Under the pieces are notes generated by a model. It was not told where the DNA came from. It worked only from the letters and a program-made list of their open reading frames with translations, and did no database searches. This document shows, in pieces, positions 1 through 64,000 of a DNA stretch of 64,000 nt. Position 1 is the stretch's first letter; the number at the start of each line of letters is the position of its first letter. The position numbers were made by a program, and so were the translations under genes. Source of the DNA: Acidimicrobiaceae bacterium (GTDB taxonomy: Bacteria; Actinomycetota; Acidimicrobiia; Acidimicrobiales; Poriferisodalaceae); contig JAPOPC010000034.1 in assembly GCA_026713105.1 (NCBI GenBank), positions 1 to 64,000 on the forward strand, given 5' to 3'.

Positions 1-1
1 C

Positions 2-3000
2 AACACGGTGACCGAGGGCGGTTCGGTGGCGGTCACTGCGACGCTGGATCGGCCCGCGACGGCGGCGGTGTCGGTGACCTTGTCGGCCGCGAGTGCGTCC
101 ACCGCGGCGTCGGGGGATTACACGCTGCCTGCGGCGTTCACGATCGCGAAGGGCCAGAGCACCGCGACCGGGACGGTGCGGACCGTCGGCGACGAGGTGG
201 ACGAGGGCAACGAGACGATCGTTTTGACCACCACCGTCGGGGGCCTGTCGGTGACGGGTGTGACGTTGACGATCGCCGATGACGACACCGCGGGTGTGAC
301 GCTGAGCCGGAGGTCGGTGTCGGCGGGGGAGGGTTCGTCTGCGACCTACACGGTCGTGCTGGATTCCGAGCCGACCGCGGACGTGACGGTCACCCCGACC
401 AGCGGCGCCACGTCGAAGGCGACGGTGGCGCCGGGGTCGCGGACGTTCACGCCCGCCAATTGGGACGTGGCGCAGACGTTCACGGTGACCGGCGTGGAGG
501 CGGGCACGTCGGTGATCGCCCATGCGGCGGCCAGCGCCGATTCCGGCTACAGCATCTCGGCGGTGGGGACGGTGTCGGTGTCGGTGTCTGCGGTGGCGAA
601 TGCGCCGTCGACGTTGATGTCGTCGACGCTGACGGCGAGGGACTTGGGCTGGCTCCAGGGGGAGGGCTGTGTGGGGCTGGTGCAGTGCTCCGCGCAGTTC
701 CCGTCGAGTTCGGTGTCCTTTGGGGGCTGGGATTATGACGTGCTGGCGCTGCGGGTCGTCAGGGGCACGTTGCAGGTCACGTTCGAGCGGGCGATCCCGG
801 TGCATCCTGATCATCTGTGGCTCGAGGTCGACGGCCGGGTGTTCCGGGTCAAGGACGCTTCGGTGGGCTGGGGCGTGGGCCGCAATGAGGACGCGTGGCG
901 GCTGAGCTGGCTCGGCACCGGTTTGAGCTGGTCGCCCGGCGACACGGTGGCGGTGAGGCTGGTGGGCAGATACGTTTCCGATCCCGGCCCGCCCCCGCCC
1001 AATGTGGACCTGCATCCGGTGCGGGTGCATTACGACGCCGTGGTCGGCGGCGAGGCGGTGAACGGATTCGTCGGCTTGCGTCTGGCGCGGCCCAAGCCGT
1101 CCACGATCCCGGGGACGTTCATCAGGCGTGTGGTGCTGCGGGCCTATGTGCCTGGCACGTTCGCGGCCGCCGACCCCGACAAGGGGACGGTGACCACGAC
1201 TCATGCCATGCTGCGGGTGAGGGCGCATCCGGCGAGCACGCTGGAGTGGGCGATCGGCGACGTCTATGGCGTCACCGGCACGTTCGCGTCGTTCGACAAC
1301 GGCGGTTTCACGCCGGCCATCGCGCTGAACCCGGCGTCGAAGTGGACCTATGTGTATCTGCGGGTCACCAACGGCGCCCAGACAGCCACTCACGTCGTGG
1401 CGATCGACCCGCCGCCGCGCACCTACACGCTGACACCCAAAGCCGGCGTGACAGAGGGCGAGGAGGCGACGCTGACGGTGAGCCTGGGCAGCCCCGCCGC
1501 CGCCGGGGGCGTGTCGTTCGCGGTGTCAGCCGACTATCCCGACGGCGGCGCGTCCGCCGCGGACGTGGGCACCTTCGCTGCGACGGTGACGGTGCCCGAG
1601 GGCCGACAGAGCGCCGCCGTCGTGATCCCTGCTGTGGACGACGACGAAGTCGAAGCCGACGAGGAACGCTTCACGGTGCGCGTCGCCCACGTCGGCGAGC
1701 CCGCCTGGGCGGTGGACCCCGACGGCACCGACACCGCGGTGGTGACCATCGCCGACAACGACGAGCCGCCCCCGCCGCCCGCGCCGCCCGAAGGCCCCGA
1801 GCCGTGGGGCATCGAGGTCGTGCCCGGCGACGGGACGCTGACGGTGACCTGGAACGTCGGCTCGCGGGCTGGGGTCGACGACTCCGACATCTGGCATGTG
1901 CTGCGCTGGAGCCAGGAGTTCGGCGTGTGGGCCAACCCGCGCGACCCCCGCGCGGTGGGCCCCAACGACGGCGTGTCGGTCGGCCCCGGTTTGACCAGCT
2001 ACACCATCACGGGTCTCACGAACGGCGTCGCGACCGGCGTGTTCGTCCGCTCGATGGTCGGGCATCGCAACAACATGAGCGAACGCGACGCCAAGTCCAG
2101 CAAATGGGTGCGCACCAAAGGCGACCACACCACCCCAGCAGCGCCGCCCAACAACGCGCCCACCGTCGCTGCGGCGATCGCCGACACGGCCATCGCGAAC
2201 CAGACCGGCACCCGTCAAGTGTCGCTGTCGGGCGTGTTCGAAGACGCAGACGGCGATGATCTGACCGTCACCGCCGCGTCGTCGGCCGACAGCGTGGCCA
2301 CCGTCGCCGTGGCCGACCACACGCTGACCGTGACAGCGGTGTCGCGCGGCACCACCGACATCACCGTCACCGCCGACGACGGCGCCGGCGGCACGGTCAC
2401 CGACACGTTCACCGTGACCGTCAAAGCCGCCCCGGACGTCGCGTCGCCGATCGCCGACATCGGCGAGCTCGAGACGGGCACCAGCCGGCAGATCTCGCTG
2501 TCGGGAGTGTTCAGCGATCCCGACGGCGACACGCTCACGGTCAGCGTCACCACATCGGACCGCGCGACCGCCGACATCTCTGCCGCGCTCGACCCGACGA
2601 CGCTGTCCGCGACTGCGGTCACCGTGATCGGCGTCGCCGAAGGCACCGCGACGATCACCCTCACCGCACAAGACCCCGACGGCAACCAGGTCAGCGACAC
2701 CTTCGACGTGACCGTGCCCGCCGCCCGGGAGGAACCGCAACAGCAACAGCAGGCGCAGCAGCAGCAGCAGGAGGAGGAGGAGGAGGAGGAGGAACCGCAG
2801 CAGCAGGCCGAAGCGCCTCCCGGCCAGGTCGTCAACCTCAGCGTCCGCCAGACCCAGCCGACCCGCATCCGCGTCGAATGGGACCCGCCCCACGACGGCG
2901 GCACAGCCAACAGCTACCAAGTCGTGCTGCTGCGCGACGGCGAGGAACTCTCGACACGGCGTCCCGGCGCCAAGAAACGGCACGTCGTGATCCGCAAACT

Positions 3001-3106
3001 CGAACCCGGCGCCACCTACACCATCACCGTACGAGCCAAGAACGCCACCGGCCTGGGACCCGAAACCACCGCACAGATCACCCTCACAACCGAAGAGGCG
3101 CCCTAG
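2..3106 (+). CDS. Secreted multidomain Calx-beta / fibronectin III protein, 5' end missing
   Basis: The reading frame is already open at the left edge, so this is the C-terminal ~1030 residues of a longer extracellular protein. Domains in order: a Calx-beta repeat (about residues 1-95), a short beta-rich repeat (95-200), a ~110-residue all-beta module starting at TLTARDLGWL (about 207-315), a second Calx-beta repeat (about 475-590, ending with an IADNDE motif), a fibronectin III domain (600-705), two Ig/cadherin-like repeats each opening with an IAD motif (about 718-812 and 815-905), a Gln/Glu linker, and a C-terminal fibronectin III domain (about 940-1030). Such architectures occur in surface adhesins or matrix proteins. 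No LPXTG motif, membrane anchor or T9-like tail is visible, so secretion must depend on the missing N-terminus. A specific ligand cannot be named. TAG stop at 3104-3106. Confidence 0.85.
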   Translation, partial: NTVTEGGSVAVTATLDRPATAAVSVTLSAASASTAASGDYTLPAAFTIAKGQSTATGTVRTVGDEVDEGNETIVLTTTVGGLSVTGVTLTIADDDTAGVTLSRRSVSAGEGSSATYTVVLDSEPTADVTVTPTSGATSKATVAPGSRTFTPANWDVAQTFTVTGVEAGTSVIAHAAASADSGYSISAVGTVSVSVSAVANAPSTLMSSTLTARDLGWLQGEGCVGLVQCSAQFPSSSVSFGGWDYDVLALRVVRGTLQVTFERAIPVHPDHLWLEVDGRVFRVKDASVGWGVGRNEDAWRLSWLGTGLSWSPGDTVAVRLVGRYVSDPGPPPPNVDLHPVRVHYDAVVGGEAVNGFVGLRLARPKPSTIPGTFIRRVVLRAYVPGTFAAADPDKGTVTTTHAMLRVRAHPASTLEWAIGDVYGVTGTFASFDNGGFTPAIALNPASKWTYVYLRVTNGAQTATHVVAIDPPPRTYTLTPKAGVTEGEEATLTVSLGSPAAAGGVSFAVSADYPDGGASAADVGTFAATVTVPEGRQSAAVVIPAVDDDEVEADEERFTVRVAHVGEPAWAVDPDGTDTAVVTIADNDEPPPPPAPPEGPEPWGIEVVPGDGTLTVTWNVGSRAGVDDSDIWHVLRWSQEFGVWANPRDPRAVGPNDGVSVGPGLTSYTITGLTNGVATGVFVRSMVGHRNNMSERDAKSSKWVRTKGDHTTPAAPPNNAPTVAAAIADTAIANQTGTRQVSLSGVFEDADGDDLTVTAASSADSVATVAVADHTLTVTAVSRGTTDITVTADDGAGGTVTDTFTVTVKAAPDVASPIADIGELETGTSRQISLSGVFSDPDGDTLTVSVTTSDRATADISAALDPTTLSATAVTVIGVAEGTATITLTAQDPDGNQVSDTFDVTVPAAREEPQQQQQAQQQQQEEEEEEEEPQQQAEAPPGQVVNLSVRQTQPTRIRVEWDPPHDGGTANSYQVVLLRDGEELSTRRPGAKKRHVVIRKLEPGATYTITVRAKNATGLGPETTAQITLTTEEAP
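2737..2813 (+). repeat. CAG/GAG trinucleotide tract coding Gln/Glu linker
   Basis: CAA/CAG codons followed by a run of GAG codons encode five Gln, an Ala, five Gln, eight Glu, a Pro and three Gln inside the adhesin-like gene. It separates the Ig-like repeats from the last fibronectin III domain. The nearly pure triplet composition marks a microsatellite prone to in-frame length change. Confidence 0.9.
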
Positions 3107-3226
3107 CTCGGACTGAATGGTCTGCCCCAGGCTGTGTTGGCTGGACCGCTGGCCCGTCCGTTCTCTGCAGCGCAACTTCCCACCGGAGAGTTCGCAATTC
3201 GATACACGACAGTCCACCAGCGCGAA

Positions 3227-4003
3227 TCAGCGGCCGGCGCTGTAGCCGCCGTCGATGGGGTACAGGCTGCCTGTGATGTAACTGGCGTCGTCGGAAGCCA
3301 GGAAGGCCACCAGCGCGGCCACCTCGTGGGGCTCGCCGTAGCGCTGTACCGGCAAGCGCTCGGCCATTGCCTTGCGGATGTCGTCGGCATCGTCGCCGCC
3401 GATGAAGGTCTCGAGCGAGCGCATCATGCGTGTCTCGATCGGCGCAGGGCACACGGCGTTCACCCGCACCCCTGAAGTGGCCAGCTCGAGACCAGCCGAC
3501 TTGGTGAGCCCCGCCACAGCGTGCTTGCTCGCCGAGTACGGAGAGATGCCCCGCGAGCCGAACAGGCCGGCCACTGACGCCGTGTTGACGATGGCGCCGC
3601 CGCCGCCCGCGATCATCGCCGGGGCGGCGTACTTGATGCCCAGCCAGACGCCGCGCACGTTGACCGCCATGACCTGGTCGAACGACTCTTCGGTGTACTC
3701 GATCATCGGGGCGTAGGCGCCTTCGATGCCGGCGTTGTTGAACAGCACGTCGACTCGTCCGAAGTTGTCGAGCGTCGCCTGCACATACCCGGCCACTTCG
3801 TCGGAGCGGGTCACATCTGCGCCGACCGCCAGCGCCGCGCCGCCCTGAGCTTCCACCGCCGCCACGGCAGCGCCCAGATCGGTGGTCGCAAGGTCCACGG
3901 CCACCACCGACGCCCCCTCGGATGCGAACCGCTCGCATGCTGCCAAGCCGATCCCGCCGGCCGCGCCCGTCACGATCGCCACTCGTCCCGTGAACCTGCT
4001 CAT
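3227..4003 (-). CDS. Short-chain dehydrogenase/reductase (classical SDR)
   Basis: A 258-residue NAD(P)-dependent oxidoreductase of the classical SDR family. Visible: the nucleotide-binding motif TGAAGGIG near residues 12-19, an acidic residue after the second strand (VAVDLA) that favours NAD(H), NNAG near residue 90, the catalytic Ser in NTASVAG, YSASK, and the C-terminal ITGSLYPIDGGYSAG typical of FabG-like and cyclohexanol/steroid-type SDRs. ATG start at 4003 is preceded by GGGGAG at a spacing of about 7. It stands alone between the adhesin-like gene and the HNH nuclease, so the substrate cannot be inferred. Confidence 0.9.
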   Translation of the reverse strand: MSRFTGRVAIVTGAAGGIGLAACERFASEGASVVAVDLATTDLGAAVAAVEAQGGAALAVGADVTRSDEVAGYVQATLDNFGRVDVLFNNAGIEGAYAPMIEYTEESFDQVMAVNVRGVWLGIKYAAPAMIAGGGGAIVNTASVAGLFGSRGISPYSASKHAVAGLTKSAGLELATSGVRVNAVCPAPIETRMMRSLETFIGGDDADDIRKAMAERLPVQRYGEPHEVAALVAFLASDDASYITGSLYPIDGGYSAGR

Positions 4004-4271
4004 CTACGTGCTCCCCGCCGTCGATTCGAGAACCGCGCCGACCGTACTGCCGGCACGGTCGATCTCGCCGACCCATTGACGCTCGGCGAATCTCTCTGCG
4101 GTTTGGGAGTCGGTGCTGGTGGACTCCCGCCAGTTCGACATCATGAACGTGAACAGCAACCCCAAGTGTGTGGAGATGGAACGAGCAGCGCCCGCCGTGT
4201 GAGCGGGCCAGTTGGATGCGGTGTGTGGCGTGGGGTGCTCGGTCGTCAGTTCTGTTGTGACACCCCTTCCG

Positions 4272-4277
4272 TACGGT
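4272..4277 (+). promoter_or_regulatory. -10-like box of leaderless promoter (DUF222-HNH gene)
   Basis: TACGGT lies 7 bases before the ATG at 4285, with no Shine-Dalgarno between. This matches the box-to-start spacing found at many other genes in the window and supports 4285 as the true start. Confidence 0.5.
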
Positions 4278-4284
4278 CGTTCTC

Positions 4285-5799
4285 ATGCTGAGAGACGCAG
4301 AGAGCGGGGCCAAGCAGGCCCGCGGCAACACAGCCCGTGCCAGCCGCGACACAGCCCACGCCAATGGCACCGCCGCCGGCACGAGCAGCGCACGACCAGC
4401 CAACGCCGACGCGAGCCATGCCACCGCCGACGTTGCCGATGCGAGCGGCGCACCCAAGCCCGCCAGCGCCGACGCTGCGGGTGCGGGTCTTGCTGGTTCG
4501 GTCGGGTGCGGTGCGTCGTGGGGCGTGCACGGTCTTCGGCGGTTGGATGCCGCAGAGCTCGCTGGGCTTTGCCGCGGTGAGCTCGAAGTTGTGTTGGGCG
4601 ATATCGAGCGGGTCGCGAACCGGCTGGCCGGCTACCGCGCCGAGGTGCTCGGAGCGCTCGACGCCTTGAACGCCTCGGGTGCTGGGCCCGATGCCGATGT
4701 GCATCAGACGCTGCGCGACGCGGCGGGGGTGTCGGGGCGCGATGCGCGTCGCATGGCCCGCGTCGCGGCCAAGGCCCGCGAGCACGACGAGGTGCTGGTG
4801 GCGATGTCCGATGGAGACATCACCCCCGATCAGGCCGAGGCGCTGTGCGACGCCCGGGTGCCTGAGGCAGTGCGCTCCGATCTGGTCGGCGCCGCGGTCG
4901 GCGAGGACACCGACGCCACGCGACGCCGCATCCGCCGAGCCGAGGCCGACCACAGCGTCGAGACGTCGATGGAGCGTTTCGAGCGGCAGCGCCAGGCGCG
5001 TGGGGCGGGGTGGCAGCGAGATCACGAGGGGATGCTGCGGCTGTGGGCGAAGTTCGATCCTGCTGCGGGCGCCCAGATCGAGGCTGCGCTCGAAATGCTG
5101 CGCCGCGAGTATTGGAGCGACGACAAACAGGTCCTCAGCGGGCGCCGAACTCCCGCTCAGCGAGATGCCGACGTGCTCGCCTATGTGCTCGCGGGCATCA
5201 CGGCCACCGACGCGGACGCCGCAGCAGTCGAGCGACTGCGCGCCCGCGCCCAGCGGCCCGGCGGCGAGTGCTGTGACCGGCCCACCGGCGGAGACGGGCT
5301 GGGGTGTGAGCCGCGGCTGGCCCCCGCACAGGTCAGCGTGCTGATCGGCCTCGAAGCGCTGCGGGGCCACATCGACGAGGTCGGCCTCACCGACGCCGGC
5401 ACCGAACTGCCGCCCGAGATCGTGCGCAAGCTGGCATGCGACGCCGAGATCATCCCGGTCATCTTGGGAGGTCCTGGCGGACCGGCCGACGTCGGCCGGT
5501 CCCGCCGAACCGTGCCACGACGGCTGCGACGCCTGCTCATCGCACGCGACCGGCACTGTCGCTGGCCCGGCTGCCACGCTCCGCCTTCACGCTGCGACGC
5601 ACACCACATCTGGCACTGGGCCAAAGGCGGCCCCACCAACCTCGACAACCTCGTGCTGCTGTGCCATCGGCACCATCACCATCTCCACGAGCACGGCTAC
5701 GAGATGGTTCCCCAACCAGACGGCACCTGGACCGTCACCCACGAAACCGAACCAGACCCAACCCCCCAACGAGACCCTGCACAAGCCCGAGCCCCCTAG
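4285..5799 (+). CDS. DUF222 / 13E12-family protein with C-terminal HNH endonuclease domain
   Basis: 504 residues. After an Ala-rich low-complexity N-terminus (1-75) comes a helical DUF222 domain (about 85-390), then an HNH nuclease fold (about 415-485): the Cys pair in HCRWPGCH (about 425-430), the catalytic His pair in DAHHI (440-441), the Asn in NLDNLVLLC (455) and C460 with the following His run. This is the 13E12 family that is multicopy in mycobacteria and other actinobacteria, often near mobile DNA. The natural substrate is not established; nicking or homing activity is only inferred. The start is supported by the leaderless-type box at 4272. Confidence 0.88.
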   Translation: MLRDAESGAKQARGNTARASRDTAHANGTAAGTSSARPANADASHATADVADASGAPKPASADAAGAGLAGSVGCGASWGVHGLRRLDAAELAGLCRGELEVVLGDIERVANRLAGYRAEVLGALDALNASGAGPDADVHQTLRDAAGVSGRDARRMARVAAKAREHDEVLVAMSDGDITPDQAEALCDARVPEAVRSDLVGAAVGEDTDATRRRIRRAEADHSVETSMERFERQRQARGAGWQRDHEGMLRLWAKFDPAAGAQIEAALEMLRREYWSDDKQVLSGRRTPAQRDADVLAYVLAGITATDADAAAVERLRARAQRPGGECCDRPTGGDGLGCEPRLAPAQVSVLIGLEALRGHIDEVGLTDAGTELPPEIVRKLACDAEIIPVILGGPGGPADVGRSRRTVPRRLRRLLIARDRHCRWPGCHAPPSRCDAHHIWHWAKGGPTNLDNLVLLCHRHHHHLHEHGYEMVPQPDGTWTVTHETEPDPTPQRDPAQARAP

Positions 5800-6225
5800 A
5801 TCAACGAGTTCCACGGCCTAGCCAACAGCCCGCCGCCCCGGCGGCTCGCAGTTGGCTCGGCCGAGGCGCGCTTGGCGACGTGGCGGTTGAGTTTGTCCTC
5901 GCTCGCATCCGGGCGTGGGCCCGACGGCTCGCCAGCACGCCAGTCCGCCGGCAGCGCTGACCTGCGGGAACGCCCGACTGGCTGCCGACTGCGGCAACGC
6001 CCTGACCGGCGGCTCTACTGAGCCCCTCGATGGCGTAAACGAGAGTGGTGTACTACCGGGCAGCCTGTACTACTGGGCCTATGAACACAAGTCGTCAGGT
6101 TCGGAATATCGCTGTGATTCTGCTTGTTCGTGTCGAATCCCAGCGCTAGTGCCGCAAGCGGCGGCCAAGGGCTAGGTTGTGGGGCAAGCAGGCAACGGCA
6201 GCCGCCAACAGGGAAACAGTCGGAT
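5800..6225 (+). other. 426-bp intergenic region upstream of the antitoxin gene
   Basis: I find no convincing gene here. The first 200 bases have the composition of the surrounding chromosome. From about 6030 the DNA becomes visibly AT-richer and contains the direct repeats listed separately. The base change, continuing into the antitoxin gene, suggests the right half came in with the toxin-antitoxin module. Confidence 0.5.
6049..6073 (+). repeat. Direct repeat TGTACTAC, 17-bp period
   Basis: TGTACTAC occurs at 6049-6056 and 6066-6073, each followed by a near-identical GGGC (offset 17 bases). The spacing puts both copies nearly on the same DNA face and they lie ~150 bases before the antitoxin start. 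A binding site for the HTH antitoxin is a plausible reading but unproven. Confidence 0.4.
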
Positions 6226-6663
6226 ATGGGCGTGAGGCACTCATCGGCGCAGCGGAAGCGCTTGGCGTTGAAGGCAAAGAAGCGCGGTGTTGAAGCCGTG
6301 GCCAAGCAGGCTGGCGTGAAGCCCAGCACCGTGCGGGACTGGTGCGCCGAGTTCGGCATGGGCATTGGAACCAGGGTCAGCAGCCAGGCTGCGACCGCTC
6401 CTGTTCACGAGGTTGACTTGCTTGATGCAGCGACTTCCGGCCTCGACGAATTCGCGGATTCCAATAACATCCAAGAAATGGATGGTTTGGTCGAGAAGGC
6501 GGGGGACGCGTTATCTTGTGAGCTGTCGGCTTGGTTTGCCGATGCCGACCGCAGGAAGCTTGCGTCAAAGAGGCTGGGAGAAGTGATCTCCGACTGGGAG
6601 GCTGAGCACGGCACGATTACCGCCGAAGAGCTTGACGGGGCGCGAGCCCAACTCTTTGGATGA
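6226..6663 (+). CDS. HTH-containing antitoxin of a VapBC-like module
   Basis: 145 residues from the ATG at 6226, which has GGGA about 11 bases upstream; the frame could open as far back as 6124. The N-terminus (about 8-40) is a transposase/resolvase-like helix-turn-helix (EAVAKQAGVKPSTVRDW). The C-terminus (about 105-145, with VISDWEAEHGTITAEEL) is the toxin-wrapping tail typical of antitoxins paired with PIN toxins. Its TGA overlaps the ATG of the PIN fragment by the classical 4-base ATGA. Base composition is AT-richer than that of its neighbours, suggesting horizontal acquisition. It should autoregulate with its toxin in an intact system; here the toxin is broken. Confidence 0.7.
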   Translation: MGVRHSSAQRKRLALKAKKRGVEAVAKQAGVKPSTVRDWCAEFGMGIGTRVSSQAATAPVHEVDLLDAATSGLDEFADSNNIQEMDGLVEKAGDALSCELSAWFADADRRKLASKRLGEVISDWEAEHGTITAEELDGARAQLFG

Positions 6664-6777
6664 CAGTCTTCGTACTGGACGCCGGTGAACTGATCGGACT
6701 CGAGAACGACAGCCGGGCTGCTTGGGCGAGGCTTGATGCGGCGCGCAGGAATTCGAATCGGATATCGGGTCAGCCTG
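6660..6777 (+). pseudogene. 5' remnant of a PIN-domain (VapC-like) toxin
   Basis: The frame starts MTVFVLDAGELIGLEND, the first strand and first catalytic Asp of a PIN-domain RNase, and continues plausibly for about 30 residues. It then runs into sequence antisense to the intact 3' end of pckG, and the rest of the PIN domain (other acidic residues) is absent. The toxin is therefore a decapitated pseudogene and cannot form an active nuclease. The exact breakpoint lies between about 6745 and 6778. Confidence 0.7.
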
Positions 6778-8565
6778 TCAGAGGCCGAGCCGCTCCTCGA
6801 GGAGGTCAAGCTGGTGGCGCATCTGCGGCGGCAGGCGTTCGCCCAGGTTCCGGTAGTGCGCTTCGATCATGTCGATCTCGGCTCGCCAATCGTCCTCGTC
6901 GACCCCGAGCAATGTCTCGAGCTCCGTGGGGTTCAGGTCGAGGTTGTCGGTGTCGAGCGCCTCGGGCGGGGGCACCAGACCGATCGCGGTCGGCACGGCC
7001 TCACCGTGGCCGGCAACGCGTTCCAGCACCCACTTGAGCACGCGCGAGTTGTCGCCGAAACCCGGCCAGATGAACTTGCCGCCGGCGTCCTTGCGGAACC
7101 AGTTCACGTAGTACAGCTTGGGCAGTTTGGTGCCCGGCCTTGCGCCGATGTCCAGCCAGTGCTGGAAGTAGTCGCCGAAGTTGTATCCGCAGAAAGGCAG
7201 CATGGCGAAGGGATCCCGTCGCACTTCACCGATGGTCCCCGCCGCGGCTGCCGTCTTCTCTGACGACATCTGGGATCCCAGGAACACGCCGTGCTCCCAG
7301 TCGAACGCTTCGGCCACGAGCGGAACCGTGGTCGCTCGCCGACCGCCGAACAGGATTGCCGAGATCGGTACGCCGGCAGGATCCTCCCACTCGGGCGCGA
7401 TGGTCGGGCATTGCTCTGCGGGGGCCGTGAAGCGAGCGTTGGGGTGCGCTGCGGGAGTACCGGCGTCGGGCGTCCAATGGTCGCCGCGCCAATCGATGAG
7501 ACCTTCTGGCGGTTCTGGGGTCAGTCCTTCCCACCAGACGTCGCCCTCGGGAGTCTGGGCCACATTGGTGAACACGCAATTGCCCCAGACCGTCGCCAAG
7601 GCACTCGGGTTGGTGGCGTCGCCTGTGCCCGGTGCGACGCCGAAGATGCCGGCCTCGGGGTTGATGGCGTGCAGCCGCCCGTCATCACCGAATTTCATCC
7701 AGGCAATGTCATCGCCGATGGTCTCGATCTTCCAGCCCGGAAGTGTCGGGATCATCATGGCCATGTTCGTCTTGCCGCAGGCGGAGGGGAACGCAGCGGC
7801 CACATAGACCGTCTCGCCCTCAGGGGGCGTCACGCCCACGATGAGCATGTGCTCGGCGAGCCAACCTTGGTCCCGAGCCATGGTCGACGCGATCCGCAAA
7901 GCGAAGCACTTCTTGCCCAGCAGCGCGTTGCCGCCGTAGCCGGATCCGTACGACCAGATCTCGCGGGTCTCAGGGAAGTGGACGATGTATTTGCGGTCGG
8001 CGTCACAAGGCCACGGCACATCGGCCTGGCCCGATTCCAGTGGCGCGCCGAGCGAGTGAACGCACGGCACAAACGGACCGTCGCCGAGCACGTCGAGCGC
8101 GGCCTGACCCATGCGGGTCATGATCCGCATGGAGGCCGCCACGTAGGGCGAGTCGGTGAGCTGGACCCCGATGTGAGCGATGTGCGAGCCGAGCGGGCCC
8201 ATGGAGAATGGCACTACGTACATCGTCCGCCCGCGCATCGAGCCGTCGAACAGCTTCAGCAGTTCGTCGCGCATGTCGTCGGGGGCCCGCCAGTTGTTGT
8301 TGGGGCCCGCGTCGAGCTCGTCGGTGGTGCAGATGAACGTGCGATCCTCGACGCGAGCGACATCGCCCGGATCGGAGCGTGCGAGGTAGCTGTTGGGACG
8401 GGTATCGGGGTCAAGCGGGATGAGAGTCCCGGTGTTCACCATCTGGCCGCAGAACTGCTCGTACTCCGCCTCAGAGCCGTCGCACCAGTGGACTGCATCG
8501 GGTCGCAGCACGCCGGCCCAATGATCGACCCAATCGGTCAACTTGCGGTTGGTAGTCGCAGGCAA
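6778..8565 (-). CDS. pckG: Phosphoenolpyruvate carboxykinase (GTP)
   Basis: 595 residues, the usual length for the GTP-dependent enzyme that interconverts oxaloacetate and PEP (gluconeogenesis/anaplerosis) in the cytosol. The P-loop signature FPSACGKTN is at 259-267, with the substrate-binding YGSGYGGN at about 206-213 and the conserved FGGRR. The start codon is TTG at 8565, chosen because CGGAGGA sits 5 bases upstream on the minus strand and because the family N-terminus (TNRKLTDWV) begins there. The 3' end is complete and abuts the truncated PIN toxin. Confidence 0.97.
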
Positions 8566-8653
8566 CTTGTCCTCCGGGTCCGAGTCGTGCGCTTTCGCGC
8601 AATGTGAGACTGGTAACTCGCTCTTCGACCGGTGCGTCTGCCCCGGCCTCAGA

Positions 8654-8899
8654 TCACGCTGTCTCCCCCCGGGCGGTGATCCAATCAGGTGTCCCCAGAT
8701 CCACCTCCGAGCCCAGACGCAGCCGTGTGGCGAGCCCCCGTTCGTCCAAGTCGTAGATCACTCGCTGGCCTTGCCGCACCATCCGGAAGATGGATCCCTC
8801 CAGCGCGTTCGGGGCCAGTTCGTGCTCGGCGCGCGTGACGTCATCGGCGACGATGCCGACTGTGGATGCCGGGTCGTACGACTTGATGACGCCTTGCAC
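8654..8899 (-). CDS. Cold-shock-like small protein
   Basis: 81 residues beginning [20 protein letters not shown], the first strands of an S1/cold-shock OB fold (canonical form GxVKWF...GFGFI). The aromatic RNP1/RNP2 residues of true Csp proteins are mostly missing, so nucleic-acid binding may differ. GTG start at 8899 is preceded by GGAGG at spacing 5-6. It lies upstream of pckG in the same direction (88-bp gap) and diverges from fakA. General role as an RNA-binding or regulatory protein is inferred from the fold only. Confidence 0.7.
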
Positions 8900-8959
8900 A
8901 TGCGCCTCCAGTGGCTGGGATGTTGCGAGGCCGCCAGAACGGCCTGCGCAATCGAGGGA

Positions 8960-8996
8960 ACGCTACCAACCGACTGCCGCGGGCGCGTTGTAGCTT
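8960..8996. promoter_or_regulatory. Divergent promoter region, cold-shock-like gene / fakA-like gene
   Basis: On the minus strand TAGCGT (8965-8960) precedes the cold-shock-like gene with a ~55-base leader. On the plus strand TAGCTT (8991-8996) precedes the fakA-like gene, whose leader contains repeat copy A and a good ribosome site. Assigned by similarity to other -10-like boxes in the window; no clear -35. Confidence 0.35.
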
Positions 8997-9000
8997 CGGG

Positions 9001-9062
9001 GCCGAGAGGCGAAGCCGTGGCCCGAGCGGCCCGTGAGCGACAGCGAACAAGAGCGGGAAGCA
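9001..9062 (+). repeat. Dispersed 62-bp repeat, copy A
   Basis: A 62-base stretch running from GCCGAGAGGCGAAGCC to AGAGCGGGAAGCA matches 27092-27153 at 59 of 62 positions. It lies in the leader of the fakA-like gene and ends next to its ribosome-binding site. It includes a GTG (9033) that opens the frame early but is repeat sequence and not a likely start. Confidence 0.85.
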
Positions 9063-9074
9063 AGAGGTGAGACG

Positions 9075-10952
9075 ATGAACGGCTTGTCGGCCCATGCGTC
9101 CTCTGGCAGCGACAGCGATCTCCGAGCGGCCACCGGAGCGGCGAACGCTCTGGATTCTGACGCACTGGCCGAGGCGATGCGGACGTACTGCACGGCGCTG
9201 CAGCAGCACCGCGTCACGATCGACCGGCTCAACGTCTACCCGGTGCCCGACGGCGACACCGGCACCAACATGGCCATGACTCTCGCGGCGGTCACTGAGG
9301 AATTGCTGCGTACAGGCACAGGCAGGGCGGAGATCTGCAGCGCCATTTCTCACGGCGCACTCATGGGCGCGCGCGGAAACAGCGGCGTCATCGTGAGTCA
9401 GTTGTTGCGAGGGTTCGCGTCCACCCTGACCCCGTCCGACGACCAATCCGACGGTGAGCCGCCGATTGACGCAGCAATGTTGGCCAAGGGCTTGGTCGCT
9501 GCGAGTGAGGCTGCTGACAGTGCCGTCATGAGACCCGTCGAGGGGACGATTCTGAGTGTGGCGCGTACGTCGGCTCACGCCGCGCAGCGCACGCTGGAGG
9601 CTCTCGAGAGCGGGGACACCGACGACGGCCACGGGCTCGCAACTGTGCTGGAGAACGCCAAGCGAGCCGGTCAGGCTGCGCTGGAGGCCACGCCGCGACA
9701 GCTGCCGGTGCTGGCCGACGCCGGGGTGGTGGATGCCGGCGCCGCGGGGTACCTGCTGCTGCTCGATGCGTTGCTCAGCGTCACCGACGGGCGCCCGCTG
9801 CCAGACGAGGTGGAGCTGCCCGCTGAGGTGGCAGCGGTGATCGCTCACGGGAATGCGGGCGCGAGCTTGCGAGCCAGTGGCACCGATGCAGTGGCGTCCC
9901 AGCGCGAGGAGCTGCATCGCCATCTTGACCGCAGTGAGGGTGGACACGAGATCGGCGACCCCTCCGGCACCCGCTACGAGGTGATGTTCCTGCTCGCCGC
10001 ACCCGACGAGAACATCGATCATTTCAAGGTCGCCTGGGATTCCCTTGGCGACTCGATCGTGATGGTGGGCGGCGACGGGCTGTGGAACTGCCACATTCAC
10101 ACCGACGACATCGGTCCCGTCATCGAAGCGGGCATCGATGCAGGACGGCCGCATCGCATCCAGATCACGGACTTGCACGAGCAGGTCGCAGGTCTCGAAG
10201 GTCACGGCGGGCACAGCGCCCACTATGCGCCCGCCGGTGACGGCACCCACGTTGACCACGGTCATGACAGCCCCCCGCCGGCGGACCGCCCGATCGTCGA
10301 TTGCGCCGTCGTGGCGGTCTCTCCCGCAGCCGGGCTGGACGGACTCTTTGGCGCGCTGGGGGCTCAGGAGATCGTGACCGGGGGCCAGACGATGAACCCC
10401 TCGACGGCGGAGATCCTCGCCGCTGTCGAGGCGGCGCCATCGGGGCACGTCGTCGTGCTGCCGAACAACTCCAACATCGTCCCGGTCGCACGCCAGATCG
10501 ACGCGCACACTGCCAAGCATGTCGAGGTCGTGGCCACGACCTCAGTGCCGGCGGGGCTTGCCGCTCTCATCGGCTACAACCCCGGTGCGGACGCTCGAGA
10601 CAACGCCGCGTCGATGCTTGACGCGGCAACCGCGGTCGCCGCCGGCGAGGTGACCCAAGCCGTGCGTGAGGTGACATCTCCGATCGGCCCTGTCGCGGTC
10701 GGCCAATGGATCGGCCTCGACGACTCGGGAATCGCCGCCACCGGCGAGTCGGCCGCTGATGCGGCCGTCGCGCTGCTCGCGCACATGCTGGCGCCCGAGC
10801 ACGAGATTCTGACGTTCATCGAAGGAGCAGATGCCACCTCCAGCGAGACCGCGGACGTCGTGTCGTGGCTGTCGCAGCACTGGCCCAGCATCGAGATCGA
10901 ACAACACGTTGGCGGCCAAGACCACTACCCGTACCTCTTCGGCATCGAATGA
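9075..10952 (+). CDS. fakA: DAK2-domain fatty acid kinase-like protein (FakA/YloV family)
   Basis: 625 residues. The N-terminal DAK2 (dihydroxyacetone kinase L-like) domain shows NVYPVPDGDTGTNM near residue 50, the Mg-ATP binding Asp cluster, and GARGNSGVI. The middle and C-terminal DegV-like parts carry GGDGLWNCHIHTDD, GGQTMNPST and VLPNNSN. FakA phosphorylates fatty acids bound to a FakB partner to give acyl-phosphate for phospholipid synthesis; no fakB lies in this window, but plsX and acpP follow downstream. Start ATG 9075 is chosen over GTG 9033 because AGAGGTGA sits 5 bases before it and 9033 lies inside repeat copy A. An unusual His-rich stretch (about 365-390) separates the two halves. 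The stop overlaps the recG start (ATGA). Confidence 0.9.
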   Translation: MNGLSAHASSGSDSDLRAATGAANALDSDALAEAMRTYCTALQQHRVTIDRLNVYPVPDGDTGTNMAMTLAAVTEELLRTGTGRAEICSAISHGALMGARGNSGVIVSQLLRGFASTLTPSDDQSDGEPPIDAAMLAKGLVAASEAADSAVMRPVEGTILSVARTSAHAAQRTLEALESGDTDDGHGLATVLENAKRAGQAALEATPRQLPVLADAGVVDAGAAGYLLLLDALLSVTDGRPLPDEVELPAEVAAVIAHGNAGASLRASGTDAVASQREELHRHLDRSEGGHEIGDPSGTRYEVMFLLAAPDENIDHFKVAWDSLGDSIVMVGGDGLWNCHIHTDDIGPVIEAGIDAGRPHRIQITDLHEQVAGLEGHGGHSAHYAPAGDGTHVDHGHDSPPPADRPIVDCAVVAVSPAAGLDGLFGALGAQEIVTGGQTMNPSTAEILAAVEAAPSGHVVVLPNNSNIVPVARQIDAHTAKHVEVVATTSVPAGLAALIGYNPGADARDNAASMLDAATAVAAGEVTQAVREVTSPIGPVAVGQWIGLDDSGIAATGESAADAAVALLAHMLAPEHEILTFIEGADATSSETADVVSWLSQHWPSIEIEQHVGGQDHYPYLFGIE

Positions 10953-13096
10953 ACCCGCTGACGCTGCGGGAACTCGACGCGATTGATGTTGAACGGCTGA
11001 ATGGGGTCGGCCGCCGGCGCCGCACGGCCCTGCGGGAGGTCGACGTCGAGACGGTGTTCGATCTGTTGACGTACTACCCCCGCCGTTATGTGGATCGCAC
11101 GGCCCAAGCCCCCATCAGCGAGGCCGTGATTGGATCGGAGATCACGGTCGTGGCCGATGTGCTGTCGGTGTCGGCCCGCCGCCTGCGCGGCGGCCGGCGG
11201 TTGGTGAGCGTCGACGTCGGCGATGCCACCGGCGTGCTGAGCGCGGTGTTCTTCAACCAGGCATGGCGTGAACGGCAGCTCACCGAGGGGCGGACCGTGG
11301 CGCTGTTCGGCAAAGTGGAGAACTACCGGGGCCACAAGCAGATGACCAATCCCGTGGTCGATGTGCTCGGTGACGGGGCGGCCGCGGACCGCACGGGCAA
11401 GATCGTCGCGATATACCCCCAGTCCGAGTCGGCTGGAATCGTGACGTGGGATGTCGCGAACTGGGTCGCGGAGGCGCAGCGGCGTTGCTCTGCCCGGGGT
11501 ATCGCCGATCCGCTGCCGGACTGGCTACGTGACCGGCTGGGGCTCGCCGAGCGGGGTCAAGCGCTGGCTGACATTCACGAGCCACTGTCGATGTCGGACC
11601 GGTGGGCGGCGCGCAACCGTCTCGTGTTCGACGAGCTCCTGCGAGTGCAGTTGCTGCTGCGGAGCCAGCGGTTGGCACGCGAGGCACATGAGCTGGGCAT
11701 TGCGCACAAGACGGCTGGCAATCTCATCGAGACCTTCCACCGGCGTCTCCCCCTTGCGCTGACCGGGGCGCAGCGGCGTGCAATGGCCGACATCGACGCC
11801 GACCTGAGCACGCCACGACCGATGCACCGGCTGCTGCAAGGCGATGTCGGCTCGGGCAAGACGCTGGTGGCACTGCACGCACTGCTCATTGCCGTGCAGA
11901 ACGGCCATCAGGGTGCGCTCATGGCGCCGACCGAGGTACTGGCCGAACAGCACCACATCGCGCTGCGCGCCCTGCTCGACGGCTTCGAGGTACCCGACGA
12001 AGCGCGCCTCGGCGGGAAACGGCCTCTGCGCCTGCGCCTGCTCAGCGGCTCGAGCTCGGGAACGCAGCGCCGCGAGGTGCTGGTGGAGGTCGCGACCGGT
12101 TCCGCTGACATTGTCGTCGGCACGCATGCCCTGCTGGAGGAGTCGGTGCGATTCGACTCGCTCAGCGTGGTGGTCGTGGATGAGCAGCACCGCTTCGGTG
12201 TGTCCCAGCGTGCGCGGCTGCGCGAGAGCGGTCGTGATGACCGTCGCATTCCTCACCTGCTGGTGATGACCGCCACACCCATTCCCCGCACCGCTGCCAT
12301 GACCGTGTACGGCGACCTGGATGTCTCAGTGCTCGACGAGCTCCCGCCAGGTCGAACGCCGATTGCGACGGAGTGGGTCCGCGGACCCCTCGCGGCTGAA
12401 TCGATGTGGACCGAGGTACGCCGCGAGATGGAAGCCGGTCGTCAGGCTTACGTGGTGTGCCCGCTCATCACCGAGAGCGAGAGCCTCGATGCGCGTTCGG
12501 CCGAGCAGATGCACGCCGAGCTGGTGGCTGGTTCGCTGGCGGGTCTGCGGGTCGGTCTGCTGCATGGGCGCTTGCCCTCAGCCGACAAGGAAGCCACCAT
12601 GAACAGATTCCGGTTGGGTGACCTTGACGCGCTGGTCGCCACGACCGTGATCGAAGTCGGGATCGACGTGCCGAATGCGACCGTCATGGTTGTGCTGTCG
12701 GCCGATCGATTCGGCATCGCGCAGCTGCACCAACTGCGAGGCCGAGTGGGCCGCGGCAGCCATGAATCGACGTGCTATCTCGTGAGCGACGACGACCCGA
12801 CGCCCATCGCCGTTGAACGGTTGAATGCGCTGGCTGCGACGAACGACGGCTTCGAATTGGCGGAGCGCGACCTCGAGCTCCGAGGCGAGGGCACGCTGTT
12901 CGACGAGCGCCAGTCTGGTCGCAACGACCTGAAACTTGCATCGCTGGCCCGCGATTTGACCTGGGTGCAAGCTGCCCGCGACGCTGCCGCCGATCTCATT
13001 GCGGCCGACGGCGATCTCGATACGCACCCCGCACTCGCAGATGAGATTGACTGGTTCGCCAGTCGTCGCGACCCCGACTACCTGCAGCGCAGCTAA
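10949..13096 (+). CDS. recG: ATP-dependent DNA helicase RecG
   Basis: 715 residues: N-terminal wedge/OB domain (about 50-150), then two helicase lobes. Walker A GDVGSGKT at 298-305, DEQHRFG at 411, motif VI QLRGRVGRG at 595. RecG remodels stalled forks and branches Holliday junctions. The ATG overlaps the fakA stop by 4 bases, implying translational coupling. The TAA stop overlaps the stop of convergent rsmD. Confidence 0.97.
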   Translation: MNPLTLRELDAIDVERLNGVGRRRRTALREVDVETVFDLLTYYPRRYVDRTAQAPISEAVIGSEITVVADVLSVSARRLRGGRRLVSVDVGDATGVLSAVFFNQAWRERQLTEGRTVALFGKVENYRGHKQMTNPVVDVLGDGAAADRTGKIVAIYPQSESAGIVTWDVANWVAEAQRRCSARGIADPLPDWLRDRLGLAERGQALADIHEPLSMSDRWAARNRLVFDELLRVQLLLRSQRLAREAHELGIAHKTAGNLIETFHRRLPLALTGAQRRAMADIDADLSTPRPMHRLLQGDVGSGKTLVALHALLIAVQNGHQGALMAPTEVLAEQHHIALRALLDGFEVPDEARLGGKRPLRLRLLSGSSSGTQRREVLVEVATGSADIVVGTHALLEESVRFDSLSVVVVDEQHRFGVSQRARLRESGRDDRRIPHLLVMTATPIPRTAAMTVYGDLDVSVLDELPPGRTPIATEWVRGPLAAESMWTEVRREMEAGRQAYVVCPLITESESLDARSAEQMHAELVAGSLAGLRVGLLHGRLPSADKEATMNRFRLGDLDALVATTVIEVGIDVPNATVMVVLSADRFGIAQLHQLRGRVGRGSHESTCYLVSDDDPTPIAVERLNALAATNDGFELAERDLELRGEGTLFDERQSGRNDLKLASLARDLTWVQAARDAAADLIAADGDLDTHPALADEIDWFASRRDPDYLQRS

Positions 13097-13647
13097 TCGC
13101 CGGCTGCTGGGGAATCGGCCTCGCCAGGGCGCACCAACACAGTGACGACTGGCGTGCCATACCGACGCACGCGGAAGGTCTGCCACCGGCCGTGGGGGCT
13201 GGGCTCGACGGGGCGATCCGACTCGCACACCAGCACCTCGGCATTCACTGCGTCGAGGAGGTCGGGCCAGCCCTCGAATGGGTAGGGGGGATCGGCAAAC
13301 GCAAGGTCGACCGAGTCGCGCTGGGCATCCAGGAATCTCAAGACGTCGGATCGAACCACGGTGGCGCGCTCGGTGATTCCCAGCGCCGTCAGATTCGTCG
13401 TGATCGTGCGGCAGGCCGCTGAGTCGGAGTCCACGAGTGTGGCGTGTGCGGCAGCGCGCGACAGCGCTTCAATGCCCAGTGCACCCGATCCGGCGAACAG
13501 ATCCAGCACTGTCGCGCCTTCGAGCAATTCCAGGCTCATGAGCATGTTGAAGATGGCCTCGCGGGCGCGATCCGACGTCGGCCGAACTGCGTCCGTCATG
13601 CCTGCCTCGAGGCGGCGGCCGCCCAACGCCCCGCCGACGACGCGCAT
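13093..13647 (-). CDS. rsmD: 16S rRNA (guanine966-N2)-methyltransferase RsmD
   Basis: 184 residues. N-terminus MRVVGGALGGRRL, SAM-binding FAGSGALGIE at 51-60 and catalytic DPPY at 119-122 are all canonical. It methylates G966 of 16S rRNA. The start at 13647 is fixed by the family N-terminus and by a TACGGT box 6 bases upstream (leaderless type); longer in-frame extensions are spurious. It is the only minus-strand gene inside the block and faces recG with overlapping stop codons. Confidence 0.95.
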   Translation of the reverse strand: MRVVGGALGGRRLEAGMTDAVRPTSDRAREAIFNMLMSLELLEGATVLDLFAGSGALGIEALSRAAAHATLVDSDSAACRTITTNLTALGITERATVVRSDVLRFLDAQRDSVDLAFADPPYPFEGWPDLLDAVNAEVLVCESDRPVEPSPHGRWQTFRVRRYGTPVVTVLVRPGEADSPAAGD

Positions 13648-13653
13648 GGTGTC

Positions 13654-13659
13654 ACCGTA
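13654..13659 (-). promoter_or_regulatory. -10-like box of leaderless promoter (rsmD)
   Basis: On the minus strand TACGGT ends 6 bases before the rsmD ATG; no Shine-Dalgarno is present. It fits the window-wide leaderless pattern. Confidence 0.45.
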
Positions 13660-13686
13660 GAGGCTGAGCCGTGCGACACTGCGGCG

Positions 13687-13896
13687 ATGGCCGACTTCCC
13701 GCACGAGGGCGGCAACGTGGGCGACATGGGCGTGCCCGCAGAGATCACCTGTGTCGATTGCGGTGGCCGCTGCGGCCTGCTGAGCGTGCCTGAGCCGGAC
13801 TGGGGCTTCCAGCCGGGAGACGTCGTCGCCTACCGATGTGCCGACTGCGGCGACCGTTGGGACCTCATCGTCGAGGACAGCGACATTCCCAGCTGA
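13687..13896 (+). CDS. Small two-CxxC zinc-ribbon protein, function unknown
   Basis: 69 residues with two knuckles, CVDC (22-25) and CADC (51-54), the second in the sequence YRCADCGDRWDL, as in rubredoxin-like or zinc-ribbon proteins. It starts 39 bp from the divergent rsmD start and ends just upstream of coaD. I do not recognise a named family. The spacing of the knuckles suggests a single structural zinc site. No Shine-Dalgarno is visible; a weak GACACT lies 7 bases before the ATG. Confidence 0.6.
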   Translation: MADFPHEGGNVGDMGVPAEITCVDCGGRCGLLSVPEPDWGFQPGDVVAYRCADCGDRWDLIVEDSDIPS

Positions 13897-13984
13897 CCCT
13901 CGTCGCGAGGGTCCCTCGATTCGCGATTGCGGCGCGGTACGGTCGCTCCACTGGACACGGATCGATCCGGAGGAGCCGTTCTCG

Positions 13985-14476
13985 GTGGTCATGGCAATGT
14001 ATCCAGGCTCGTTCGATCCTGTGCACAACGGGCATCTCGACGTGATTTCTGCAGCTTCGGGGCTCTTCGATTCCGTCACGGTGGCCGCCATGCGGAACCC
14101 GTCCAAGGCGACGCCCCTGTTCTCCGATGACGAGCGCGTCGCGATGATCGTCGAGTCGACCAGCCACCTCGCCAACGTCTCGGTCGTGCAGTTCGGGGAG
14201 CTGGTCGTTGACCTCGCTCAACGCCTCGGCGCCGATGTGATCGTCAAGGGTCTTCGCAGCCAGAGTGACTTCGAATCCGAGTTGCGCATGGCGCACATGA
14301 ATCACTCAGTGTCCGGTGTCGAGACCGTGTTCGTCCCGCCGCGGACCGAGCATCTCTTTATTGCTTCCAACTACATCCGGGAAATCACCAGATTCGGCGG
14401 CGATTGCTCGCATCTCGTCCCGGCCGCAGTCGCCGAGCGGCTCGGGCAGCGAACGGCGCAGGAGGCAGCCACATGA
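13985..14476 (+). CDS. coaD: Phosphopantetheine adenylyltransferase
   Basis: 163 residues; transfers AMP to 4'-phosphopantetheine in coenzyme A synthesis. The nucleotidyltransferase motif is GSFDPVHNGH (8-17), with KGLR at 88-91. The C-terminal ISSTxxR-type motif appears as FIASNYIRE (125-133), a conservative variant. GTG 13985 is preferred because GGAGGAG (13969-13975) is 9 bases upstream; ATG codons at 13991 and 13997 are alternatives. The stop overlaps the next start (ATGA). It feeds the same acyl-carrier chemistry as acpP downstream. Confidence 0.95.
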   Translation: MVMAMYPGSFDPVHNGHLDVISAASGLFDSVTVAAMRNPSKATPLFSDDERVAMIVESTSHLANVSVVQFGELVVDLAQRLGADVIVKGLRSQSDFESELRMAHMNHSVSGVETVFVPPRTEHLFIASNYIREITRFGGDCSHLVPAAVAERLGQRTAQEAAT

Positions 14477-15240
14477 GCATGTCCGAGGGCGGCGTCGAGG
14501 CACCACAGCAGCCAGCCATTCACCACGGCATGCTGCAACCGCAGTCTCCGTTCGGCCGGCCTTCGTCCGAGACGGCGGCGCCCACTGAGGAGACGCTGCA
14601 GACGCCGGCCGAATCGCAGGCGCGCAACCCCGGGACGCTGGCACCGCGCCCCCCATCGGTCACGGCCGAGCAGTTCATCCGAGAGGCCGTGGAGATCATC
14701 AACGCGGCGCGTCCCATGCCGCTGTCCACCTCGGTCATGATCAATCGCGACGAGGTGATGATGTTGCTCGAGTCGGCGCTGGCGGCCGTGCCTGACGAGA
14801 CCCGCCAGGCTCGCTGGCTGCTGCGCGAGCGCGACGAGGTGCTGGCCCAAGCACGTGTCGATGCCAACCTGGTCATCGACGAGGCACGCAGCCGCGTCGC
14901 CCAGATGGTCCAGCGAACCGAAGTCGTGCGCACGGCTGAGCGGCGTGCTCGCCAGCTGCTCGACGACGCTCAGATCCAGACCCGTCGCCGACGCCATGAA
15001 GTCGACGAGTACTGCGAGCGGCAGCTCACGCAGTTTGCTGGTGCCGTCGACCAGATCCAGATTTCGGTCCAGGCAGCGCGACGCAAGCTCGGCAATCGCG
15101 TTTCCGCGCCGGTGACGCCCACGCCGCCGAGCGCCCAGCGTGCGCAGAACGGCGGAGATGCCACTGCCACCGAAGCACCGAGGCCTTCGGGCCGCGGCCC
15201 CGACACGCAACCGGTGGTCTTCGACCAGGACCAGATGTGA
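14473..15240 (+). CDS. DivIVA/SepIVA-like coiled-coil protein
   Basis: 255 residues. After a Gln/Pro-rich tail (1-60), residues about 62-205 form a charged helical coil rich in Arg, Glu and Ala, followed by a disordered C-terminus. Position (before DUF177-rpmF-rnc) and coil type match mycobacterial SepIVA, an essential factor in septation and membrane-proximal cell-wall assembly. It is translationally coupled to coaD (ATGA) and to DUF177 (GTGA). Naming rests on synteny and coil character; sequence alone is not diagnostic. Confidence 0.7.
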   Translation: MSMSEGGVEAPQQPAIHHGMLQPQSPFGRPSSETAAPTEETLQTPAESQARNPGTLAPRPPSVTAEQFIREAVEIINAARPMPLSTSVMINRDEVMMLLESALAAVPDETRQARWLLRERDEVLAQARVDANLVIDEARSRVAQMVQRTEVVRTAERRARQLLDDAQIQTRRRRHEVDEYCERQLTQFAGAVDQIQISVQAARRKLGNRVSAPVTPTPPSAQRAQNGGDATATEAPRPSGRGPDTQPVVFDQDQM

Positions 15241-15782
15241 GCCCCAGGGACCGCCAGCGGTCCCTGTCCGTGCCCCTGAGACTGCTCGTTGACGGACAGT
15301 TGGAGTGGTCAACAACTGTGCCAGCGTCCGCGCTGTTAGATCCCGAGTCCTCAGCCTCCGTGAGCATTGCCGATGTCGAGGTGCCGCTCGACAGTGATGT
15401 CAGCGTGGAACTGGCGTTGGAGCTCATCAGCGGCGGTCTCAGCGTTGCCGGCGAGGTCTCGGCGACTTGGAAGGGTCCGTGCGCTCGCTGCTGGCTGCCC
15501 GTTGCCGGGACCCTACGCACGAAGATTCGTGAGGTGTTCACCGCTGAGCCCCGTGAAGGCGAGCAATACCGGCTCGGTCCAGAGTTCGCGGATCTCGTTC
15601 CCATGGTGCGGGAGGCAGTACTGCTGGAATTGCCGATCGAGGCGATTCGGTGCCCGCAAGCCGAGGGGTGCCCGAACCTCCCGCCCGAACTCGCAGATCC
15701 CCCCGACGACGCAGCGCCTCCGGCCGATCCGCGCTGGGCCGCGCTGGAAGCACTGCGGGCGCGCCAGGACGAGTCGTCCTGA
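15237..15782 (+). CDS. DUF177 (YceD-like) protein
   Basis: 181 residues with the DUF177 cysteine pattern: CARC at 82-85 and a C-x5-C pair at 139/145. Members sit immediately upstream of rpmF across bacteria and are linked to 23S rRNA/50S accumulation. GTG start shares GTGA with the preceding stop. The C-terminal 30 residues are Pro/Asp/Ala-rich and likely disordered. Confidence 0.9.
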   Translation: MSPRDRQRSLSVPLRLLVDGQLEWSTTVPASALLDPESSASVSIADVEVPLDSDVSVELALELISGGLSVAGEVSATWKGPCARCWLPVAGTLRTKIREVFTAEPREGEQYRLGPEFADLVPMVREAVLLELPIEAIRCPQAEGCPNLPPELADPPDDAAPPADPRWAALEALRARQDESS

Positions 15783-15820
15783 GATCGACCGCTCGGAGTC
15801 GGCTGGGGAGTGCCGATGGG

Positions 15821-15826
15821 TAGGCT
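15821..15826 (+). promoter_or_regulatory. -10-like box upstream of rpmF
   Basis: TAGGCT lies 26 bases before the rpmF GTG. The resulting short leader carries a strong GAGGAG site, so this is a leadered counterpart to the leaderless promoters. Confidence 0.4.
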
Positions 15827-15852
15827 TCATGCTCCGCTCGAGGAGTCCAGTT

Positions 15853-16032
15853 GTGGCAGTCCCCAAGAAGAAGACATCCAAGAGCAAGACGCGCTCGCGT
15901 CGCGCGGCGGCATGGCGCCTGAGAGAGGCACCTCGAAGCCTGTGCCCACGCTGCGGCGCGGCGAAGCTGCCCCACCGGGTCTGCGGCCAGTGCGGCTGGT
16001 ACGCCGACCGTCAAGCCCTCGACATCGCCTGA
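15853..16032 (+). CDS. rpmF: 50S ribosomal protein L32
   Basis: 59 residues, MAVPKKKTSKSKTRSRRA at the start, and a zinc finger with CPRC (31-34) and CGQC (44-47). The start is GTG at 15853, set by the family N-terminus and by GAGGAG (15840-15845) at spacing 7. It follows DUF177 and precedes plsX, the classical rpmF-plsX linkage of ribosome and lipid synthesis. Confidence 0.96.
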   Translation: MAVPKKKTSKSKTRSRRAAAWRLREAPRSLCPRCGAAKLPHRVCGQCGWYADRQALDIA

Positions 16033-16054
16033 ACATAGATCGGCGTCCGGGCTG

Positions 16055-17077
16055 ATGACGCTGCCGGTCGCTGTCGACGCAATGGGCGGCGACGACGCCC
16101 CCGGCGTGGTCGTGGAAGGCGCGCTGGAAGCCGTGCGCGAGGGCCTCGATGTGGTCCTGGTAGGCCGGCGCGATGCCATCGTCGCGGCTGGAGGCGAATC
16201 GCTCGACATCATCGAGGCCTCAGAGGTCATCGAGATGTCCGAGGAGCCGAGCCGTGCGGTGCGGACCAAGCGCGACTCTTCGATCAGCCTCGCTGTCAAC
16301 GCTGTGCGCGACGGCGCCGCCTCGGCAATCGTCAGTGCCGGAAACACGGGGGCGGTGGCGGCAGCGGCTCTCCTGAGGCTGAGACGCCTGCCCGGAGTCG
16401 CCCGTCCGGCCATCGCGACTGCGTTTCCCGTACCCGGCGGCCGCACGGCGCGCGTCCTGCTCGACTCGGGCGCCATGGCCGACTGCAACGCCCAATGGCT
16501 GCACCAATTTGCCCGCCTTGGCTCGGCCTACAGCCGCATCCGCTTCGGCGTGGCGGCGCCGAGCGTCGGGCTGCTCTCGATCGGCGAAGAACCCGAGAAG
16601 GGCAACCTGCTCGTCAAGGAAACCCACAAGCTGCTTGCCGCAGACGACGAGATCGATTTCTTCGGCAACATCGAGGGGCGCGACGTTCTCGACGGTCCTG
16701 TCGACGTCGTGGTCACCGACGGTTTCACCGGCAATGTTCTGCTGAAGTCGCTCGAGGGCACCGCCTCGTTCTTCGTCCGCCTGATTCTCGAGCGACTCTC
16801 CGAAGGGGGACCGGCTGGTGCGGAAGCGCTTCGCCTGCTGGCGCCGCTCGCCGATGAACTGAGCCCCGACAACGTCGGGGGGGCGATGCTGCTGGGTGTG
16901 CGCGGAGTCTGCGTGATCGCGCACGGTTCGTCGAGCCCCACAGCGGTGACCAACGCCATCCGAGTCGCCCATCACATGGTGGAAGCCGACCTGCTGGGCG
17001 AGCTGGCCGCCGTCAGCCTCCCGTCCGGTGACCAACTGAGCCCTGAGCCCGAGAGGCCTGCGGGCACTATCGCATGA
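16055..17077 (+). CDS. plsX: Phosphate acyltransferase PlsX
   Basis: 340 residues, standard length. MTLPVAVDAMGGDDAP at the N-terminus, SAGNTGA near 95-101 and VTDGFTGNVLLKS near 222-234 are the family signatures. It converts acyl-ACP to acyl-phosphate for the first acylation of glycerol-3-phosphate at the membrane. Placed between rpmF and acpP; the upstream FakA-like protein would feed the same acyl-phosphate pool. Confidence 0.97.
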   Translation: MTLPVAVDAMGGDDAPGVVVEGALEAVREGLDVVLVGRRDAIVAAGGESLDIIEASEVIEMSEEPSRAVRTKRDSSISLAVNAVRDGAASAIVSAGNTGAVAAAALLRLRRLPGVARPAIATAFPVPGGRTARVLLDSGAMADCNAQWLHQFARLGSAYSRIRFGVAAPSVGLLSIGEEPEKGNLLVKETHKLLAADDEIDFFGNIEGRDVLDGPVDVVVTDGFTGNVLLKSLEGTASFFVRLILERLSEGGPAGAEALRLLAPLADELSPDNVGGAMLLGVRGVCVIAHGSSSPTAVTNAIRVAHHMVEADLLGELAAVSLPSGDQLSPEPERPAGTIA

Positions 17078-17085
17078 TGACACTG

Positions 17086-17130
17086 AGCTAGAGCGGGAAG
17101 CACACGGCGAAGCCGCGGCCTGAGCGATCG
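17086..17130 (+). repeat. Degenerate, permuted fragment of the dispersed repeat (copy C)
   Basis: The plsX-acpP spacer contains GAGCGGGAAGCA followed by GGCGAAGCCGCGGCC. These are the tail and the head of repeat copies A/B in reversed order, as expected if two tandem units had been partly deleted. Homology is shorter and less exact than A versus B. Confidence 0.5.
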
Positions 17131-17138
17131 ACCGCCGG

Positions 17139-17144
17139 TAGGCT
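17139..17144 (+). promoter_or_regulatory. -10-like box upstream of acpP
   Basis: TAGGCT lies 10 bases before the acpP ATG with no Shine-Dalgarno, implying a leaderless or very short-leader transcript separate from plsX. Confidence 0.45.
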
Positions 17145-17154
17145 GGCCGACGCC

Positions 17155-17445
17155 ATGCCCGCAGAAACTCACGTGCGCCAGAGTCCGCCAGAGCGTGACG
17201 AGGTCTTCGATCTCATTCGCAATCAGCTCGCCGACATCTTGGAGCTGGATCCATCCCAAGTGGCCGAGTCGTCCTCCTTCGTGGACGATCTCGGTGCAGA
17301 CTCGCTGGCGTTGATCGAGCTGGTCGAGGCGCTGGAAGAGGAGCTTTCAGACCGCACGGTGGGCTTTCGAATCGAAGACGAAGATCTCGAAGATCTCAAG
17401 ACTGTGCGCGACGCCATCGACTACGTGATGGAGCGCGTCGGCTGA
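17155..17445 (+). CDS. acpP: Acyl carrier protein
   Basis: 96 residues, acidic. The phosphopantetheine Ser is S50 in GADSLALIELV. Carries growing acyl chains in fatty acid synthesis. There is a ~12-residue N-terminal extension relative to E. coli AcpP. Located between plsX and rnc; rnc starts 1 base after the stop. Confidence 0.96.
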   Translation: MPAETHVRQSPPERDEVFDLIRNQLADILELDPSQVAESSSFVDDLGADSLALIELVEALEEELSDRTVGFRIEDEDLEDLKTVRDAIDYVMERVG

Positions 17446-17446
17446 C

Positions 17447-18229
17447 GTGGAGATTGCTGTCGCCGAACTCGCTGAACTCGACAGCTTCGCGGAGCGTGTC
17501 GGACATCGCTTCGCCGACGCCAGTCTCCTGACTGAAGCCCTCTCGCACCGAAGCTGGTGCAATGAGCACAACAGCGATGTGCCGCGTGATCGTCATGTCG
17601 CATCCAACGAACGCCTCGAATTCCTCGGTGACGCCGTGCTCGGGCTCTGCGTTTGCGAGCTCGCCGTAACCCAGTGGCCCGAACTCGGGCCGGGCGAGCT
17701 CAGTGCCGTTCGCTCGGCGGTGGTGAGCGCGGTCGCGCTGGCCGGCGCAGCACGAGACTGCGACCTGGGGTCTGCGCTTCTGCTCGGACGCGGCGAGGCA
17801 GCAACCGGAGGAGCCGACAAGGAGTCGATATTGGCCGACGCGCTCGAAGCGGTGCTCGGCGCGGTGTTCTTGGACGGCGGTCTGGGTGCGGCTCGCGATG
17901 TCATCAGCCACCTGATGGGTGAGCGCATCACCTCAGCAGCCAGCGAACCAGGTGCGCGCCAGGCCAAGAATCGGTTCCAGGAGCTGGTGACGCAACGTTT
18001 CCGCACCGAGCCCAGATACGACGTGTCGAGTTCCGGTCCCCCACACCGGCCCACATTCGTGGCCGAAGCACGCATCGACAGCGAAGTCTGGGGTCGCGGC
18101 GAAGGTTCCACCAAGCGGGCTGCGGAACAGCGGGCGGCGGAAGCTGCATGTCTACGGTTCTTGGAGGCCGAGCCGAAAGGCGAGACCGTGGCCCGATCCA
18201 TTGTTGCGGAGGAGCCCGCCCATGGCTGA
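17447..18229 (+). CDS. rnc: Ribonuclease III
   Basis: 260 residues. The catalytic signature NERLEFLGDAVL is at 54-65, and the second acidic helix (DKESILADALEAVLGA) near 125-140. The dsRNA-binding domain occupies about 170-245, with GEGSTKRAAEQRAAEAA at its end. Processes rRNA precursors and structured mRNAs. The last ~20 codons (EPKGETVARS) resemble the head of the dispersed repeat. The stop overlaps the next gene by 8 bases. Confidence 0.96.
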   Translation: MEIAVAELAELDSFAERVGHRFADASLLTEALSHRSWCNEHNSDVPRDRHVASNERLEFLGDAVLGLCVCELAVTQWPELGPGELSAVRSAVVSAVALAGAARDCDLGSALLLGRGEAATGGADKESILADALEAVLGAVFLDGGLGAARDVISHLMGERITSAASEPGARQAKNRFQELVTQRFRTEPRYDVSSSGPPHRPTFVAEARIDSEVWGRGEGSTKRAAEQRAAEAACLRFLEAEPKGETVARSIVAEEPAHG

Positions 18230-19052
18230 ACTGCCAGAGATCGAGATCGCTCGGCGCGACCTCGACAAAGAAGTCACGGGCCGCCGGGTCAAGATGGTCG
18301 ATGTCCCGGGCACCAAGAAGGCGCTTCCCGCAATGCGCTCGAAGCAGCAGTTCGCCGACCTGCTGGTGGGCAAGAAGGTCATGTCCGTGTCGCGCGACGG
18401 CACCTTGCTGCTGTTCGACCTCGGTCCCGACGAGGTCATGGTGGCGCACCTCGGCGCGACGGGCTCGCTGCGGCGGGCGACCTCTCGAACGCCGCAGATC
18501 CCTGGTACCAAGGTCGTGATCGGCTTCACCACTGGCGGTCAGCTGCGTCTGATCGATTCGGGTGCTGAAGCGACGTTGCGTGTCATTGCGAAAGCCCGTT
18601 ACCACAAGGTGTTTCCGGGTCAGGTCGATCTCGGCTTCGATCCGGTCGACATGCCGATGCCGTGGACCGACTTCGCTCTCATGCTGCGGGGCCGCTCCGA
18701 TACCGTCCGCGACCTGCTGCTGGACCAGACGTTTGTCGTGGGCCTCGGACCGATGTATTCCGACGAAGTGCTGCATGCAGCCCGTCTCGGGTATGGGCGC
18801 ATTGCCAGCGAACTGAACACCCAGGAGGTGCGCCGGCTCTACCGCGCCATCGTCGAGACGGTTCACAATTCCATCAAGTACCGGGGATCCTCCATCGGCG
18901 GCCATCTCGACATCTTCGGCAAGTCAGGTGGCTTCGATCCCTACTTCGAGGTCTTCGGTCGGGCCGGCGAGCGATGCCGCAACGGCCGAGGTGACGTCCT
19001 GACGACGGTCATCCGGGGTGTGACCCACCACTACTGCGATTATCAGGTGTAG
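18222..19052 (+). CDS. Fpg/Nei-family protein with eroded active site and zinc finger
   Basis: 276 residues in the exact position of mutM/fpg (rnc-fpg-smc). The fold is clear: N-terminal MAELPEIEIARRDL, a beta-sandwich, a helix-two-turn-helix region (about 150-230) and a C-terminal finger remnant. Key residues of formamidopyrimidine glycosylases are changed. The catalytic N-terminal Pro is Ala, the lysine of the QRRAKYLLL-type motif is Thr (SRDGTLLL), GVGNIY reads GLGPMY, the DPRRFG loop reads DSGAEAT, and only two of four zinc Cys remain (ERCRNG, HYCDYQV). The second residue Glu is kept. It probably binds DNA, but normal 8-oxoguanine excision is doubtful. ATG 18222 has GGAGGAG 7 bases upstream. 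Confidence 0.85.
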   Translation: MAELPEIEIARRDLDKEVTGRRVKMVDVPGTKKALPAMRSKQQFADLLVGKKVMSVSRDGTLLLFDLGPDEVMVAHLGATGSLRRATSRTPQIPGTKVVIGFTTGGQLRLIDSGAEATLRVIAKARYHKVFPGQVDLGFDPVDMPMPWTDFALMLRGRSDTVRDLLLDQTFVVGLGPMYSDEVLHAARLGYGRIASELNTQEVRRLYRAIVETVHNSIKYRGSSIGGHLDIFGKSGGFDPYFEVFGRAGERCRNGRGDVLTTVIRGVTHHYCDYQV

Positions 19053-19079
19053 ACGTCGACCTCCACGCTTCGAGCTGCC

Positions 19080-22000
19080 GTGTTCCTCCGTTCCCTGACA
19101 CTGTCCGGTTTCAAGTCGTTTGCAGACACCACCACGCTCGCCTTCGAGCCGGGCGTCACCGTGGTGGTGGGTCCCAACGGCAGCGGCAAGTCGAACGTCG
19201 TCGACGCCATCTCATGGGTGCTCGGCGCGCAAGGTCCCCGCACGCTGCGAGGCCAGCGGATGGACGACGTCGTCTTCGCTGGAACTGACCGCCGGACGGC
19301 TCTAGGCCGCGCACTGGTCACCTTGGTCATCGACAACGAGTCGAGGACCCTGCCCACCCAGACCGCCGAGGTGGCGATCACTCGCACCTTGTTCCGCTCG
19401 GGCGAATCGGAGTACGCGCTCAACGGGACGCCCTGCCGGCTGCTCGACCTGCAAGAACTGCTGAATGATGCCGGGGTCGGGCGGCAGCAGCACATCGTCG
19501 TGGCGCAAGGCCAGATCACCCAGGTCCTCGCTGCCCGTCCCGAAGAACGGCGCGCGCTGATCGAGGAGGCGGCGGGCGTGCTGAAGTTCCGTCGCCGCAA
19601 GGAGCGTGCCGAGCGGCGGCTGGAAGGCACGGAGGCAAACGTGACGCGCCTCGTCGACCTGCAGCGCGAACTCCGCCGTCAGCTGCGGCCGCTCGAGCGG
19701 CAGGCCACCGCCGCCCGCCGCCACCGCGAGATCAGCGCAGAGCTGGCTGGGCTGCAGCTCTACAACGCGGGGCGTCAGCTAGCCGCGAGTTACCAAGCGC
19801 AAAGCGCCTCCGATGCTCGACGGGTCGATTTTGCGGCGCAACAGGACGCGGTGGCATCGTCGATTGCCGACATCGACCGGGTGATCGACGATGCGCAGTC
19901 ACAGCTTGGCGAGCTGACCGCAGAACCTGCTGATCGGCTGTCGCGAGTGGCATCGCTGTCGGAACGGGCACGCGGTCTCATCGGTCAGACCTATGAACGG
20001 ATGCGATCGGTCGAACGCGAGCGCAATACCTTGCTCGACTCCGACGTGGTGGCGACGCTGACCGATGAACATGCACGGGTGTCAGCTGAGCTGACCACCC
20101 TTGACGCAGCAGCGGTGTCGTCCGCGCCGTCGGCGGGCTTAGCCGAACAGACCCATTCAGGCGTCGGCGCCGACACCGAAGTCGATGAGGTCGCCGCAAG
20201 CGCAGCCGACCAAGACCACCGGGAGGCCGAAGCGCGCCTCGAGGCCGCCGCTGCATCGCTGTCGCAGGCCGATGAGCAGCAGCGGAACGCCGCTGAAGAG
20301 CTCCAGCATTGGATCGGAAGATTTGAGGCACTGGCCTCCGCTGTCGCCGCCGCCCGCACCGACTCCGGTGCGGCGGTGCTCGACGGCGTCGCTGGGGTGG
20401 TCGGCGCGCTCGGCGAGCTGGTGATCATCGACGACGGTTGGGAGGCGGCGGCGGAGGCTGCCGCAGATGGGTCGCTCTCGGCGGTCGTTGTGCGAGATGA
20501 CGACGCGGCGGTCGCGGCGCTGGCAGCGCTTGCCGACACCGATGCGAGCGGCTCGGTGATCTCACTCAGCAATCTGCCCACCGCCCACGATCCGGGCCGC
20601 CCGGCCGAGAGCACGTCGCCGGGCGCGATCGAGGAGTTGGTGCGGCCCCACATACAGGTCGCCCCTGACGCGCCGAAGTGGTGCCGCGACCAGCTCGGGA
20701 GGTTGCTCGACGCCGTCGTCGGTGCGGCCATCTGCGTTGCCGGCGATTGGTCCAGCGCGTATGACCGTGTACTGGCAGCGCACACGGCCGACGATGCCGT
20801 GTTCGTTACATCCAGCGGCGACCGGTTCGGACCCCACCGCTGGCGGATTGGCAGCACGGGGCCGGCGGCGGCCACGGCGGCACTCGACGTCGCACGCGCA
20901 CGCATCGACGAGCTGACGCACCACCAGCAGGCAGCGGCCGCGGCGTGGACCTCGGCGCAGCAAGCGCACCAGGCGGCCTTCGAATCATCCCGAGAGGCAC
21001 AACGCACCGCCGAGAACCTTCGACGCCGGGCGGCCACAGCAGCAGCCCAGCAGGCCGAGCGGATTCAGGCGTTCGAGGACCGAGCTGCCGCACAGGAGCA
21101 ACGCCGATCAGTGCTCAGCGAACGGCTCGGGACCATTGAGCGGCGTCTGAGGGGCCATGAGAGCTCCCGTGCGGCCGCGTCCGCCCGGCTGGAGCGGGCA
21201 GAAGCCATCGTGTCGGGGCTGGATCGTCTGGCGCTGTTGCTCTCGGAGCGCCGCCAGCGCCTCGATGCCGAAGCAAAGCGGCTGCGCTCACGCAACGAGG
21301 CCCGCATTGAGTTGGTGCGCCAGCTGACGGAGCGCCTTGATGCGCTCCGGCGCGAGCGTGACGCGGCTTTGTCGCGCCAGGAGCACTTGCGCACGGAACT
21401 CGCAGCGTTGGACGTCGCCGATGCCGAACGTCGTACCAAGCGCGACGCCCTCGTTGAGATGCTGCGAACCGAGTTCTCCGCAGACCCCGCAGCGGCACTC
21501 GCTGCACCGCCACCGCCGCTGCCCGACGGGGTCACGGCCATCGCTCACGAGCGAACGCTGCGCGCGGACCTGCATCGACTGGGGCCGGTCAACCCCCTGG
21601 CGCTCTCGGAGTACGAGGCAGCCTCAGAGCGCTTCGAGTTCGTGGCCACCCAGCTCGCGGACGTGCGCAACAGCCGCAGGGAACTGCACAAGGTGATCCG
21701 AGCCATCGACGCCGAGATCGTCGCAACGTTTGCGGCAGCATTCGAAGATGTCGCTCGGAACTTCGCCGAACTGTTCGGCACGCTGTTCCCGGGCGGCACC
21801 GGCAAGCTCTCGCTGACGGATCCGCAGGAGCTGCTGACGTCGGGGGTCGAACTCGACGTTCGACCCGCCGGCAAGCAGATCGGTCGCTTGTCATTGCTGT
21901 CCGGCGGTGAGCGCTCGCTGGTGGCGCTCGCGTACCTCTTCGCGGTGTTCCGCAGCCGGCCTTCGCCGTTCTACGTTCTCGATGAGGTGGAAGCGGCGCT

Positions 22001-22262
22001 CGACGACGTCAATCTGCAGCGTTTCTTGGACCTCGTGGCGGAATTCCGGCGGGAGTCGCAGTTGATCATCGTGAGCCATCAACGCCGCACGATGGAATCG
22101 GCCGACGTTCTGTACGGCGTGTCCATGCCGCCCGGGGGTTCCAGCGTGGTCGTGTCGGAGCGGCCCGAGCATGCAGCGGCCCTTGTCGCTGCGGATGGAC
22201 CATTGGGCTTCGACGAGTCCTCGTCGGAGCTGCTCGGAGAGCCCGCGACGACCCCTGGGTAG
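19080..22262 (+). CDS. smc: Chromosome segregation protein SMC
   Basis: 1060 residues. Walker A GPNGSGKSN at 31-39, a coiled coil, a hinge (about 440-620, with the Gly-rich GVAGVVGALGELV), a second coil, signature LSGGERS at 940-946, and Walker B FYVLDEVEAALDD near 968-980. It is the ATPase of the Smc-ScpAB complex that compacts and aligns sister chromosomes. The length is about 100 residues below the usual 1150-1200, the shortfall lying in the coiled coils. GTG start; the family N-terminus FLRSLTLSGFKSFA begins at residue 2. scpA and scpB are not in this window. Confidence 0.95.
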   Translation: MFLRSLTLSGFKSFADTTTLAFEPGVTVVVGPNGSGKSNVVDAISWVLGAQGPRTLRGQRMDDVVFAGTDRRTALGRALVTLVIDNESRTLPTQTAEVAITRTLFRSGESEYALNGTPCRLLDLQELLNDAGVGRQQHIVVAQGQITQVLAARPEERRALIEEAAGVLKFRRRKERAERRLEGTEANVTRLVDLQRELRRQLRPLERQATAARRHREISAELAGLQLYNAGRQLAASYQAQSASDARRVDFAAQQDAVASSIADIDRVIDDAQSQLGELTAEPADRLSRVASLSERARGLIGQTYERMRSVERERNTLLDSDVVATLTDEHARVSAELTTLDAAAVSSAPSAGLAEQTHSGVGADTEVDEVAASAADQDHREAEARLEAAAASLSQADEQQRNAAEELQHWIGRFEALASAVAAARTDSGAAVLDGVAGVVGALGELVIIDDGWEAAAEAAADGSLSAVVVRDDDAAVAALAALADTDASGSVISLSNLPTAHDPGRPAESTSPGAIEELVRPHIQVAPDAPKWCRDQLGRLLDAVVGAAICVAGDWSSAYDRVLAAHTADDAVFVTSSGDRFGPHRWRIGSTGPAAATAALDVARARIDELTHHQQAAAAAWTSAQQAHQAAFESSREAQRTAENLRRRAATAAAQQAERIQAFEDRAAAQEQRRSVLSERLGTIERRLRGHESSRAAASARLERAEAIVSGLDRLALLLSERRQRLDAEAKRLRSRNEARIELVRQLTERLDALRRERDAALSRQEHLRTELAALDVADAERRTKRDALVEMLRTEFSADPAAALAAPPPPLPDGVTAIAHERTLRADLHRLGPVNPLALSEYEAASERFEFVATQLADVRNSRRELHKVIRAIDAEIVATFAAAFEDVARNFAELFGTLFPGGTGKLSLTDPQELLTSGVELDVRPAGKQIGRLSLLSGGERSLVALAYLFAVFRSRPSPFYVLDEVEAALDDVNLQRFLDLVAEFRRESQLIIVSHQRRTMESADVLYGVSMPPGGSSVVVSERPEHAAALVAADGPLGFDESSSELLGEPATTPG

Positions 22263-22273
22263 CCTGCCGACCA

Positions 22274-23473
22274 GTGAGCATCGAGGTCGTACTACTTGTC
22301 ATCGGCGTCGTCGTGATGGTGCTTCTCGCATCGGTTCCCTTCGTGCAACGCACAATGCAGCGCCGCTCGGGGCCCCCATCTCGAAATGAACCCGTTGCGA
22401 TACCTCAGCCTCCGCCAAGGCCTGCGGACTACCCCGTGGCGACGCAGACCCCGCCCGATGGTGCCGCCGAACGTGCTGGGGGGCCGGCCGAGACTGGTCC
22501 TCTCAGGCCTGCAGCCACCTTTGCGTCGGGGTTGGCCTCGTCGCGTCGGACGCTGCGCGATCGCCTCGCGTCCATCCGGGGACGGCGGCCTGACGGAGCT
22601 ACGTGGGAGAGCCTGGAAGAGGCCCTGCTCGGCGCCGATGTCGGCGTTGCGACGACAATGGCCACACTGGAACGCCTGCGGAGCACCGCCGACGATCAGG
22701 ACATCGTCGATGCCGACGAGCTGGTCCACGAACTGGCTGACCAGATGCGTGCAGCCCTCGATGCTGATCGCTCGCTGCACGTGAGTGCGCCGGACCGAAA
22801 GGGGGCCACGCCGGTGTGGCTGTTCGTGGGCGTCAACGGCGTGGGCAAGACCACCACGATCGGCAAGGTGGGGGCACGGCTGTCGGCGGAAGGCCAAGTC
22901 GTGGTGATGGCCGCCGGCGACACATTCCGCGCGGCTGCGACCTCACAGCTGCAGACGTGGGCTGATCGGTGCGGTGCGGATTTGATCTCGGGCAGCGCTG
23001 GCGCCGACCCCAGCTCGGTTGTGCATGACGCCGTCAGCGCCGCGGCGGCCCGCGGTGCCGACGTGGTTCTCGCCGATACCGCCGGCAGGCTCCAGAATCG
23101 CAAGAATCTCATGGATGAGCTCGCCAAAGTTCGCCGAGTCGCCGATCGGGAGCCCGGTGCCGTCGTCGAGACGCTGCTGGTCATCGATGCGACCACTGGC
23201 CAGAATGGTCTGAGCCAGGCACGTGCCTTTGCCGAAGCCACCGACGTCACCGGTGTCGTGCTCACCAAGCTGGACGGCTCGGCGAAGGGTGGGATCGTCT
23301 TTGCCATCGAAGCCGAGCTGGGACTGCGCGTGAAGCTCGTGGGCCTTGGCGAGGGCGCCAATGATCTTGTCGACTTCGACCCCGACAGCTACGTCGACGC
23401 GTTGCTCGGCGCCGATCCGGACGCCGGGGTGCCCGCCTCCCACAGCCCAGAACAAGCCCGACCAGGGGACTGA
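22274..23473 (+). CDS. ftsY: Signal recognition particle receptor FtsY
   Basis: 399 residues. A hydrophobic segment at 4-24 anchors it directly in the membrane, unlike E. coli FtsY. A disordered Pro-rich linker (30-85) follows, then the NG domain: GVNGVGKTT from 186, DTAGRLQN near 264, TKLDG near 336. GTPase receptor for SRP-ribosome complexes. GTG start 11 bases after smc; ffh follows directly, so receptor and particle protein are probably co-transcribed. Confidence 0.96.
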   Translation: MSIEVVLLVIGVVVMVLLASVPFVQRTMQRRSGPPSRNEPVAIPQPPPRPADYPVATQTPPDGAAERAGGPAETGPLRPAATFASGLASSRRTLRDRLASIRGRRPDGATWESLEEALLGADVGVATTMATLERLRSTADDQDIVDADELVHELADQMRAALDADRSLHVSAPDRKGATPVWLFVGVNGVGKTTTIGKVGARLSAEGQVVVMAAGDTFRAAATSQLQTWADRCGADLISGSAGADPSSVVHDAVSAAAARGADVVLADTAGRLQNRKNLMDELAKVRRVADREPGAVVETLLVIDATTGQNGLSQARAFAEATDVTGVVLTKLDGSAKGGIVFAIEAELGLRVKLVGLGEGANDLVDFDPDSYVDALLGADPDAGVPASHSPEQARPGD

Positions 23474-23476
23474 GCG

Positions 23477-24955
23477 ATGTTTGACACCCTGACTGACCGC
23501 TTGTCCGGCACCCTGCGGGGCCTGCGGGGCCGCGGACGAATGCGGCCCGCCGACGTTGACGAGGCGTTGGCCGAGATCCGCCTGGCGCTGCTCGAAGCCG
23601 ATGTCAACGTCGGGGTGGTACGCCGCTTTGTAGACCGGGTCCGCGAGCGCAGCATCGGTGGCGAGGTCACGGCCAGCCTGACGCCCGGTCAGCAGGTCAC
23701 CAAGATCGTCAACGACGAGCTTGTCGAGATCCTGGGCGGAAGCCCGCTCGACTTCCAGTTCGCTCCGAGGCCGCCCACGGTGGTGATGCTGGCCGGCCTC
23801 CAGGGCTCTGGCAAGACGACTGCCGCAGCCAAGTTGGCCCAGTGGTGCAAGTCACAGGGCCGCAATCCGCTGCTGGTCGGCGCCGACCTGCAGCGACCCG
23901 CAGCCGTTGAGCAGTTGCGGACGCTCGCCCGTGGCATCGACGTCGAGGTATGGAGCGAGCCCGGAGACCCTGTGGCCTGCGCCGCGGGGGGTCTCGCCCA
24001 CGCCCGCCAGACCGGCCGCGATGTGCTCATCGTGGACACCGCGGGGCGGCTGGCGATCGACGTCGAGCTGATGGGAGAAGTGGCCCGAATCTCGGACGCG
24101 GTCGAACCCCATTACACCCTGCTCATCGTCGACTCGATGGTGGGCCAGGACGCCGTCGCGACCGCCGAGGCCTTTCACGCAACGCTCGAAGTGGACGGGA
24201 TCATCCTGACCAAGCTCGACGGCGACGCACGCGGCGGCGCGGCTCTCTCGGTTGCCGAGGTGGTCGGTCGTCCGGTGGCGTTTGCGTCAGTCGGCGAGAA
24301 GGTCGACGACTTCGAGCAGTTCCATCCCGACCGCATGGCGAGCCGGATCCTCGGCATGGGCGACGTGATGACGCTCATCGAGAAGGCGGAGGCCGTCTAC
24401 GAACAAGAAGAGGCAGAGGCGGCGGCCCAGCGACTCGCTGAGGGCACCTTCACGCTCGACGACTTCGTCGACCAGCTTCGTCAGCTTCGCAAGATGGGCA
24501 ACCTGCAGAGCATCGTGCAGATGATGCCCGGCATCTCCGACCAAGTCCGTAATGCGGACATCGACGACGACCGGATCACCACCGCAGAGGCCATCGTGCT
24601 GTCGATGACGCCAGCGGAGCGCGTGTCGCCGGAGATCATCGACGCCTCCCGCCGCGCCCGCATCGCCGCTGGCAGCGGTACCTCGTCGGCACAGGTCGGC
24701 AATCTGCTGAAGCAGTTCACCCAGATGCGCAAGATGATGGGCGGCATGATGGGCCTGGGATCGAAACGGCGGCCAGCCAGCCGCAAGGCCGGCCGCAAGC
24801 GGGGCAAGGGCCCGACCCGTCCGGCCGGCAGCTCCCGCACAGGCGGCGGGCGCACATCGTCGAAGGGCGGGCCGTCGTCGGGCAAGCTCGGCACCAAGCC
24901 CGACGGCGGAGGGATCGACTGGGAAGCGCTGGACCTGAAGCTGCCAGGCCGCTGA
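23477..24955 (+). CDS. ffh: Signal recognition particle protein Ffh
   Basis: 492 residues: N domain, G domain with GLQGSGKTT from 107, DTAGRLAID, TKLDGDARGGAA, and a Met-rich M domain (QFTQMRKMMGGMMGLG near 415-435). The C-terminus carries a ~60-residue Gly/Ser/Lys/Arg-rich tail ending DWEALDLKLPGR, longer than in E. coli. Binds signal sequences with 4.5S RNA and docks to FtsY. Confidence 0.97.
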   Translation: MFDTLTDRLSGTLRGLRGRGRMRPADVDEALAEIRLALLEADVNVGVVRRFVDRVRERSIGGEVTASLTPGQQVTKIVNDELVEILGGSPLDFQFAPRPPTVVMLAGLQGSGKTTAAAKLAQWCKSQGRNPLLVGADLQRPAAVEQLRTLARGIDVEVWSEPGDPVACAAGGLAHARQTGRDVLIVDTAGRLAIDVELMGEVARISDAVEPHYTLLIVDSMVGQDAVATAEAFHATLEVDGIILTKLDGDARGGAALSVAEVVGRPVAFASVGEKVDDFEQFHPDRMASRILGMGDVMTLIEKAEAVYEQEEAEAAAQRLAEGTFTLDDFVDQLRQLRKMGNLQSIVQMMPGISDQVRNADIDDDRITTAEAIVLSMTPAERVSPEIIDASRRARIAAGSGTSSAQVGNLLKQFTQMRKMMGGMMGLGSKRRPASRKAGRKRGKGPTRPAGSSRTGGGRTSSKGGPSSGKLGTKPDGGGIDWEALDLKLPGR

Positions 24956-24962
24956 CGCTGCG

Positions 24963-25010
24963 CAGCCAAGAGGTTGGGCAGCCAAGGGGTTACTCAGCCA
25001 CGGGGTTACT
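24963..25010 (+). repeat. Short tandem repeat between ffh and rpsP
   Basis: CAGCCAAGGGGTTACT (24979-24994) is followed directly by CAGCCACGGGGTTACT (24995-25010), with a partial CAGCCAAGAGGTT unit at 24963-24975. Two and a half units of 16 bp, one mismatch between the full copies. A small GGGC/GCCC hairpin (25011-25022) comes next, before the rpsP promoter box. Confidence 0.8.
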
Positions 25011-25024
25011 GGGCATTCGCCCGT

Positions 25025-25030
25025 TAGGCT
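25025..25030 (+). promoter_or_regulatory. -10-like box upstream of rpsP
   Basis: TAGGCT about 70 bases before the rpsP ATG; the leader contains GGGAG close to the start. Suggests that the rpsP-khpA-rimM-trmD cluster has its own promoter. Confidence 0.4.
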
Positions 25031-25099
25031 CGTTCGTCGGCGCGGCGGCCCATCGGTGCGCCACGAGCCCCCACTCGAACTCATCTAACCGGGAGCGAC

Positions 25100-25549
25100 A
25101 TGGCCGTTCGTCTGCGCCTCAAGCGCACAGGCAAGAAGAAGCAACCGAGCTATCGCGTCGTCGCAGTCGACAGTCGCAAGCCCCGCGACGGACGCGTGCT
25201 GGAGGTCATCGGCACCTACGACCCGCGACAGGAGCCCTCGGCGATCTCGATCGTCAATGAGCGCGCTGTTCACTGGCTGAGCCATGGTGCCCAGCCAAGC
25301 GACACTGTCTCCAAGCTGCTGACGATTTCCGGCGCGTGGGACGACTTCCGCTCGCGAGGCTCATCTGCGGCTGCGGGTGGCGCTGCCGAAGCGGCCCCCG
25401 CCGAGCCCGCCCCCGCACCGACGCCCGATCTGGTGATCGACACCGATGAGCCGGGCGCAGACGACGCGCCGGCGGCGCCTGTCGGCGAGCCGACACCCCA
25501 GATCACCGAAACCGAGCCGAAAGCAACAGAACCCGGGGAGGCCCAGTGA
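25100..25549 (+). CDS. rpsP: 30S ribosomal protein S16 with acidic C-terminal extension
   Basis: 149 residues. Residues 1-85 are canonical S16 (MAVRLRLKRTGKKKQPSYR..., TYDPR, HWLSHGAQPSDTV). The last ~60 residues are an Ala/Pro/Glu/Asp-rich extension that should be disordered; S16 is normally 80-100 residues. GTGA overlap couples it to khpA. Confidence 0.97.
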   Translation: MAVRLRLKRTGKKKQPSYRVVAVDSRKPRDGRVLEVIGTYDPRQEPSAISIVNERAVHWLSHGAQPSDTVSKLLTISGAWDDFRSRGSSAAAGGAAEAAPAEPAPAPTPDLVIDTDEPGADDAPAAPVGEPTPQITETEPKATEPGEAQ

Positions 25550-25818
25550 CCGACGGTCACACCGGCGCAGACACCGAGACCACTTCTGCGGAAGAGGTCT
25601 TGCTGTATCTCATCGCCCAGCTCGTTGAACATCCCGATCAGGTCGAGGTCGAGATTGCTGAGTCGGGATCGAAGCTGAGCCTGACGGCAACCGTGAGTTC
25701 GGAGGACATCGGCCGGGTCATCGGCAAGCGAGGTCGCGTTGCGAACGCCATCCGCACGCTGGTGCGCGCCGCAGCCCATCGAGATGGCGTCCAGGTCGAA
25801 GTCGACTTCCGGGACTGA
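25546..25818 (+). CDS. khpA: KH-domain RNA-binding protein KhpA
   Basis: 90 residues with a single type II KH domain: VIGKRGRVANAIR with the GxxG loop at 60-63. In Gram-positives it pairs with KhpB to affect cell division and RNA stability. Its place between rpsP and rimM is the standard one. GTG start overlaps the rpsP stop. Confidence 0.93.
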   Translation: MTDGHTGADTETTSAEEVLLYLIAQLVEHPDQVEVEIAESGSKLSLTATVSSEDIGRVIGKRGRVANAIRTLVRAAAHRDGVQVEVDFRD

Positions 25819-26299
25819 CCTGAGCCCACCTGGCCTGCTGGAGGTCGCAACAGTCGGGCGCGCGCACGGGGTGCGCGGCGACGTCGTCGTGCACCCGGTC
25901 ACCAACCGGCTCGAGCGCTTCGATGTCGGTTCGGCACTCATCACCGCTGTGGGCGAGCGAACGGTCTCGCGATCCCGCTTTGACGGCAACCGGTGGCTTG
26001 TGCACTTCGACGGCATTGACGACCGTGATGCAGCGGCGGCCCTGACCGGCACGACCGTGTACGCCGAACCGCTCGACGATCCCGACGAGCTGTGGGTGCA
26101 TGAGCTGTGCGGCAGCTCGGTGATCGATCAGCATGGATTCCACGCCGGCATCGTGACGAGCGTCGTGGCGAATCCGGCCGCTGACCTGCTCGAGCTCGAC
26201 ACCGGACACCTCGTGCCGCTGACATTCGTCGTGCGCTGTGAATCCGGTGCGGTCCACGTGGAGGTGCCACATGGGCTCTTCGAGCTCGAATCGCCCTGA
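25784..26299 (+). CDS. rimM: Ribosome maturation factor RimM
   Basis: 171 residues from ATG 25784. Family signatures: EVATVGRAHGVRGDV (about 20-34), a two-domain beta structure, and PFTFV-type end (VPLTFVVRCE). Assists 30S head maturation together with S19. The start is uncertain: no Shine-Dalgarno precedes 25784, which overlaps khpA by 35 bases. The conserved region begins about 17 residues in, so a CTG at 25820 just after the khpA stop is an alternative. Confidence 0.9.
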   Translation: MASRSKSTSGTDLSPPGLLEVATVGRAHGVRGDVVVHPVTNRLERFDVGSALITAVGERTVSRSRFDGNRWLVHFDGIDDRDAAAALTGTTVYAEPLDDPDELWVHELCGSSVIDQHGFHAGIVTSVVANPAADLLELDTGHLVPLTFVVRCESGAVHVEVPHGLFELESP

Positions 26300-27080
26300 G
26301 CAATCGTCGCCACCCCGTCCGGCGGCGCGACTGCGCATCGACTTGTTCTCGATCTTCCCCGCCGAGCTCGACGCCATGTGCAGCCTGAGCATCTTGGGCC
26401 GCGCCCGAGCGCAGGGTCTGCTGGACCTCCGCTGCTGGGACTTGCGACGTGCAACCAAGGACGCTCACCGCACCGTCGACGATGCTCCCTTCGGTGGCGG
26501 ACCGGGCATGATCCTCATGCCGGAGCCGGTCTTCGCGGCCGTCGAGGAGGTCTCGGGACCACGGCCGTTGTTGCTGCTCGATGCTGGCGGCCGGCGATTC
26601 GACCAAGCCATGGCCGCTGAGCTAGCAGAGTTGGGGTCGGCGGAGTCAGGCGGCTTCAGCTTGCTGTGCGGCCGCTATGAAGGCGTGGACGAGCGCATCC
26701 GCACCGAGCTTGTCGATGGCTCAGTCTCCATCGGCGATGTCGTGCTGGCCGGCGGCGAATTCGCCGCCATGGTCGTGGTGGAAGCCGTGGGCCGGCTGGT
26801 GCCTGGTGTACTCGGCAACGCATCGTCCCCGATGGACGAGAGCTTTGCGGCGGGGCTGCTGGAACACCCGCAATGGACACGTCCAGCATCGTTCCGTGGG
26901 CTGGAGGCACCCGAAGTACTGCGCAGCGGCGACCACGCCCGCGTCGCTCGCTGGCGCCAGGCCATGGCGCTTGTCCGAACTGCCGCCGAGCGTCCGGACC
27001 TCGTAGCGGCGCGAGGTGTCAGTGACGCCGACCGGGAGCTTCTCGCAGAGTTTGGCCTCGAGCTCGAGACCGGCTGCTGA
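26271..27080 (+). CDS. trmD: tRNA (guanine37-N1)-methyltransferase TrmD
   Basis: 269 residues. SPOUT trefoil-knot motifs: LLCGRYEGVDERI (131-143) and SIGDVVLAGGE (153-163). Methylates G37 of tRNAs to prevent frameshifting. ATG 26271 has GGAGGTG 4 bases upstream and overlaps rimM by 29 bases, a tight coupling. An N-terminal tail of ~20 Ser/Pro-rich residues precedes the conserved LRIDLFSIFP. Confidence 0.96.
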   Translation: MGSSSSNRPEQSSPPRPAARLRIDLFSIFPAELDAMCSLSILGRARAQGLLDLRCWDLRRATKDAHRTVDDAPFGGGPGMILMPEPVFAAVEEVSGPRPLLLLDAGGRRFDQAMAAELAELGSAESGGFSLLCGRYEGVDERIRTELVDGSVSIGDVVLAGGEFAAMVVVEAVGRLVPGVLGNASSPMDESFAAGLLEHPQWTRPASFRGLEAPEVLRSGDHARVARWRQAMALVRTAAERPDLVAARGVSDADRELLAEFGLELETGC

Positions 27081-27091
27081 GGTGAGGCTGA

Positions 27092-27153
27092 GCCGATAGG
27101 CGAAGCCGTGGCCCGAGCGGCCCGTGAGCGATAGCGAACAAGAGCGGGAAACA
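27092..27153 (+). repeat. Dispersed 62-bp repeat, copy B
   Basis: Matches copy A (9001-9062) at 59 of 62 positions, starting 12 bases after the trmD stop. It is noncoding here. A 17-base piece of its head, GCTGAGCCGATAGGCGA (27088 onwards), recurs at 27199-27215. Confidence 0.85.
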
Positions 27154-27198
27154 GCTGGTGCGACAGCGTGGAGGTTCACCTACCCGCGCGACCTGTGT

Positions 27199-27215
27199 GC
27201 GCTGAGCCGATAGGC
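27199..27215 (+). repeat. Partial copy of the dispersed repeat (copy E)
   Basis: GCTGAGCCGATAGGCGA repeats exactly the bases around the head of copy B, about 110 bases downstream, then diverges. Suggests an originally tandem arrangement in the trmD-rplS spacer. Confidence 0.7.
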
Positions 27216-27245
27216 GATCGTTGCCGCAATTCGCAGGCAGACCAC

Positions 27246-27251
27246 TAGCCT
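27246..27251 (+). promoter_or_regulatory. -10-like box upstream of rplS
   Basis: TAGCCT 41 bases before the rplS ATG; leader contains GGGAG (27278-27282). Indicates that rplS is transcribed separately from trmD, past the repeats. Confidence 0.4.
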
Positions 27252-27292
27252 GCGGTGTTCGTCGTCACGCCGATCACGGGAGTCGGATCGCT

Positions 27293-27637
27293 ATGGAAAG
27301 CACCGATCTTGTCGAGGGAGCGCGCCTGCGCGACGATCATCCCGAATTCGGTCCTGGCGACACGGTGCGCGTTCACGTACGCGTCGTCGAGGGCAACCGG
27401 CAGCGGACCCAGATCTTCGAGGGCTACGTCATCGCACGGCATTCGTCGGGCATCAGCGAGACCTTCACGGTGCGCAAGCTCAGCTTCGGCGTCGGCGTCG
27501 AGCGGACATTTCCGTTGCACGCGCCCACCATCGCGAAGATCGAGCGCGTGGCCGTCGGCGACGTGCGCAGAGCGAAGCTGTACTACCTGCGCGATCGCGT
27601 CGGCAAGGCAGCGCGGATTCGCGAAAAGCGCTTCTAG
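27293..27637 (+). CDS. rplS: 50S ribosomal protein L19
   Basis: 114 residues, normal length. [29 protein letters not shown] and the Arg/Lys-rich [20 protein letters not shown] end are diagnostic. Located at the 30S-50S interface. ATG 27293 is chosen because the longer frame back to 27221 runs through the promoter region. Confidence 0.97.
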
Positions 27638-27639
27638 CA

Positions 27640-27673
27640 GGGCACCGGCGGTCGCGGGCCGGGCGCGGTGCCC
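27640..27673 (+). promoter_or_regulatory. 8-bp perfect hairpin between rplS and yraN
   Basis: GGGCACCG (27640-27647) pairs with CGGTGCCC (27666-27673) around an 18-base GC-rich loop. It begins 3 bases after the rplS stop and ends 2 bases before the yraN ATG, so it could end rplS transcription or hide the yraN start. No U-tract follows. Confidence 0.5.
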
Positions 27674-27675
27674 CC

Positions 27676-28020
27676 ATGACCGCTCGGCGTCAAGCACTCG
27701 GCCGCTACGGCGAAGACCTCGTCGAGCGCTGGTATGCCGAGCGCGGTTACCGCGTCCTCGAGCGCAATTGGCGCTGCCCGTCAGGCGAGTTGGACCTTGT
27801 GGTGACCGACGGCTCGCAGTTGGTGTTCTGTGAGGTCAAGACCCGCTCCAGTGACCGATACGGCACCGGTTTCGAGGCGATCACCCGGGCCAAGCAGCAG
27901 CAAGTCCGGCGTCTCGCGGCGCAGTATGTGCGCCAGCGCGGCGGCTGGGCCGGACCACTCCGCTGCGACGCGGCGTCGGTCATGGGACGCACGGTCGAAG
28001 TCCTGTTCGCCGCCTTCTAG
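27676..28020 (+). CDS. yraN: UPF0102 / YraN-family nuclease-like protein
   Basis: 114 residues with the PD-(D/E)XK-like core: GELDLVVTDGSQLVFCEVKTRS (about 38-58), preceded by GRYGEDLVERWYAERGY. This family sits beside comM/dprA in many genomes; its biological role is unclear, though a restriction-endonuclease-like Holliday-junction fold is inferred from the motif. rnhB and lepB, often placed here in actinobacteria, are absent. Confidence 0.92.
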   Translation: MTARRQALGRYGEDLVERWYAERGYRVLERNWRCPSGELDLVVTDGSQLVFCEVKTRSSDRYGTGFEAITRAKQQQVRRLAAQYVRQRGGWAGPLRCDAASVMGRTVEVLFAAF

Positions 28021-28033
28021 CCGGATCAGCCTC

Positions 28034-28243
28034 TCAGCCGAGCGGCCGCCGCAGGCGCCTCGCCGACCAGCAACCCCAGTGCCAGTGACGTCGCAGGTCG
28101 ACCGCGTCGTGCGGCACCGCCACGACATGGCCCACGCCAGGTTCGATCGCATTGCCGCAGCCGCCGCAGATGTATCGCTTGGTCGCCTCGTACGGCTGCA
28201 CGCGGCGTACATCGAAGCCCGGCTCCGGTTCGAGCTTGCGCAT
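28034..28243 (-). CDS. Small conserved Trp/His/Cys protein, function unknown
   Basis: 69 residues: MRKLEPEPGFDVRRVQPYEATKRYICGGCGNAIEP at the start in composition, with CGGC (26-29), a GVGHVVAVP segment, and RRHWHWGCW at 51-59. A CxxC followed by His/Cys residues suggests a single zinc site. I recall similar short proteins in other actinobacteria, with no assigned function. It lies 8 bases downstream of the 36-residue membrane microprotein on the same strand, so the two likely form a small operon opposed to the yraN-comM direction. Confidence 0.65.
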   Translation of the reverse strand: MRKLEPEPGFDVRRVQPYEATKRYICGGCGNAIEPGVGHVVAVPHDAVDLRRHWHWGCWSARRLRRPLG

Positions 28244-28251
28244 CGCCGGTC

Positions 28252-28362
28252 TCAACCCACCAGCGCCCACACGACGAGGCCGGCCGCCACGATTGCGGCA
28301 GCGGCGAGCAGCACGTAGTCGAGCCGCGTCGAGCGGTGCTTGCGATACGGGTTGTACCCCAT
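28252..28362 (-). CDS. 36-residue single-span membrane microprotein
   Basis: Reads MGYNPYRKHRSTRLD, then a hydrophobic helix of about 19 residues rich in Ala, Val and Leu, ending WALVG. A positive N-terminus followed by a single span predicts an N-in microprotein. Too short for gene callers. Support comes from the coherent signal (basic head plus clean transmembrane helix, 37 codons without rare features) and the close spacing to the next minus-strand gene. A weak GGAG lies about 13 bases upstream. Function unknown. Confidence 0.6.
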   Translation of the reverse strand: MGYNPYRKHRSTRLDYVLLAAAAIVAAGLVVWALVG

Positions 28363-28553
28363 GGGTGCAGTATCGCTCCGCATCGCGTCCTCGGCGTCCT
28401 CGAGCGTGGCGAAAATGCATTGCGCTCCGCAGACCGCTGTGATCTACGGTCCACGCCAAGGTCCCCAGGCCAGCGAGCACCCGCAAGTTCTCCGGTGAGG
28501 TGCCGTACCGCAGACCGATCTGATCGTGGCCCCGAGCGGGCTTCCCCGTCGAA

Positions 28554-28586
28554 ACCGGACTGCGCCTGCGAGGCGCAGCATCCGGT
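28554..28586 (+). promoter_or_regulatory. Long hairpin in the comM leader
   Basis: ACCGGA-CTGCGCC, a 5-base loop TGCGA, then GGCGCAG, a 2-base bulge and TCCGGT: 13 paired bases. It lies 10 bases before the AGGAGGAGG ribosome site of comM. Could control comM translation or end transcripts from upstream. Confidence 0.5.
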
Positions 28587-28607
28587 CCGAGTTACAGGAG
28601 GAGGCCC

Positions 28608-30125
28608 ATGCTGGCTACCGCAACGGCCGCGACGTTGGTTGGCGTCGACGGCCATGTCGTCACCGTCGAAGTGCACACTTCCAGCGGTTTGCCGTCGTTC
28701 ACCATCGTCGGACTGCCTGACGCGGCGTGCCGCGAAGCCCGCGACCGAGTCCGTGCTGCGGTCCTGTCCTCAGGGTTTGAGTGGCCGCCCGGGCGTGTCA
28801 CGGTCAACCTGGCGCCGTCGGGCCTGCGTAAGGGCGGCGCGGTGCTGGACCTGGCGATCGCAGTGGCGTTCCTGACGGTCACCGAGCAGCTGCCGGCAGA
28901 GTCGCTGCGGGGAATGGCCTTTGTTGGCGAGTTGGGCCTCGACGGCGCCATCCGCAGCGTCGTGGGCGTGCTGCCGCTGGCCGACGCGCTCCGCGACCGG
29001 GCGCTGGTGGTCGCGCCCGAGGCCTACCACGTTGCCCGCGCCGCAGGTCCGCGCGAGGTGTATGCGGTGGACACGCTCGCGTGCCTCGTCGCGGTGCTGT
29101 CGAATCGCATGCCTTGGCCCGACCCGCCGCCGGATCCGCCTGCGCCGCCCCCCGTCCCGGTCCCCGATCTCCGCGACGTCATCGGGCAGCCCTCCGCCCG
29201 GCGGGCAGTCGAGGTTGCTGCAGCGGGCGGTCACCACCTGCTGATGCTGGGGCCACCGGGTGCCGGCAAGACCATGCTCGCCCGCCGGTTGATTGGCCTG
29301 CTGCCCGAACTCAGCCGCCAGTGCGCGATGGAAGCCACTCGGGTCCAGTCGGCAGCGGGCTTGCCGCTGCCCACGGGCTTGGCCACTCGGCCGATTCTTC
29401 GCAGCCCCCACCACACCGCCACGGTCGCTGCGCTCGTCGGCGGAGGTACCGCTGCGATTCGGCCCGGCGAGATCTCGCTGGCACACCGCGGCGTGCTGTT
29501 CCTCGACGAACTGGGCGAGTTCGCGCCGAGTGTCCTCGATGCCATGCGCCAGCCGCTCGAAGAAGGTGTCGTTCAAGTGAGTCGAGCCTCAGGATCGTGC
29601 TCGTTTCCGTCTCGGTTCTTGCTGGTGGCGGCCATGAATCCGTGCCCATGCGGGCAGGCCGGCCGGCCGAACTCGTGCCGCTGTTCAGATCTCGCCCGCC
29701 AGCGCTACCTTCGCCGTCTCTCGGGGCCGTTGCTCGATCGCTTCGATCTGCGCATCCAAGTACAGCCGCCCGATCCCGACCAATTGCTCGACGGCACCGG
29801 TGGCGAGCCGACCACTGTCGTCGCCGCCCGGGTGGCGGGGGCGCGCGAGCGGGCGGCATCTCGAGGTGTCGAGGCCAACGTCGAGCTGAGCGGCACGCAA
29901 CTCGAGCAGTTCGCCCCCCTCACGCCTGCCGCCCACGCTGCGTTGCGTGAGCGCTTGCGCGGCGGTCTGCTCAGCGGCCGCGGTCTGCATCGCGTGCGTT
30001 GCGTGGCACTGACGCTGTGCGACCTTGCCGCAGACGAGCCCCTCATCAATGCTGAACGCCTCGCCGAAGCGCTGTCGCTGCGCGCCAGCGTCGGCAAGCT
30101 CTATGCGCCCGCAGCCGCAGCGTGA
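28608..30125 (+). CDS. comM: ComM/YifB-family Mg-chelatase-like AAA+ ATPase
   Basis: 505 residues: N-terminal Lon-like ChlI domain (FTIVGLPDAACREARDRV), AAA+ core with Walker A GPPGAGKT at 215-222 and Walker B VLFLDELGEF near 296, and a C-terminal Mg-chelatase segment. ComM is a hexameric helicase promoting branch migration of integrating DNA in transformation. A very strong AGGAGGAGG site precedes the ATG. With dprA and yraN alongside, this is a DNA-uptake/recombination cluster, although no uptake pilus genes are present. Confidence 0.95.
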   Translation: MLATATAATLVGVDGHVVTVEVHTSSGLPSFTIVGLPDAACREARDRVRAAVLSSGFEWPPGRVTVNLAPSGLRKGGAVLDLAIAVAFLTVTEQLPAESLRGMAFVGELGLDGAIRSVVGVLPLADALRDRALVVAPEAYHVARAAGPREVYAVDTLACLVAVLSNRMPWPDPPPDPPAPPPVPVPDLRDVIGQPSARRAVEVAAAGGHHLLMLGPPGAGKTMLARRLIGLLPELSRQCAMEATRVQSAAGLPLPTGLATRPILRSPHHTATVAALVGGGTAAIRPGEISLAHRGVLFLDELGEFAPSVLDAMRQPLEEGVVQVSRASGSCSFPSRFLLVAAMNPCPCGQAGRPNSCRCSDLARQRYLRRLSGPLLDRFDLRIQVQPPDPDQLLDGTGGEPTTVVAARVAGARERAASRGVEANVELSGTQLEQFAPLTPAAHAALRERLRGGLLSGRGLHRVRCVALTLCDLAADEPLINAERLAEALSLRASVGKLYAPAAAA

Positions 30126-30161
30126 GCCTCCCACGATGATGCCCGCATCGAGGTTCGAGCG

Positions 30162-31322
30162 GTGAATGCGGGAGACCCTGCTGGCGACGAGCGGGCGGAG
30201 CTCGGGGCGCTGGTCGAGCTGTGTTCGCTGCCGCGCATGGGTCCGGCACGGATTCGCGCCTTGATGGGCGGCGGCGACGCGCTCGGGGCCATCGAGCACT
30301 TGCGCCGCGGTCGGGAGGTGATGCTGGCTGGGTTGCGGGCCTGCCGCGGCGTCGATGAGACATTGATCGCGGCGTGGCGCCGGCAGGTCGCATCGGCGTT
30401 CGACCAAGCGGCGGCAAGCGGGCAACTGGTTGGCGCCGGCCTGCTCGATGCCCATGCACAGGCAGGCATCTGGATGACGGTGCCGGCGCGCACTGATGCG
30501 GCCGAGATCTGGGAGTCGGACCCCGAGCCGCCTGCGCTGCTGTTCGGTCAGGGTGCCGCCATTGATCCGGCGGTCCGGCGTGTCGGCGTCGTGGGCACGC
30601 GACGATGCACGGCCTACGGACGTACGGTGGCGAAGCAACTCGGAGCGGGCCTCGCCGGGGCGGGTGTGGCGGTGGTGTCTGGCCTCGCGACTGGCGTCGA
30701 CGGCATCGCTCAGCGCGCAGCGCTTGATGAGAGCGGCCAGGTCATCGGCGTGGTGGGCAGCGGGCTGGATCAGGTGTACCCAGCTTCGAATCGGGCGCTG
30801 TGGGCCGATGTGGCCCGGCACGGAACACTGCTCAGCGAGTACCCGCTGGGCAGGCGCGCGGCGCCGTGGCAGTTTCCGGCGCGCAATCGGATTGTGGCGG
30901 CGCTGTGCGAAGTGCTGGTGGTGGTCGAGTCGGGTCCAACGGGTGGCTCGATGTACACCGTCGACGCCGCAGCCGAACGGGACCGGCCGGTCATGGCGGT
31001 GCCGGGACCAATCACCAGCGTCGCATCGGTTGGCACCAACCGGCTCTTGTCGGAGGGATGCGCGCCCGTCTGCGACGTGGACGACATCTTGGCGGCGCTG
31101 GGCGAACCTGCTGGTGCTCATGGCTCGGCGGCGAGCCCCGCCCCGCCGAGCTGCGAACTCGATCGCCAGGTCCTCGATGAACTCACTGCGGGTCCGCGCA
31201 CACTCGACGAGCTCACGCTGCGCACCGGTGCCGGACTGGCCGAGCTGGCATCAGCGCTCGGTCGCTTGCAGCTCGCGGGCTGGGCCGCGGAGACGGGCGG
31301 ATGGTGGGAGAAGGCTCGATGA
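30162..31322 (+). CDS. dprA: DNA-processing protein DprA
   Basis: 386 residues. Rossmann-like ssDNA-binding core: GVVGTRRCTAYGR, SGLATGVDGIAQRAALD, GSGLDQVYPASN, LSEYPLG, FPARNRIVAALCEVLVVVE. The C-terminal winged-helix (about 330-385) ends the protein. Loads RecA on incoming single strands. GTG start. An N-terminal HhH-like helical part (15-75) precedes the core. Confidence 0.96.
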   Translation: MNAGDPAGDERAELGALVELCSLPRMGPARIRALMGGGDALGAIEHLRRGREVMLAGLRACRGVDETLIAAWRRQVASAFDQAAASGQLVGAGLLDAHAQAGIWMTVPARTDAAEIWESDPEPPALLFGQGAAIDPAVRRVGVVGTRRCTAYGRTVAKQLGAGLAGAGVAVVSGLATGVDGIAQRAALDESGQVIGVVGSGLDQVYPASNRALWADVARHGTLLSEYPLGRRAAPWQFPARNRIVAALCEVLVVVESGPTGGSMYTVDAAAERDRPVMAVPGPITSVASVGTNRLLSEGCAPVCDVDDILAALGEPAGAHGSAASPAPPSCELDRQVLDELTAGPRTLDELTLRTGAGLAELASALGRLQLAGWAAETGGWWEKAR

Positions 31323-31372
31323 CGGCGCCCGCTGGTTGCACTGGTGCTTGCAATCCGGCCGGGGCCGCTCGG

Positions 31373-31378
31373 TACTGT
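31373..31378 (+). promoter_or_regulatory. -10-like box of leaderless promoter (xerC)
   Basis: TACTGT lies 7 bases before GTG 31386, the start that gives a 300-residue recombinase. Used to choose between three in-frame GTG codons. Confidence 0.45.
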
Positions 31379-31385
31379 GGTTCTG

Positions 31386-32288
31386 GTGGCCGCGGCACCA
31401 CCCTCTTGGCGAGTTCCCGAATTCATCCTGTCGCTCACTGCGGCATCGGAGTCCACCAGGCGCGCCTATCGAACCGATGTGTGCCAATTCTCCGAGTGGG
31501 CCTCGCGAGCCGGGCTCGACGCGCCCAGCGACGTCGACAGGCGCCGGCTGCGGCGATACATCGCATTCCTGTCGGTACGCGGACTGACGCAGCGCTCCGT
31601 GGCGCGCAAGGCATCCGCATTGCGGCGTTACTTCGGCTGGCTGGTGCGCGATGGCGCCGTCGAGGTCGATCCGGCGCTCGGTCTCGCCGCGCCCGCTGGC
31701 TCAGGACGGTTGCCGCGCGTGCTCGGTGCAGCGGAAGTCTCCGAGATGCTCGGCGACGGTGCGGTTCCGCCGGATCCGACCGAGATGCGGGACCGCCTCG
31801 TGCTCGAATTGCTCTACGGCAGCGGCTTGCGGGTCGCCGAGCTCTGCGGGCTCGACCGCGACACCTTCCGGTCCGGCAACACTCACATCGGGGTGATCGG
31901 CAAGGGTGCCAAGCCCCGCCGAGTGCCGCTCAGCGAGCCTTCGGTGGCATTGCTCGCAGCCTGGCGCGACGGTGGCAGCGACGAGTTCGATGCGCAGCGT
32001 CTGCGCCAGCGGGCCGACCGCGACCCTATGGCTCTGCTGGTGAACCTGCGCGGCAACCGCCTCGGGACGCGCGACGTACAGCGGATCCTGGATCATTACG
32101 CAGACACGCCGACCCATCCCCATGCCTTGCGGCACACCTACGCGACGCATCTGCTGGACGGCGGCGCCGACCTGCGCGTCGTGCAGGAATTGCTCGGCCA
32201 TCAGCGACTTGCGACGACGCAGATCTATACGCGGGTCAGCAGGGAGCGCCTCAGGGAGGTGTACGAGTCGGCACACCCGCGCGCCTGA
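31386..32288 (+). CDS. xerC: Tyrosine recombinase XerC/XerD
   Basis: 300 residues from GTG 31386; GTG codons at 31344 and 31377 would add up to 14 residues. N-terminal SAM-like core-binding domain (to about 100), then the catalytic domain with all expected residues: R149, K173, H246, R249, H272 and nucleophile Y281 (in TQIYTRV). Resolves chromosome dimers at dif with FtsK (also in this window) and a Xer partner. Its position after dprA supports XerC, but XerD cannot be excluded by sequence alone. The stop overlaps the M23 gene. Confidence 0.93.
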
Positions 32289-32881
32289 CCGCAGTACTTG
32301 TTGTCGCGGCAGCGGGGGTGCTGACTGTCGGCAGCGCCCCGGCGACAGCGCAGACTGGGCCGACCCAGATTGGGCCGACGACAACTGGGCCGACCCAGTC
32401 TGGGCCGACGGTGACCTACGTCTGGCCGGTCGAGGGAACGGTGGTCGATCCGTTTCGACCGCCGACGCATTCCTACGGGCCAGGCAATCGCGGCCTGGAG
32501 TTCGCAACGCAGCCCGGCGCATCGTTCTGGGCGGCCGCACGTGGCGTCGTGAGCTTCGCAGGACAGGTGGGAGGGCGGCTCCACGTCACGGTGAGCCATC
32601 CCGACGGTCTGCGGGTGTCGTATTCCGGGGTGGCGACCATCGCCGTGCGTCGAGGCGAACGGGTGCATCAGGGACAACTGCTGGGCACCACCGGCGACAG
32701 GCTTCATGTCGGCGTGCGTCAAGGCGAGACCTACCTTGACCCGGCCGGGATCTTCGACGAGGACGGCGGTGTCAGCGCGCAGCCCCATCTGGGCCGTCCG
32801 CGGCTCGTTCCCTCACCGGTGCCCGTGTACCGGCTGCAACTGCGCTGGTTACACTCCGACGCTGGCATTGCAGTGCTCTGA
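32285..32881 (+). CDS. Secreted M23-like protein with substituted metal ligands, probable CTG start
   Basis: About 198 residues. A hydrophobic segment ([15 protein letters not shown]) ending in APATAQ looks like a signal peptide, followed by a four-copy GPT-rich linker and an M23/LytM domain (about 45-165). The usual HxxxD ligands read N and E (GNRGLEF) and the later HxH reads RLH, so zinc binding and endopeptidase activity are doubtful; it may act like inactive LytM regulators. No ATG, GTG or TTG precedes the signal peptide in frame. The best start is CTG 32285, overlapping the xerC TGA by 4 bases as in other pairs here; the next NTG (GTG 32318) lies inside the signal peptide. Position between xerC and rpsB is typical. 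Confidence 0.75.
32351..32411 (+). repeat. Tandem ~15-bp repeat coding a Gly-Pro-Thr linker
   Basis: TGGGCCGAC occurs four times at roughly 15-base spacing, within units such as ACTGGGCCGACCCAG. It codes repeated Gly-Pro-Thr with Gln/Thr between signal peptide and M23 domain. Copy number probably varies among relatives. Confidence 0.8.
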
Positions 32882-33039
32882 GGTCCAGTCTCCCGCAAGC
32901 CCCGTCTTGTGGAGGCCCGGCCTCGCGGGTGCCGCAGCGCCATGTCCATGAGCTGATCAGCCGGGGCGACCCCACGGTCGCCGCTGCCCAAGCGGCGTCG
33001 TCCTCGGTGCAGAGTTTCGAACCGTGGGGAGGAGCATTC
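32882..33039 (+). promoter_or_regulatory. rpsB leader region with hairpin
   Basis: 158 bases without a gene. A perfect hairpin CGCCGCT (32979-32985), loop GCCCA, AGCGGCG (32991-32997) lies about 43 bases before the rpsB start, and a smaller GAGGC/GCCTC hairpin at 32912-32924. S2 leaders in other bacteria mediate autoregulation; that role is only inferred here. Confidence 0.4.
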
Positions 33040-34059
<1,020 letters not shown>

Positions 34060-34060
34060 C

Positions 34061-34867
34061 ATGGCAGCGTTCACTGCCAAAGACGTTCAGGCTTTGCGCC
34101 AGGCCACTGGTGCGGGAATGATGGATGCCAAGAACGCGCTGAGCCGATGCGATGGGGATGCCGCCGCGGCGGCCCAGTGGCTTCGTGAGAATGGCATCGC
34201 CAAGTCGATGGCACGAGCCGACCGTGACAACAGCGACGGTGTCGTTGTGGCTCGTGTGGAGAACAGCGGGGACGGCTCAGTCGGCGCGATCGTCGAGTTG
34301 CGCTGCGAGACAGACTTTGTCGCCAAGTCCGATGGATTCCTCTCGATGGCGGACAAGCTGCTGAGCGATGTGATCGCAAGCGGTGCTTCAGCCGTTGCCG
34401 ATGCGGCGGGCGTCATTGACGATCTCAAGATCACGCTCAAGGAGAACATCGCGATCGGAACGGTTGAGCGCTTCGAGGCCCCGAGCGGTTCCTGCATCGA
34501 TGCCTATGTCCACCACCAGAACGGCCGTGGCGTCAATGCAGTGCTCGTGCAACTCGAAGGAGCGACACCCGAACTCGCCCACGATGTCGCGCTGCACATA
34601 GCGAGCAGCCGCCCCACCTACATCCGGCGGTCGGACGTGCCGACGGACGTGCTTGATCGCGAGCGGGCAACCTTCGAGGCAATCAGCCGCAATGAGGGCA
34701 AACCGGAGGCGGCGCTGCCGAAGATCGTCGAAGGCCGTCTCACCGGCTACCTGCGTGAGCACACGCTCATGGAGCAGAAGTTCGTGAAGGACGAGAAGCG
34801 GACGATCGCCGATCTCGTCGGTCCGGCGAACGTGACGCGTTTCGCCCAAGTCGAGATCGGTCGCTGA
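34061..34867 (+). CDS. tsf: Elongation factor Ts
   Basis: 268 residues. N-terminal UBA domain (KDVQALRQATGAGMMDAKNAL), then the TDFVAKSDGF core motif and dimerisation domain. Nucleotide exchange factor for EF-Tu. GGAAGGAG about 10 bases upstream, inside the rpsB end. Confidence 0.97.
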   Translation: MAAFTAKDVQALRQATGAGMMDAKNALSRCDGDAAAAAQWLRENGIAKSMARADRDNSDGVVVARVENSGDGSVGAIVELRCETDFVAKSDGFLSMADKLLSDVIASGASAVADAAGVIDDLKITLKENIAIGTVERFEAPSGSCIDAYVHHQNGRGVNAVLVQLEGATPELAHDVALHIASSRPTYIRRSDVPTDVLDRERATFEAISRNEGKPEAALPKIVEGRLTGYLREHTLMEQKFVKDEKRTIADLVGPANVTRFAQVEIGR

Positions 34868-34875
34868 GCACCGCT

Positions 34876-35643
34876 GTGGCTGCGGCTGAGTCCAAAGAGC
34901 CGCAGAAGGCCCGCCGTTGGGAGGGACCGCCCAAGTGGAGGCGGGTGGTGCTGAAGCTGTCGGGCGAGGCCCTGGCCGAAGCCGGCGGCCACAACGTCAG
35001 TGCATCAGTCGTTGATGCGCTCGCCTCAGAGATTGCCGACGTGGTGACCTCGCTGGACGTCGATATCGCCGTCGTCGTTGGGGGCGGCAATATCTGGCGC
35101 GGGATGGCGGGCTCGGTCGGCGGTATGGACCGCGCCCAGTCTGACCACATGGGGATGCTCGCCACGGTCATCAATGCGCTCGCGCTGCAGGATGCGCTTG
35201 AGCGATCCGATGTGCCCACCCGGGTGATGACCGCCATCGGCATGGCGCAGATCGCAGAGCCCTATATCCGGCGCCGCGCCGTGCGCCACCTCGAGAAAGG
35301 CCGCGTGGTGATCTTCGCGGCTGGCACCGGCAACCCGTTCTTCACGACTGACACAGCGGCGGCCCTGCGTGCCGCGGAGGTCGACGCCGATGTCGTGCTC
35401 AAGGGCACGCATTCCGGAGTCGATGGCGTTTACACGGCTGATCCGCAGACGGATCCGAATGCCCAGCTCCTCAGCGAGGTCACGTTTCTCGAAGTGCTGT
35501 CGCAGGAGTTGGCGGTGATGGACTCCGCCGCGATCGCCGTGTGCAAGGACAACGCCACTCCGATCGTGGTCTTCGATCTGATGACACGCGGCAATTTCCG
35601 CAGCGTTGTCGAAGGCGAGGCGCTCGGCACGCTCGTGCGCTGA
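34876..35643 (+). CDS. pyrH: Uridylate kinase
   Basis: 255 residues, amino-acid-kinase fold: VVLKLSGEAL, VVVGGGNIWRG, FAAGTGNPFFTTDTAAALRA, LKGTHSGVDGVYTADP. Phosphorylates UMP to UDP. GTG start; a ~20-residue polar tail precedes the first strand. Confidence 0.97.
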   Translation: MAAAESKEPQKARRWEGPPKWRRVVLKLSGEALAEAGGHNVSASVVDALASEIADVVTSLDVDIAVVVGGGNIWRGMAGSVGGMDRAQSDHMGMLATVINALALQDALERSDVPTRVMTAIGMAQIAEPYIRRRAVRHLEKGRVVIFAAGTGNPFFTTDTAAALRAAEVDADVVLKGTHSGVDGVYTADPQTDPNAQLLSEVTFLEVLSQELAVMDSAAIAVCKDNATPIVVFDLMTRGNFRSVVEGEALGTLVR

Positions 35644-35664
35644 GCGCCGCTTCGCTCCTGTGAG

Positions 35665-35684
35665 GTCGCCGAAGTGACGGCGAC
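35665..35684 (+). terminator. Hairpin between pyrH and frr
   Basis: GTCGCCG (35665-35671), loop AAGTGA, CGGCGAC (35678-35684), a perfect 7-bp stem. There is no U-tract, but it lies just before the frr promoter box, so it may end the rpsB-tsf-pyrH transcript. Confidence 0.45.
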
Positions 35685-35701
35685 TCCCGACAGGTCGTCG
35701 C

Positions 35702-35707
35702 TACGCT
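35702..35707 (+). promoter_or_regulatory. -10-like box of leaderless promoter (frr)
   Basis: TACGCT ends 6 bases before the frr GTG; there is no Shine-Dalgarno. One of the clearest leaderless candidates. Confidence 0.5.
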
Positions 35708-35713
35708 AGGCAG

Positions 35714-36280
35714 GTGAGCGAATTCGCCGCCGAGATCTGCACAGATGCTCGTGATCGGATGCGCAGCGCTGTCGAACACGCCCGCGGCAACTTCGCCACC
35801 GTCCGCACCGGGCGCGCAACGCCGGCACTGGTCGAGAAGATTCAAGTCGACTACTACGGCGCCGCCGTTCCCTTGCAACAGCTCGCGGGATTCTCGGTAC
35901 CCGAGGCACGCATGCTGGTGATCCAGCCGTTCGACCGGGCTGCAGTCGAGGCCATCTCCAAGGCCGTCATGGAGTCCGACTTGGGCATCAACCCATCGAG
36001 CGATGGCCATGTCCTGCGGCTGGTCTTCCCCCCGCTGACCGAGGACCGGCGCAAGGATCTGGTACGAGTGGTGAAGCAGATGGCCGAGGACGGGCGTGTC
36101 GCGGTGCGCAACCTGCGTCGCAGTGCTCGCCACGATCTCGATACCCTCGAAAAGGAGAAGGAGATCTCCGCCGATCAAAAACGCAGCTTCGAACAGGAGC
36201 TCGACGCCGACACCGCCAAGTTCGTCGGAGATATTGATCGGGCGTTGGACGCCAAGGAGCAAGAACTCCTCGAGGTGTGA
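35714..36280 (+). CDS. frr: Ribosome recycling factor
   Basis: 188 residues. VRTGRATPALVEKIQVDYYG, LVIQPFD, INPSSDGHVLRLVFPPLTEDRRKDL and the helical C-terminus are diagnostic. Splits post-termination ribosomes with EF-G. Start assigned from the family N-terminus and the promoter box at 35702. Confidence 0.97.
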   Translation: MSEFAAEICTDARDRMRSAVEHARGNFATVRTGRATPALVEKIQVDYYGAAVPLQQLAGFSVPEARMLVIQPFDRAAVEAISKAVMESDLGINPSSDGHVLRLVFPPLTEDRRKDLVRVVKQMAEDGRVAVRNLRRSARHDLDTLEKEKEISADQKRSFEQELDADTAKFVGDIDRALDAKEQELLEV

Positions 36281-36300
36281 CCGAGCAGGTGTGAAGGTAG

Positions 36301-37773
36301 ATGTCCGAAAGCAGCGAGCATCCGCCGACGCACCCCGGCTCCGGTTCCGATGATCCGGCGATCACTGGCGATCCCTTGGGATCCACCCGACCACTCGTGA
36401 ACTTCGAATCCGACGACGACGCTGCATCGGCTGAGCCGGCCGAGCCGACTTCGCCTTCCGCATCCGATGCCGCGGCCGCAGAGTCAGAGCGTCGCGGGGG
36501 CTCCCGCCTGTTCCCGCAGCTGCCCGACGACCCACGACTGGCCAGCGATCCTCCGGCGGCTGCCGACGAAGGGGCCGACGCCGGTTATGAACCACTCTTC
36601 GACGCTCCCGAAGACGCGCCGCCGGCTCCGCCAGCCGACCCTGCGCCAGCGCCGGCCGACCCTGCGCCAGCTCCTGTCGACATGACATCAACGCCGGCCA
36701 AGACGCCGGCGGTGCCAGTCGCCGAGGCTGCTGCGGCATCCGTGCCGGTCGCAGCGGCCGCAACTCCTGCCGAACTACCGTCGGAGACTGGCGCGCCGAC
36801 ATCTGAACCTGATCGCTTCGCTCAATGGGCCCGGCTCGATGCGTCCGCATCGCACTGGCGCGAGGGAAGCCAGGACTACGAGGAGCGTGGAGTCGTGAGC
36901 GACGAAGCCCGGACCATGTTGCACAACGGTCCCGCGGAGGCAGGCCGCAGCGGTCGCAATCTGCCGGCTGCCATTGCCGTCGGTGCAGTGCTGGCCGCGC
37001 TGTTCTTTGGCGCGCTCCGGGTGGGCGAAGCAGCCACCGTTGCGCTCGTCGTCATCGTGCTGGTGCTGGCGGCAGCGGAGTTCTACCGGGCCGCCCGACC
37101 GCTCGGCTACCGGCCGGCAACGTTGGCAGGCCTCGTCGGAGTCGGCGGCTTGTCGGTCGCTGTGCACCTGCGGGGCGTCGAGGCCTATCCCATCGTGCTG
37201 GCCGTCTCCGCGGTGACCATCTTCTGTTGGTTCCTGCTCGGCGTCGAGCGAGATCATCCCACCGCGAACTTGGCCATCACGACGCTCGGACTGCTGTGGG
37301 TCGGCGGCTTGGGATCGTTCGCCGCGCTGATCTTGCGCGAGCCCAACGGCGACTCCATGCTGATCGGTGCCGTGATCGGGACCGTCGTCTACGACGTCGG
37401 CGGCTATGTGATCGGCCGAACGACAGGCCAAAGTCGCCTCGCTCCGCGGATCAGCCCCAACAAGACCCACGAGGGGCTCATCGGGGGCATCGTGCTGTCA
37501 GTCGTGATCACCACGCTCGTGCTGAATCGCTTCCCTGGTGTGTTCCCGTGGACGGGGAGCCTGCTCGACGCGCTGTGGCTGAGCCTCGCCGTCGCGCTCG
37601 CGGCGCCGCTCGGGGATCTGACTCAGTCGATGGTCAAGCGCGATGTGGCCATCAAGGACATGGGCAGCCTGCTGCCCGGTCACGGCGGCGTCTTTGATCG
37701 CTTCGATGCGCTGCTCTTTGCCTTGCCGGCGGCCTATTTCGCCGGCACGATCGTCCTGGGGTCCCCGACGTGA
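36301..37773 (+). CDS. cdsA: Phosphatidate cytidylyltransferase with long disordered N-terminus
   Basis: 490 residues. The membrane enzyme part starts near residue 215 (about 7-8 hydrophobic spans) and ends with the CDP-DAG synthase signature SMVKRDVAIKDMGSLLPGHGGVFDR (about 441-465). It makes CDP-diacylglycerol for phospholipids. The first ~210 residues are Ala/Pro/Glu/Asp-rich with PAPADPAPAP-type repeats, predicted disordered and cytoplasmic; most CdsA proteins are only 260-300 residues long. Confidence 0.95.
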   Translation: MSESSEHPPTHPGSGSDDPAITGDPLGSTRPLVNFESDDDAASAEPAEPTSPSASDAAAAESERRGGSRLFPQLPDDPRLASDPPAAADEGADAGYEPLFDAPEDAPPAPPADPAPAPADPAPAPVDMTSTPAKTPAVPVAEAAAASVPVAAAATPAELPSETGAPTSEPDRFAQWARLDASASHWREGSQDYEERGVVSDEARTMLHNGPAEAGRSGRNLPAAIAVGAVLAALFFGALRVGEAATVALVVIVLVLAAAEFYRAARPLGYRPATLAGLVGVGGLSVAVHLRGVEAYPIVLAVSAVTIFCWFLLGVERDHPTANLAITTLGLLWVGGLGSFAALILREPNGDSMLIGAVIGTVVYDVGGYVIGRTTGQSRLAPRISPNKTHEGLIGGIVLSVVITTLVLNRFPGVFPWTGSLLDALWLSLAVALAAPLGDLTQSMVKRDVAIKDMGSLLPGHGGVFDRFDALLFALPAAYFAGTIVLGSPT

Positions 37774-37842
37774 GCGCTCATTCGCCGTGGGTCAGCACGC
37801 GCTCGCGGGCGGCCCGGAACACTCACGTCGCCGGCTAGACGC

Positions 37843-38997
37843 ATGGGCGCGACGACTGTCGCGGTGCTCGGTTCGACGGGTTCGATCGGCACCCAGACGC
37901 TGGAGGTGATGCGCGCGGAGCCGGACCGATTCCGGGCGATCGCGCTTGCCGCCAACAGCTCGGTCAGCGAGCTCGCCGCTCAGGCTCATGAGTTTGCACC
38001 GGCAGCCGTCGGCATCGGCGATCCCGAGCTCGTGGGGGAGCTGCAGGCCGCACTGCCTGCCGGCATCGAGGTGCTTGCGGGCCGTGGTGCATTTGCCGAT
38101 CTCGCAGCCACCGCCGACGTCGTGGTGAATGGTGTCGTGGGATTCGCCGGCTTGGGCGTCACGCTGTCGGCACTTCGGGCCGGGCGCCGGCTCGCGTTGG
38201 CGAACAAGGAGAGCCTCATCGCAGCGGGGCCGCTGGTGCAGCCCTTGCGAACCGTGCCAGGAGCCGAGCTCATTCCGGTTGACAGCGAGCACAGCGCCCT
38301 GCACCAGTGCCTCGCGGGACAAACGGCGCCGCCCGAGCGGCTGATTCTCACCGGCAGCGGCGGGCCGTTCCGTGGCCGCGATGCCGCCGGATTGCGCGAG
38401 GCAACCGTCGCTGACGCCTTGGCACATCCGACGTGGTCCATGGGGCCCAAGATCACGGTCGATTCGTCGACGCTCATGAACAAGGGCCTCGAGGTCATCG
38501 AGGCTCACGAGCTGTTCGGCGTGGACTACGACCGGATCGAGGTGGTCATCCAGCCGCAGTCGGTAATCCACTCGATGGTGACCTTTGCCGACGGCAGCAC
38601 CGTGGCGCAGCTCTCCTTGCCGGACATGCGGTTGCCCATTGGCTACGCCTTGGCACACCCCGAGCGCATCGGGACGCCGTTCGGTGGCGTCGACTGGTCG
38701 ACGATCGGCGCGCTCGAATTCGAAATGCCCGACACCGAGACATTCGGATGCCTGCGCTTGGCGTATGAAGCGGGCCGAGCGGGCGGCACCGCGCCCGCCT
38801 GGCTGAATGGGGCCAACGAGCAGGCTGTGGGCGCGTTCTTGGAGGGCCAACTGCGTTGGCACGAGATCGAACGCGTGATCGACCAAGCGATGCAGCATCA
38901 CGATGGAGCAGCTGCGGACTGCGTGGAGGCAGTCATCGCAGCGGATCAGCAGGGACGCCGACATGTGGCTGAGGCAGTGATCGGTCTTGTTCCATGA
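37843..38997 (+). CDS. dxr: 1-deoxy-D-xylulose 5-phosphate reductoisomerase
   Basis: 384 residues. NADPH site GSTGSIGTQTLEV (9-21), LANKESLIAAG, PVDSEHSALHQCL, and the metal/substrate loop TWSMGPKITVDSSTLMNKGLE. Second step of the MEP isoprenoid pathway; ispG lies two genes downstream. The stop overlaps rseP (ATGA). Confidence 0.97.
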   Translation: MGATTVAVLGSTGSIGTQTLEVMRAEPDRFRAIALAANSSVSELAAQAHEFAPAAVGIGDPELVGELQAALPAGIEVLAGRGAFADLAATADVVVNGVVGFAGLGVTLSALRAGRRLALANKESLIAAGPLVQPLRTVPGAELIPVDSEHSALHQCLAGQTAPPERLILTGSGGPFRGRDAAGLREATVADALAHPTWSMGPKITVDSSTLMNKGLEVIEAHELFGVDYDRIEVVIQPQSVIHSMVTFADGSTVAQLSLPDMRLPIGYALAHPERIGTPFGGVDWSTIGALEFEMPDTETFGCLRLAYEAGRAGGTAPAWLNGANEQAVGAFLEGQLRWHEIERVIDQAMQHHDGAAADCVEAVIAADQQGRRHVAEAVIGLVP

Positions 38998-40235
38998 GGG
39001 GCCACGCGGAGGAGCCGCACACCCCGACGCCCGGCATGGCAGCGCGCACCGCCGGCTGGATTGCGGCACTCGTGGTGCTGGCGTTATTGGCGTGGAGCTA
39101 CCCCTTCGCTGTCGGTGCCGCGGCGGTGCTTGCCGGTGTGCTGTTCATGCACGAGTTCGGCCACTTCGCGGCTGCTCGCGCGGTCGGGATGAAGGTCACC
39201 GACTTCTTCTTGGGATTCGGCCCGCGGCTGTGGAGCGTTCGCCGGGGCGAGACGACGTACGGCCTGCGGGCGCTGCCGCTGGGGGCCTACGTGCGCGTCA
39301 TCGGCATGTCGAGCAGCGATGCCGTTGAACCGGGCGATGAGCACCGGGCGTACCGGAACAAGAGCTACCCCCGCCGCCTGCTGGTCGTGAGCGCGGGTTC
39401 GCTCATGCACCTGATGATGGCGCTGGTCGCCTTTGTGGCGCTGCATGCAGTGCTCGGCGCGCCCGCCCTCGAAGAGGACCGTTGGCAGGTCGCCGAGGTG
39501 ATGAGCCAGCGAGACGGGGTGGCACTTCCCGCCGTCGCCGCAGGAATTTCCGCAGGAGATCGCATCGTGGGCGTCAACGGCACCCTCACCGAGGACTGGA
39601 GTGTGTTTGTGTCCGAGGTGCAGGCCCGGCCCGGCGAGCGGGTGCTGCTCGAGATCGAACGAGACGGAACGCTCCTCGATCTGGAGACGACGCTGGCCGC
39701 CGATCCCGAAACAGGACGCGGACTGCTGGGAGTGCGCGCCGGGCAGGCGGTCACCTATGAAACCGCCGGCCTGCCCACGGCGATTATCCGAGGATTCGCC
39801 GACCTCTCGGGAGCGATCGCCGATTCGGTGCGCGGCATCTGGTCGCTGTTCGCCAACTTCGGCGATGTGGTTGACCGAATCGTGTCGCCGCCGGGTGATC
39901 CATCTGCCAACGAGAACCTGGGCATGCGGCCATTGAGCGTCTTCGGCATCGTTGACTTGGCTTCGGACACCTCGTGGGGTTGGTCCGAGCGGGTGCTGAT
40001 GTTTGCGATAGTCAACGTTTTTCTCGGTGTGTTCAACATGTTGCCGGTGCCGCCCTTCGACGGAGGCCATGTGGCAATTGCAACCTATGAACGCTGGCGC
40101 GAGCGCGGGGGACGCGGCCGCTACCTGAGCGATCCTCGGGCGTTGGCACCCGTGGTGGCCGTCGTGGTGACCGCCCTCGTCCTGCTGGCAGTCGGCCTGC
40201 TCTACCTCGACATCGCCAACCCGATCGATCTGTGA
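38994..40235 (+). CDS. rseP: Site-2 protease RseP/Rip1 family
   Basis: 413 residues. Zinc motif HEFGH at 53-57 in the first span pair, a PDZ domain (about 160-255), and the second catalytic motif NMLPVPPFDGGH near 343-354. Intramembrane metalloprotease cleaving anti-sigma factors or signal peptides. Position between dxr and ispG is standard in actinobacteria. The N-terminal ~18 residues before the first span are hydrophilic. Confidence 0.96.
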   Translation: MRGHAEEPHTPTPGMAARTAGWIAALVVLALLAWSYPFAVGAAAVLAGVLFMHEFGHFAAARAVGMKVTDFFLGFGPRLWSVRRGETTYGLRALPLGAYVRVIGMSSSDAVEPGDEHRAYRNKSYPRRLLVVSAGSLMHLMMALVAFVALHAVLGAPALEEDRWQVAEVMSQRDGVALPAVAAGISAGDRIVGVNGTLTEDWSVFVSEVQARPGERVLLEIERDGTLLDLETTLAADPETGRGLLGVRAGQAVTYETAGLPTAIIRGFADLSGAIADSVRGIWSLFANFGDVVDRIVSPPGDPSANENLGMRPLSVFGIVDLASDTSWGWSERVLMFAIVNVFLGVFNMLPVPPFDGGHVAIATYERWRERGGRGRYLSDPRALAPVVAVVVTALVLLAVGLLYLDIANPIDL

Positions 40236-40248
40236 GCCCATCAGCGCC

Positions 40249-41460
40249 ATGACCACCTCCGCCAGCTACGCCCGACGGCATTCCCGCCAAGTGCTTGTCG
40301 GATCGGTCGCGGTCGGCGGCGGGGCACCGGTCTCGGTGCAGTCGATGACCACGACCAAGACCTCCGACGTCGAGGGCACCCTCGCCCAGATCTACGCACT
40401 GGCCGGTGCCGGAGCCGACATCGTGCGCTGCACGGCGAACGACCTCGCAGCCGTTGAGGCGCTCGCGCACATCGTGCCCCGCTCGCCAGTGCCCCTCGTG
40501 GCCGACGTCCATTTCCAGTACCGGCTCGCGCTGGCAGCTCTCGATGCCGGAGTGGCCTGCCTGCGGCTGAATCCAGGCAATATCCGCAAGCCAGACCAGA
40601 TACGCGCCGTGGCGTCAGAGGCTCGGGATCGTGGTGTCCCCATCCGTATCGGCGTCAACGGCGGCTCCCTCGATCCCGACATCGAGGCGCGCTATGGCAT
40701 GACCCCCACCGCATTGGTCGAATCGGCCAAACGAGAACTCGGCTACTTCACCGAGGTGGGTTTCGACGACGTCAAGATCTCGGTCAAGGCCAGCGATGTG
40801 ACGCTGATGGTGGAGTCCTACCGGATGCTCGCCGAGGAGGTCGATTTCCCGCTGCACCTCGGCGTAACGGAAGCCGGACCCCCGCCTGCGGGCCTGGTGA
40901 AGTCGACCGCGGGTATCGCAACCCTGCTCAATGAAGGCATCGGTGACACGATCCGTTACAGCCTGACGGCCGACCCGGTCCAGGAGGCCAAGGCCGGCCA
41001 GCAATTGCTCCAGGCATTGGGTCTGCGGGAGCGTTCGGGCACGGATCTCGTTGCGTGCCCGTCGTGCGGCCGGGCCGAAGTGGACGTCATCTCGGTGGCC
41101 GAGGAAGCCCAGGCGGCCTTTGAGCAGCTCGACTTGGCGGTGCAAGTGGCGGTGATGGGCTGCGTGGTGAACGGGCCGGGTGAGGCCCGCAGTGCCGACC
41201 TGGGGATCGCCGCAGGCCGTTCGCGCGGCCATCTCTTCGTCAAGGGCCAAGTCGTGTCGGTGGTGCCCGAGGACGAGATGGTCGCGGCATTGGTGAGCTG
41301 GGCGAAGATTGTGGCGGCCGACGGCGTGGAAGCCGCCCTCGCCAGGGCGGAGGTCGGCGCTGCCGCAGCAGCTGCAGCCGACCGCGCAGCGCTGGTGAGC
41401 GAGCAGGGCGACGACGTCAATGAGGCCGCTGAGCGCGTCGCCCTCATCCGGCGTCGCTGA
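40249..41460 (+). CDS. ispG: 4-hydroxy-3-methylbut-2-enyl diphosphate synthase
   Basis: 403 residues. Fe-S ligands C270, C273 (ACPSCGR) and C305 (GCVVNGPGEA), with VQSMTTTKTSDV at the N-terminus. Converts MEcPP to HMBPP in the MEP pathway. A ~40-residue Ala-rich C-terminal tail extends beyond the usual end. Confidence 0.97.
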   Translation: MTTSASYARRHSRQVLVGSVAVGGGAPVSVQSMTTTKTSDVEGTLAQIYALAGAGADIVRCTANDLAAVEALAHIVPRSPVPLVADVHFQYRLALAALDAGVACLRLNPGNIRKPDQIRAVASEARDRGVPIRIGVNGGSLDPDIEARYGMTPTALVESAKRELGYFTEVGFDDVKISVKASDVTLMVESYRMLAEEVDFPLHLGVTEAGPPPAGLVKSTAGIATLLNEGIGDTIRYSLTADPVQEAKAGQQLLQALGLRERSGTDLVACPSCGRAEVDVISVAEEAQAAFEQLDLAVQVAVMGCVVNGPGEARSADLGIAAGRSRGHLFVKGQVVSVVPEDEMVAALVSWAKIVAADGVEAALARAEVGAAAAAAADRAALVSEQGDDVNEAAERVALIRRR

Positions 41461-41504
41461 CGGCGAGCAGATCCACCGGCGCGCGTCCGATTCACATGCG
41501 CTGG

Positions 41505-41510
41505 TAGCCT
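41505..41510 (+). promoter_or_regulatory. -10-like box upstream of rimP-nusA-infB
   Basis: TAGCCT at the start of a 127-base leader before the rimP ATG (41638). The leader contains GGGAGG 5 bases before rimP. A long leader before a nusA operon fits known NusA-dependent control, which is inference here. Confidence 0.4.
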
Positions 41511-41637
41511 CGACCGCGCAGGACAGTTTCGGCTGGTCGTGGGCTCTGCGCACGCGCCCTTGCAGTTCGATTGCAAGCGCTCATTCCGCAGGCACAGCCC
41601 CGACCGCAGCTGAGGCGACGCGGACAGGGAGGTTGCG

Positions 41638-42258
41638 ATGACTCACACCGCGGCGGCCTCGCGCGCCTCTGAAAGTACCCACCCCTCCGAGATTGCGAAG
41701 CTCGCCGGCCCTGTCGCCGCCGACGCCGGCTGTGTTCTCTATGAGGTGCAGTGGCGAGGCGCAACCCTGGTCGTTCTGGCCTCGGCGGCAGGCGGAAACG
41801 CCATCGGCGTCGATGCTCTCAGCCAGCTGAGCCGCCGGCTGTCCACGGCACTCGACGCGGCCGACATGATCGATGGTCGCTACGTGCTCGAGGTGTCCAG
41901 TCCCGGACTCGAGCGCAGCCTGCGCCGTCCGGAACACTTCTCGGGCGCTGTCGGCGAGCGGGCGGTGATCCGCACGAACGGGCCGCTGCGCCAGCGCATC
42001 GTCGGCGAGATTCTCAGCGCCGACAGCACTGCTGTCTCGATCCGCATCGAGGAGATATCCGCGCATCCTTCGCATCATTCCGAGGCCCAGCCGGCGGTCG
42101 GCCAGACGCTGTCGGTGCCGTTCGGCGACATTGCCAAGGCCCGGACGACATTCGAATGGGGCTCGCAGCCCAGGCGCAGCTCGGGTTCGGGCAATGTGCC
42201 GCACGCCAAGCGAGGCCAGACACCACGCCAGACATCGAGAGAAGGGCAGCGACGATGA
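41638..42258 (+). CDS. rimP: Ribosome maturation factor RimP
   Basis: 206 residues. VAADAGCVLYEVQWRG, the conserved YVLEVSSPGLERSLRRPEHF, and an SH3-like C-terminal domain (PFGDIAKART). Needed for 30S maturation. A basic ~35-residue tail follows. ATGA overlap with nusA. Confidence 0.95.
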   Translation: MTHTAAASRASESTHPSEIAKLAGPVAADAGCVLYEVQWRGATLVVLASAAGGNAIGVDALSQLSRRLSTALDAADMIDGRYVLEVSSPGLERSLRRPEHFSGAVGERAVIRTNGPLRQRIVGEILSADSTAVSIRIEEISAHPSHHSEAQPAVGQTLSVPFGDIAKARTTFEWGSQPRRSSGSGNVPHAKRGQTPRQTSREGQRR

Positions 42259-43517
42259 GCGACGCAGCAACACTCGACAGCCGAGAGATCATGGAAGCGC
42301 TTCAGGCACTCGCCATTGAGAAGGGCATGACCGTTGATGTGCTGCTCGAGGCGGTCGCGAACGGCCTTGAATCGGCCTACAAGCGCCGGGAGGGCGCCGC
42401 TGAGCAGGCCTACGTAGAAATCGACGAGTCGTTCAACATCACGGTCTACGCGCAGGAGGTCGACGAGCTCGGCAACGTCCTGCGGGAATGGGACGACACC
42501 CCCCATGACCTCGGGCGGATCGTGGCCCAGACCGTCCGTCAGGTGCTCAATCAGCGCATCCGCGAAGTCGAGCGTGACATGAAGTACGACGAGTACGCCG
42601 GACGCGAGGGCGACATCGTCACGGGCATCATCCAGCAGAACGACGCTCGCTACACCCTGCTCGACTTGGGTCGCGTCGAGGCGCTGCTCCCTCAGTCCGA
42701 GCAAGTGCCCTATGAGCGACCCGAGCCAAACAGCCGCCTCAAGGCGTACATCGTCGAAGTGCGCAAGACCGCCAAGGGGCCCCAGATCGTCGTATCGCGC
42801 ACACATCCAGGACTGATCCGCGAGCTGTTCAAGCTGGAGGTTCCCGAGATCTCCGACGGCGTCGTCGAATTGAAGGCGTGTGCGCGCGAGCCCGGCCACC
42901 GCACCAAGATCGCTGTCTGGTCGAATGATCCCAATATCGATCCGGTCGGGGCATGCGTGGGTGCGCGCGGCAGCCGGGTCCGACAGGTCGTGAACGAGCT
43001 GCGGGGCGAGAAGATTGACATCGTCCCGTTCTCCGACGACCTGCATGACTTCGTGGCCAAAGCGCTGTCACCGGCTCGCGTCCGGGAGGTCCGCTTTCAC
43101 TCCGAAGAGGGCGTCGCAGAAGTCGTCGTGCCCGACCATCAACTGTCGCTGGCCATCGGCCGCGAGGGTCAGAACGCGCGATTGGCGGCCCGGCTGACTG
43201 GTTGGCGCATCGATATCAAGAGCGAGACGCAGATCGCCGAGGAGGAGGCCGGCTACTCGGGAGAGGAATGGGCCGAAGGGGAGTGGGTCACCGACGCCGA
43301 GACGGGCGAGCAGACCTGGGTGCCTGCGGACGGCAGCGAGGCAATCACCGCAGGCCAGTGGTCTGAAGCGGTCACCGAGCAGCACGATGCCGACGAGACC
43401 GCCGCCGACGTTCAGCAGGCCTCCGGCGACGAGACGGCCAGCGACGGCACGGACGAGACCCCCGCAGAGGCCCACACCGACCCCAGTACCCTTCCATCGG
43501 ACTCCACGACGCCTTGA
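42255..43517 (+). CDS. nusA: Transcription termination/antitermination protein NusA
   Basis: 420 residues: NTD, S1 domain (about 110-185), KH1 (VGACVGARGSRVRQV) and KH2 (LAIGREGQNARLAARLTGW), then an acidic C-terminal tail of about 95 residues. Modulates RNAP pausing and rRNA antitermination. The ylxR gene that usually follows is missing: infB starts 99 bases later. Confidence 0.96.
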   Translation: MSDAATLDSREIMEALQALAIEKGMTVDVLLEAVANGLESAYKRREGAAEQAYVEIDESFNITVYAQEVDELGNVLREWDDTPHDLGRIVAQTVRQVLNQRIREVERDMKYDEYAGREGDIVTGIIQQNDARYTLLDLGRVEALLPQSEQVPYERPEPNSRLKAYIVEVRKTAKGPQIVVSRTHPGLIRELFKLEVPEISDGVVELKACAREPGHRTKIAVWSNDPNIDPVGACVGARGSRVRQVVNELRGEKIDIVPFSDDLHDFVAKALSPARVREVRFHSEEGVAEVVVPDHQLSLAIGREGQNARLAARLTGWRIDIKSETQIAEEEAGYSGEEWAEGEWVTDAETGEQTWVPADGSEAITAGQWSEAVTEQHDADETAADVQQASGDETASDGTDETPAEAHTDPSTLPSDSTTP

Positions 43518-43616
43518 GGCCGATGGCCCGTCTCGTCGCGTCCCCGTTTCATTCCCTGAGCCCCGCCGGGCGCCCCATCAACTCTCGACAGCTCTCCCGA
43601 CAGAAAGACCGACCGC

Positions 43617-46502
43617 TTGCCGAAAAAAGTCCGCGTTCACGAGCTCTCCAAAGAGCTGGGCATGACGCTCACCGAGGTGCTCGACGTATGCGAGTCGTTG
43701 GGCATCGGTGTGAAGACGCACTCGTCCAGCATGGAGGACGCGCAGGCTGACCGCGTCCGGCGCAAGGCCCAGCGCGAGGGACTGATTCGTGACGAGCCGC
43801 AGCCAGAGGTCCGCAAGGCCCGCAAATCGCCTGCGAAGCACGCTGCGGCGACCTCGCGCGCGGTACCGCGGGACGACTCCGCTGAGGCGCAGCAATCCCC
43901 ACCGCCGACCCGGCCCGCTCGTCCGGCCCCGCAGGCCCCGGCTGAGCCGAAACCGTCTCGGGAACCTGCGCCGACCCCGCAGGCCGCCCCCGAAAGCCCC
44001 ACGCCCGCGCCCGATGCCGAGGCGCCCTCGCCAGCCGCCCCTCGACCTGCGGCGCAAGCCCCCTCGGCCCCGCCGCGCCCGCCCGATGTTCCGCCGCCAG
44101 GCACCCCGCCACCGCCGAGCACATTGCCGTCGGCGGGTGCCCCGCCGCCGGTGCCGCCGCCGCGGCGTCTCGTCACTTCGAGCGGCCAGGAGTCCGCGCG
44201 GCCGGTCCTGCCACCGGCGGGGCGGCCCGCAGCACGAGTCGACGAACCGCCGACACCTTCTCGGCCGACGCCCGACGATGGTGCCGGCACGGCGCTGCCG
44301 CCGCCGCCTCCCCGTCTGCCGATGCCGCCGAAGTCGGCCGATGGCAAGGCGATCCCGCCTCCGCCCGTGCCGCCCCGTTCCGGATCCGGCAAGCCGATTC
44401 CACCGCCGCCGGGCCCTCCCCGCACATCCAATCGCAGCGGCGCCCCCTATCGCTCCGGTCCTCCTGGTGGATTCCGCCGTCCAGCGGGCGGCGGTGAGCG
44501 CCCCCACGGCGGGGCGCCTGGGGGCGGGCGCGCACATGCCGGTGCTCCTCCTCCTTCCGGCGGACGTCCAGGCGGGCCTCCCGGCGGCGCCCGTCCCGGA
44601 GGACCGCGAGGCGCACCACGAGGCGGTCCGCGAGGCCGCCCCCGTCGTCGTCGCCGCCGCCAGCGCGAGGAGCTGCAGCCCCAGCAGCTCACCGCCTACA
44701 CGCCGGTGGACGCACCCGTTCCCGACGGCGAGATCGTCGTCGAGCGAGGGTCGACCGCTCAGGAAGTCGCCGCTCGGCTGAATCGCTCCGCCGCCGACAT
44801 CGTGCGGTTCCTGCTGCAGCAGGGTGAGATGGTGACTGCCACCCAGTCGCTCAGCGACGACATGATCGAGCTTTTCGCCGCTGAGCTCGACGCCGAGGTA
44901 CGCATCACCGAGCCCGGCGCGGAGCAGGAAGAGGAGCTGCTGCGGGCGCTCGAGGTCGACCTGACCGACGACGGCGCCCAGATCCGACCGCCGGTGGTGA
45001 CCGTCATGGGCCACGTCGACCATGGCAAGACGCTGCTGCTGGACCGAATCCGATCCTCCAACGTCGTCGAGGGTGAGGCAGGTGGCATCACCCAGCACAT
45101 CGGCGCGTACCAGACCAAGCGGAAGGATCACCGGATCACGTTCATCGACACCCCTGGTCACGAGGCCTTCACGGCGATGCGCGCCAGGGGGGCCCAAGCC
45201 ACCGATGTCGTCGTGCTGGTGGTGGCGGCCGATGACGGCGTCATGCCGCAGACTGCCGAAGCAATCGACCACGCACTTGCAGCCGATGTGCCGATCATCG
45301 TCGCCATCAACAAGATGGACCGACCCGGAGCCGATGCCGACCGCGTGCGGGCCCAGCTCGCAGAGCGGGGCCTCATTCCTGAGTCCTACGGCGGCGACGT
45401 GATCACCGTTCCCATGTCGGCCATGACAGGCGACGGCATCGACGAATTGCTGGATCAGATCCTGCTGGTCGCGGAGCTCGAGGAGCTCAGTTCCCCGGCG
45501 AGCGGTCGGGCGGTCGGCATCGTGCTCGAAGCCCATCTCGACCGCGGCCGTGGTCCGGTCGCGACGGTGTTGGTGCAGCGAGGCACCCTGCGCATCGGCG
45601 AGCCGATGGTCGCCGGCGCGGCGTGGGGCCGCGTGCGTGCGATGACCGATGATCGAGGGGCCCCGCTCAGCGAGGCGGGTCCAGCGATGCCTGTGCAGGT
45701 GCTCGGCCTCGGCGAGGTGGCGCGTTCAGGCGACATGTTCGTCGTGGCACCCGATGAGAAGACCGCAGGCAAGGTGGCGGAGACTCGCGAGCATTGGCAG
45801 CGCCAGGCCAGCCTCGCCGGCACCGCCGGCGGAAGCGGTGGCGGCGCGCGGCTCGAAGACATCTTCAAGCAGGTGCAGGCCGGCGAGACAGCCACCCTGA
45901 ACCTGGTGCTCAAGGCCGACGTGCATGGCTCGCTCGAAGCCGTCACCGACAGCCTCCGCAAGCTCGAACGCCCCGACGTCAAGCTCGCCTTCGTCAGCCG
46001 AGGCGTCGGTGGCATCAATGAGAACGATGTTCAGCTCGCTGCCGCATCGGAAGCCACGATCATCGGCTTCAACGTGCGCCCCGACCGTAATGCGCGCCAG
46101 ACCGCCGAGACCGAGGATGTCGAGGTCCGGCTCTACGAGATCATCTATGACCTCATCTCCGACGTGCAGAACGCCATGGTCGGCCTGCTCGAGCCGGAAT
46201 TCGAGGAGATCGTCGCGGGTGAGGCGCAGGTGCGCCAGGTCTTCCGCATCTCGGGTGTCGGACCGGTTGCGGGCTGCGTCGTCGAGCATGGGAACGTGCG
46301 CAGCGGCGCCAAAGTCAGGTTCCTGCGTGACGGCGCGATCATCTGGAAGGGAGCGATCAAATCCCTGCGCCACTTCCAGGACGACGTTGCCGAGGTGTCT
46401 GCGGGCATGGAGTGCGGTATCGGTCTCAGTGACTTCTCTGACCTCAAAGAAGGCGACGTGATCGAGACGTACACCGAGCGCGAGATCGCCCGCGTCGCCT
46501 GA
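43617..46502 (+). CDS. infB: Translation initiation factor IF-2
   Basis: 961 residues. N-terminal IF2N motif ([16 protein letters not shown]), a ~250-residue Pro/Ala/Arg/Gly-rich linker (about 85-345), a second IF2N motif, then the GTPase: GHVDHGKT at 465-472, DTPGH at 511, NKMD at 565, followed by domains II-IV. Recruits initiator tRNA to the 30S subunit. The start is TTG at 43617, required by the family N-terminus; no clear Shine-Dalgarno is present. Confidence 0.97.
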
Positions 46503-46517
46503 CGGAGCACATATCCG

Positions 46518-46961
46518 ATGGCACGTCGCTCCCGCCGCCGGCGGCGTTCGATGCCCGCCGCGCACCCCTACGAGCGGACCGATCGCGTCGCGCAGCTCGT
46601 GCGCAGCGTGGTCGCCTCCGAGATGGAGCGGCTCGACGAGGCGTTCGACGGCATCGTGATCACCGGGGTGGATGTCGATCGTGAGCTGAGCGTCGCGGTC
46701 GTGCACTACGACGTGCGCGATCAGGAATCCGATGAAACCGCAGCTGCAGCCTTCGAAGCCCACCACCACCGTCTCCAACGAGCCTTGGGCACGGCTACCA
46801 GCTTGAGGCGCACGCCTGCGCTTCGCTTCCGCCGGGACCGGGGAGTGATCGACGCCGAGCGAATCGAAGACCTGCTGGCCGCACTGTCGGACCCCCAGCC
46901 CGAACCGCCGCCCTCAGACCCGCGTTTGGACACTGCCGCAGAGCGGGACGAGGGGTCCTGA
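46518..46961 (+). CDS. rbfA: Ribosome-binding factor A
   Basis: 147 residues. KH-like fold: RVAQLVRSVVASEM, VITGVDVDRELSVAVVHYDV, LRRTPALRFRRD. Binds 30S near helix 1 of 16S rRNA. It has an Arg-rich N-terminal stretch (MARRSRRRRRS) and an acidic tail. Confidence 0.95.
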   Translation: MARRSRRRRRSMPAAHPYERTDRVAQLVRSVVASEMERLDEAFDGIVITGVDVDRELSVAVVHYDVRDQESDETAAAAFEAHHHRLQRALGTATSLRRTPALRFRRDRGVIDAERIEDLLAALSDPQPEPPPSDPRLDTAAERDEGS

Positions 46962-46966
46962 CGGCC

Positions 46967-47845
46967 GTGGCGCGACGACGCCCCGCGACCACCCACGGCA
47001 CCGTCATCGTCGACAAACCGCCCGGTCCCACGTCCCATGACGTGGTGGCCATGCTGCGGCGTCGCTTCGGGGAGCGACGCATCGGCCACGCGGGCACGCT
47101 CGACCCGTCCGCGACGGGCGTCCTCGTCGTCGGCATCGGCAATGCGACCCGCTTGCTGCGATTCGCCACTGCAGGCCGCAAGAGTTACGAGTGCGAGATT
47201 GTGTTCGGGGTGGCGACCAGCACACTCGATGCCGCCGGCGAGACGATCGAGACTTGGAACATGGATCTCGATCCGAGTGAAGTTGCCCGCGTGGCGAAAG
47301 GTTTCGTCGGCACCATCTCGCAGCTGCCGCCGATGGTGTCTGCGGTTCGCGTCGGAGGCCGTCGCCTGCACGAGATCGCCCGCTCCGGGCAGACCGCGGA
47401 ACGCGAATCGCGTGTCGTCGAGGTCTACGGCTTCGAGGTGGCGGCCACCAGGGATCCGCGGGTCTACCGGGCCTCGGTCGACTGTTCGGCAGGCACCTAT
47501 GTGAGAACGCTCGGAGCCGATGTGGGAAGTGCGCTGGGAGGAGGCGCACACATCCGGGCGCTGCGGCGCACACGCAGCGGTACGTTTTCGCTGTCGGAGG
47601 CCGAATCTCCCGACGATGCTGTGCTGCGCCCACCCGGTGAACTGGTGCGAGATCTGTCTCAGCTCCATCTGTCCGACGACGAGACAGCTCAGGCCCGCCA
47701 AGGCGCTCACTTGGCCGCTTGTCGCTACGCGGGCCACGGCCCTTGGGCGCTGTTCGATACCGCCGGGGAGCTCGTGGCGGTGCATGAACGCACCGACGGC
47801 CGCCTGCGCGCCACGGTCCTGCCGTCTTCGGACTCGAGCCAGTAA
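46967..47845 (+). CDS. truB: tRNA pseudouridine55 synthase
   Basis: 292 residues. GTVIVDKPPGPTSHDVV, catalytic Asp D46 in GHAGTLDPSATGVL, and SAGTYVRTLGADVG. Forms the universal pseudouridine 55 of the T loop. GTG start 5 bases after rbfA. Confidence 0.96.
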   Translation: MARRRPATTHGTVIVDKPPGPTSHDVVAMLRRRFGERRIGHAGTLDPSATGVLVVGIGNATRLLRFATAGRKSYECEIVFGVATSTLDAAGETIETWNMDLDPSEVARVAKGFVGTISQLPPMVSAVRVGGRRLHEIARSGQTAERESRVVEVYGFEVAATRDPRVYRASVDCSAGTYVRTLGADVGSALGGGAHIRALRRTRSGTFSLSEAESPDDAVLRPPGELVRDLSQLHLSDDETAQARQGAHLAACRYAGHGPWALFDTAGELVAVHERTDGRLRATVLPSSDSSQ

Positions 47846-47859
47846 GCACAGATGCCATA

Positions 47860-47938
47860 GCTGTGGAGGCGGCAGGGGACTCTGCGACGTTGCGACCTGC
47901 CGGATCGCTGGAGCAGAGGGTTCTGCCGCCTCCACAGC
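47860..47938 (+). repeat. 16-bp perfect inverted repeat between truB and ribF
   Basis: GCTGTGGAGGCGGCAG (47860-47875) and CTGCCGCCTCCACAGC (47923-47938) are perfect complements around 47 bases. Within the loop CTCTGC (47880-47885) pairs with GCAGAG (47913-47918), extending the stem. It fills most of the 138-bp spacer. No U-tract follows, so it is not a textbook terminator; a palindromic element or a terminator/processing structure are both possible. Confidence 0.9.
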
Positions 47939-47970
47939 GGGCGCACCTAGTCGCAGAAGTCTGTCGTGAG

Positions 47971-47976
47971 TAGCGT
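47971..47976 (+). promoter_or_regulatory. -10-like box of leaderless promoter (ribF)
   Basis: TAGCGT lies 7 bases before ATG 47984, with no Shine-Dalgarno. It argues against the longer GTG start at 47966, which would overlap the box. Confidence 0.5.
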
Positions 47977-47983
47977 TACCCCC

Positions 47984-48928
47984 ATGGAGGTCATTCGCGA
48001 CCTGGATTGGTGCCCGGTGCTCGAGCACGGCTGCGTCGTGACCGTGGGTGAGTACGACGGCGTGCACCGGGGGCATCGAACCGTGATCTCCGAAATGCAT
48101 CGCCTGGCAGCCGAGCGCGGCTGCGCTACCGCGGTCGTGACGTTCGACCGCCACCCGGCCACGGTGGTACGGCCAGAATCCGCACCGCTGCTGTTGTGCG
48201 ATCTCGACCACAAATTGGAGCTGCTGGCCGAGACCGGGGTCGATTTCACCTTGGTCGTCACGTTCGACGAAGCCCGCGCAGCGGTGCCTGCCGAACAGTT
48301 CGCCCTCGAGATCCTCGTCAACTGCCTCACGGCACGCGCTGTCGTGGTCGGTGCCGACTTCCATTTCGGCAAGGGGCGCCGGGGCAACATCGAGACACTG
48401 CGCCAGGTCGGCGCCGAACACGGTTATGAGGTGGTCGGCCTCCCACTGGTCAAGCAGATGACCGGCGACGGCGAAGTCATCTCATCCACGTCGATCCGCG
48501 AAGCGCTTGCCGCAGGCGACGTGGAACGGGCGCACCGGCTGCTCGGACGGCCGTTCGAGGTACGCGGCGTTGTCACGCTCGGCGACCGCCGTGGCCGCCA
48601 GATCGGGGTGCCCACCGCGAACTTGCCCACCACCCCTGACCTGCAGATTCCTGCCGACGGCGTGTATGCCGCGTGGTACGTGCGCCCTGACGGTGCCCAA
48701 TATCCGGCGGCCGTCAATATCGGTCGTCGCCCGACGTTCTACGACTTCGCCGAGCGTTCGCTGATTGAAGCGCACTTGATCGGCTTCCGCGGAGATCTCT
48801 ATGACGAGACGGCCAAGGTTCGCTTCGTCCGCAGGCTGCGACCCGAGCGACGCTTTGATGGCATCGACGAACTGAAGGTTCAGCTTCGCCGCGACATCGA
48901 AGACGCTGCGAAGTGCCTGCATACCTAG
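47984..48928 (+). CDS. ribF: Bifunctional riboflavin kinase / FAD synthetase
   Basis: 314 residues. N-terminal adenylyltransferase: VTVGEYDGVHRGHRTVI, TFDRHPA, VGADFHFGKGRRG, SSTSIREAL. The C-terminal kinase domain shows GDRRGRQIGVPTANLP and EAHLIGFRGDLYDE. Makes FMN and FAD. The usual FDGVH Phe reads Tyr here (YDGVH). Confidence 0.96.
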   Translation: MEVIRDLDWCPVLEHGCVVTVGEYDGVHRGHRTVISEMHRLAAERGCATAVVTFDRHPATVVRPESAPLLLCDLDHKLELLAETGVDFTLVVTFDEARAAVPAEQFALEILVNCLTARAVVVGADFHFGKGRRGNIETLRQVGAEHGYEVVGLPLVKQMTGDGEVISSTSIREALAAGDVERAHRLLGRPFEVRGVVTLGDRRGRQIGVPTANLPTTPDLQIPADGVYAAWYVRPDGAQYPAAVNIGRRPTFYDFAERSLIEAHLIGFRGDLYDETAKVRFVRRLRPERRFDGIDELKVQLRRDIEDAAKCLHT

Positions 48929-48972
48929 GGGACAACAGGCGGTGAGCTGAGGGGCCGCCGAAGTCCCGCTGG

Positions 48973-48978
48973 TAGCCT
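48973..48978 (+). promoter_or_regulatory. -10-like box upstream of rpsO
   Basis: TAGCCT gives a leader of about 140 bases before the rpsO ATG, long enough to hold a regulatory structure. Confidence 0.4.
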
Positions 48979-49005
48979 GCACGATTGACAAGAGACAGAA
49001 CAGCG

Positions 49006-49024
49006 CGGCTGGGTCGCCCAGCCG
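49006..49024 (+). promoter_or_regulatory. Hairpin in rpsO leader (candidate S15-binding element)
   Basis: CGGCTGGG, loop TCG, CCCAGCCG: perfect 8-bp stem about 100 bases before rpsO. S15 represses its own mRNA through unrelated leader structures in several phyla; a similar role is plausible but unproven. Confidence 0.45.
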
Positions 49025-49124
49025 AGACGTCGCAGCAAACCTCGCAAACGCAGTCTGCGTACTCGCAGCAATCGACAGCGCAGCATTTGCTCGGCGCCAC
49101 AACGACAGGGAATACAGCAACGGC

Positions 49125-49397
49125 ATGAGTGCCAAGAGATCAAGTCCAGCGGCCTCGGTGATCGACGAACATCGCCATTCGGAGGCCGACACCGGATCGC
49201 CCGAGGTGCAGGTCGCTCAATTGAGCGCCCGCATTGAGCACCTCACCGAACACCTCCAGACCCACAACAAAGACCACCACAGCCGCCGAGGGCTGTTGAA
49301 GCTCGTCGGACGTCGGCGCAGGTTGCTTGACTACCTGAGCGCCAACGATGTCGAGCGATACCGAGCTTTGATCGCAAAGCTCGGCCTCCGGCGCTGA
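49125..49397 (+). CDS. rpsO: 30S ribosomal protein S15
   Basis: 90 residues. [45 protein letters not shown] are canonical. Nucleates assembly of the 30S platform. A slightly long polar N-terminus (first 10 residues). Followed by pnp, the conserved rpsO-pnp pair. Confidence 0.97.
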
Positions 49398-49425
49398 AAC
49401 GGTCCTGGGCGACAACGGTCATTCC

Positions 49426-49484
49426 GCGCACCCCAGCGTGCGCCATGAATTCGTCGCCGCCTCACGCGCCCTGCTGGGGCGCAC
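49426..49484 (+). promoter_or_regulatory. Alternative hairpins in the pnp leader
   Basis: GCGCAC (49426-49431) pairs with GTGCGC (49438-49443). The second arm can instead pair, as GTGCGCC, with GGCGCAC (49478-49484), and CCCCAGC (49431-49437) with GCTGGGG (49473-49479). The last two stems stack into one 14-bp helix and exclude the first. Such leaders are RNase III/PNPase targets in E. coli; conservation here is untested. Confidence 0.45.
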
Positions 49485-49574
49485 GTCCCATGGCCAAACG
49501 AGACCTCATCATCATCAACCAACAGGCGGGCCGGAACTCGTTGAAGCAGTCCCGCCACCACAACAGGAGCAGAC

Positions 49575-52094
49575 ATGGCTGAAGCCATTTCGGTCACCGG
49601 TCCCATCGCGGGCACCGACAAGACCATCACCTTTGAGACCGGCGTGCTCGCCGGCCTCGCAAACGGGGCGGTCACGTCCCGCATCGGCGACACGCAAGTG
49701 CTCGTCACCGCAACTGCGTCAAACCGTCCACGCGACGGCGCGTCATTCTTCCCGCTCACGGTCGACATCGAGGAGCGCATGTACGCGGTGGGCCGGATCC
49801 CCGGTTCGTTCTTCCGGCGAGAGGGGCGTGCATCCGACGATGCGATCCTCACCTGCCGGCTGATCGATCGCCCGCTGCGACCCAATTTCCCCAGTGACTA
49901 CCGCCACGACACACACATCGTGGGCACGATTCTGGGCGCCGACCACGTCAATCAATACGACATCGTCGCGTTGAACGGAGCGTCGGCGGCCCTGTGGCTG
50001 AGCGGCATCCCGTTCGAGTGCCCGATCGCCGGCGTGCGGATCGCCTACTCCACCGATGGCGAGTGGATCCCGTTCGCCACCCATGAAGAGTCCGAGGCCG
50101 CCACGTTCGAAATGGTCGTGGCCGGCCGCCAGCTCGACAGCGGCGACATCGCCGTGATGATGGTCGAGGCCGGCGGCACGGAGAAGTCGTTCTCGTACTA
50201 CGAGCAGGGCGCACCAAAGGTCACCGAGGACGTGCTCGCTAACGGTCTCGAGGCCTCCAAGCAGTGGATCGACGACATCATCGAGATGCAGAAGTCGCTG
50301 CGCCGGCTGGTCGAAGAGCAGTCCGGTCCGATCCAGCAAATGGAGTACATCTCCACCAGGGACTATTCCGACGAGGTGCTCGATCGCGTGCGCGAAGTCG
50401 CCGGCGATCGCATGCGTGAAGTGATGGCAATCGCCGACAAGGCCGAGCGCGAGGCCGCACAATCGGTGACCAGCATCGCCGTGATTGACGAAGTTGCCGC
50501 AGAATTCGCAGACCTCGACGGCGCCAAGGACCAGATCCGTGAGGCGGTCAGGTCGCTGTCGAAGGAGATCGTGCGCGAGCGCATCGTGGCGGACGGGTTC
50601 CGCATCGACGGACGGTCAACCGATGAGGTTCGGCCGCTCTCGTCGGTCGCGGGCTACCTCGGGCGCACCGCTCATGGCTCGGGGCTGTTCCAGCGCGGCG
50701 AGACCCAGGTACTGAATGTCACCACGCTGGGCATGTCCCGGATGGAGCAGATCGTCGACACCCTGAATCCTCAGGACCGGCGCCGGTTCATGCACCACTA
50801 CAACTTCCCGCCGTTCTCCACCGGCGAAGCGGGCTTCATGCGTGGCCCCAAGCGGCGCGAGATCGGCCACGGCGCACTTGCTGAACGTGCGATCTTCCCG
50901 GTCGTACCGTCCAAGGAAGACTTCCCGTACACCATCAGGCTGGTGTCCGACGTGCTCACGTCCAACGGGTCCACGTCGATGGGGTCGGTGTGCGCATCGT
51001 CGCTGTCGCTGATGGATGCCGGCGTGCCGATTGTGGATCACGTTGCCGGCGTGGCCATGGGCCTCGTGTACGCCGACGGCAAGTATGTGACGCTGACTGA
51101 CATCCTGGGCGCCGAAGACGCATTCGGAGACATGGACTTCAAGATTGCGGGTACCGAAGACGCCATTACCGCGCTCCAGCTCGACACCAAGATCGAAGGC
51201 ATCCCCGCCGAGGTGCTGACCCAGGCGCTGGGCCAGGCTCGGCAGGCTCGCCTGCAGATCCTCGAGGTCATGCGTGCGGCGATCGCCGAGCCGAGGCCCG
51301 ACGTCGGCGAGACCGCGCCGAAGATCACCAGCTTCGAGATCCCGATCGACAAGATCGCCGAGGTCATCGGCCCGCGGGGCAAGGTCATCAACTCCATCCA
51401 GGAAGAGACCGGCGCCGACATCAACGTGGACGACGACGGCACGGTCGGCACCGTCAGCATCGGTGCTACCGACCGCGAGGTGGTGGCAGAGGCCGAGCGG
51501 CAGATCCGGCTGATCGTCAACCCGCCGACGCCCGATGTGGGCGCCACCTATGAGGGTCGCGTGGTGAATATCACCAAGTTCGGTGCTTTCGTGAACGTGC
51601 TGCCCGGGACCGACGGGCTGCTGCACATCTCCAAGCTGGGAGGCAGGCGCCGGCTGAATTCGGTCGAAGAGGTGCTTGAGCTGGGCGACGTGATCAGCGT
51701 CATTGTCGAGGAGATCGACCCCAACGGCAAGATCAGCCTCTCGCCGGCCGATCCGACCCAGGTCGGAGGCAGCGAGGGTGACGATGACAGTGCGGGTGAC
51801 GATGCGCCTGCGCCGCGGCGAGACCGCGGTCGCGGGGGAGACAACGGCACGCGTCGGAGCCGAACGCCTGTGCCTGCAGGAGTGTCTGCGGGCGGCGGCG
51901 ATTCGTCCGCCGCGTCCGGCGGCGACGACGCGGATGAGGCGACAGCCGGTGCGTCGGAGCCGAGCGGCACAGCCCGTGAGGACGTGTCGTTCGGCGAGCA
52001 CTTCGAGCAGATCGCGAAGGACGTCTATGGCGACCTGGGACCAGTGCTCGAGCAGCCCGGCCGGGGCTCCGGCAGACGTCGCGGCCGCCGCTAG
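49575..52094 (+). CDS. pnp: Polyribonucleotide nucleotidyltransferase
   Basis: 839 residues: two RNase PH domains with an alpha linker (SFFRREGRASDDAIL; FNFP-like HHYNFPPFSTGE; SDVLTSNGSTSMGSVC), KH domain (VIGPRGKVINSIQEETGADINV), S1 domain (GATYEGRVVNITKFGAFVNVLPG), then a ~120-residue Asp/Gly/Arg-rich tail ending in SGRRRGRR. Phosphorolytic 3'-5' RNA decay. GGAGC sits 5 bases before the ATG. Confidence 0.97.
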   Translation: MAEAISVTGPIAGTDKTITFETGVLAGLANGAVTSRIGDTQVLVTATASNRPRDGASFFPLTVDIEERMYAVGRIPGSFFRREGRASDDAILTCRLIDRPLRPNFPSDYRHDTHIVGTILGADHVNQYDIVALNGASAALWLSGIPFECPIAGVRIAYSTDGEWIPFATHEESEAATFEMVVAGRQLDSGDIAVMMVEAGGTEKSFSYYEQGAPKVTEDVLANGLEASKQWIDDIIEMQKSLRRLVEEQSGPIQQMEYISTRDYSDEVLDRVREVAGDRMREVMAIADKAEREAAQSVTSIAVIDEVAAEFADLDGAKDQIREAVRSLSKEIVRERIVADGFRIDGRSTDEVRPLSSVAGYLGRTAHGSGLFQRGETQVLNVTTLGMSRMEQIVDTLNPQDRRRFMHHYNFPPFSTGEAGFMRGPKRREIGHGALAERAIFPVVPSKEDFPYTIRLVSDVLTSNGSTSMGSVCASSLSLMDAGVPIVDHVAGVAMGLVYADGKYVTLTDILGAEDAFGDMDFKIAGTEDAITALQLDTKIEGIPAEVLTQALGQARQARLQILEVMRAAIAEPRPDVGETAPKITSFEIPIDKIAEVIGPRGKVINSIQEETGADINVDDDGTVGTVSIGATDREVVAEAERQIRLIVNPPTPDVGATYEGRVVNITKFGAFVNVLPGTDGLLHISKLGGRRRLNSVEEVLELGDVISVIVEEIDPNGKISLSPADPTQVGGSEGDDDSAGDDAPAPRRDRGRGGDNGTRRSRTPVPAGVSAGGGDSSAASGGDDADEATAGASEPSGTAREDVSFGEHFEQIAKDVYGDLGPVLEQPGRGSGRRRGRR

Positions 52095-52173
52095 CGACTC
52101 AGGCGGGTCCACGGGCTGGGGCCAACACGGCGCATGCGCAGCAATGCGTTCCGCCCGCAACTGAGCGCGCCAC

Positions 52174-52179
52174 TAGCGT
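52174..52179 (+). promoter_or_regulatory. -10-like box of leaderless promoter (dapB)
   Basis: TAGCGT lies 7 bases before GTG 52187. The upstream GTG at 52178 overlaps this box, so 52187 is the better start. Confidence 0.5.
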
Positions 52180-52186
52180 GATCGCC

Positions 52187-52954
52187 GTGAGAGTGCTGGT
52201 CTTCGGCGCCGGCGGACGCATGGGCGCCACCGTCTGCGAGGCGGTCGACGCCGACGGAGGCTTGGAACTCGCGGCCGGGGTGGACCCCGGTGCTCCAGGC
52301 CAGCGCGACGTCACCGACAGCATCGACATCGTGGCGTCTGCCGCAGAGGTCGATCCGGCTGCGGTCGATGTCGCAGTGGACTTCACGGTTGCCGCTGCGG
52401 CGCGGGAGAACTTGGCATGGTGTGCGGCGCATGGCGTTCATGCGGTGGTCGGCACCAGCGGTCTCGACCCCGACGACTACGAGCGGTGTCGGGAGGCGTT
52501 CACCGCCAGCAACTGCCTCATCGCCCCCAACTTTGCGATCGGTGCGGTGCTCATGATGCGGTTCGCTGAGCTCGCCGCGCCGTTCTTCCCGACCGCTGAG
52601 ATCATCGAGCTCCACCACGACAACAAAGTCGATGCGCCCTCGGGTACTGCCATGCAGACCGCGCGCGCCATGGCGGCGGCCTCGGGCGACTGGGCCCCAG
52701 ATCCCACCCAAGACGAAGTGCTGCCGGGCGCGCGGGGCGGCAAGGGTCCCGGCGGCATTCCGGTTCACTCTGTCCGGCTGCGAGGCCTCGTGGCGCACCA
52801 GCAGGTGATGCTGGGCACAGCGGGTGAGACGCTCACCATCCGCCACGACAGCATGGATCGGGTGTCGTTCATGCCGGGCGTGCTGCTGGCCTGCAAGGCA
52901 ATTGCCGACTACCCCGGCGTCACGATCGGCCTCGATACCTACCTGCAGCTTTAG
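52187..52954 (+). CDS. dapB: 4-hydroxy-tetrahydrodipicolinate reductase
   Basis: 255 residues. MRVLVFGAGGRMGATV dinucleotide site, the catalytic ELHHDNKVDAPSGTA loop, and LRGLVAHQQVMLG. Lysine/diaminopimelate pathway, second committed step; dapA lies 1.8 kb away on the other strand. Confidence 0.96.
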   Translation: MRVLVFGAGGRMGATVCEAVDADGGLELAAGVDPGAPGQRDVTDSIDIVASAAEVDPAAVDVAVDFTVAAAARENLAWCAAHGVHAVVGTSGLDPDDYERCREAFTASNCLIAPNFAIGAVLMMRFAELAAPFFPTAEIIELHHDNKVDAPSGTAMQTARAMAAASGDWAPDPTQDEVLPGARGGKGPGGIPVHSVRLRGLVAHQQVMLGTAGETLTIRHDSMDRVSFMPGVLLACKAIADYPGVTIGLDTYLQL

Positions 52955-53052
52955 TTGGTGCCTGGGGCCGACGAGTCGCAACCGCTGTGGGAGTGGGCTC
53001 ACAGGCGGGGGATGAGCCGTCGCCGGTTCCTCTGGATGCTGTCAGCCGGCGG
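52955..53052 (+). pseudogene. Tat signal-peptide fragment of a lost gene
   Basis: Directly after the dapB stop an open frame reads about 33 codons ending RRGMSRRRFLWMLSAGG, a good twin-arginine (S/T-R-R-x-F-L) export motif with the start of its hydrophobic region. It then runs into the antisense of the rnj 3' end. This looks like the 5' remnant of a Tat-exported protein cut off at a rearrangement junction. The parent family cannot be told. Confidence 0.45.
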
Positions 53053-54789
53053 TCAGTCGAGCGAGAGCACTGTGGCTGAGATGGCAGGACGGCGTCGGGT
53101 CCGGGTGCCGACGAAGCTGCCTGTGGCGCGGCGGACGATCCGCTCGACTTCGTCAGGGTCGGGACGGTTCCGAGCTGCCTTGACGGTTCGCTCGACCCTC
53201 TGTGCGATCTCGTCGGACAGTGCTTCGACCACGTCGGCGTGCTTCGTCACGTCGAGCCAGCCTCGCGAGGCGATATCGGGTGGTGCCGCGAGACGGCCCC
53301 GCCCGTCGAGCACGACGGTGACGTGCACGAAGCCTGCTGTCAGGGCCAAGCGCTCGGCGATGACTTCGGCGTCGGGGTCGTCGAGCGTCCCGTCCACGTA
53401 GTGATAGGGCGCCGGCACGCCGGCACGGACCTGCAGCTCGGCGCCCTTGAGCGTGATCTGCGCGCCGTCTGTGAGCGTCAGCACCCGTTTGGCCTTCATC
53501 CCAAGCTCCCGGGCGAGCTGCGCGTGGCGAGCCAGCATGTGGAATTCGCCTTCAATCGGCACGAACCAGCGCGGGCGGCACGCCTTGTGCAGCTCACGCA
53601 GCTCGTCTCGCTGCGCATGGCCGGACGTGTGCACGAGCTCGTGCCCGTCGTGAATCACTTCGGCACCCCGGCGAGCCAATCCGGACACCATGCGAAAGAC
53701 CGAGCGCTCGTTGCCTGGAATCGGGTGGCTCGACAGCACGACCGTGTCGTCGGGGCCGACACCGATCTCGGGGTGATTGCCGTGAGCGATCAGTGACAGC
53801 GCAGCATTGGGCTCGCCCTGGCTGCCGGTGCACACGATGCAGACCTCCGACGGGTCGAATTTGCCGAGCTGCTCGACGCCGAACAGGGAACGCTCGGGAA
53901 CGTCCAGCACGCCGAGTTGGCGGGCGATGCGCACGTTGTTCACCATCGAGCGGCCGACGGGCACGACGGCACGGCCCTGCTCGATCACGGCGTCACAAAT
54001 CTGCTGGACTCGGTGCAGGTGGCTGGCGAAGCAGCTCACGATGAGTCGGCGATCGGGGCGCTCTGTGAACAGACGCCGGAGGGTGGCGCCGATCTCGGTC
54101 TCCGACGCGCTGCGTCCAGGACGGTCGGCATTGGTGGAATCGGCCATCAGCAGGGCGATGCCTTCGGTGCCCAGCGCTCGCAGCCGATCGAGATCGGTGA
54201 GTCGGCCGTCCACCGGCGATTCGTCGATCTTGAAGTCCCCCGTGTGCACGAGTGCGCCGGCGGGCGTGTGCAGCACGATGCACAGGCTCTGGGGAACTGA
54301 GTGGGTGATGGGCAGCGCTTCGACGTCGAACGGGCCGATCTTTCGCCGCTCGCCGTCGCCGATGACATGAAATGACGTGCGGTCCGTCAGGCGGGCCTCG
54401 GTCACCTTGTGCTCGGCCAATGCCATGGACAGCGCCGAGCCGTACAGCGGAACCTCGATGTTGCGCAGGAAGTGGGGCACGCCGCCGAGGTGGTCCTCGT
54501 GCCCGTGCGTGACGACCAGTCCGACGACGTCTCGGGCACGCGAGTTGAGCCAGCCCATGTCGGGCAGCACCTGCTGAACACCGGGCATGATCGCCGGGTC
54601 GGGGAACATGACCCCGAAATCGATGACCAGCAGCTTTCCGCCGGACTCGACGACGGTGCAGTTGCGCCCGACGTCCCCGAGCCCGCCGAGGAAGGTGACG
54701 GTGACGGGCTGTCTCGATGCGCCGTCCGCCCGAGCACCCGACCGCGTCGAAGTGCTGGACGCCGCAGGGCGCCGCGTGCGCCGACTCAA
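53053..54789 (-). CDS. rnj: Ribonuclease J
   Basis: 578 residues, beta-CASP metallo-beta-lactamase. FLGGLGDVGRNCTVVE, metal motif HGHEDH at 95-100, HTGDFKID, and the beta-CASP part with TGSQGEP, HTSGHAQ and FVPIEGEFHMLARHA. 5'-3' exo- and endoribonuclease for mRNA turnover and rRNA maturation. The start is TTG at 54789, sharing TTGA with the dapA stop. A short basic N-terminal tail (1-28) precedes the domain. Confidence 0.96.
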   Translation of the reverse strand: MSRRTRRPAASSTSTRSGARADGASRQPVTVTFLGGLGDVGRNCTVVESGGKLLVIDFGVMFPDPAIMPGVQQVLPDMGWLNSRARDVVGLVVTHGHEDHLGGVPHFLRNIEVPLYGSALSMALAEHKVTEARLTDRTSFHVIGDGERRKIGPFDVEALPITHSVPQSLCIVLHTPAGALVHTGDFKIDESPVDGRLTDLDRLRALGTEGIALLMADSTNADRPGRSASETEIGATLRRLFTERPDRRLIVSCFASHLHRVQQICDAVIEQGRAVVPVGRSMVNNVRIARQLGVLDVPERSLFGVEQLGKFDPSEVCIVCTGSQGEPNAALSLIAHGNHPEIGVGPDDTVVLSSHPIPGNERSVFRMVSGLARRGAEVIHDGHELVHTSGHAQRDELRELHKACRPRWFVPIEGEFHMLARHAQLARELGMKAKRVLTLTDGAQITLKGAELQVRAGVPAPYHYVDGTLDDPDAEVIAERLALTAGFVHVTVVLDGRGRLAAPPDIASRGWLDVTKHADVVEALSDEIAQRVERTVKAARNRPDPDEVERIVRRATGSFVGTRTRRRPAISATVLSLD

Positions 54790-55670
54790 GTCTGCTTCAG
54801 TCGGGCGTAGACCTCGCGGGCGCGATCTTCCAAGCCGTCGGGCGTCGGGCCCATCGGCAGGCGGGGCTCGCCGACCGGCAGGCCCAGCGTGCGCAGCATG
54901 GCCTTGGTCGGCACCGGATTGGGCGCCGCATCACCGGTCTCGAAGTCGTAGCTCTCGAGCAGTGCAGCGTTGATCTCGCGCGCCTTGGTGGCGTCGCCAG
55001 CCTCCCAGGCGTCGAACATGGCGACGTGCTCGGGGATCGACCAGTGCGCTGCGACGCTGATCACGCCCACCGCGCCAACGGCCAGCAACGGCAGCGTGAA
55101 GCTGTCGTCGCCGCTGTACACCTCGAAGCCCGCCGGAGCCTCGGCGATGACCTTGGCGGTCTCGCCTGGGTTCCCCGCCGCGTCCTTCACCGCCACGATG
55201 TTCGGAATCTGCGCCAGCTCCAGCAGCGTCCGCGTGTCGATCTTGCGCCCCGTGCGGACCGGGATGTCGTACATGACGATCGGCAGGTCGGTGGACTCGG
55301 CCACAGCGGCGAAGTGCCCCGCGATGCCAGCTTGGGAGGGGCGGTTGTAGTACGGGGTCACCGCCAGGATGCCGTCGACACCCAGCTCGGCGGCCTTGCG
55401 AGTCTGGCTCACCGAATGTGCTGTGTCGTTGGTGGTGGTGCCGGCCACCACCGGGACCGTGACGGCCTCGGCGACGGCGCGCCAGAGCTCCCAGTCTTCC
55501 TCGTCGGTGATGGTGGGTGCTTCACCGGTGGTGCCGGTGATGACAAGACCTTCGGCGCCCTCGGCTACGAGCCAGCGCGCCAACGCCACGCTTGCGTCCA
55601 CATCCAGCGAGCCGTCCGCCGCGAACGGCGTGATCATCGCCGGAACAACCCGTCCGAATCGAGCGCTCAT
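54786..55670 (-). CDS. dapA: 4-hydroxy-tetrahydrodipicolinate synthase
   Basis: 294 residues, TIM barrel. GTTGEAPT (46-53), Y134 and R139 in YDIPVRTG, Schiff-base lysine K162 in VAVKDAAG, PYYNRPSQ. Condenses pyruvate with aspartate semialdehyde. It is transcribed before rnj, the usual dapA-rnj pair, but on the strand opposite to dapB and ftsK. Confidence 0.96.
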   Translation of the reverse strand: MSARFGRVVPAMITPFAADGSLDVDASVALARWLVAEGAEGLVITGTTGEAPTITDEEDWELWRAVAEAVTVPVVAGTTTNDTAHSVSQTRKAAELGVDGILAVTPYYNRPSQAGIAGHFAAVAESTDLPIVMYDIPVRTGRKIDTRTLLELAQIPNIVAVKDAAGNPGETAKVIAEAPAGFEVYSGDDSFTLPLLAVGAVGVISVAAHWSIPEHVAMFDAWEAGDATKAREINAALLESYDFETGDAAPNPVPTKAMLRTLGLPVGEPRLPMGPTPDGLEDRAREVYARLKQT

Positions 55671-55677
55671 GTCATCG

Positions 55678-55683
55678 AGACTA
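55678..55683 (-). promoter_or_regulatory. -10-like box of leaderless promoter (dapA)
   Basis: On the minus strand TAGTCT ends 7 bases before the dapA ATG; no Shine-Dalgarno. Confidence 0.5.
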
Positions 55684-55742
55684 CTGCTGAGCGCCGCCGG
55701 CGTGGTCCTGATTTTGTGCTTGTGCTGCCGGACTTGACGATG

Positions 55743-56450
55743 TCAGACGCTGCCTTCGTCGGCGCGGTTGATGCCGAGTGTGGCCAGCAAGTCTTCGTGC
55801 AGCTCGAACCAGACCGTGTGGTAGCTCGGGATCATGGGCTTGGTGAGGTAGTCGAGATCACCGGCCTGCAGCTTGCCCAGCGCGTCCGCGAATCTGGGCG
55901 AGTAATTCTCGTAGCGAGCCATCACGCTGCAAAGCGCTTCGAGCACTCCCGACAGCTCGCCGTGCAGCACTTCGAGCCGCTCGATGATCGCTGCGTCGTA
56001 GTCGGGGTCGCTGTGGTCGTTGAGCCGCCCGCCGTCGCCGGGTCCGGCATCAGCCGCAGCCGGATGATCGGCGGGCCAGACCTGCCAGTCGGTGCACAGC
56101 TGCAGCATCTTGGGGTTCAGTGCCAGGAACTCCCGGTAGGCCGCCGTCACGGCATCGCTGGCGTTCGCCTCGTCGAGCTCGGCGGCCAATGCGGCCTCGC
56201 CGTCGTCCCGGCCAGTGGGCGTCAGGATGAACTTCGGCACCCCGCCGACCTCGCGGAACATGCAGTGGCCTGCCGCATCCAATTCAGCCAGCAGCCACTC
56301 GGTGTCGTCGGGCTCGAGTCCGTGGATCGCCGCGACGTCGTCGATCTCGCCCAGACCCTTGAGCCGCAGTGCCAGCCACACCAGCAGGCGGGGCTCGGAG
56401 CGGTGTGCACCGCTCGCATCAGATTCAGACGTGTGTGGGGTGCCGCTCAC
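55743..56450 (-). CDS. Winged-helix protein of unknown function
   Basis: 235 residues from GTG 56450, 7 bases after the upstream ligase stop. Residues about 20-90 look like a winged helix: LLVWLALRLKGLGEIDDVAAIHGL, a recognition-like helix (DTEWLLAELDAAGH) and the wing sequence PKFILTPTGRDDGE, as in MarR/PadR proteins. The C-terminal ~140 residues are helical and charged, with LQLCTDWQVWP and SYHTVWFELHEDLLATLG; I do not recognise this domain. Co-transcription with an acyl-CoA ligase suggests it may sense or regulate fatty acid metabolism. Confidence 0.6.
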   Translation of the reverse strand: MSGTPHTSESDASGAHRSEPRLLVWLALRLKGLGEIDDVAAIHGLEPDDTEWLLAELDAAGHCMFREVGGVPKFILTPTGRDDGEAALAAELDEANASDAVTAAYREFLALNPKMLQLCTDWQVWPADHPAAADAGPGDGGRLNDHSDPDYDAAIIERLEVLHGELSGVLEALCSVMARYENYSPRFADALGKLQAGDLDYLTKPMIPSYHTVWFELHEDLLATLGINRADEGSV

Positions 56451-56457
56451 GCCCGGC

Positions 56458-58083
<1,626 letters not shown>

Positions 58084-58091
58084 GACGCCGC

Positions 58092-58097
58092 AGGCTA
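58092..58097 (-). promoter_or_regulatory. -10-like box of leaderless promoter (acyl-CoA ligase)
   Basis: Minus-strand TAGCCT, 8 bases before the ligase ATG; no Shine-Dalgarno. Confidence 0.5.
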
Positions 58098-58170
58098 GAG
58101 GGCAGCGGGCGGCACCTCGAAGGGGCGTGCAGGTGCGCTAGGACTCCCGTGCAGGAGCCGCGCGGCTGCG

Positions 58171-58176
58171 TAGCCT
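58171..58176 (+). promoter_or_regulatory. -10-like box of leaderless promoter (DedA-like gene)
   Basis: TAGCCT, 8 bases before GTG 58185. GGAGG directly abuts the GTG with no spacing and cannot serve as a ribosome site. Supports 58185 over the longer frame to 58149. Confidence 0.5.
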
Positions 58177-58184
58177 CGGCGGAG

Positions 58185-58952
58185 GTGGTTGACGACGGCC
58201 GGGACGAATCAACGGCGGCCGATGCCGTCGAGGCCGACCCGGCATCGTCGGGCCCACCGATCACTGACGCAGACCGTCGCAGGATGCAGCTGCTGGCGGC
58301 GGTTCCGGTGGGCTTCGCCTTGGCGGCCTATGCCGGTCAGATCTTCTTCGCAGCCCTCATTGCACGGGCGCCGTTGGTGCTGCTGTCGCTCAACGCCACC
58401 GACCCGATCCTGTTAGGTGTGGCCCACCAAGCCCCGTTGTGGGCATTCATGACCATCGGCGTGATCCGGCTGTTCATTACCGATCCGTTCCTGTACCGGC
58501 TCGGCTATGACTACGGCCCCAACGCCAAGGCCTACCTGGCGGCCGAGCTGGGACCCCGCAACCGCATCATCCGGACCATGGACTGGCTCGAGCGCTGGTT
58601 TCCCCGTGTGGGGTGGTTGCTGCTGTTCGCCATTCCTGGCTATCCGATGTGCTTGCTGTCTGGAATCGCGCGGATGCGCCAGCTGCCGTTCGTGGTGGTG
58701 AACTTGGCCGGTACGGTCACCCGTCTGGCGCTGGTGTGGTGGGTCGCCGATCTGTTCTCGGGGCCGCTTGGCTCGGTCATCGATTTCATCAATCGCTATT
58801 CGATTCCGTTCACCATCGTGATGTTCGTACTGGTTGCGATCCAGACAGCCCGCAATCAGCACCGGGCATCCACTGCCGAGCGAGCCCGCCTTGAGCACGA
58901 GGAGGAATCTGCCAGCACGCTACGCAGCGAGGCTGACCCTGAAGTCAGCTGA
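58185..58952 (+). CDS. DedA/VTT-like integral membrane protein
   Basis: 255 residues from GTG 58185. About 35 polar N-terminal residues are followed by about five hydrophobic spans. The central part shows LFITDPFLYRLGYDYG, WLERWFPRVGWLLLFAIPGYPMCLLSGIARM and a Pro/Gly-rich re-entrant-like segment as in DedA/SNARE-associated (VTT) proteins, which flip lipids or carriers. Family assignment is moderate because the classical E-x-x-x-P motif is not obvious. Lies just upstream of ftsK in the same direction. Confidence 0.6.
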   Translation: MVDDGRDESTAADAVEADPASSGPPITDADRRRMQLLAAVPVGFALAAYAGQIFFAALIARAPLVLLSLNATDPILLGVAHQAPLWAFMTIGVIRLFITDPFLYRLGYDYGPNAKAYLAAELGPRNRIIRTMDWLERWFPRVGWLLLFAIPGYPMCLLSGIARMRQLPFVVVNLAGTVTRLALVWWVADLFSGPLGSVIDFINRYSIPFTIVMFVLVAIQTARNQHRASTAERARLEHEEESASTLRSEADPEVS

Positions 58953-58995
58953 GGGACGGACTCAGTGGGTCTCCGAAGACACTGCGCCGCCTCGG

Positions 58996-59001
58996 TACTC
59001 T
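58996..59001 (+). promoter_or_regulatory. -10-like box of leaderless promoter (ftsK)
   Basis: TACTCT, 7 bases before the ftsK GTG 59009; no Shine-Dalgarno. Confidence 0.5.
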
Positions 59002-59008
59002 CGCTGAG

Positions 59009-61402
59009 GTGAGTGCGCGCAGCGCTGCCGAAGCCAATGGCTCAACTGAAGCGTCGAAATCGTCGACGCCGAACGACGCTCGCAGTGGGTTTACCCGCGT
59101 GGTTCGCAATGCACTGAGCGGGCGATCGCGCGAGATCGTGGCGCTGTCGCTGTTCGCACTTGCCGTGATTTGCGCATTGGGCCTGCTGGGCGATCGAGCG
59201 GGCGTCGTGGGTCGCATCCTGGAGGGCGCGCTCGCAGTGCTGGTGGGCGTGTTCCGATATGTCGTGCCGATCCTGCTGGTCTGGATCGGCGTTGCGCTCG
59301 CCCGCATGACCGCCTCGGAGCGGAGCGGCCGTGCCGCCTTCGGGCTGAGCGTGCTCACGATCGCATTCGCCGCGGCCGCCCACCTGTCGGGCTCCGCCGA
59401 CGGATTCGGGTCGCTGGAAGACTTGCGCGGCAGCGGGGGAGTGCTGGGCGCTTCGGTCGCCGAGCCTCTGCGACGCCTCATTGACGAACCGGCGACCTGG
59501 GCAGTCCTGCTGCTGGTGATGCTGTTCGCCGTCATGATCGTCGCCAACATCGGTCTCGGTCAGGTCTTGCGGTGGATCTGGACCGGGCTGGTTGCGCTGG
59601 GACGAGTGCTGAGCGGCACGCTGTCGAAGGGTGCCCGCAGCTTGCAGCGCGTCGGCGAGGACCCCGAGCCGCCCTCGTTCGGCGAAGAGCAGTACGACCT
59701 CGACGCGCCCGATGCAGAGCTGGCGGCTGGCGCGCCCGCAGCGATCCCGGGTCTGGATCCGGCCGACCCAGACCGCTTTGGCGCAGATTCCGGCGAGGCA
59801 GCCTCCGACGAGGCAGTCTTCGAGCCGACGCCGCCCCAGTTCTTGGAGCCCCCCGCCGGCGATGTCGTGCCGACACCAGTGCCGGCGGCACGCGCAGCAG
59901 GGAACCGCAGCAGCGAGCGTCCCCGCTGGAAGCTGCCGAAGAAGACCGTGCTCAAGCGAAGCGGGGCCCAGCAGTTCGACAAGGCAATGCTCTCTGCTGG
60001 TGCTGAGGCCCTGGTGGCAGCGCTCGCGAGCCACGGTGTGGAGACGCAGGTGACCGGGTGGGAACCGGGTCCGACGGTCACCCGTTACGAGCTGAAGCTG
60101 GGCCCGGGCGTGAAGGTGTCTCGCGTCACGACCCTGCACAAGGACATCGCGTATGCCATGGCGGCTGCCGATGTACGCATCCTTGCGCCGATCCCCGGTC
60201 GATCGGCCATCGGCGTGGAGGTTCCCAATAGCGATCGCCATCTCGTGGCCCTCGGTGACATCCTCACGTCGAAGGCAGCGGCGGAGTCGATGCATCCGCT
60301 GGAAGTCGCCATGGGCAAGGACATCTCGGGCCGCGAGGTGATGCTCAACCTGGCCACGATGCCCCACGTGCTCATCGCGGGGGCCACCGGCTCGGGCAAG
60401 TCGTCGTGCATCAACTCGATCATCACGTCGCTGCTCATGCGATCCACGCCCGACCAGGTACGCATGATCCTCGTCGATCCCAAGCGGGTGGAGCTCGGCC
60501 AGTACGACGGGCTGCCTCATCTGCTGACTGCCGTGGTGACCGAACCCCGCAAGGCTGCCAATGCGCTGGCGTGGGCCGTCAAGGAGATGGAGCGCCGCTA
60601 CGACGTGCTGTCCGAGGCCGGGTTCCGCGACATCACCGGCTACAACGCCGCCGTGCTCGACGGGGCGCTGCACAGCGAAGAGAGCGAGCTGCTCGGCAAT
60701 GACCAGCCCTATGAGCAGATGCCGTTCATCGTGGTGGTTGTCGACGAGCTGAACGACCTGATGATGGTGGCCGCCCGTGATGTGGAGGAATCCATCACCC
60801 GCCTGGCCCAGATGGCCCGAGCGGTCGGCGTGCACCTCGTCGTGGCAACCCAGCGCCCGAGCGTGAACGTCATCACCGGGGTGATCAAGGCAAACATCCC
60901 GAGCCGGCTGGCGTTCGCAGTGTCGAGCCTGGCTGACAGCCGGGTGATTCTGGATCAGCCCGGCGCTGAGCGCTTGGTCGGCCAAGGCGACATGCTGCTG
61001 TTGTCGGCAAATTCGAGCACCCCGCGCCGCATCCAGGGCAGCTGGGTGAGCGAGTCGGAGATTGCCCACGTGGTGGCTCACTGGCGCCGCCAGGCACCAG
61101 AGGTCAGCTATGTGGAAGGCGTGGAGGGCACTGCCGATTCGGACGGCACCAGCATCCTTCCCGGCGGTACCACGGGTGATGCCGATGACGATGAGCTGCT
61201 GCGCCAGGCGATGACGATCGTGGTGGAGACCCAGCTCGGCTCTACCTCGATGCTGCAGCGCAAGCTGAAGGTCGGCTTCGCCCGTGCGGGTCGGCTCATG
61301 GACCTGCTCGAGCAGCGTGGCGTCGTGGGCCCCTCGCAGGGCTCCAAGGCTCGCGACGTGATGATGACGCCCGAGGAATTGTCGGACGCTCTGAGGGAGT
61401 GA
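59009..61402 (+). CDS. ftsK: DNA translocase FtsK
   Basis: 797 residues: about four N-terminal membrane spans (45-185), a disordered linker (200-310), alpha/beta RecA-like motor with Walker A GATGSGKS at 458-465, DPKRVELGQYDGLPHLL, VVVDELNDLMMVA (Asn replaces the usual Ala), ATQRPSVNVITGVIKANIPSR, and a C-terminal winged-helix gamma domain (STSMLQRKLKVGFARAGRLMDLLEQRGVVG). Pumps DNA at the septum and activates Xer recombination. Confidence 0.97.
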   Translation: MSARSAAEANGSTEASKSSTPNDARSGFTRVVRNALSGRSREIVALSLFALAVICALGLLGDRAGVVGRILEGALAVLVGVFRYVVPILLVWIGVALARMTASERSGRAAFGLSVLTIAFAAAAHLSGSADGFGSLEDLRGSGGVLGASVAEPLRRLIDEPATWAVLLLVMLFAVMIVANIGLGQVLRWIWTGLVALGRVLSGTLSKGARSLQRVGEDPEPPSFGEEQYDLDAPDAELAAGAPAAIPGLDPADPDRFGADSGEAASDEAVFEPTPPQFLEPPAGDVVPTPVPAARAAGNRSSERPRWKLPKKTVLKRSGAQQFDKAMLSAGAEALVAALASHGVETQVTGWEPGPTVTRYELKLGPGVKVSRVTTLHKDIAYAMAAADVRILAPIPGRSAIGVEVPNSDRHLVALGDILTSKAAAESMHPLEVAMGKDISGREVMLNLATMPHVLIAGATGSGKSSCINSIITSLLMRSTPDQVRMILVDPKRVELGQYDGLPHLLTAVVTEPRKAANALAWAVKEMERRYDVLSEAGFRDITGYNAAVLDGALHSEESELLGNDQPYEQMPFIVVVVDELNDLMMVAARDVEESITRLAQMARAVGVHLVVATQRPSVNVITGVIKANIPSRLAFAVSSLADSRVILDQPGAERLVGQGDMLLLSANSSTPRRIQGSWVSESEIAHVVAHWRRQAPEVSYVEGVEGTADSDGTSILPGGTTGDADDDELLRQAMTIVVETQLGSTSMLQRKLKVGFARAGRLMDLLEQRGVVGPSQGSKARDVMMTPEELSDALRE

Positions 61403-61429
61403 GGGCGAGCGGCTCGGCCCTCTGCTGGC

Positions 61430-62668
61430 TCAGATGCCGACGCGGAGTTGCAGGTTGCGGGGGCCCCGCACCTGCACGCCGCCCCATTCCACACCGCCCC
61501 GGCCGACATTGGTCGCCAGCTCGAAGTTCGGAAACCGGGCCAGCCACTCTTCGATGGCGACCTTCAGTTCCATGCGGGCCAGGTTCGAGCCCAAGCACCG
61601 GTGGATGCCCAAGCCGAATGCGAAGTGGCGGTTTTCCGCCCGGTCGATGATGACCTCGTCGGGGCGGTCGAACTTCGCAGGGTCGCGGTTGCCGGCGCCG
61701 AAAGGCAGCAGCACCTTGTCTCCGTGGGCGACCGGGCAGCCGCCGATCTCGGCATCGTCGGTGGCGGTGACCCGGGCCATCGTGACCGGTGCATAGGCCC
61801 GCAAGAACTCCTCGATAGCAGTGGGAATCAGCTCGGGCTCGGCCACGAGCCGCTCGCGGTCGGCGGGGTTCATGGCCAGGTGCATCAAGCTGGCCGAGAT
61901 CGAGCTCCACGTGGTGTCGATGCCGGCGAGCAGCAGCAGGAAGCTGGCGCCGGTGATGTGGTGATTGGCCAGCGGGTCGCCGTTGGGCAGACGCATGTCG
62001 AGCAGCTTGGAAGGCAGGTCGTCTGCCCGTTCCTGCCTCCGCTGATCGGTGAGCTCGCCGAAGTACACGAGTACTTCGCGGGTTGCGTCTGCACGCCGGT
62101 CGAACTCGTCGCCCTTGGACTGCAGCACGTCGACTGCCCAGCGGGTGAACTTTGGCTCGTCCGACTCGGGCAGCCCCAGGATGCGGGCGATCACCCGGAC
62201 CGGGATGTGCTTGGAGTAGGTGTCGGCTGCGTCGGTGACGCCGACGCCACCCCCATCTGTGCCGGTCTCGGCAGCGATGGCGTCGAGGCGCTCACGGGCG
62301 ATGCTGCGGGTGACCTCAACCATGGCGTCGACGGCCGTGGGCCCGAAGAACGGGAGCAGCAGGCGACGGGCGTCGGTGTGGAACGGCGGGTCCGAGGTGA
62401 TCGGCGGGGCGGTCAGGAGCCCGACGCCTTCAGGCGTGGGCGCCACGGCGATGTCACGTGAACTGAAGGTCTCGGTGTCGTAGGCGACCGCCGCGATGTC
62501 GTCCCAGGTCGTGGGCATCCAGTGCCCGCCGTTGTGGCTGCTGTGTGCGACAGGGCACTCCGGCCGCAGTTCGTCCCAGACGTCGGCGGCACCTTGGATG
62601 TACTCGTCGCTGTAGACGTCGAAATCCCGCTCCGGCGAAGAAGTGTCGATGTCAGCAGTCGTGCTCAT
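61430..62668 (-). CDS. Cytochrome P450
   Basis: 412 residues, soluble bacterial P450. Heme-thiolate motif FGLGIHRCLGSNLAR with Cys358, I-helix AGIDTT, and K-helix EEFLR (ExxR). Similar to actinobacterial CYP families acting on terpenes, steroids or fatty acids; the substrate is unknown. No ferredoxin or reductase gene is beside it. ATG 62668 has GGGAG about 7 bases upstream. It diverges from a metallo-beta-lactamase-fold gene through a palindromic promoter region. Confidence 0.94.
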   Translation of the reverse strand: MSTTADIDTSSPERDFDVYSDEYIQGAADVWDELRPECPVAHSSHNGGHWMPTTWDDIAAVAYDTETFSSRDIAVAPTPEGVGLLTAPPITSDPPFHTDARRLLLPFFGPTAVDAMVEVTRSIARERLDAIAAETGTDGGGVGVTDAADTYSKHIPVRVIARILGLPESDEPKFTRWAVDVLQSKGDEFDRRADATREVLVYFGELTDQRRQERADDLPSKLLDMRLPNGDPLANHHITGASFLLLLAGIDTTWSSISASLMHLAMNPADRERLVAEPELIPTAIEEFLRAYAPVTMARVTATDDAEIGGCPVAHGDKVLLPFGAGNRDPAKFDRPDEVIIDRAENRHFAFGLGIHRCLGSNLARMELKVAIEEWLARFPNFELATNVGRGGVEWGGVQVRGPRNLQLRVGI

Positions 62669-62713
62669 GGTGGCTCCCTTGAGTCCCCGCGGGCGCGGTT
62701 TGAAGCGCCCCCC

Positions 62714-62737
62714 AGCGTAGGCGACGGGTTCTACGCT
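62714..62737. promoter_or_regulatory. Divergent promoters forming an inverted repeat (P450 / MBL hydrolase)
   Basis: AGCGTAG (62714-62720) and CTACGCT (62731-62737) are exact inverted copies 10 bases apart. Each contains a TACGCT -10-like box, minus strand for the P450 and plus strand for the hydrolase. A shared dyad at two opposed promoters invites control by one dimeric regulator. Confidence 0.5.
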
Positions 62738-62781
62738 TCGCCGTAGCAGCGGAGCCTGTTCGAGGGACTCAGGGGGCGTAC

Positions 62782-63726
62782 ATGTCGGGACATGCAGCAC
62801 ACGCAGCCGTCGAAGCGGCACAGCTCAGCGAGGTGGCACCGGGCGTATACAGCTACGTCCAGCCCGACGGCACATGGTTCATCAACAACATGGGATTCGT
62901 CGTCGGAACCGACAGCGTCATCTCGATCGACGCGACCTCCACCGAGCGACGCACCCGTGCATACATCGATGCGATCGCGTCGGTGACGCCGAACCCGGTC
63001 ACGATCCTGGTCAACACGCACCACCATGCCGATCACACACATGGCAACTACCTGTTCGAAGACGCCACGGTGGTTTCCCATACGGCGTGCCGTGAGGTGA
63101 TGGTGGCGGCGGGCATCCCCGACTACAGCGCCGTCTTTCCCGGCGTTGACTGGGGGAGCCTGCAGTTCCGGGCCCCCGACGTGACCTTCGAGGGCTCGAC
63201 AGTGCTGCATCTCGACGACCGTCGCATCGAGCTGTCTGACTTGGGCTTTGTTGCCCATACCGACGGTGACATCCTGGCGTGGCTGCCCGATTGCCGGGTG
63301 CTCTTTTGCGGCGACCTGATCTTCCACGGAGGCACGCCGTTCGCGCTGTTTGGATCGGTGTCGGGGACACTCGACGCTCTCGATGTCATCGAGAGCTACG
63401 GGGCGGACGTCATCGTGCCCGGCCATGGCCCGCACTTCGGCGGCGATGACATCGCGCGGGTACTCGACGAGCAGCGCTCATACCTGCGATTCGTGCAGGA
63501 CGCTGCGGCCGAAGGAATAGCCGCAGGACGCTCGCCTCTGGAGCAGGCTCAGGCCAGCGACCTCGGCGCCCACGCCCGCTATACCGACCCCGAACGGCTC
63601 GCCGGCAACCTGCATGTCGCGTACCGAGAGGCTGCCCCCGACGGCTACGAGTTCCCCGGCGTCCCCCAGGCGATCATGGACATGGTCGCCTACAACGGCG
63701 GCGCCATGCCGCGCTGCCTGGCCTAG
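62782..63726 (+). CDS. Metallo-beta-lactamase-fold hydrolase
   Basis: 314 residues. Zinc motif HHHADH at 80-85, next metal His in FVAHTDGD, CGDLIFHGG (bridging Asp region) and VPGHGPH. Its overall layout resembles hydrolases near P450 and catabolic genes in actinobacteria; the substrate is unknown. It ends in a CTAG shared with the stop of the convergent gluconolactonase-like gene. Confidence 0.88.
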   Translation: MSGHAAHAAVEAAQLSEVAPGVYSYVQPDGTWFINNMGFVVGTDSVISIDATSTERRTRAYIDAIASVTPNPVTILVNTHHHADHTHGNYLFEDATVVSHTACREVMVAAGIPDYSAVFPGVDWGSLQFRAPDVTFEGSTVLHLDDRRIELSDLGFVAHTDGDILAWLPDCRVLFCGDLIFHGGTPFALFGSVSGTLDALDVIESYGADVIVPGHGPHFGGDDIARVLDEQRSYLRFVQDAAAEGIAAGRSPLEQAQASDLGAHARYTDPERLAGNLHVAYREAAPDGYEFPGVPQAIMDMVAYNGGAMPRCLA

Positions 63727-64000
63727 AAGGGGAGCTTCAGGCCGGGGCGGGGCCACTCACCGACAGCTAGGCGGCCGGTGCCCGACAAGGTCACGTAGGC
63801 CGTGCGCATGTCGTCGCCGCCGAAGCAGATGTTGGTGGTGGCCGAGTCGTCGGTGGGGGCGAACTCGAGCTCGTCGCCGTCGCGGGTGAAGGTGCTGATG
63901 CCGCCGGTGAGGATGGTTGCCACGCTCACGTTGCCTTCGGCGTCCATCGCCAGCGAGTCGAAGTACTTGCGGCCGGCGGGGCGCGCCAGGAACCAGCCCC
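63723..64000 (-). CDS. SMP-30/gluconolactonase-family protein, N-terminus beyond the window
   Basis: The last 91 residues of a beta-propeller lactonase: FDSLAMDAEGNVSVATILTGGI, DDSATTNICFGGDDMRTAYVTLSGTGRL, and a final WPRPGLKLPF, all typical of the C-terminal blade of SMP-30-like enzymes that hydrolyse sugar lactones. The gene enters from the right edge, so start, full length and catalytic Glu are not visible. It may act with the adjacent hydrolase and P450. Confidence 0.88.
   Translation of the reverse strand, partial: GWFLARPAGRKYFDSLAMDAEGNVSVATILTGGISTFTRDGDELEFAPTDDSATTNICFGGDDMRTAYVTLSGTGRLAVGEWPRPGLKLPF

Follow-up and report, generated by a model that had tools for sequence, protein, structure and literature searches.

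A recurrent, putatively non-catalytic MutM homologue encoded between rnc and smc in Acidimicrobiales

MutM (Fpg) is a textbook example of a single-purpose repair enzyme. In NEIL1 and the plant Fpg proteins, the finger hairpin is zincless, the catalytic residues are kept, and the enzymes are active. In Mycobacterium tuberculosis, Fpg1 keeps its catalytic residues, and the Fpg-family paralogue Fpg2 (Rv0944) is without the N-terminal catalytic part (PMC2734929). A literature search found no paper linking Acidimicrobi* with MutM, and none that reports a MutM pseudoenzyme next to rnc or notes that such a protein recurs; subscription journals were mostly outside its scope, so absence is unproven. 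Here, we describe a protein, designated pseudo-MutM, that is encoded within a stretch of 64,000 nucleotides (the window) from an Acidimicrobiaceae bacterium.

Locus, fold and active site of pseudo-MutM

The first-pass annotation had placed the gene exactly where mutM belongs, between rnc and smc, and the neighbours identified with curated models agreed with this placement. The features of the locus are as follows.

16,055–17,077, plus strand: plsX, upstream in the same gene run (TIGR00182 above cut-off)
17,447–18,229, plus strand: rnc, ribonuclease III (TIGR02191 above cut-off)
18,222–19,052, plus strand: pseudo-MutM, 276 amino acids, Fpg/MutM fold without the catalytic residues, the lesion-recognition residues and half of the zinc residues
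18,222–18,557, plus strand: N-terminal catalytic-type domain (PF01149, residues 1–112), with A2, T61 (= K60) and A79 (= M77)
18,630–18,896, plus strand: H2TH domain (PF06831, residues 137–225), with P177 (= N174); W148, R193, R204, R208 and E212 retained
18,900–19,049, plus strand: hairpin that was once a zinc finger, with C252 and C272 (numbering of the protein itself) left of its four Cys
19,080–22,262, plus strand: smc, chromosome segregation protein (TIGR02168 above cut-off)
22,274–24,955, plus strand: ftsY and ffh, downstream in the same gene run (TIGR00064 and TIGR00959 above cut-off)

The open reading frame has an ATG start and a TAG stop, overlaps rnc by 8 nt (18,222–18,229), and ends 27 bp from the start of smc; the overlap is identical across the genus of the source organism (the window genus). 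In most of the other genera of its family (f1), there is a gap at the rnc/pseudo-mutM junction.

The protein matched both domains of the Fpg/Nei superfamily above their curated cut-offs (PF01149, 70.4 bits, cut-off 25.5; PF06831, 57.5 bits, cut-off 34.7), yet it was missed by both MutM equivalog models (NF002211, 167.2 < 212 bits; TIGR00577, 163.6 < 203.3 bits). Therefore, annotation by family membership alone would be misleading in this case. A structure model predicted with AF2 from an alignment of 56 relatives (pLDDT, 91.3; pTM, 0.88) contained the whole MutM fold, in line with the earlier claim that the fold is kept. Its best match in the PDB was 1r2y_A (TM 0.89, Z 32.7, 2.3 Å over 272 residues; Foldseek and VIA-align), and the structural match spanned residues 2–276. 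In other words, the predicted fold is complete and the active site is incomplete: pseudo-MutM belongs to the Fpg/Nei superfamily by its fold, but by the residues tested it is not a MutM glycosylase.

Residues were numbered and compared by alignment to the MutM of G. stearothermophilus. All of the substitutions first listed were recovered in this alignment, namely, Pro2 to Ala, Lys60 (Lys57 in E. coli) to Thr, and Asn174 to Pro (within GLGPMY), together with the replacement of the Arg112-Lys-Phe114 loop by DSGAEATL and the disappearance of two of the four zinc-binding Cys (Cys252 to Gly at residue 255, and Cys272 to Gln at residue 275), Cys249 and Cys269 being kept. The alignment added Met77, His93, Tyr225 and Arg264 to the residues lost, and the PF06827 zinc finger was not found in the window protein by a Pfam search. 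The positions equivalent to R112 (G114) and F114 (E116) lie slightly past the end of the PF01149 domain. The window protein retains Glu3 and Glu6, the former being kept across f1, and still has the equivalents of H74 and Q166.

These changes are fixed in the window genus: its 11 genomes, whose proteins share 80–91% identity with the window protein, all have Ala2 in place of the Pro2 nucleophile; the position of Lys60 is occupied by Thr or Ser, and those of Met77, Arg112, Phe114, Asn174 and Arg264 by A or E, G, E, P, and V or M, respectively. Two of the four zinc-finger Cys are present in this genus and one in the remainder of f1. Across f1, the gene was found in 39 of 39 genomes (10 genera), although it was split over contig ends in two, and K60, N174, M77, R112 and F114 were absent from 28 of the 28 copies examined (10 genera), with P2 left in only one. 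The reading frame was open in every full-length f1 copy, including those of the 11 genomes of the window genus. Therefore, the changes cannot be put down to a sequencing error or to decay in one strain. A pseudogene was ruled out in the same way and by the median dN/dS within the window genus, which was 0.14 for pseudo-mutM, compared with 0.18 for rnc, 0.165 for smc and approximately 0.12 for the second MutM described below (three pairs only). When the gene was divided into parts, dN/dS was 0.22 for the N-terminal part (residues 1–135), approximately 0.08 for the H2TH domain and 0.05 for the former zinc hairpin, which is thus the most constrained part of pseudo-MutM within the genus. The earlier reading of a maintained protein with changed function, and not a decaying gene, is upheld by the family-wide fixation, the dN/dS of 0.14 and a second canonical MutM in the genome. 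The evidence named at the outset as counting against that reading, namely, relatives whose copy at this locus has Pro2, Lys57 and all four Cys, was seen only in other families; the f1 copies examined are all degenerate, and the loss is recurrent. From the isolate names, we read the window genus as sponge associated.

A second MutM and the recurrence of the degenerate state

The source assembly (3.96 Mb, 94% complete) contains three Fpg/Nei genes: pseudo-mutM, MutM-B on contig C44 (G000:C44) and a Nei-like gene on contig C1. A search for a second, canonical mutM had been proposed as a check, and MutM-B answers to that description: all key residues are present, and it passes both equivalog cut-offs (NF002211, 251 bits). 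A genome without any mutM left is thereby ruled out; 8-oxoG repair therefore has another owner, and in these organisms it is better assigned to MutM-B. There were also two below-cut-off matches to the MutY model in the source genome, corresponding to MutY-like and Nth-like candidates. The Nei-like protein (L003; contig C1, 931–1866, minus strand) has GLGRRMANE where GxGNxYxDE is expected, and its tail, TGGRVLADNTTSKFLR, is shared by relatives from f6, f59 and f18 genomes.

Across the order, the copies encoded between rnc and smc either had all eight key residues or had lost at least five of them, with a single exception (G029 of f6), in which P2, E3 and K60 are kept, M77, F114, N174 and R264 are lost, and no MutM-B match was found. 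The order sample consisted of the genomes whose rnc-smc locus was read, and a MutM-B match was accepted at a threshold of E 1e−40. Among the genomes with an intact rnc-linked copy, none had MutM-B and 46 were without it, whereas among those with a degenerate copy, 57 had MutM-B and 6 did not (Fisher p = 1.5e−24, with shared ancestry ignored). Thus, a second canonical MutM accompanies the degenerate copy in nearly all of the sampled genomes of the order. All MutM-B copies examined from degenerate genomes were canonical, two whose starts had been called too short being intact at all covered positions. A perfect correlation is ruled out by the six degenerate genomes without a match at E 1e−40, which comprise three from f59, two small f55 genomes from a single genus, and G055 of f18. 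The f59 genomes among them have other Fpg-type genes, and only Nei-type genes were found in G092, G164 and G055. The rnc-linked copies of G219 and G258 are intact. Two further observations concern individual loci. An odd Fpg-type protein of f59 (L239, G136:C210; L252, G096:C28) has the sequence PEAAEVAVA, carries SGIGSY or AGIGSY with Ser at the position of Asn174, and has Ala in the usual LPEVE motif. An intact-type rnc-linked mutM (L052; G035:C1:791999–792818) is divided between two frames near codon 60, reflecting a frameshift or an assembly error.

The degenerate state is not an oddity of one genus; it occurred in approximately 20 families of the order, in two families of another order of the same class (f71 and f64), and in four further families of the phylum. 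In f71 and f64, degenerate rnc copies are found together with a second MutM, which is a MutM-B orthologue in f71 and of a different type in f64. The rnc copy is degenerate in four f71 genomes (G290, G294, G297 and G321), each with MutM-B, and is intact in a fifth (G343), which has no MutM-B-type copy among its Fpg matches. In f83, f95 and f120, a degenerate rnc-linked MutM occurs with a canonical MutM-B-like copy that shares 45–48% identity with a MutM-B from the order; in f91, for which only the locus was examined, the rnc-linked copy is degenerate, and in f88, f89, f92 and f118 it is intact. As separate observations, the second MutM of f64 (L308, L309, L314 and L315) is 30–38% identical to MutM-B and lacks Arg264, with Thr at position 2 as well in G295, and a second Fpg-like protein in f99 (L361; G374:C61:10730–11548), with neither rnc nor smc found beside it, carries E3D, H74N, R112N and N174S and is thus a further paralogue with partial alterations.

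Within the order, the degenerate copies formed one clade (99/97) nested among the intact ones in a gene tree built without the catalytic columns, and MutM-B formed a separate clade (100/100). The gene tree also drew the f71 and f64 copies towards the other degenerate ones. This points to a single origin, but a tree built from the flanking genes, rnc and smc, conflicts with it: G343 was joined (100) to the three degenerate f71 genomes included in that tree, and five changes of state were required, four of them forced. A separate origin in f71 was not rejected by the AU test (p = 0.24). Because degenerate copies from the order come together with those from f71 and f64 in the gene tree, it is uncertain how often the loss arose independently; we read the pattern as repeated loss and leave the exact number open.

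Lost and retained columns and the proposed role

The same canonical-invariant columns were lost in parallel in the order, f71 and f64 (pairwise Fisher p = 7e−9, 7e−8 and 1e−6). The shared lost columns include K60, H74, M77, H93, R112, F114, Q166, N174 and Y225, which in Fpg structures are catalytic, phosphate-gripping, intercalating and lesion-loop residues. Another set of columns was kept in every degenerate group (mean ≥0.98) and was rare or absent in MutM-B, namely, W148, R193, R204, R208, F102, G106 and D140; E212 was mostly kept in the degenerate groups and similarly rare or absent in MutM-B, and two f83 copies examined later have His at position 193. In the structure model, R204, R208 and E212 are spaced i, i+4 and i+8 on a predicted helix (200–219). 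Among all rnc copies read, 106 were scored as degenerate (the f6 intermediate counted with them); all four residues of the signature W148, R204, R208 and E212 (WRRE) were present in 93 of these, and never fewer than two. Of the 18 intact rnc copies in which the signature was incomplete, 16 had no more than one of the four residues. The intact rnc copies of f105, f100, f109, f90 and f112 lack the four residues, the feature is missing from the ordinary MutM of actinomycetes, and it was rare in MutM-B. It was derived from the same alignment that defined retention, and the forward test consists of five later genomes only; all five degenerate copies added after the signature was noticed have W148, R204, R208 and E212.

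Given this pattern, pseudo-MutM is likely to represent a recurrent MutM pseudoenzyme that has been kept for a role independent of catalysis, probably a protein interaction. In this branch of Actinomycetota, the MutM encoded next to rnc would once have had two jobs, the excision of 8-oxoG/FapyG and a role that does not depend on the active site. The presence of a second MutM, in most cases MutM-B, would have relieved the selection acting on catalysis. The residues of the pocket, those that fill the void and those that grip phosphates have gone, as has the zinc site in some lineages, leaving a protein that, judging from its residues, is probably catalytically dead. The fold, the gene position and the C-terminal feature (W148, R204/R208/E212 and the C-terminal hairpin) have been kept by purifying selection. 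We infer that the function under selection resides in this feature, the simplest mechanism being the binding of a partner; the feature may form an interaction surface, whose partner would most likely be a protein, possibly one from its own gene run. RNase III, SMC and MutM-B are candidate partners by neighbourhood or co-occurrence only, and WRRE could instead be an internal salt-bridge network. The chances appear to us evenly balanced that the rnc-linked MutM is bifunctional in this specific sense, with a role of W148/R204/R208/E212, perhaps with RNase III or SMC as the partner, that outlasts repeated, parallel loss of the glycosylase function where repair has passed to another MutM.

A DNA-binding or damage-sensing protein had been suggested in the first-pass annotation. 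A noncatalytic protein whose Fpg groove is preserved and which flags lesions or AP sites for repair by MutM-B or by other proteins would be consistent with the predicted full fold and with the window genus, in which the protein is basic (net charge +3, pI 8.8) and E6, R58, Y179 and R247 are conserved. We nevertheless consider it unlikely. The backbone contacts K60, H74, N174 and R264, the M77/R112/F114 triad and Y225 of the lesion loop are among the least retained columns, and most of these were lost in parallel lineages, so the phosphate-gripping, void-filling and lesion-binding residues are the very ones that have gone. Intact copies have a median net charge of +7; the corresponding medians for degenerate copies are 0 (order), −5 (f83) and −7 (f120). 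The negative charge in the last two families also argues against an RNA- or ribosome-associated H2TH protein acting beside RNase III, which we regard as less probable still, even though the 8-nt overlap with rnc throughout the genus, the relationship of H2TH to the S13 and NFACT/RqcH folds (weak Pfam/NCBIfam hits only) and the Arg-rich retained helix (R204, R205 and R208) are in its favour. The neighbourhood is weak evidence for a role in RNA metabolism, because the gene position was inherited from an ordinary MutM.

New chemistry at the active site, proposed at the outset for a glycosylase and considered here for a lyase as well, is very improbable. The fold and cavity remain, and most copies still have Glu3 and Glu6, but Glu3 is lost in f36, f17, f53 (G090), f58 and f120, and the residues at the catalytic positions drift (A, L, R, I, F, N, T and others at residue 2; T, S, M, L, R, K, P and V at position 60). 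No new invariant constellation and no new conserved candidate residues were found in the active-site pocket, P145 and H215 being the only newly conserved residues. A decaying relic held only by gene order or operon polarity would explain the freely varying catalytic positions and the presence of a second MutM, but it is scarcely credible for a gene with open frames in all full-length f1 copies, a dN/dS of 0.14, a strongly constrained C-terminal part and retention in whole families of several orders.

Comparison with known systems

The recurrent turning of MutM into a conserved, putative non-enzyme at its ancestral locus would constitute natural genetic evidence for a role of MutM besides excision. 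The two functions would then be separated in living lineages, making the hidden one directly testable.

MutM-B belongs to the same family as pseudo-MutM. In f71 and in most of the order's sampled families, orthologues of MutM-B occur alongside degenerate rnc copies, and relatives of it do so in f83, f95 and f120. MutM-B differs from pseudo-MutM in being fully canonical, in lacking the WRRE feature and in its separate clade. With G. stearothermophilus MutM (1r2y), pseudo-MutM shares the whole predicted fold, the domain order, the length and approximately 30% identity, and it occupies the same rnc-smc position as the intact actinobacterial mutM, but it is without Pro2, Lys60, the intercalating triad, Asn174, Arg264 and a complete zinc site. 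The zincless finger hairpin of NEIL1 and plant Fpg is a point of likeness, although those proteins are catalytic and active. The nearest documented case that we found is Fpg2 of M. tuberculosis, which is truncated, whereas pseudo-MutM is full length.
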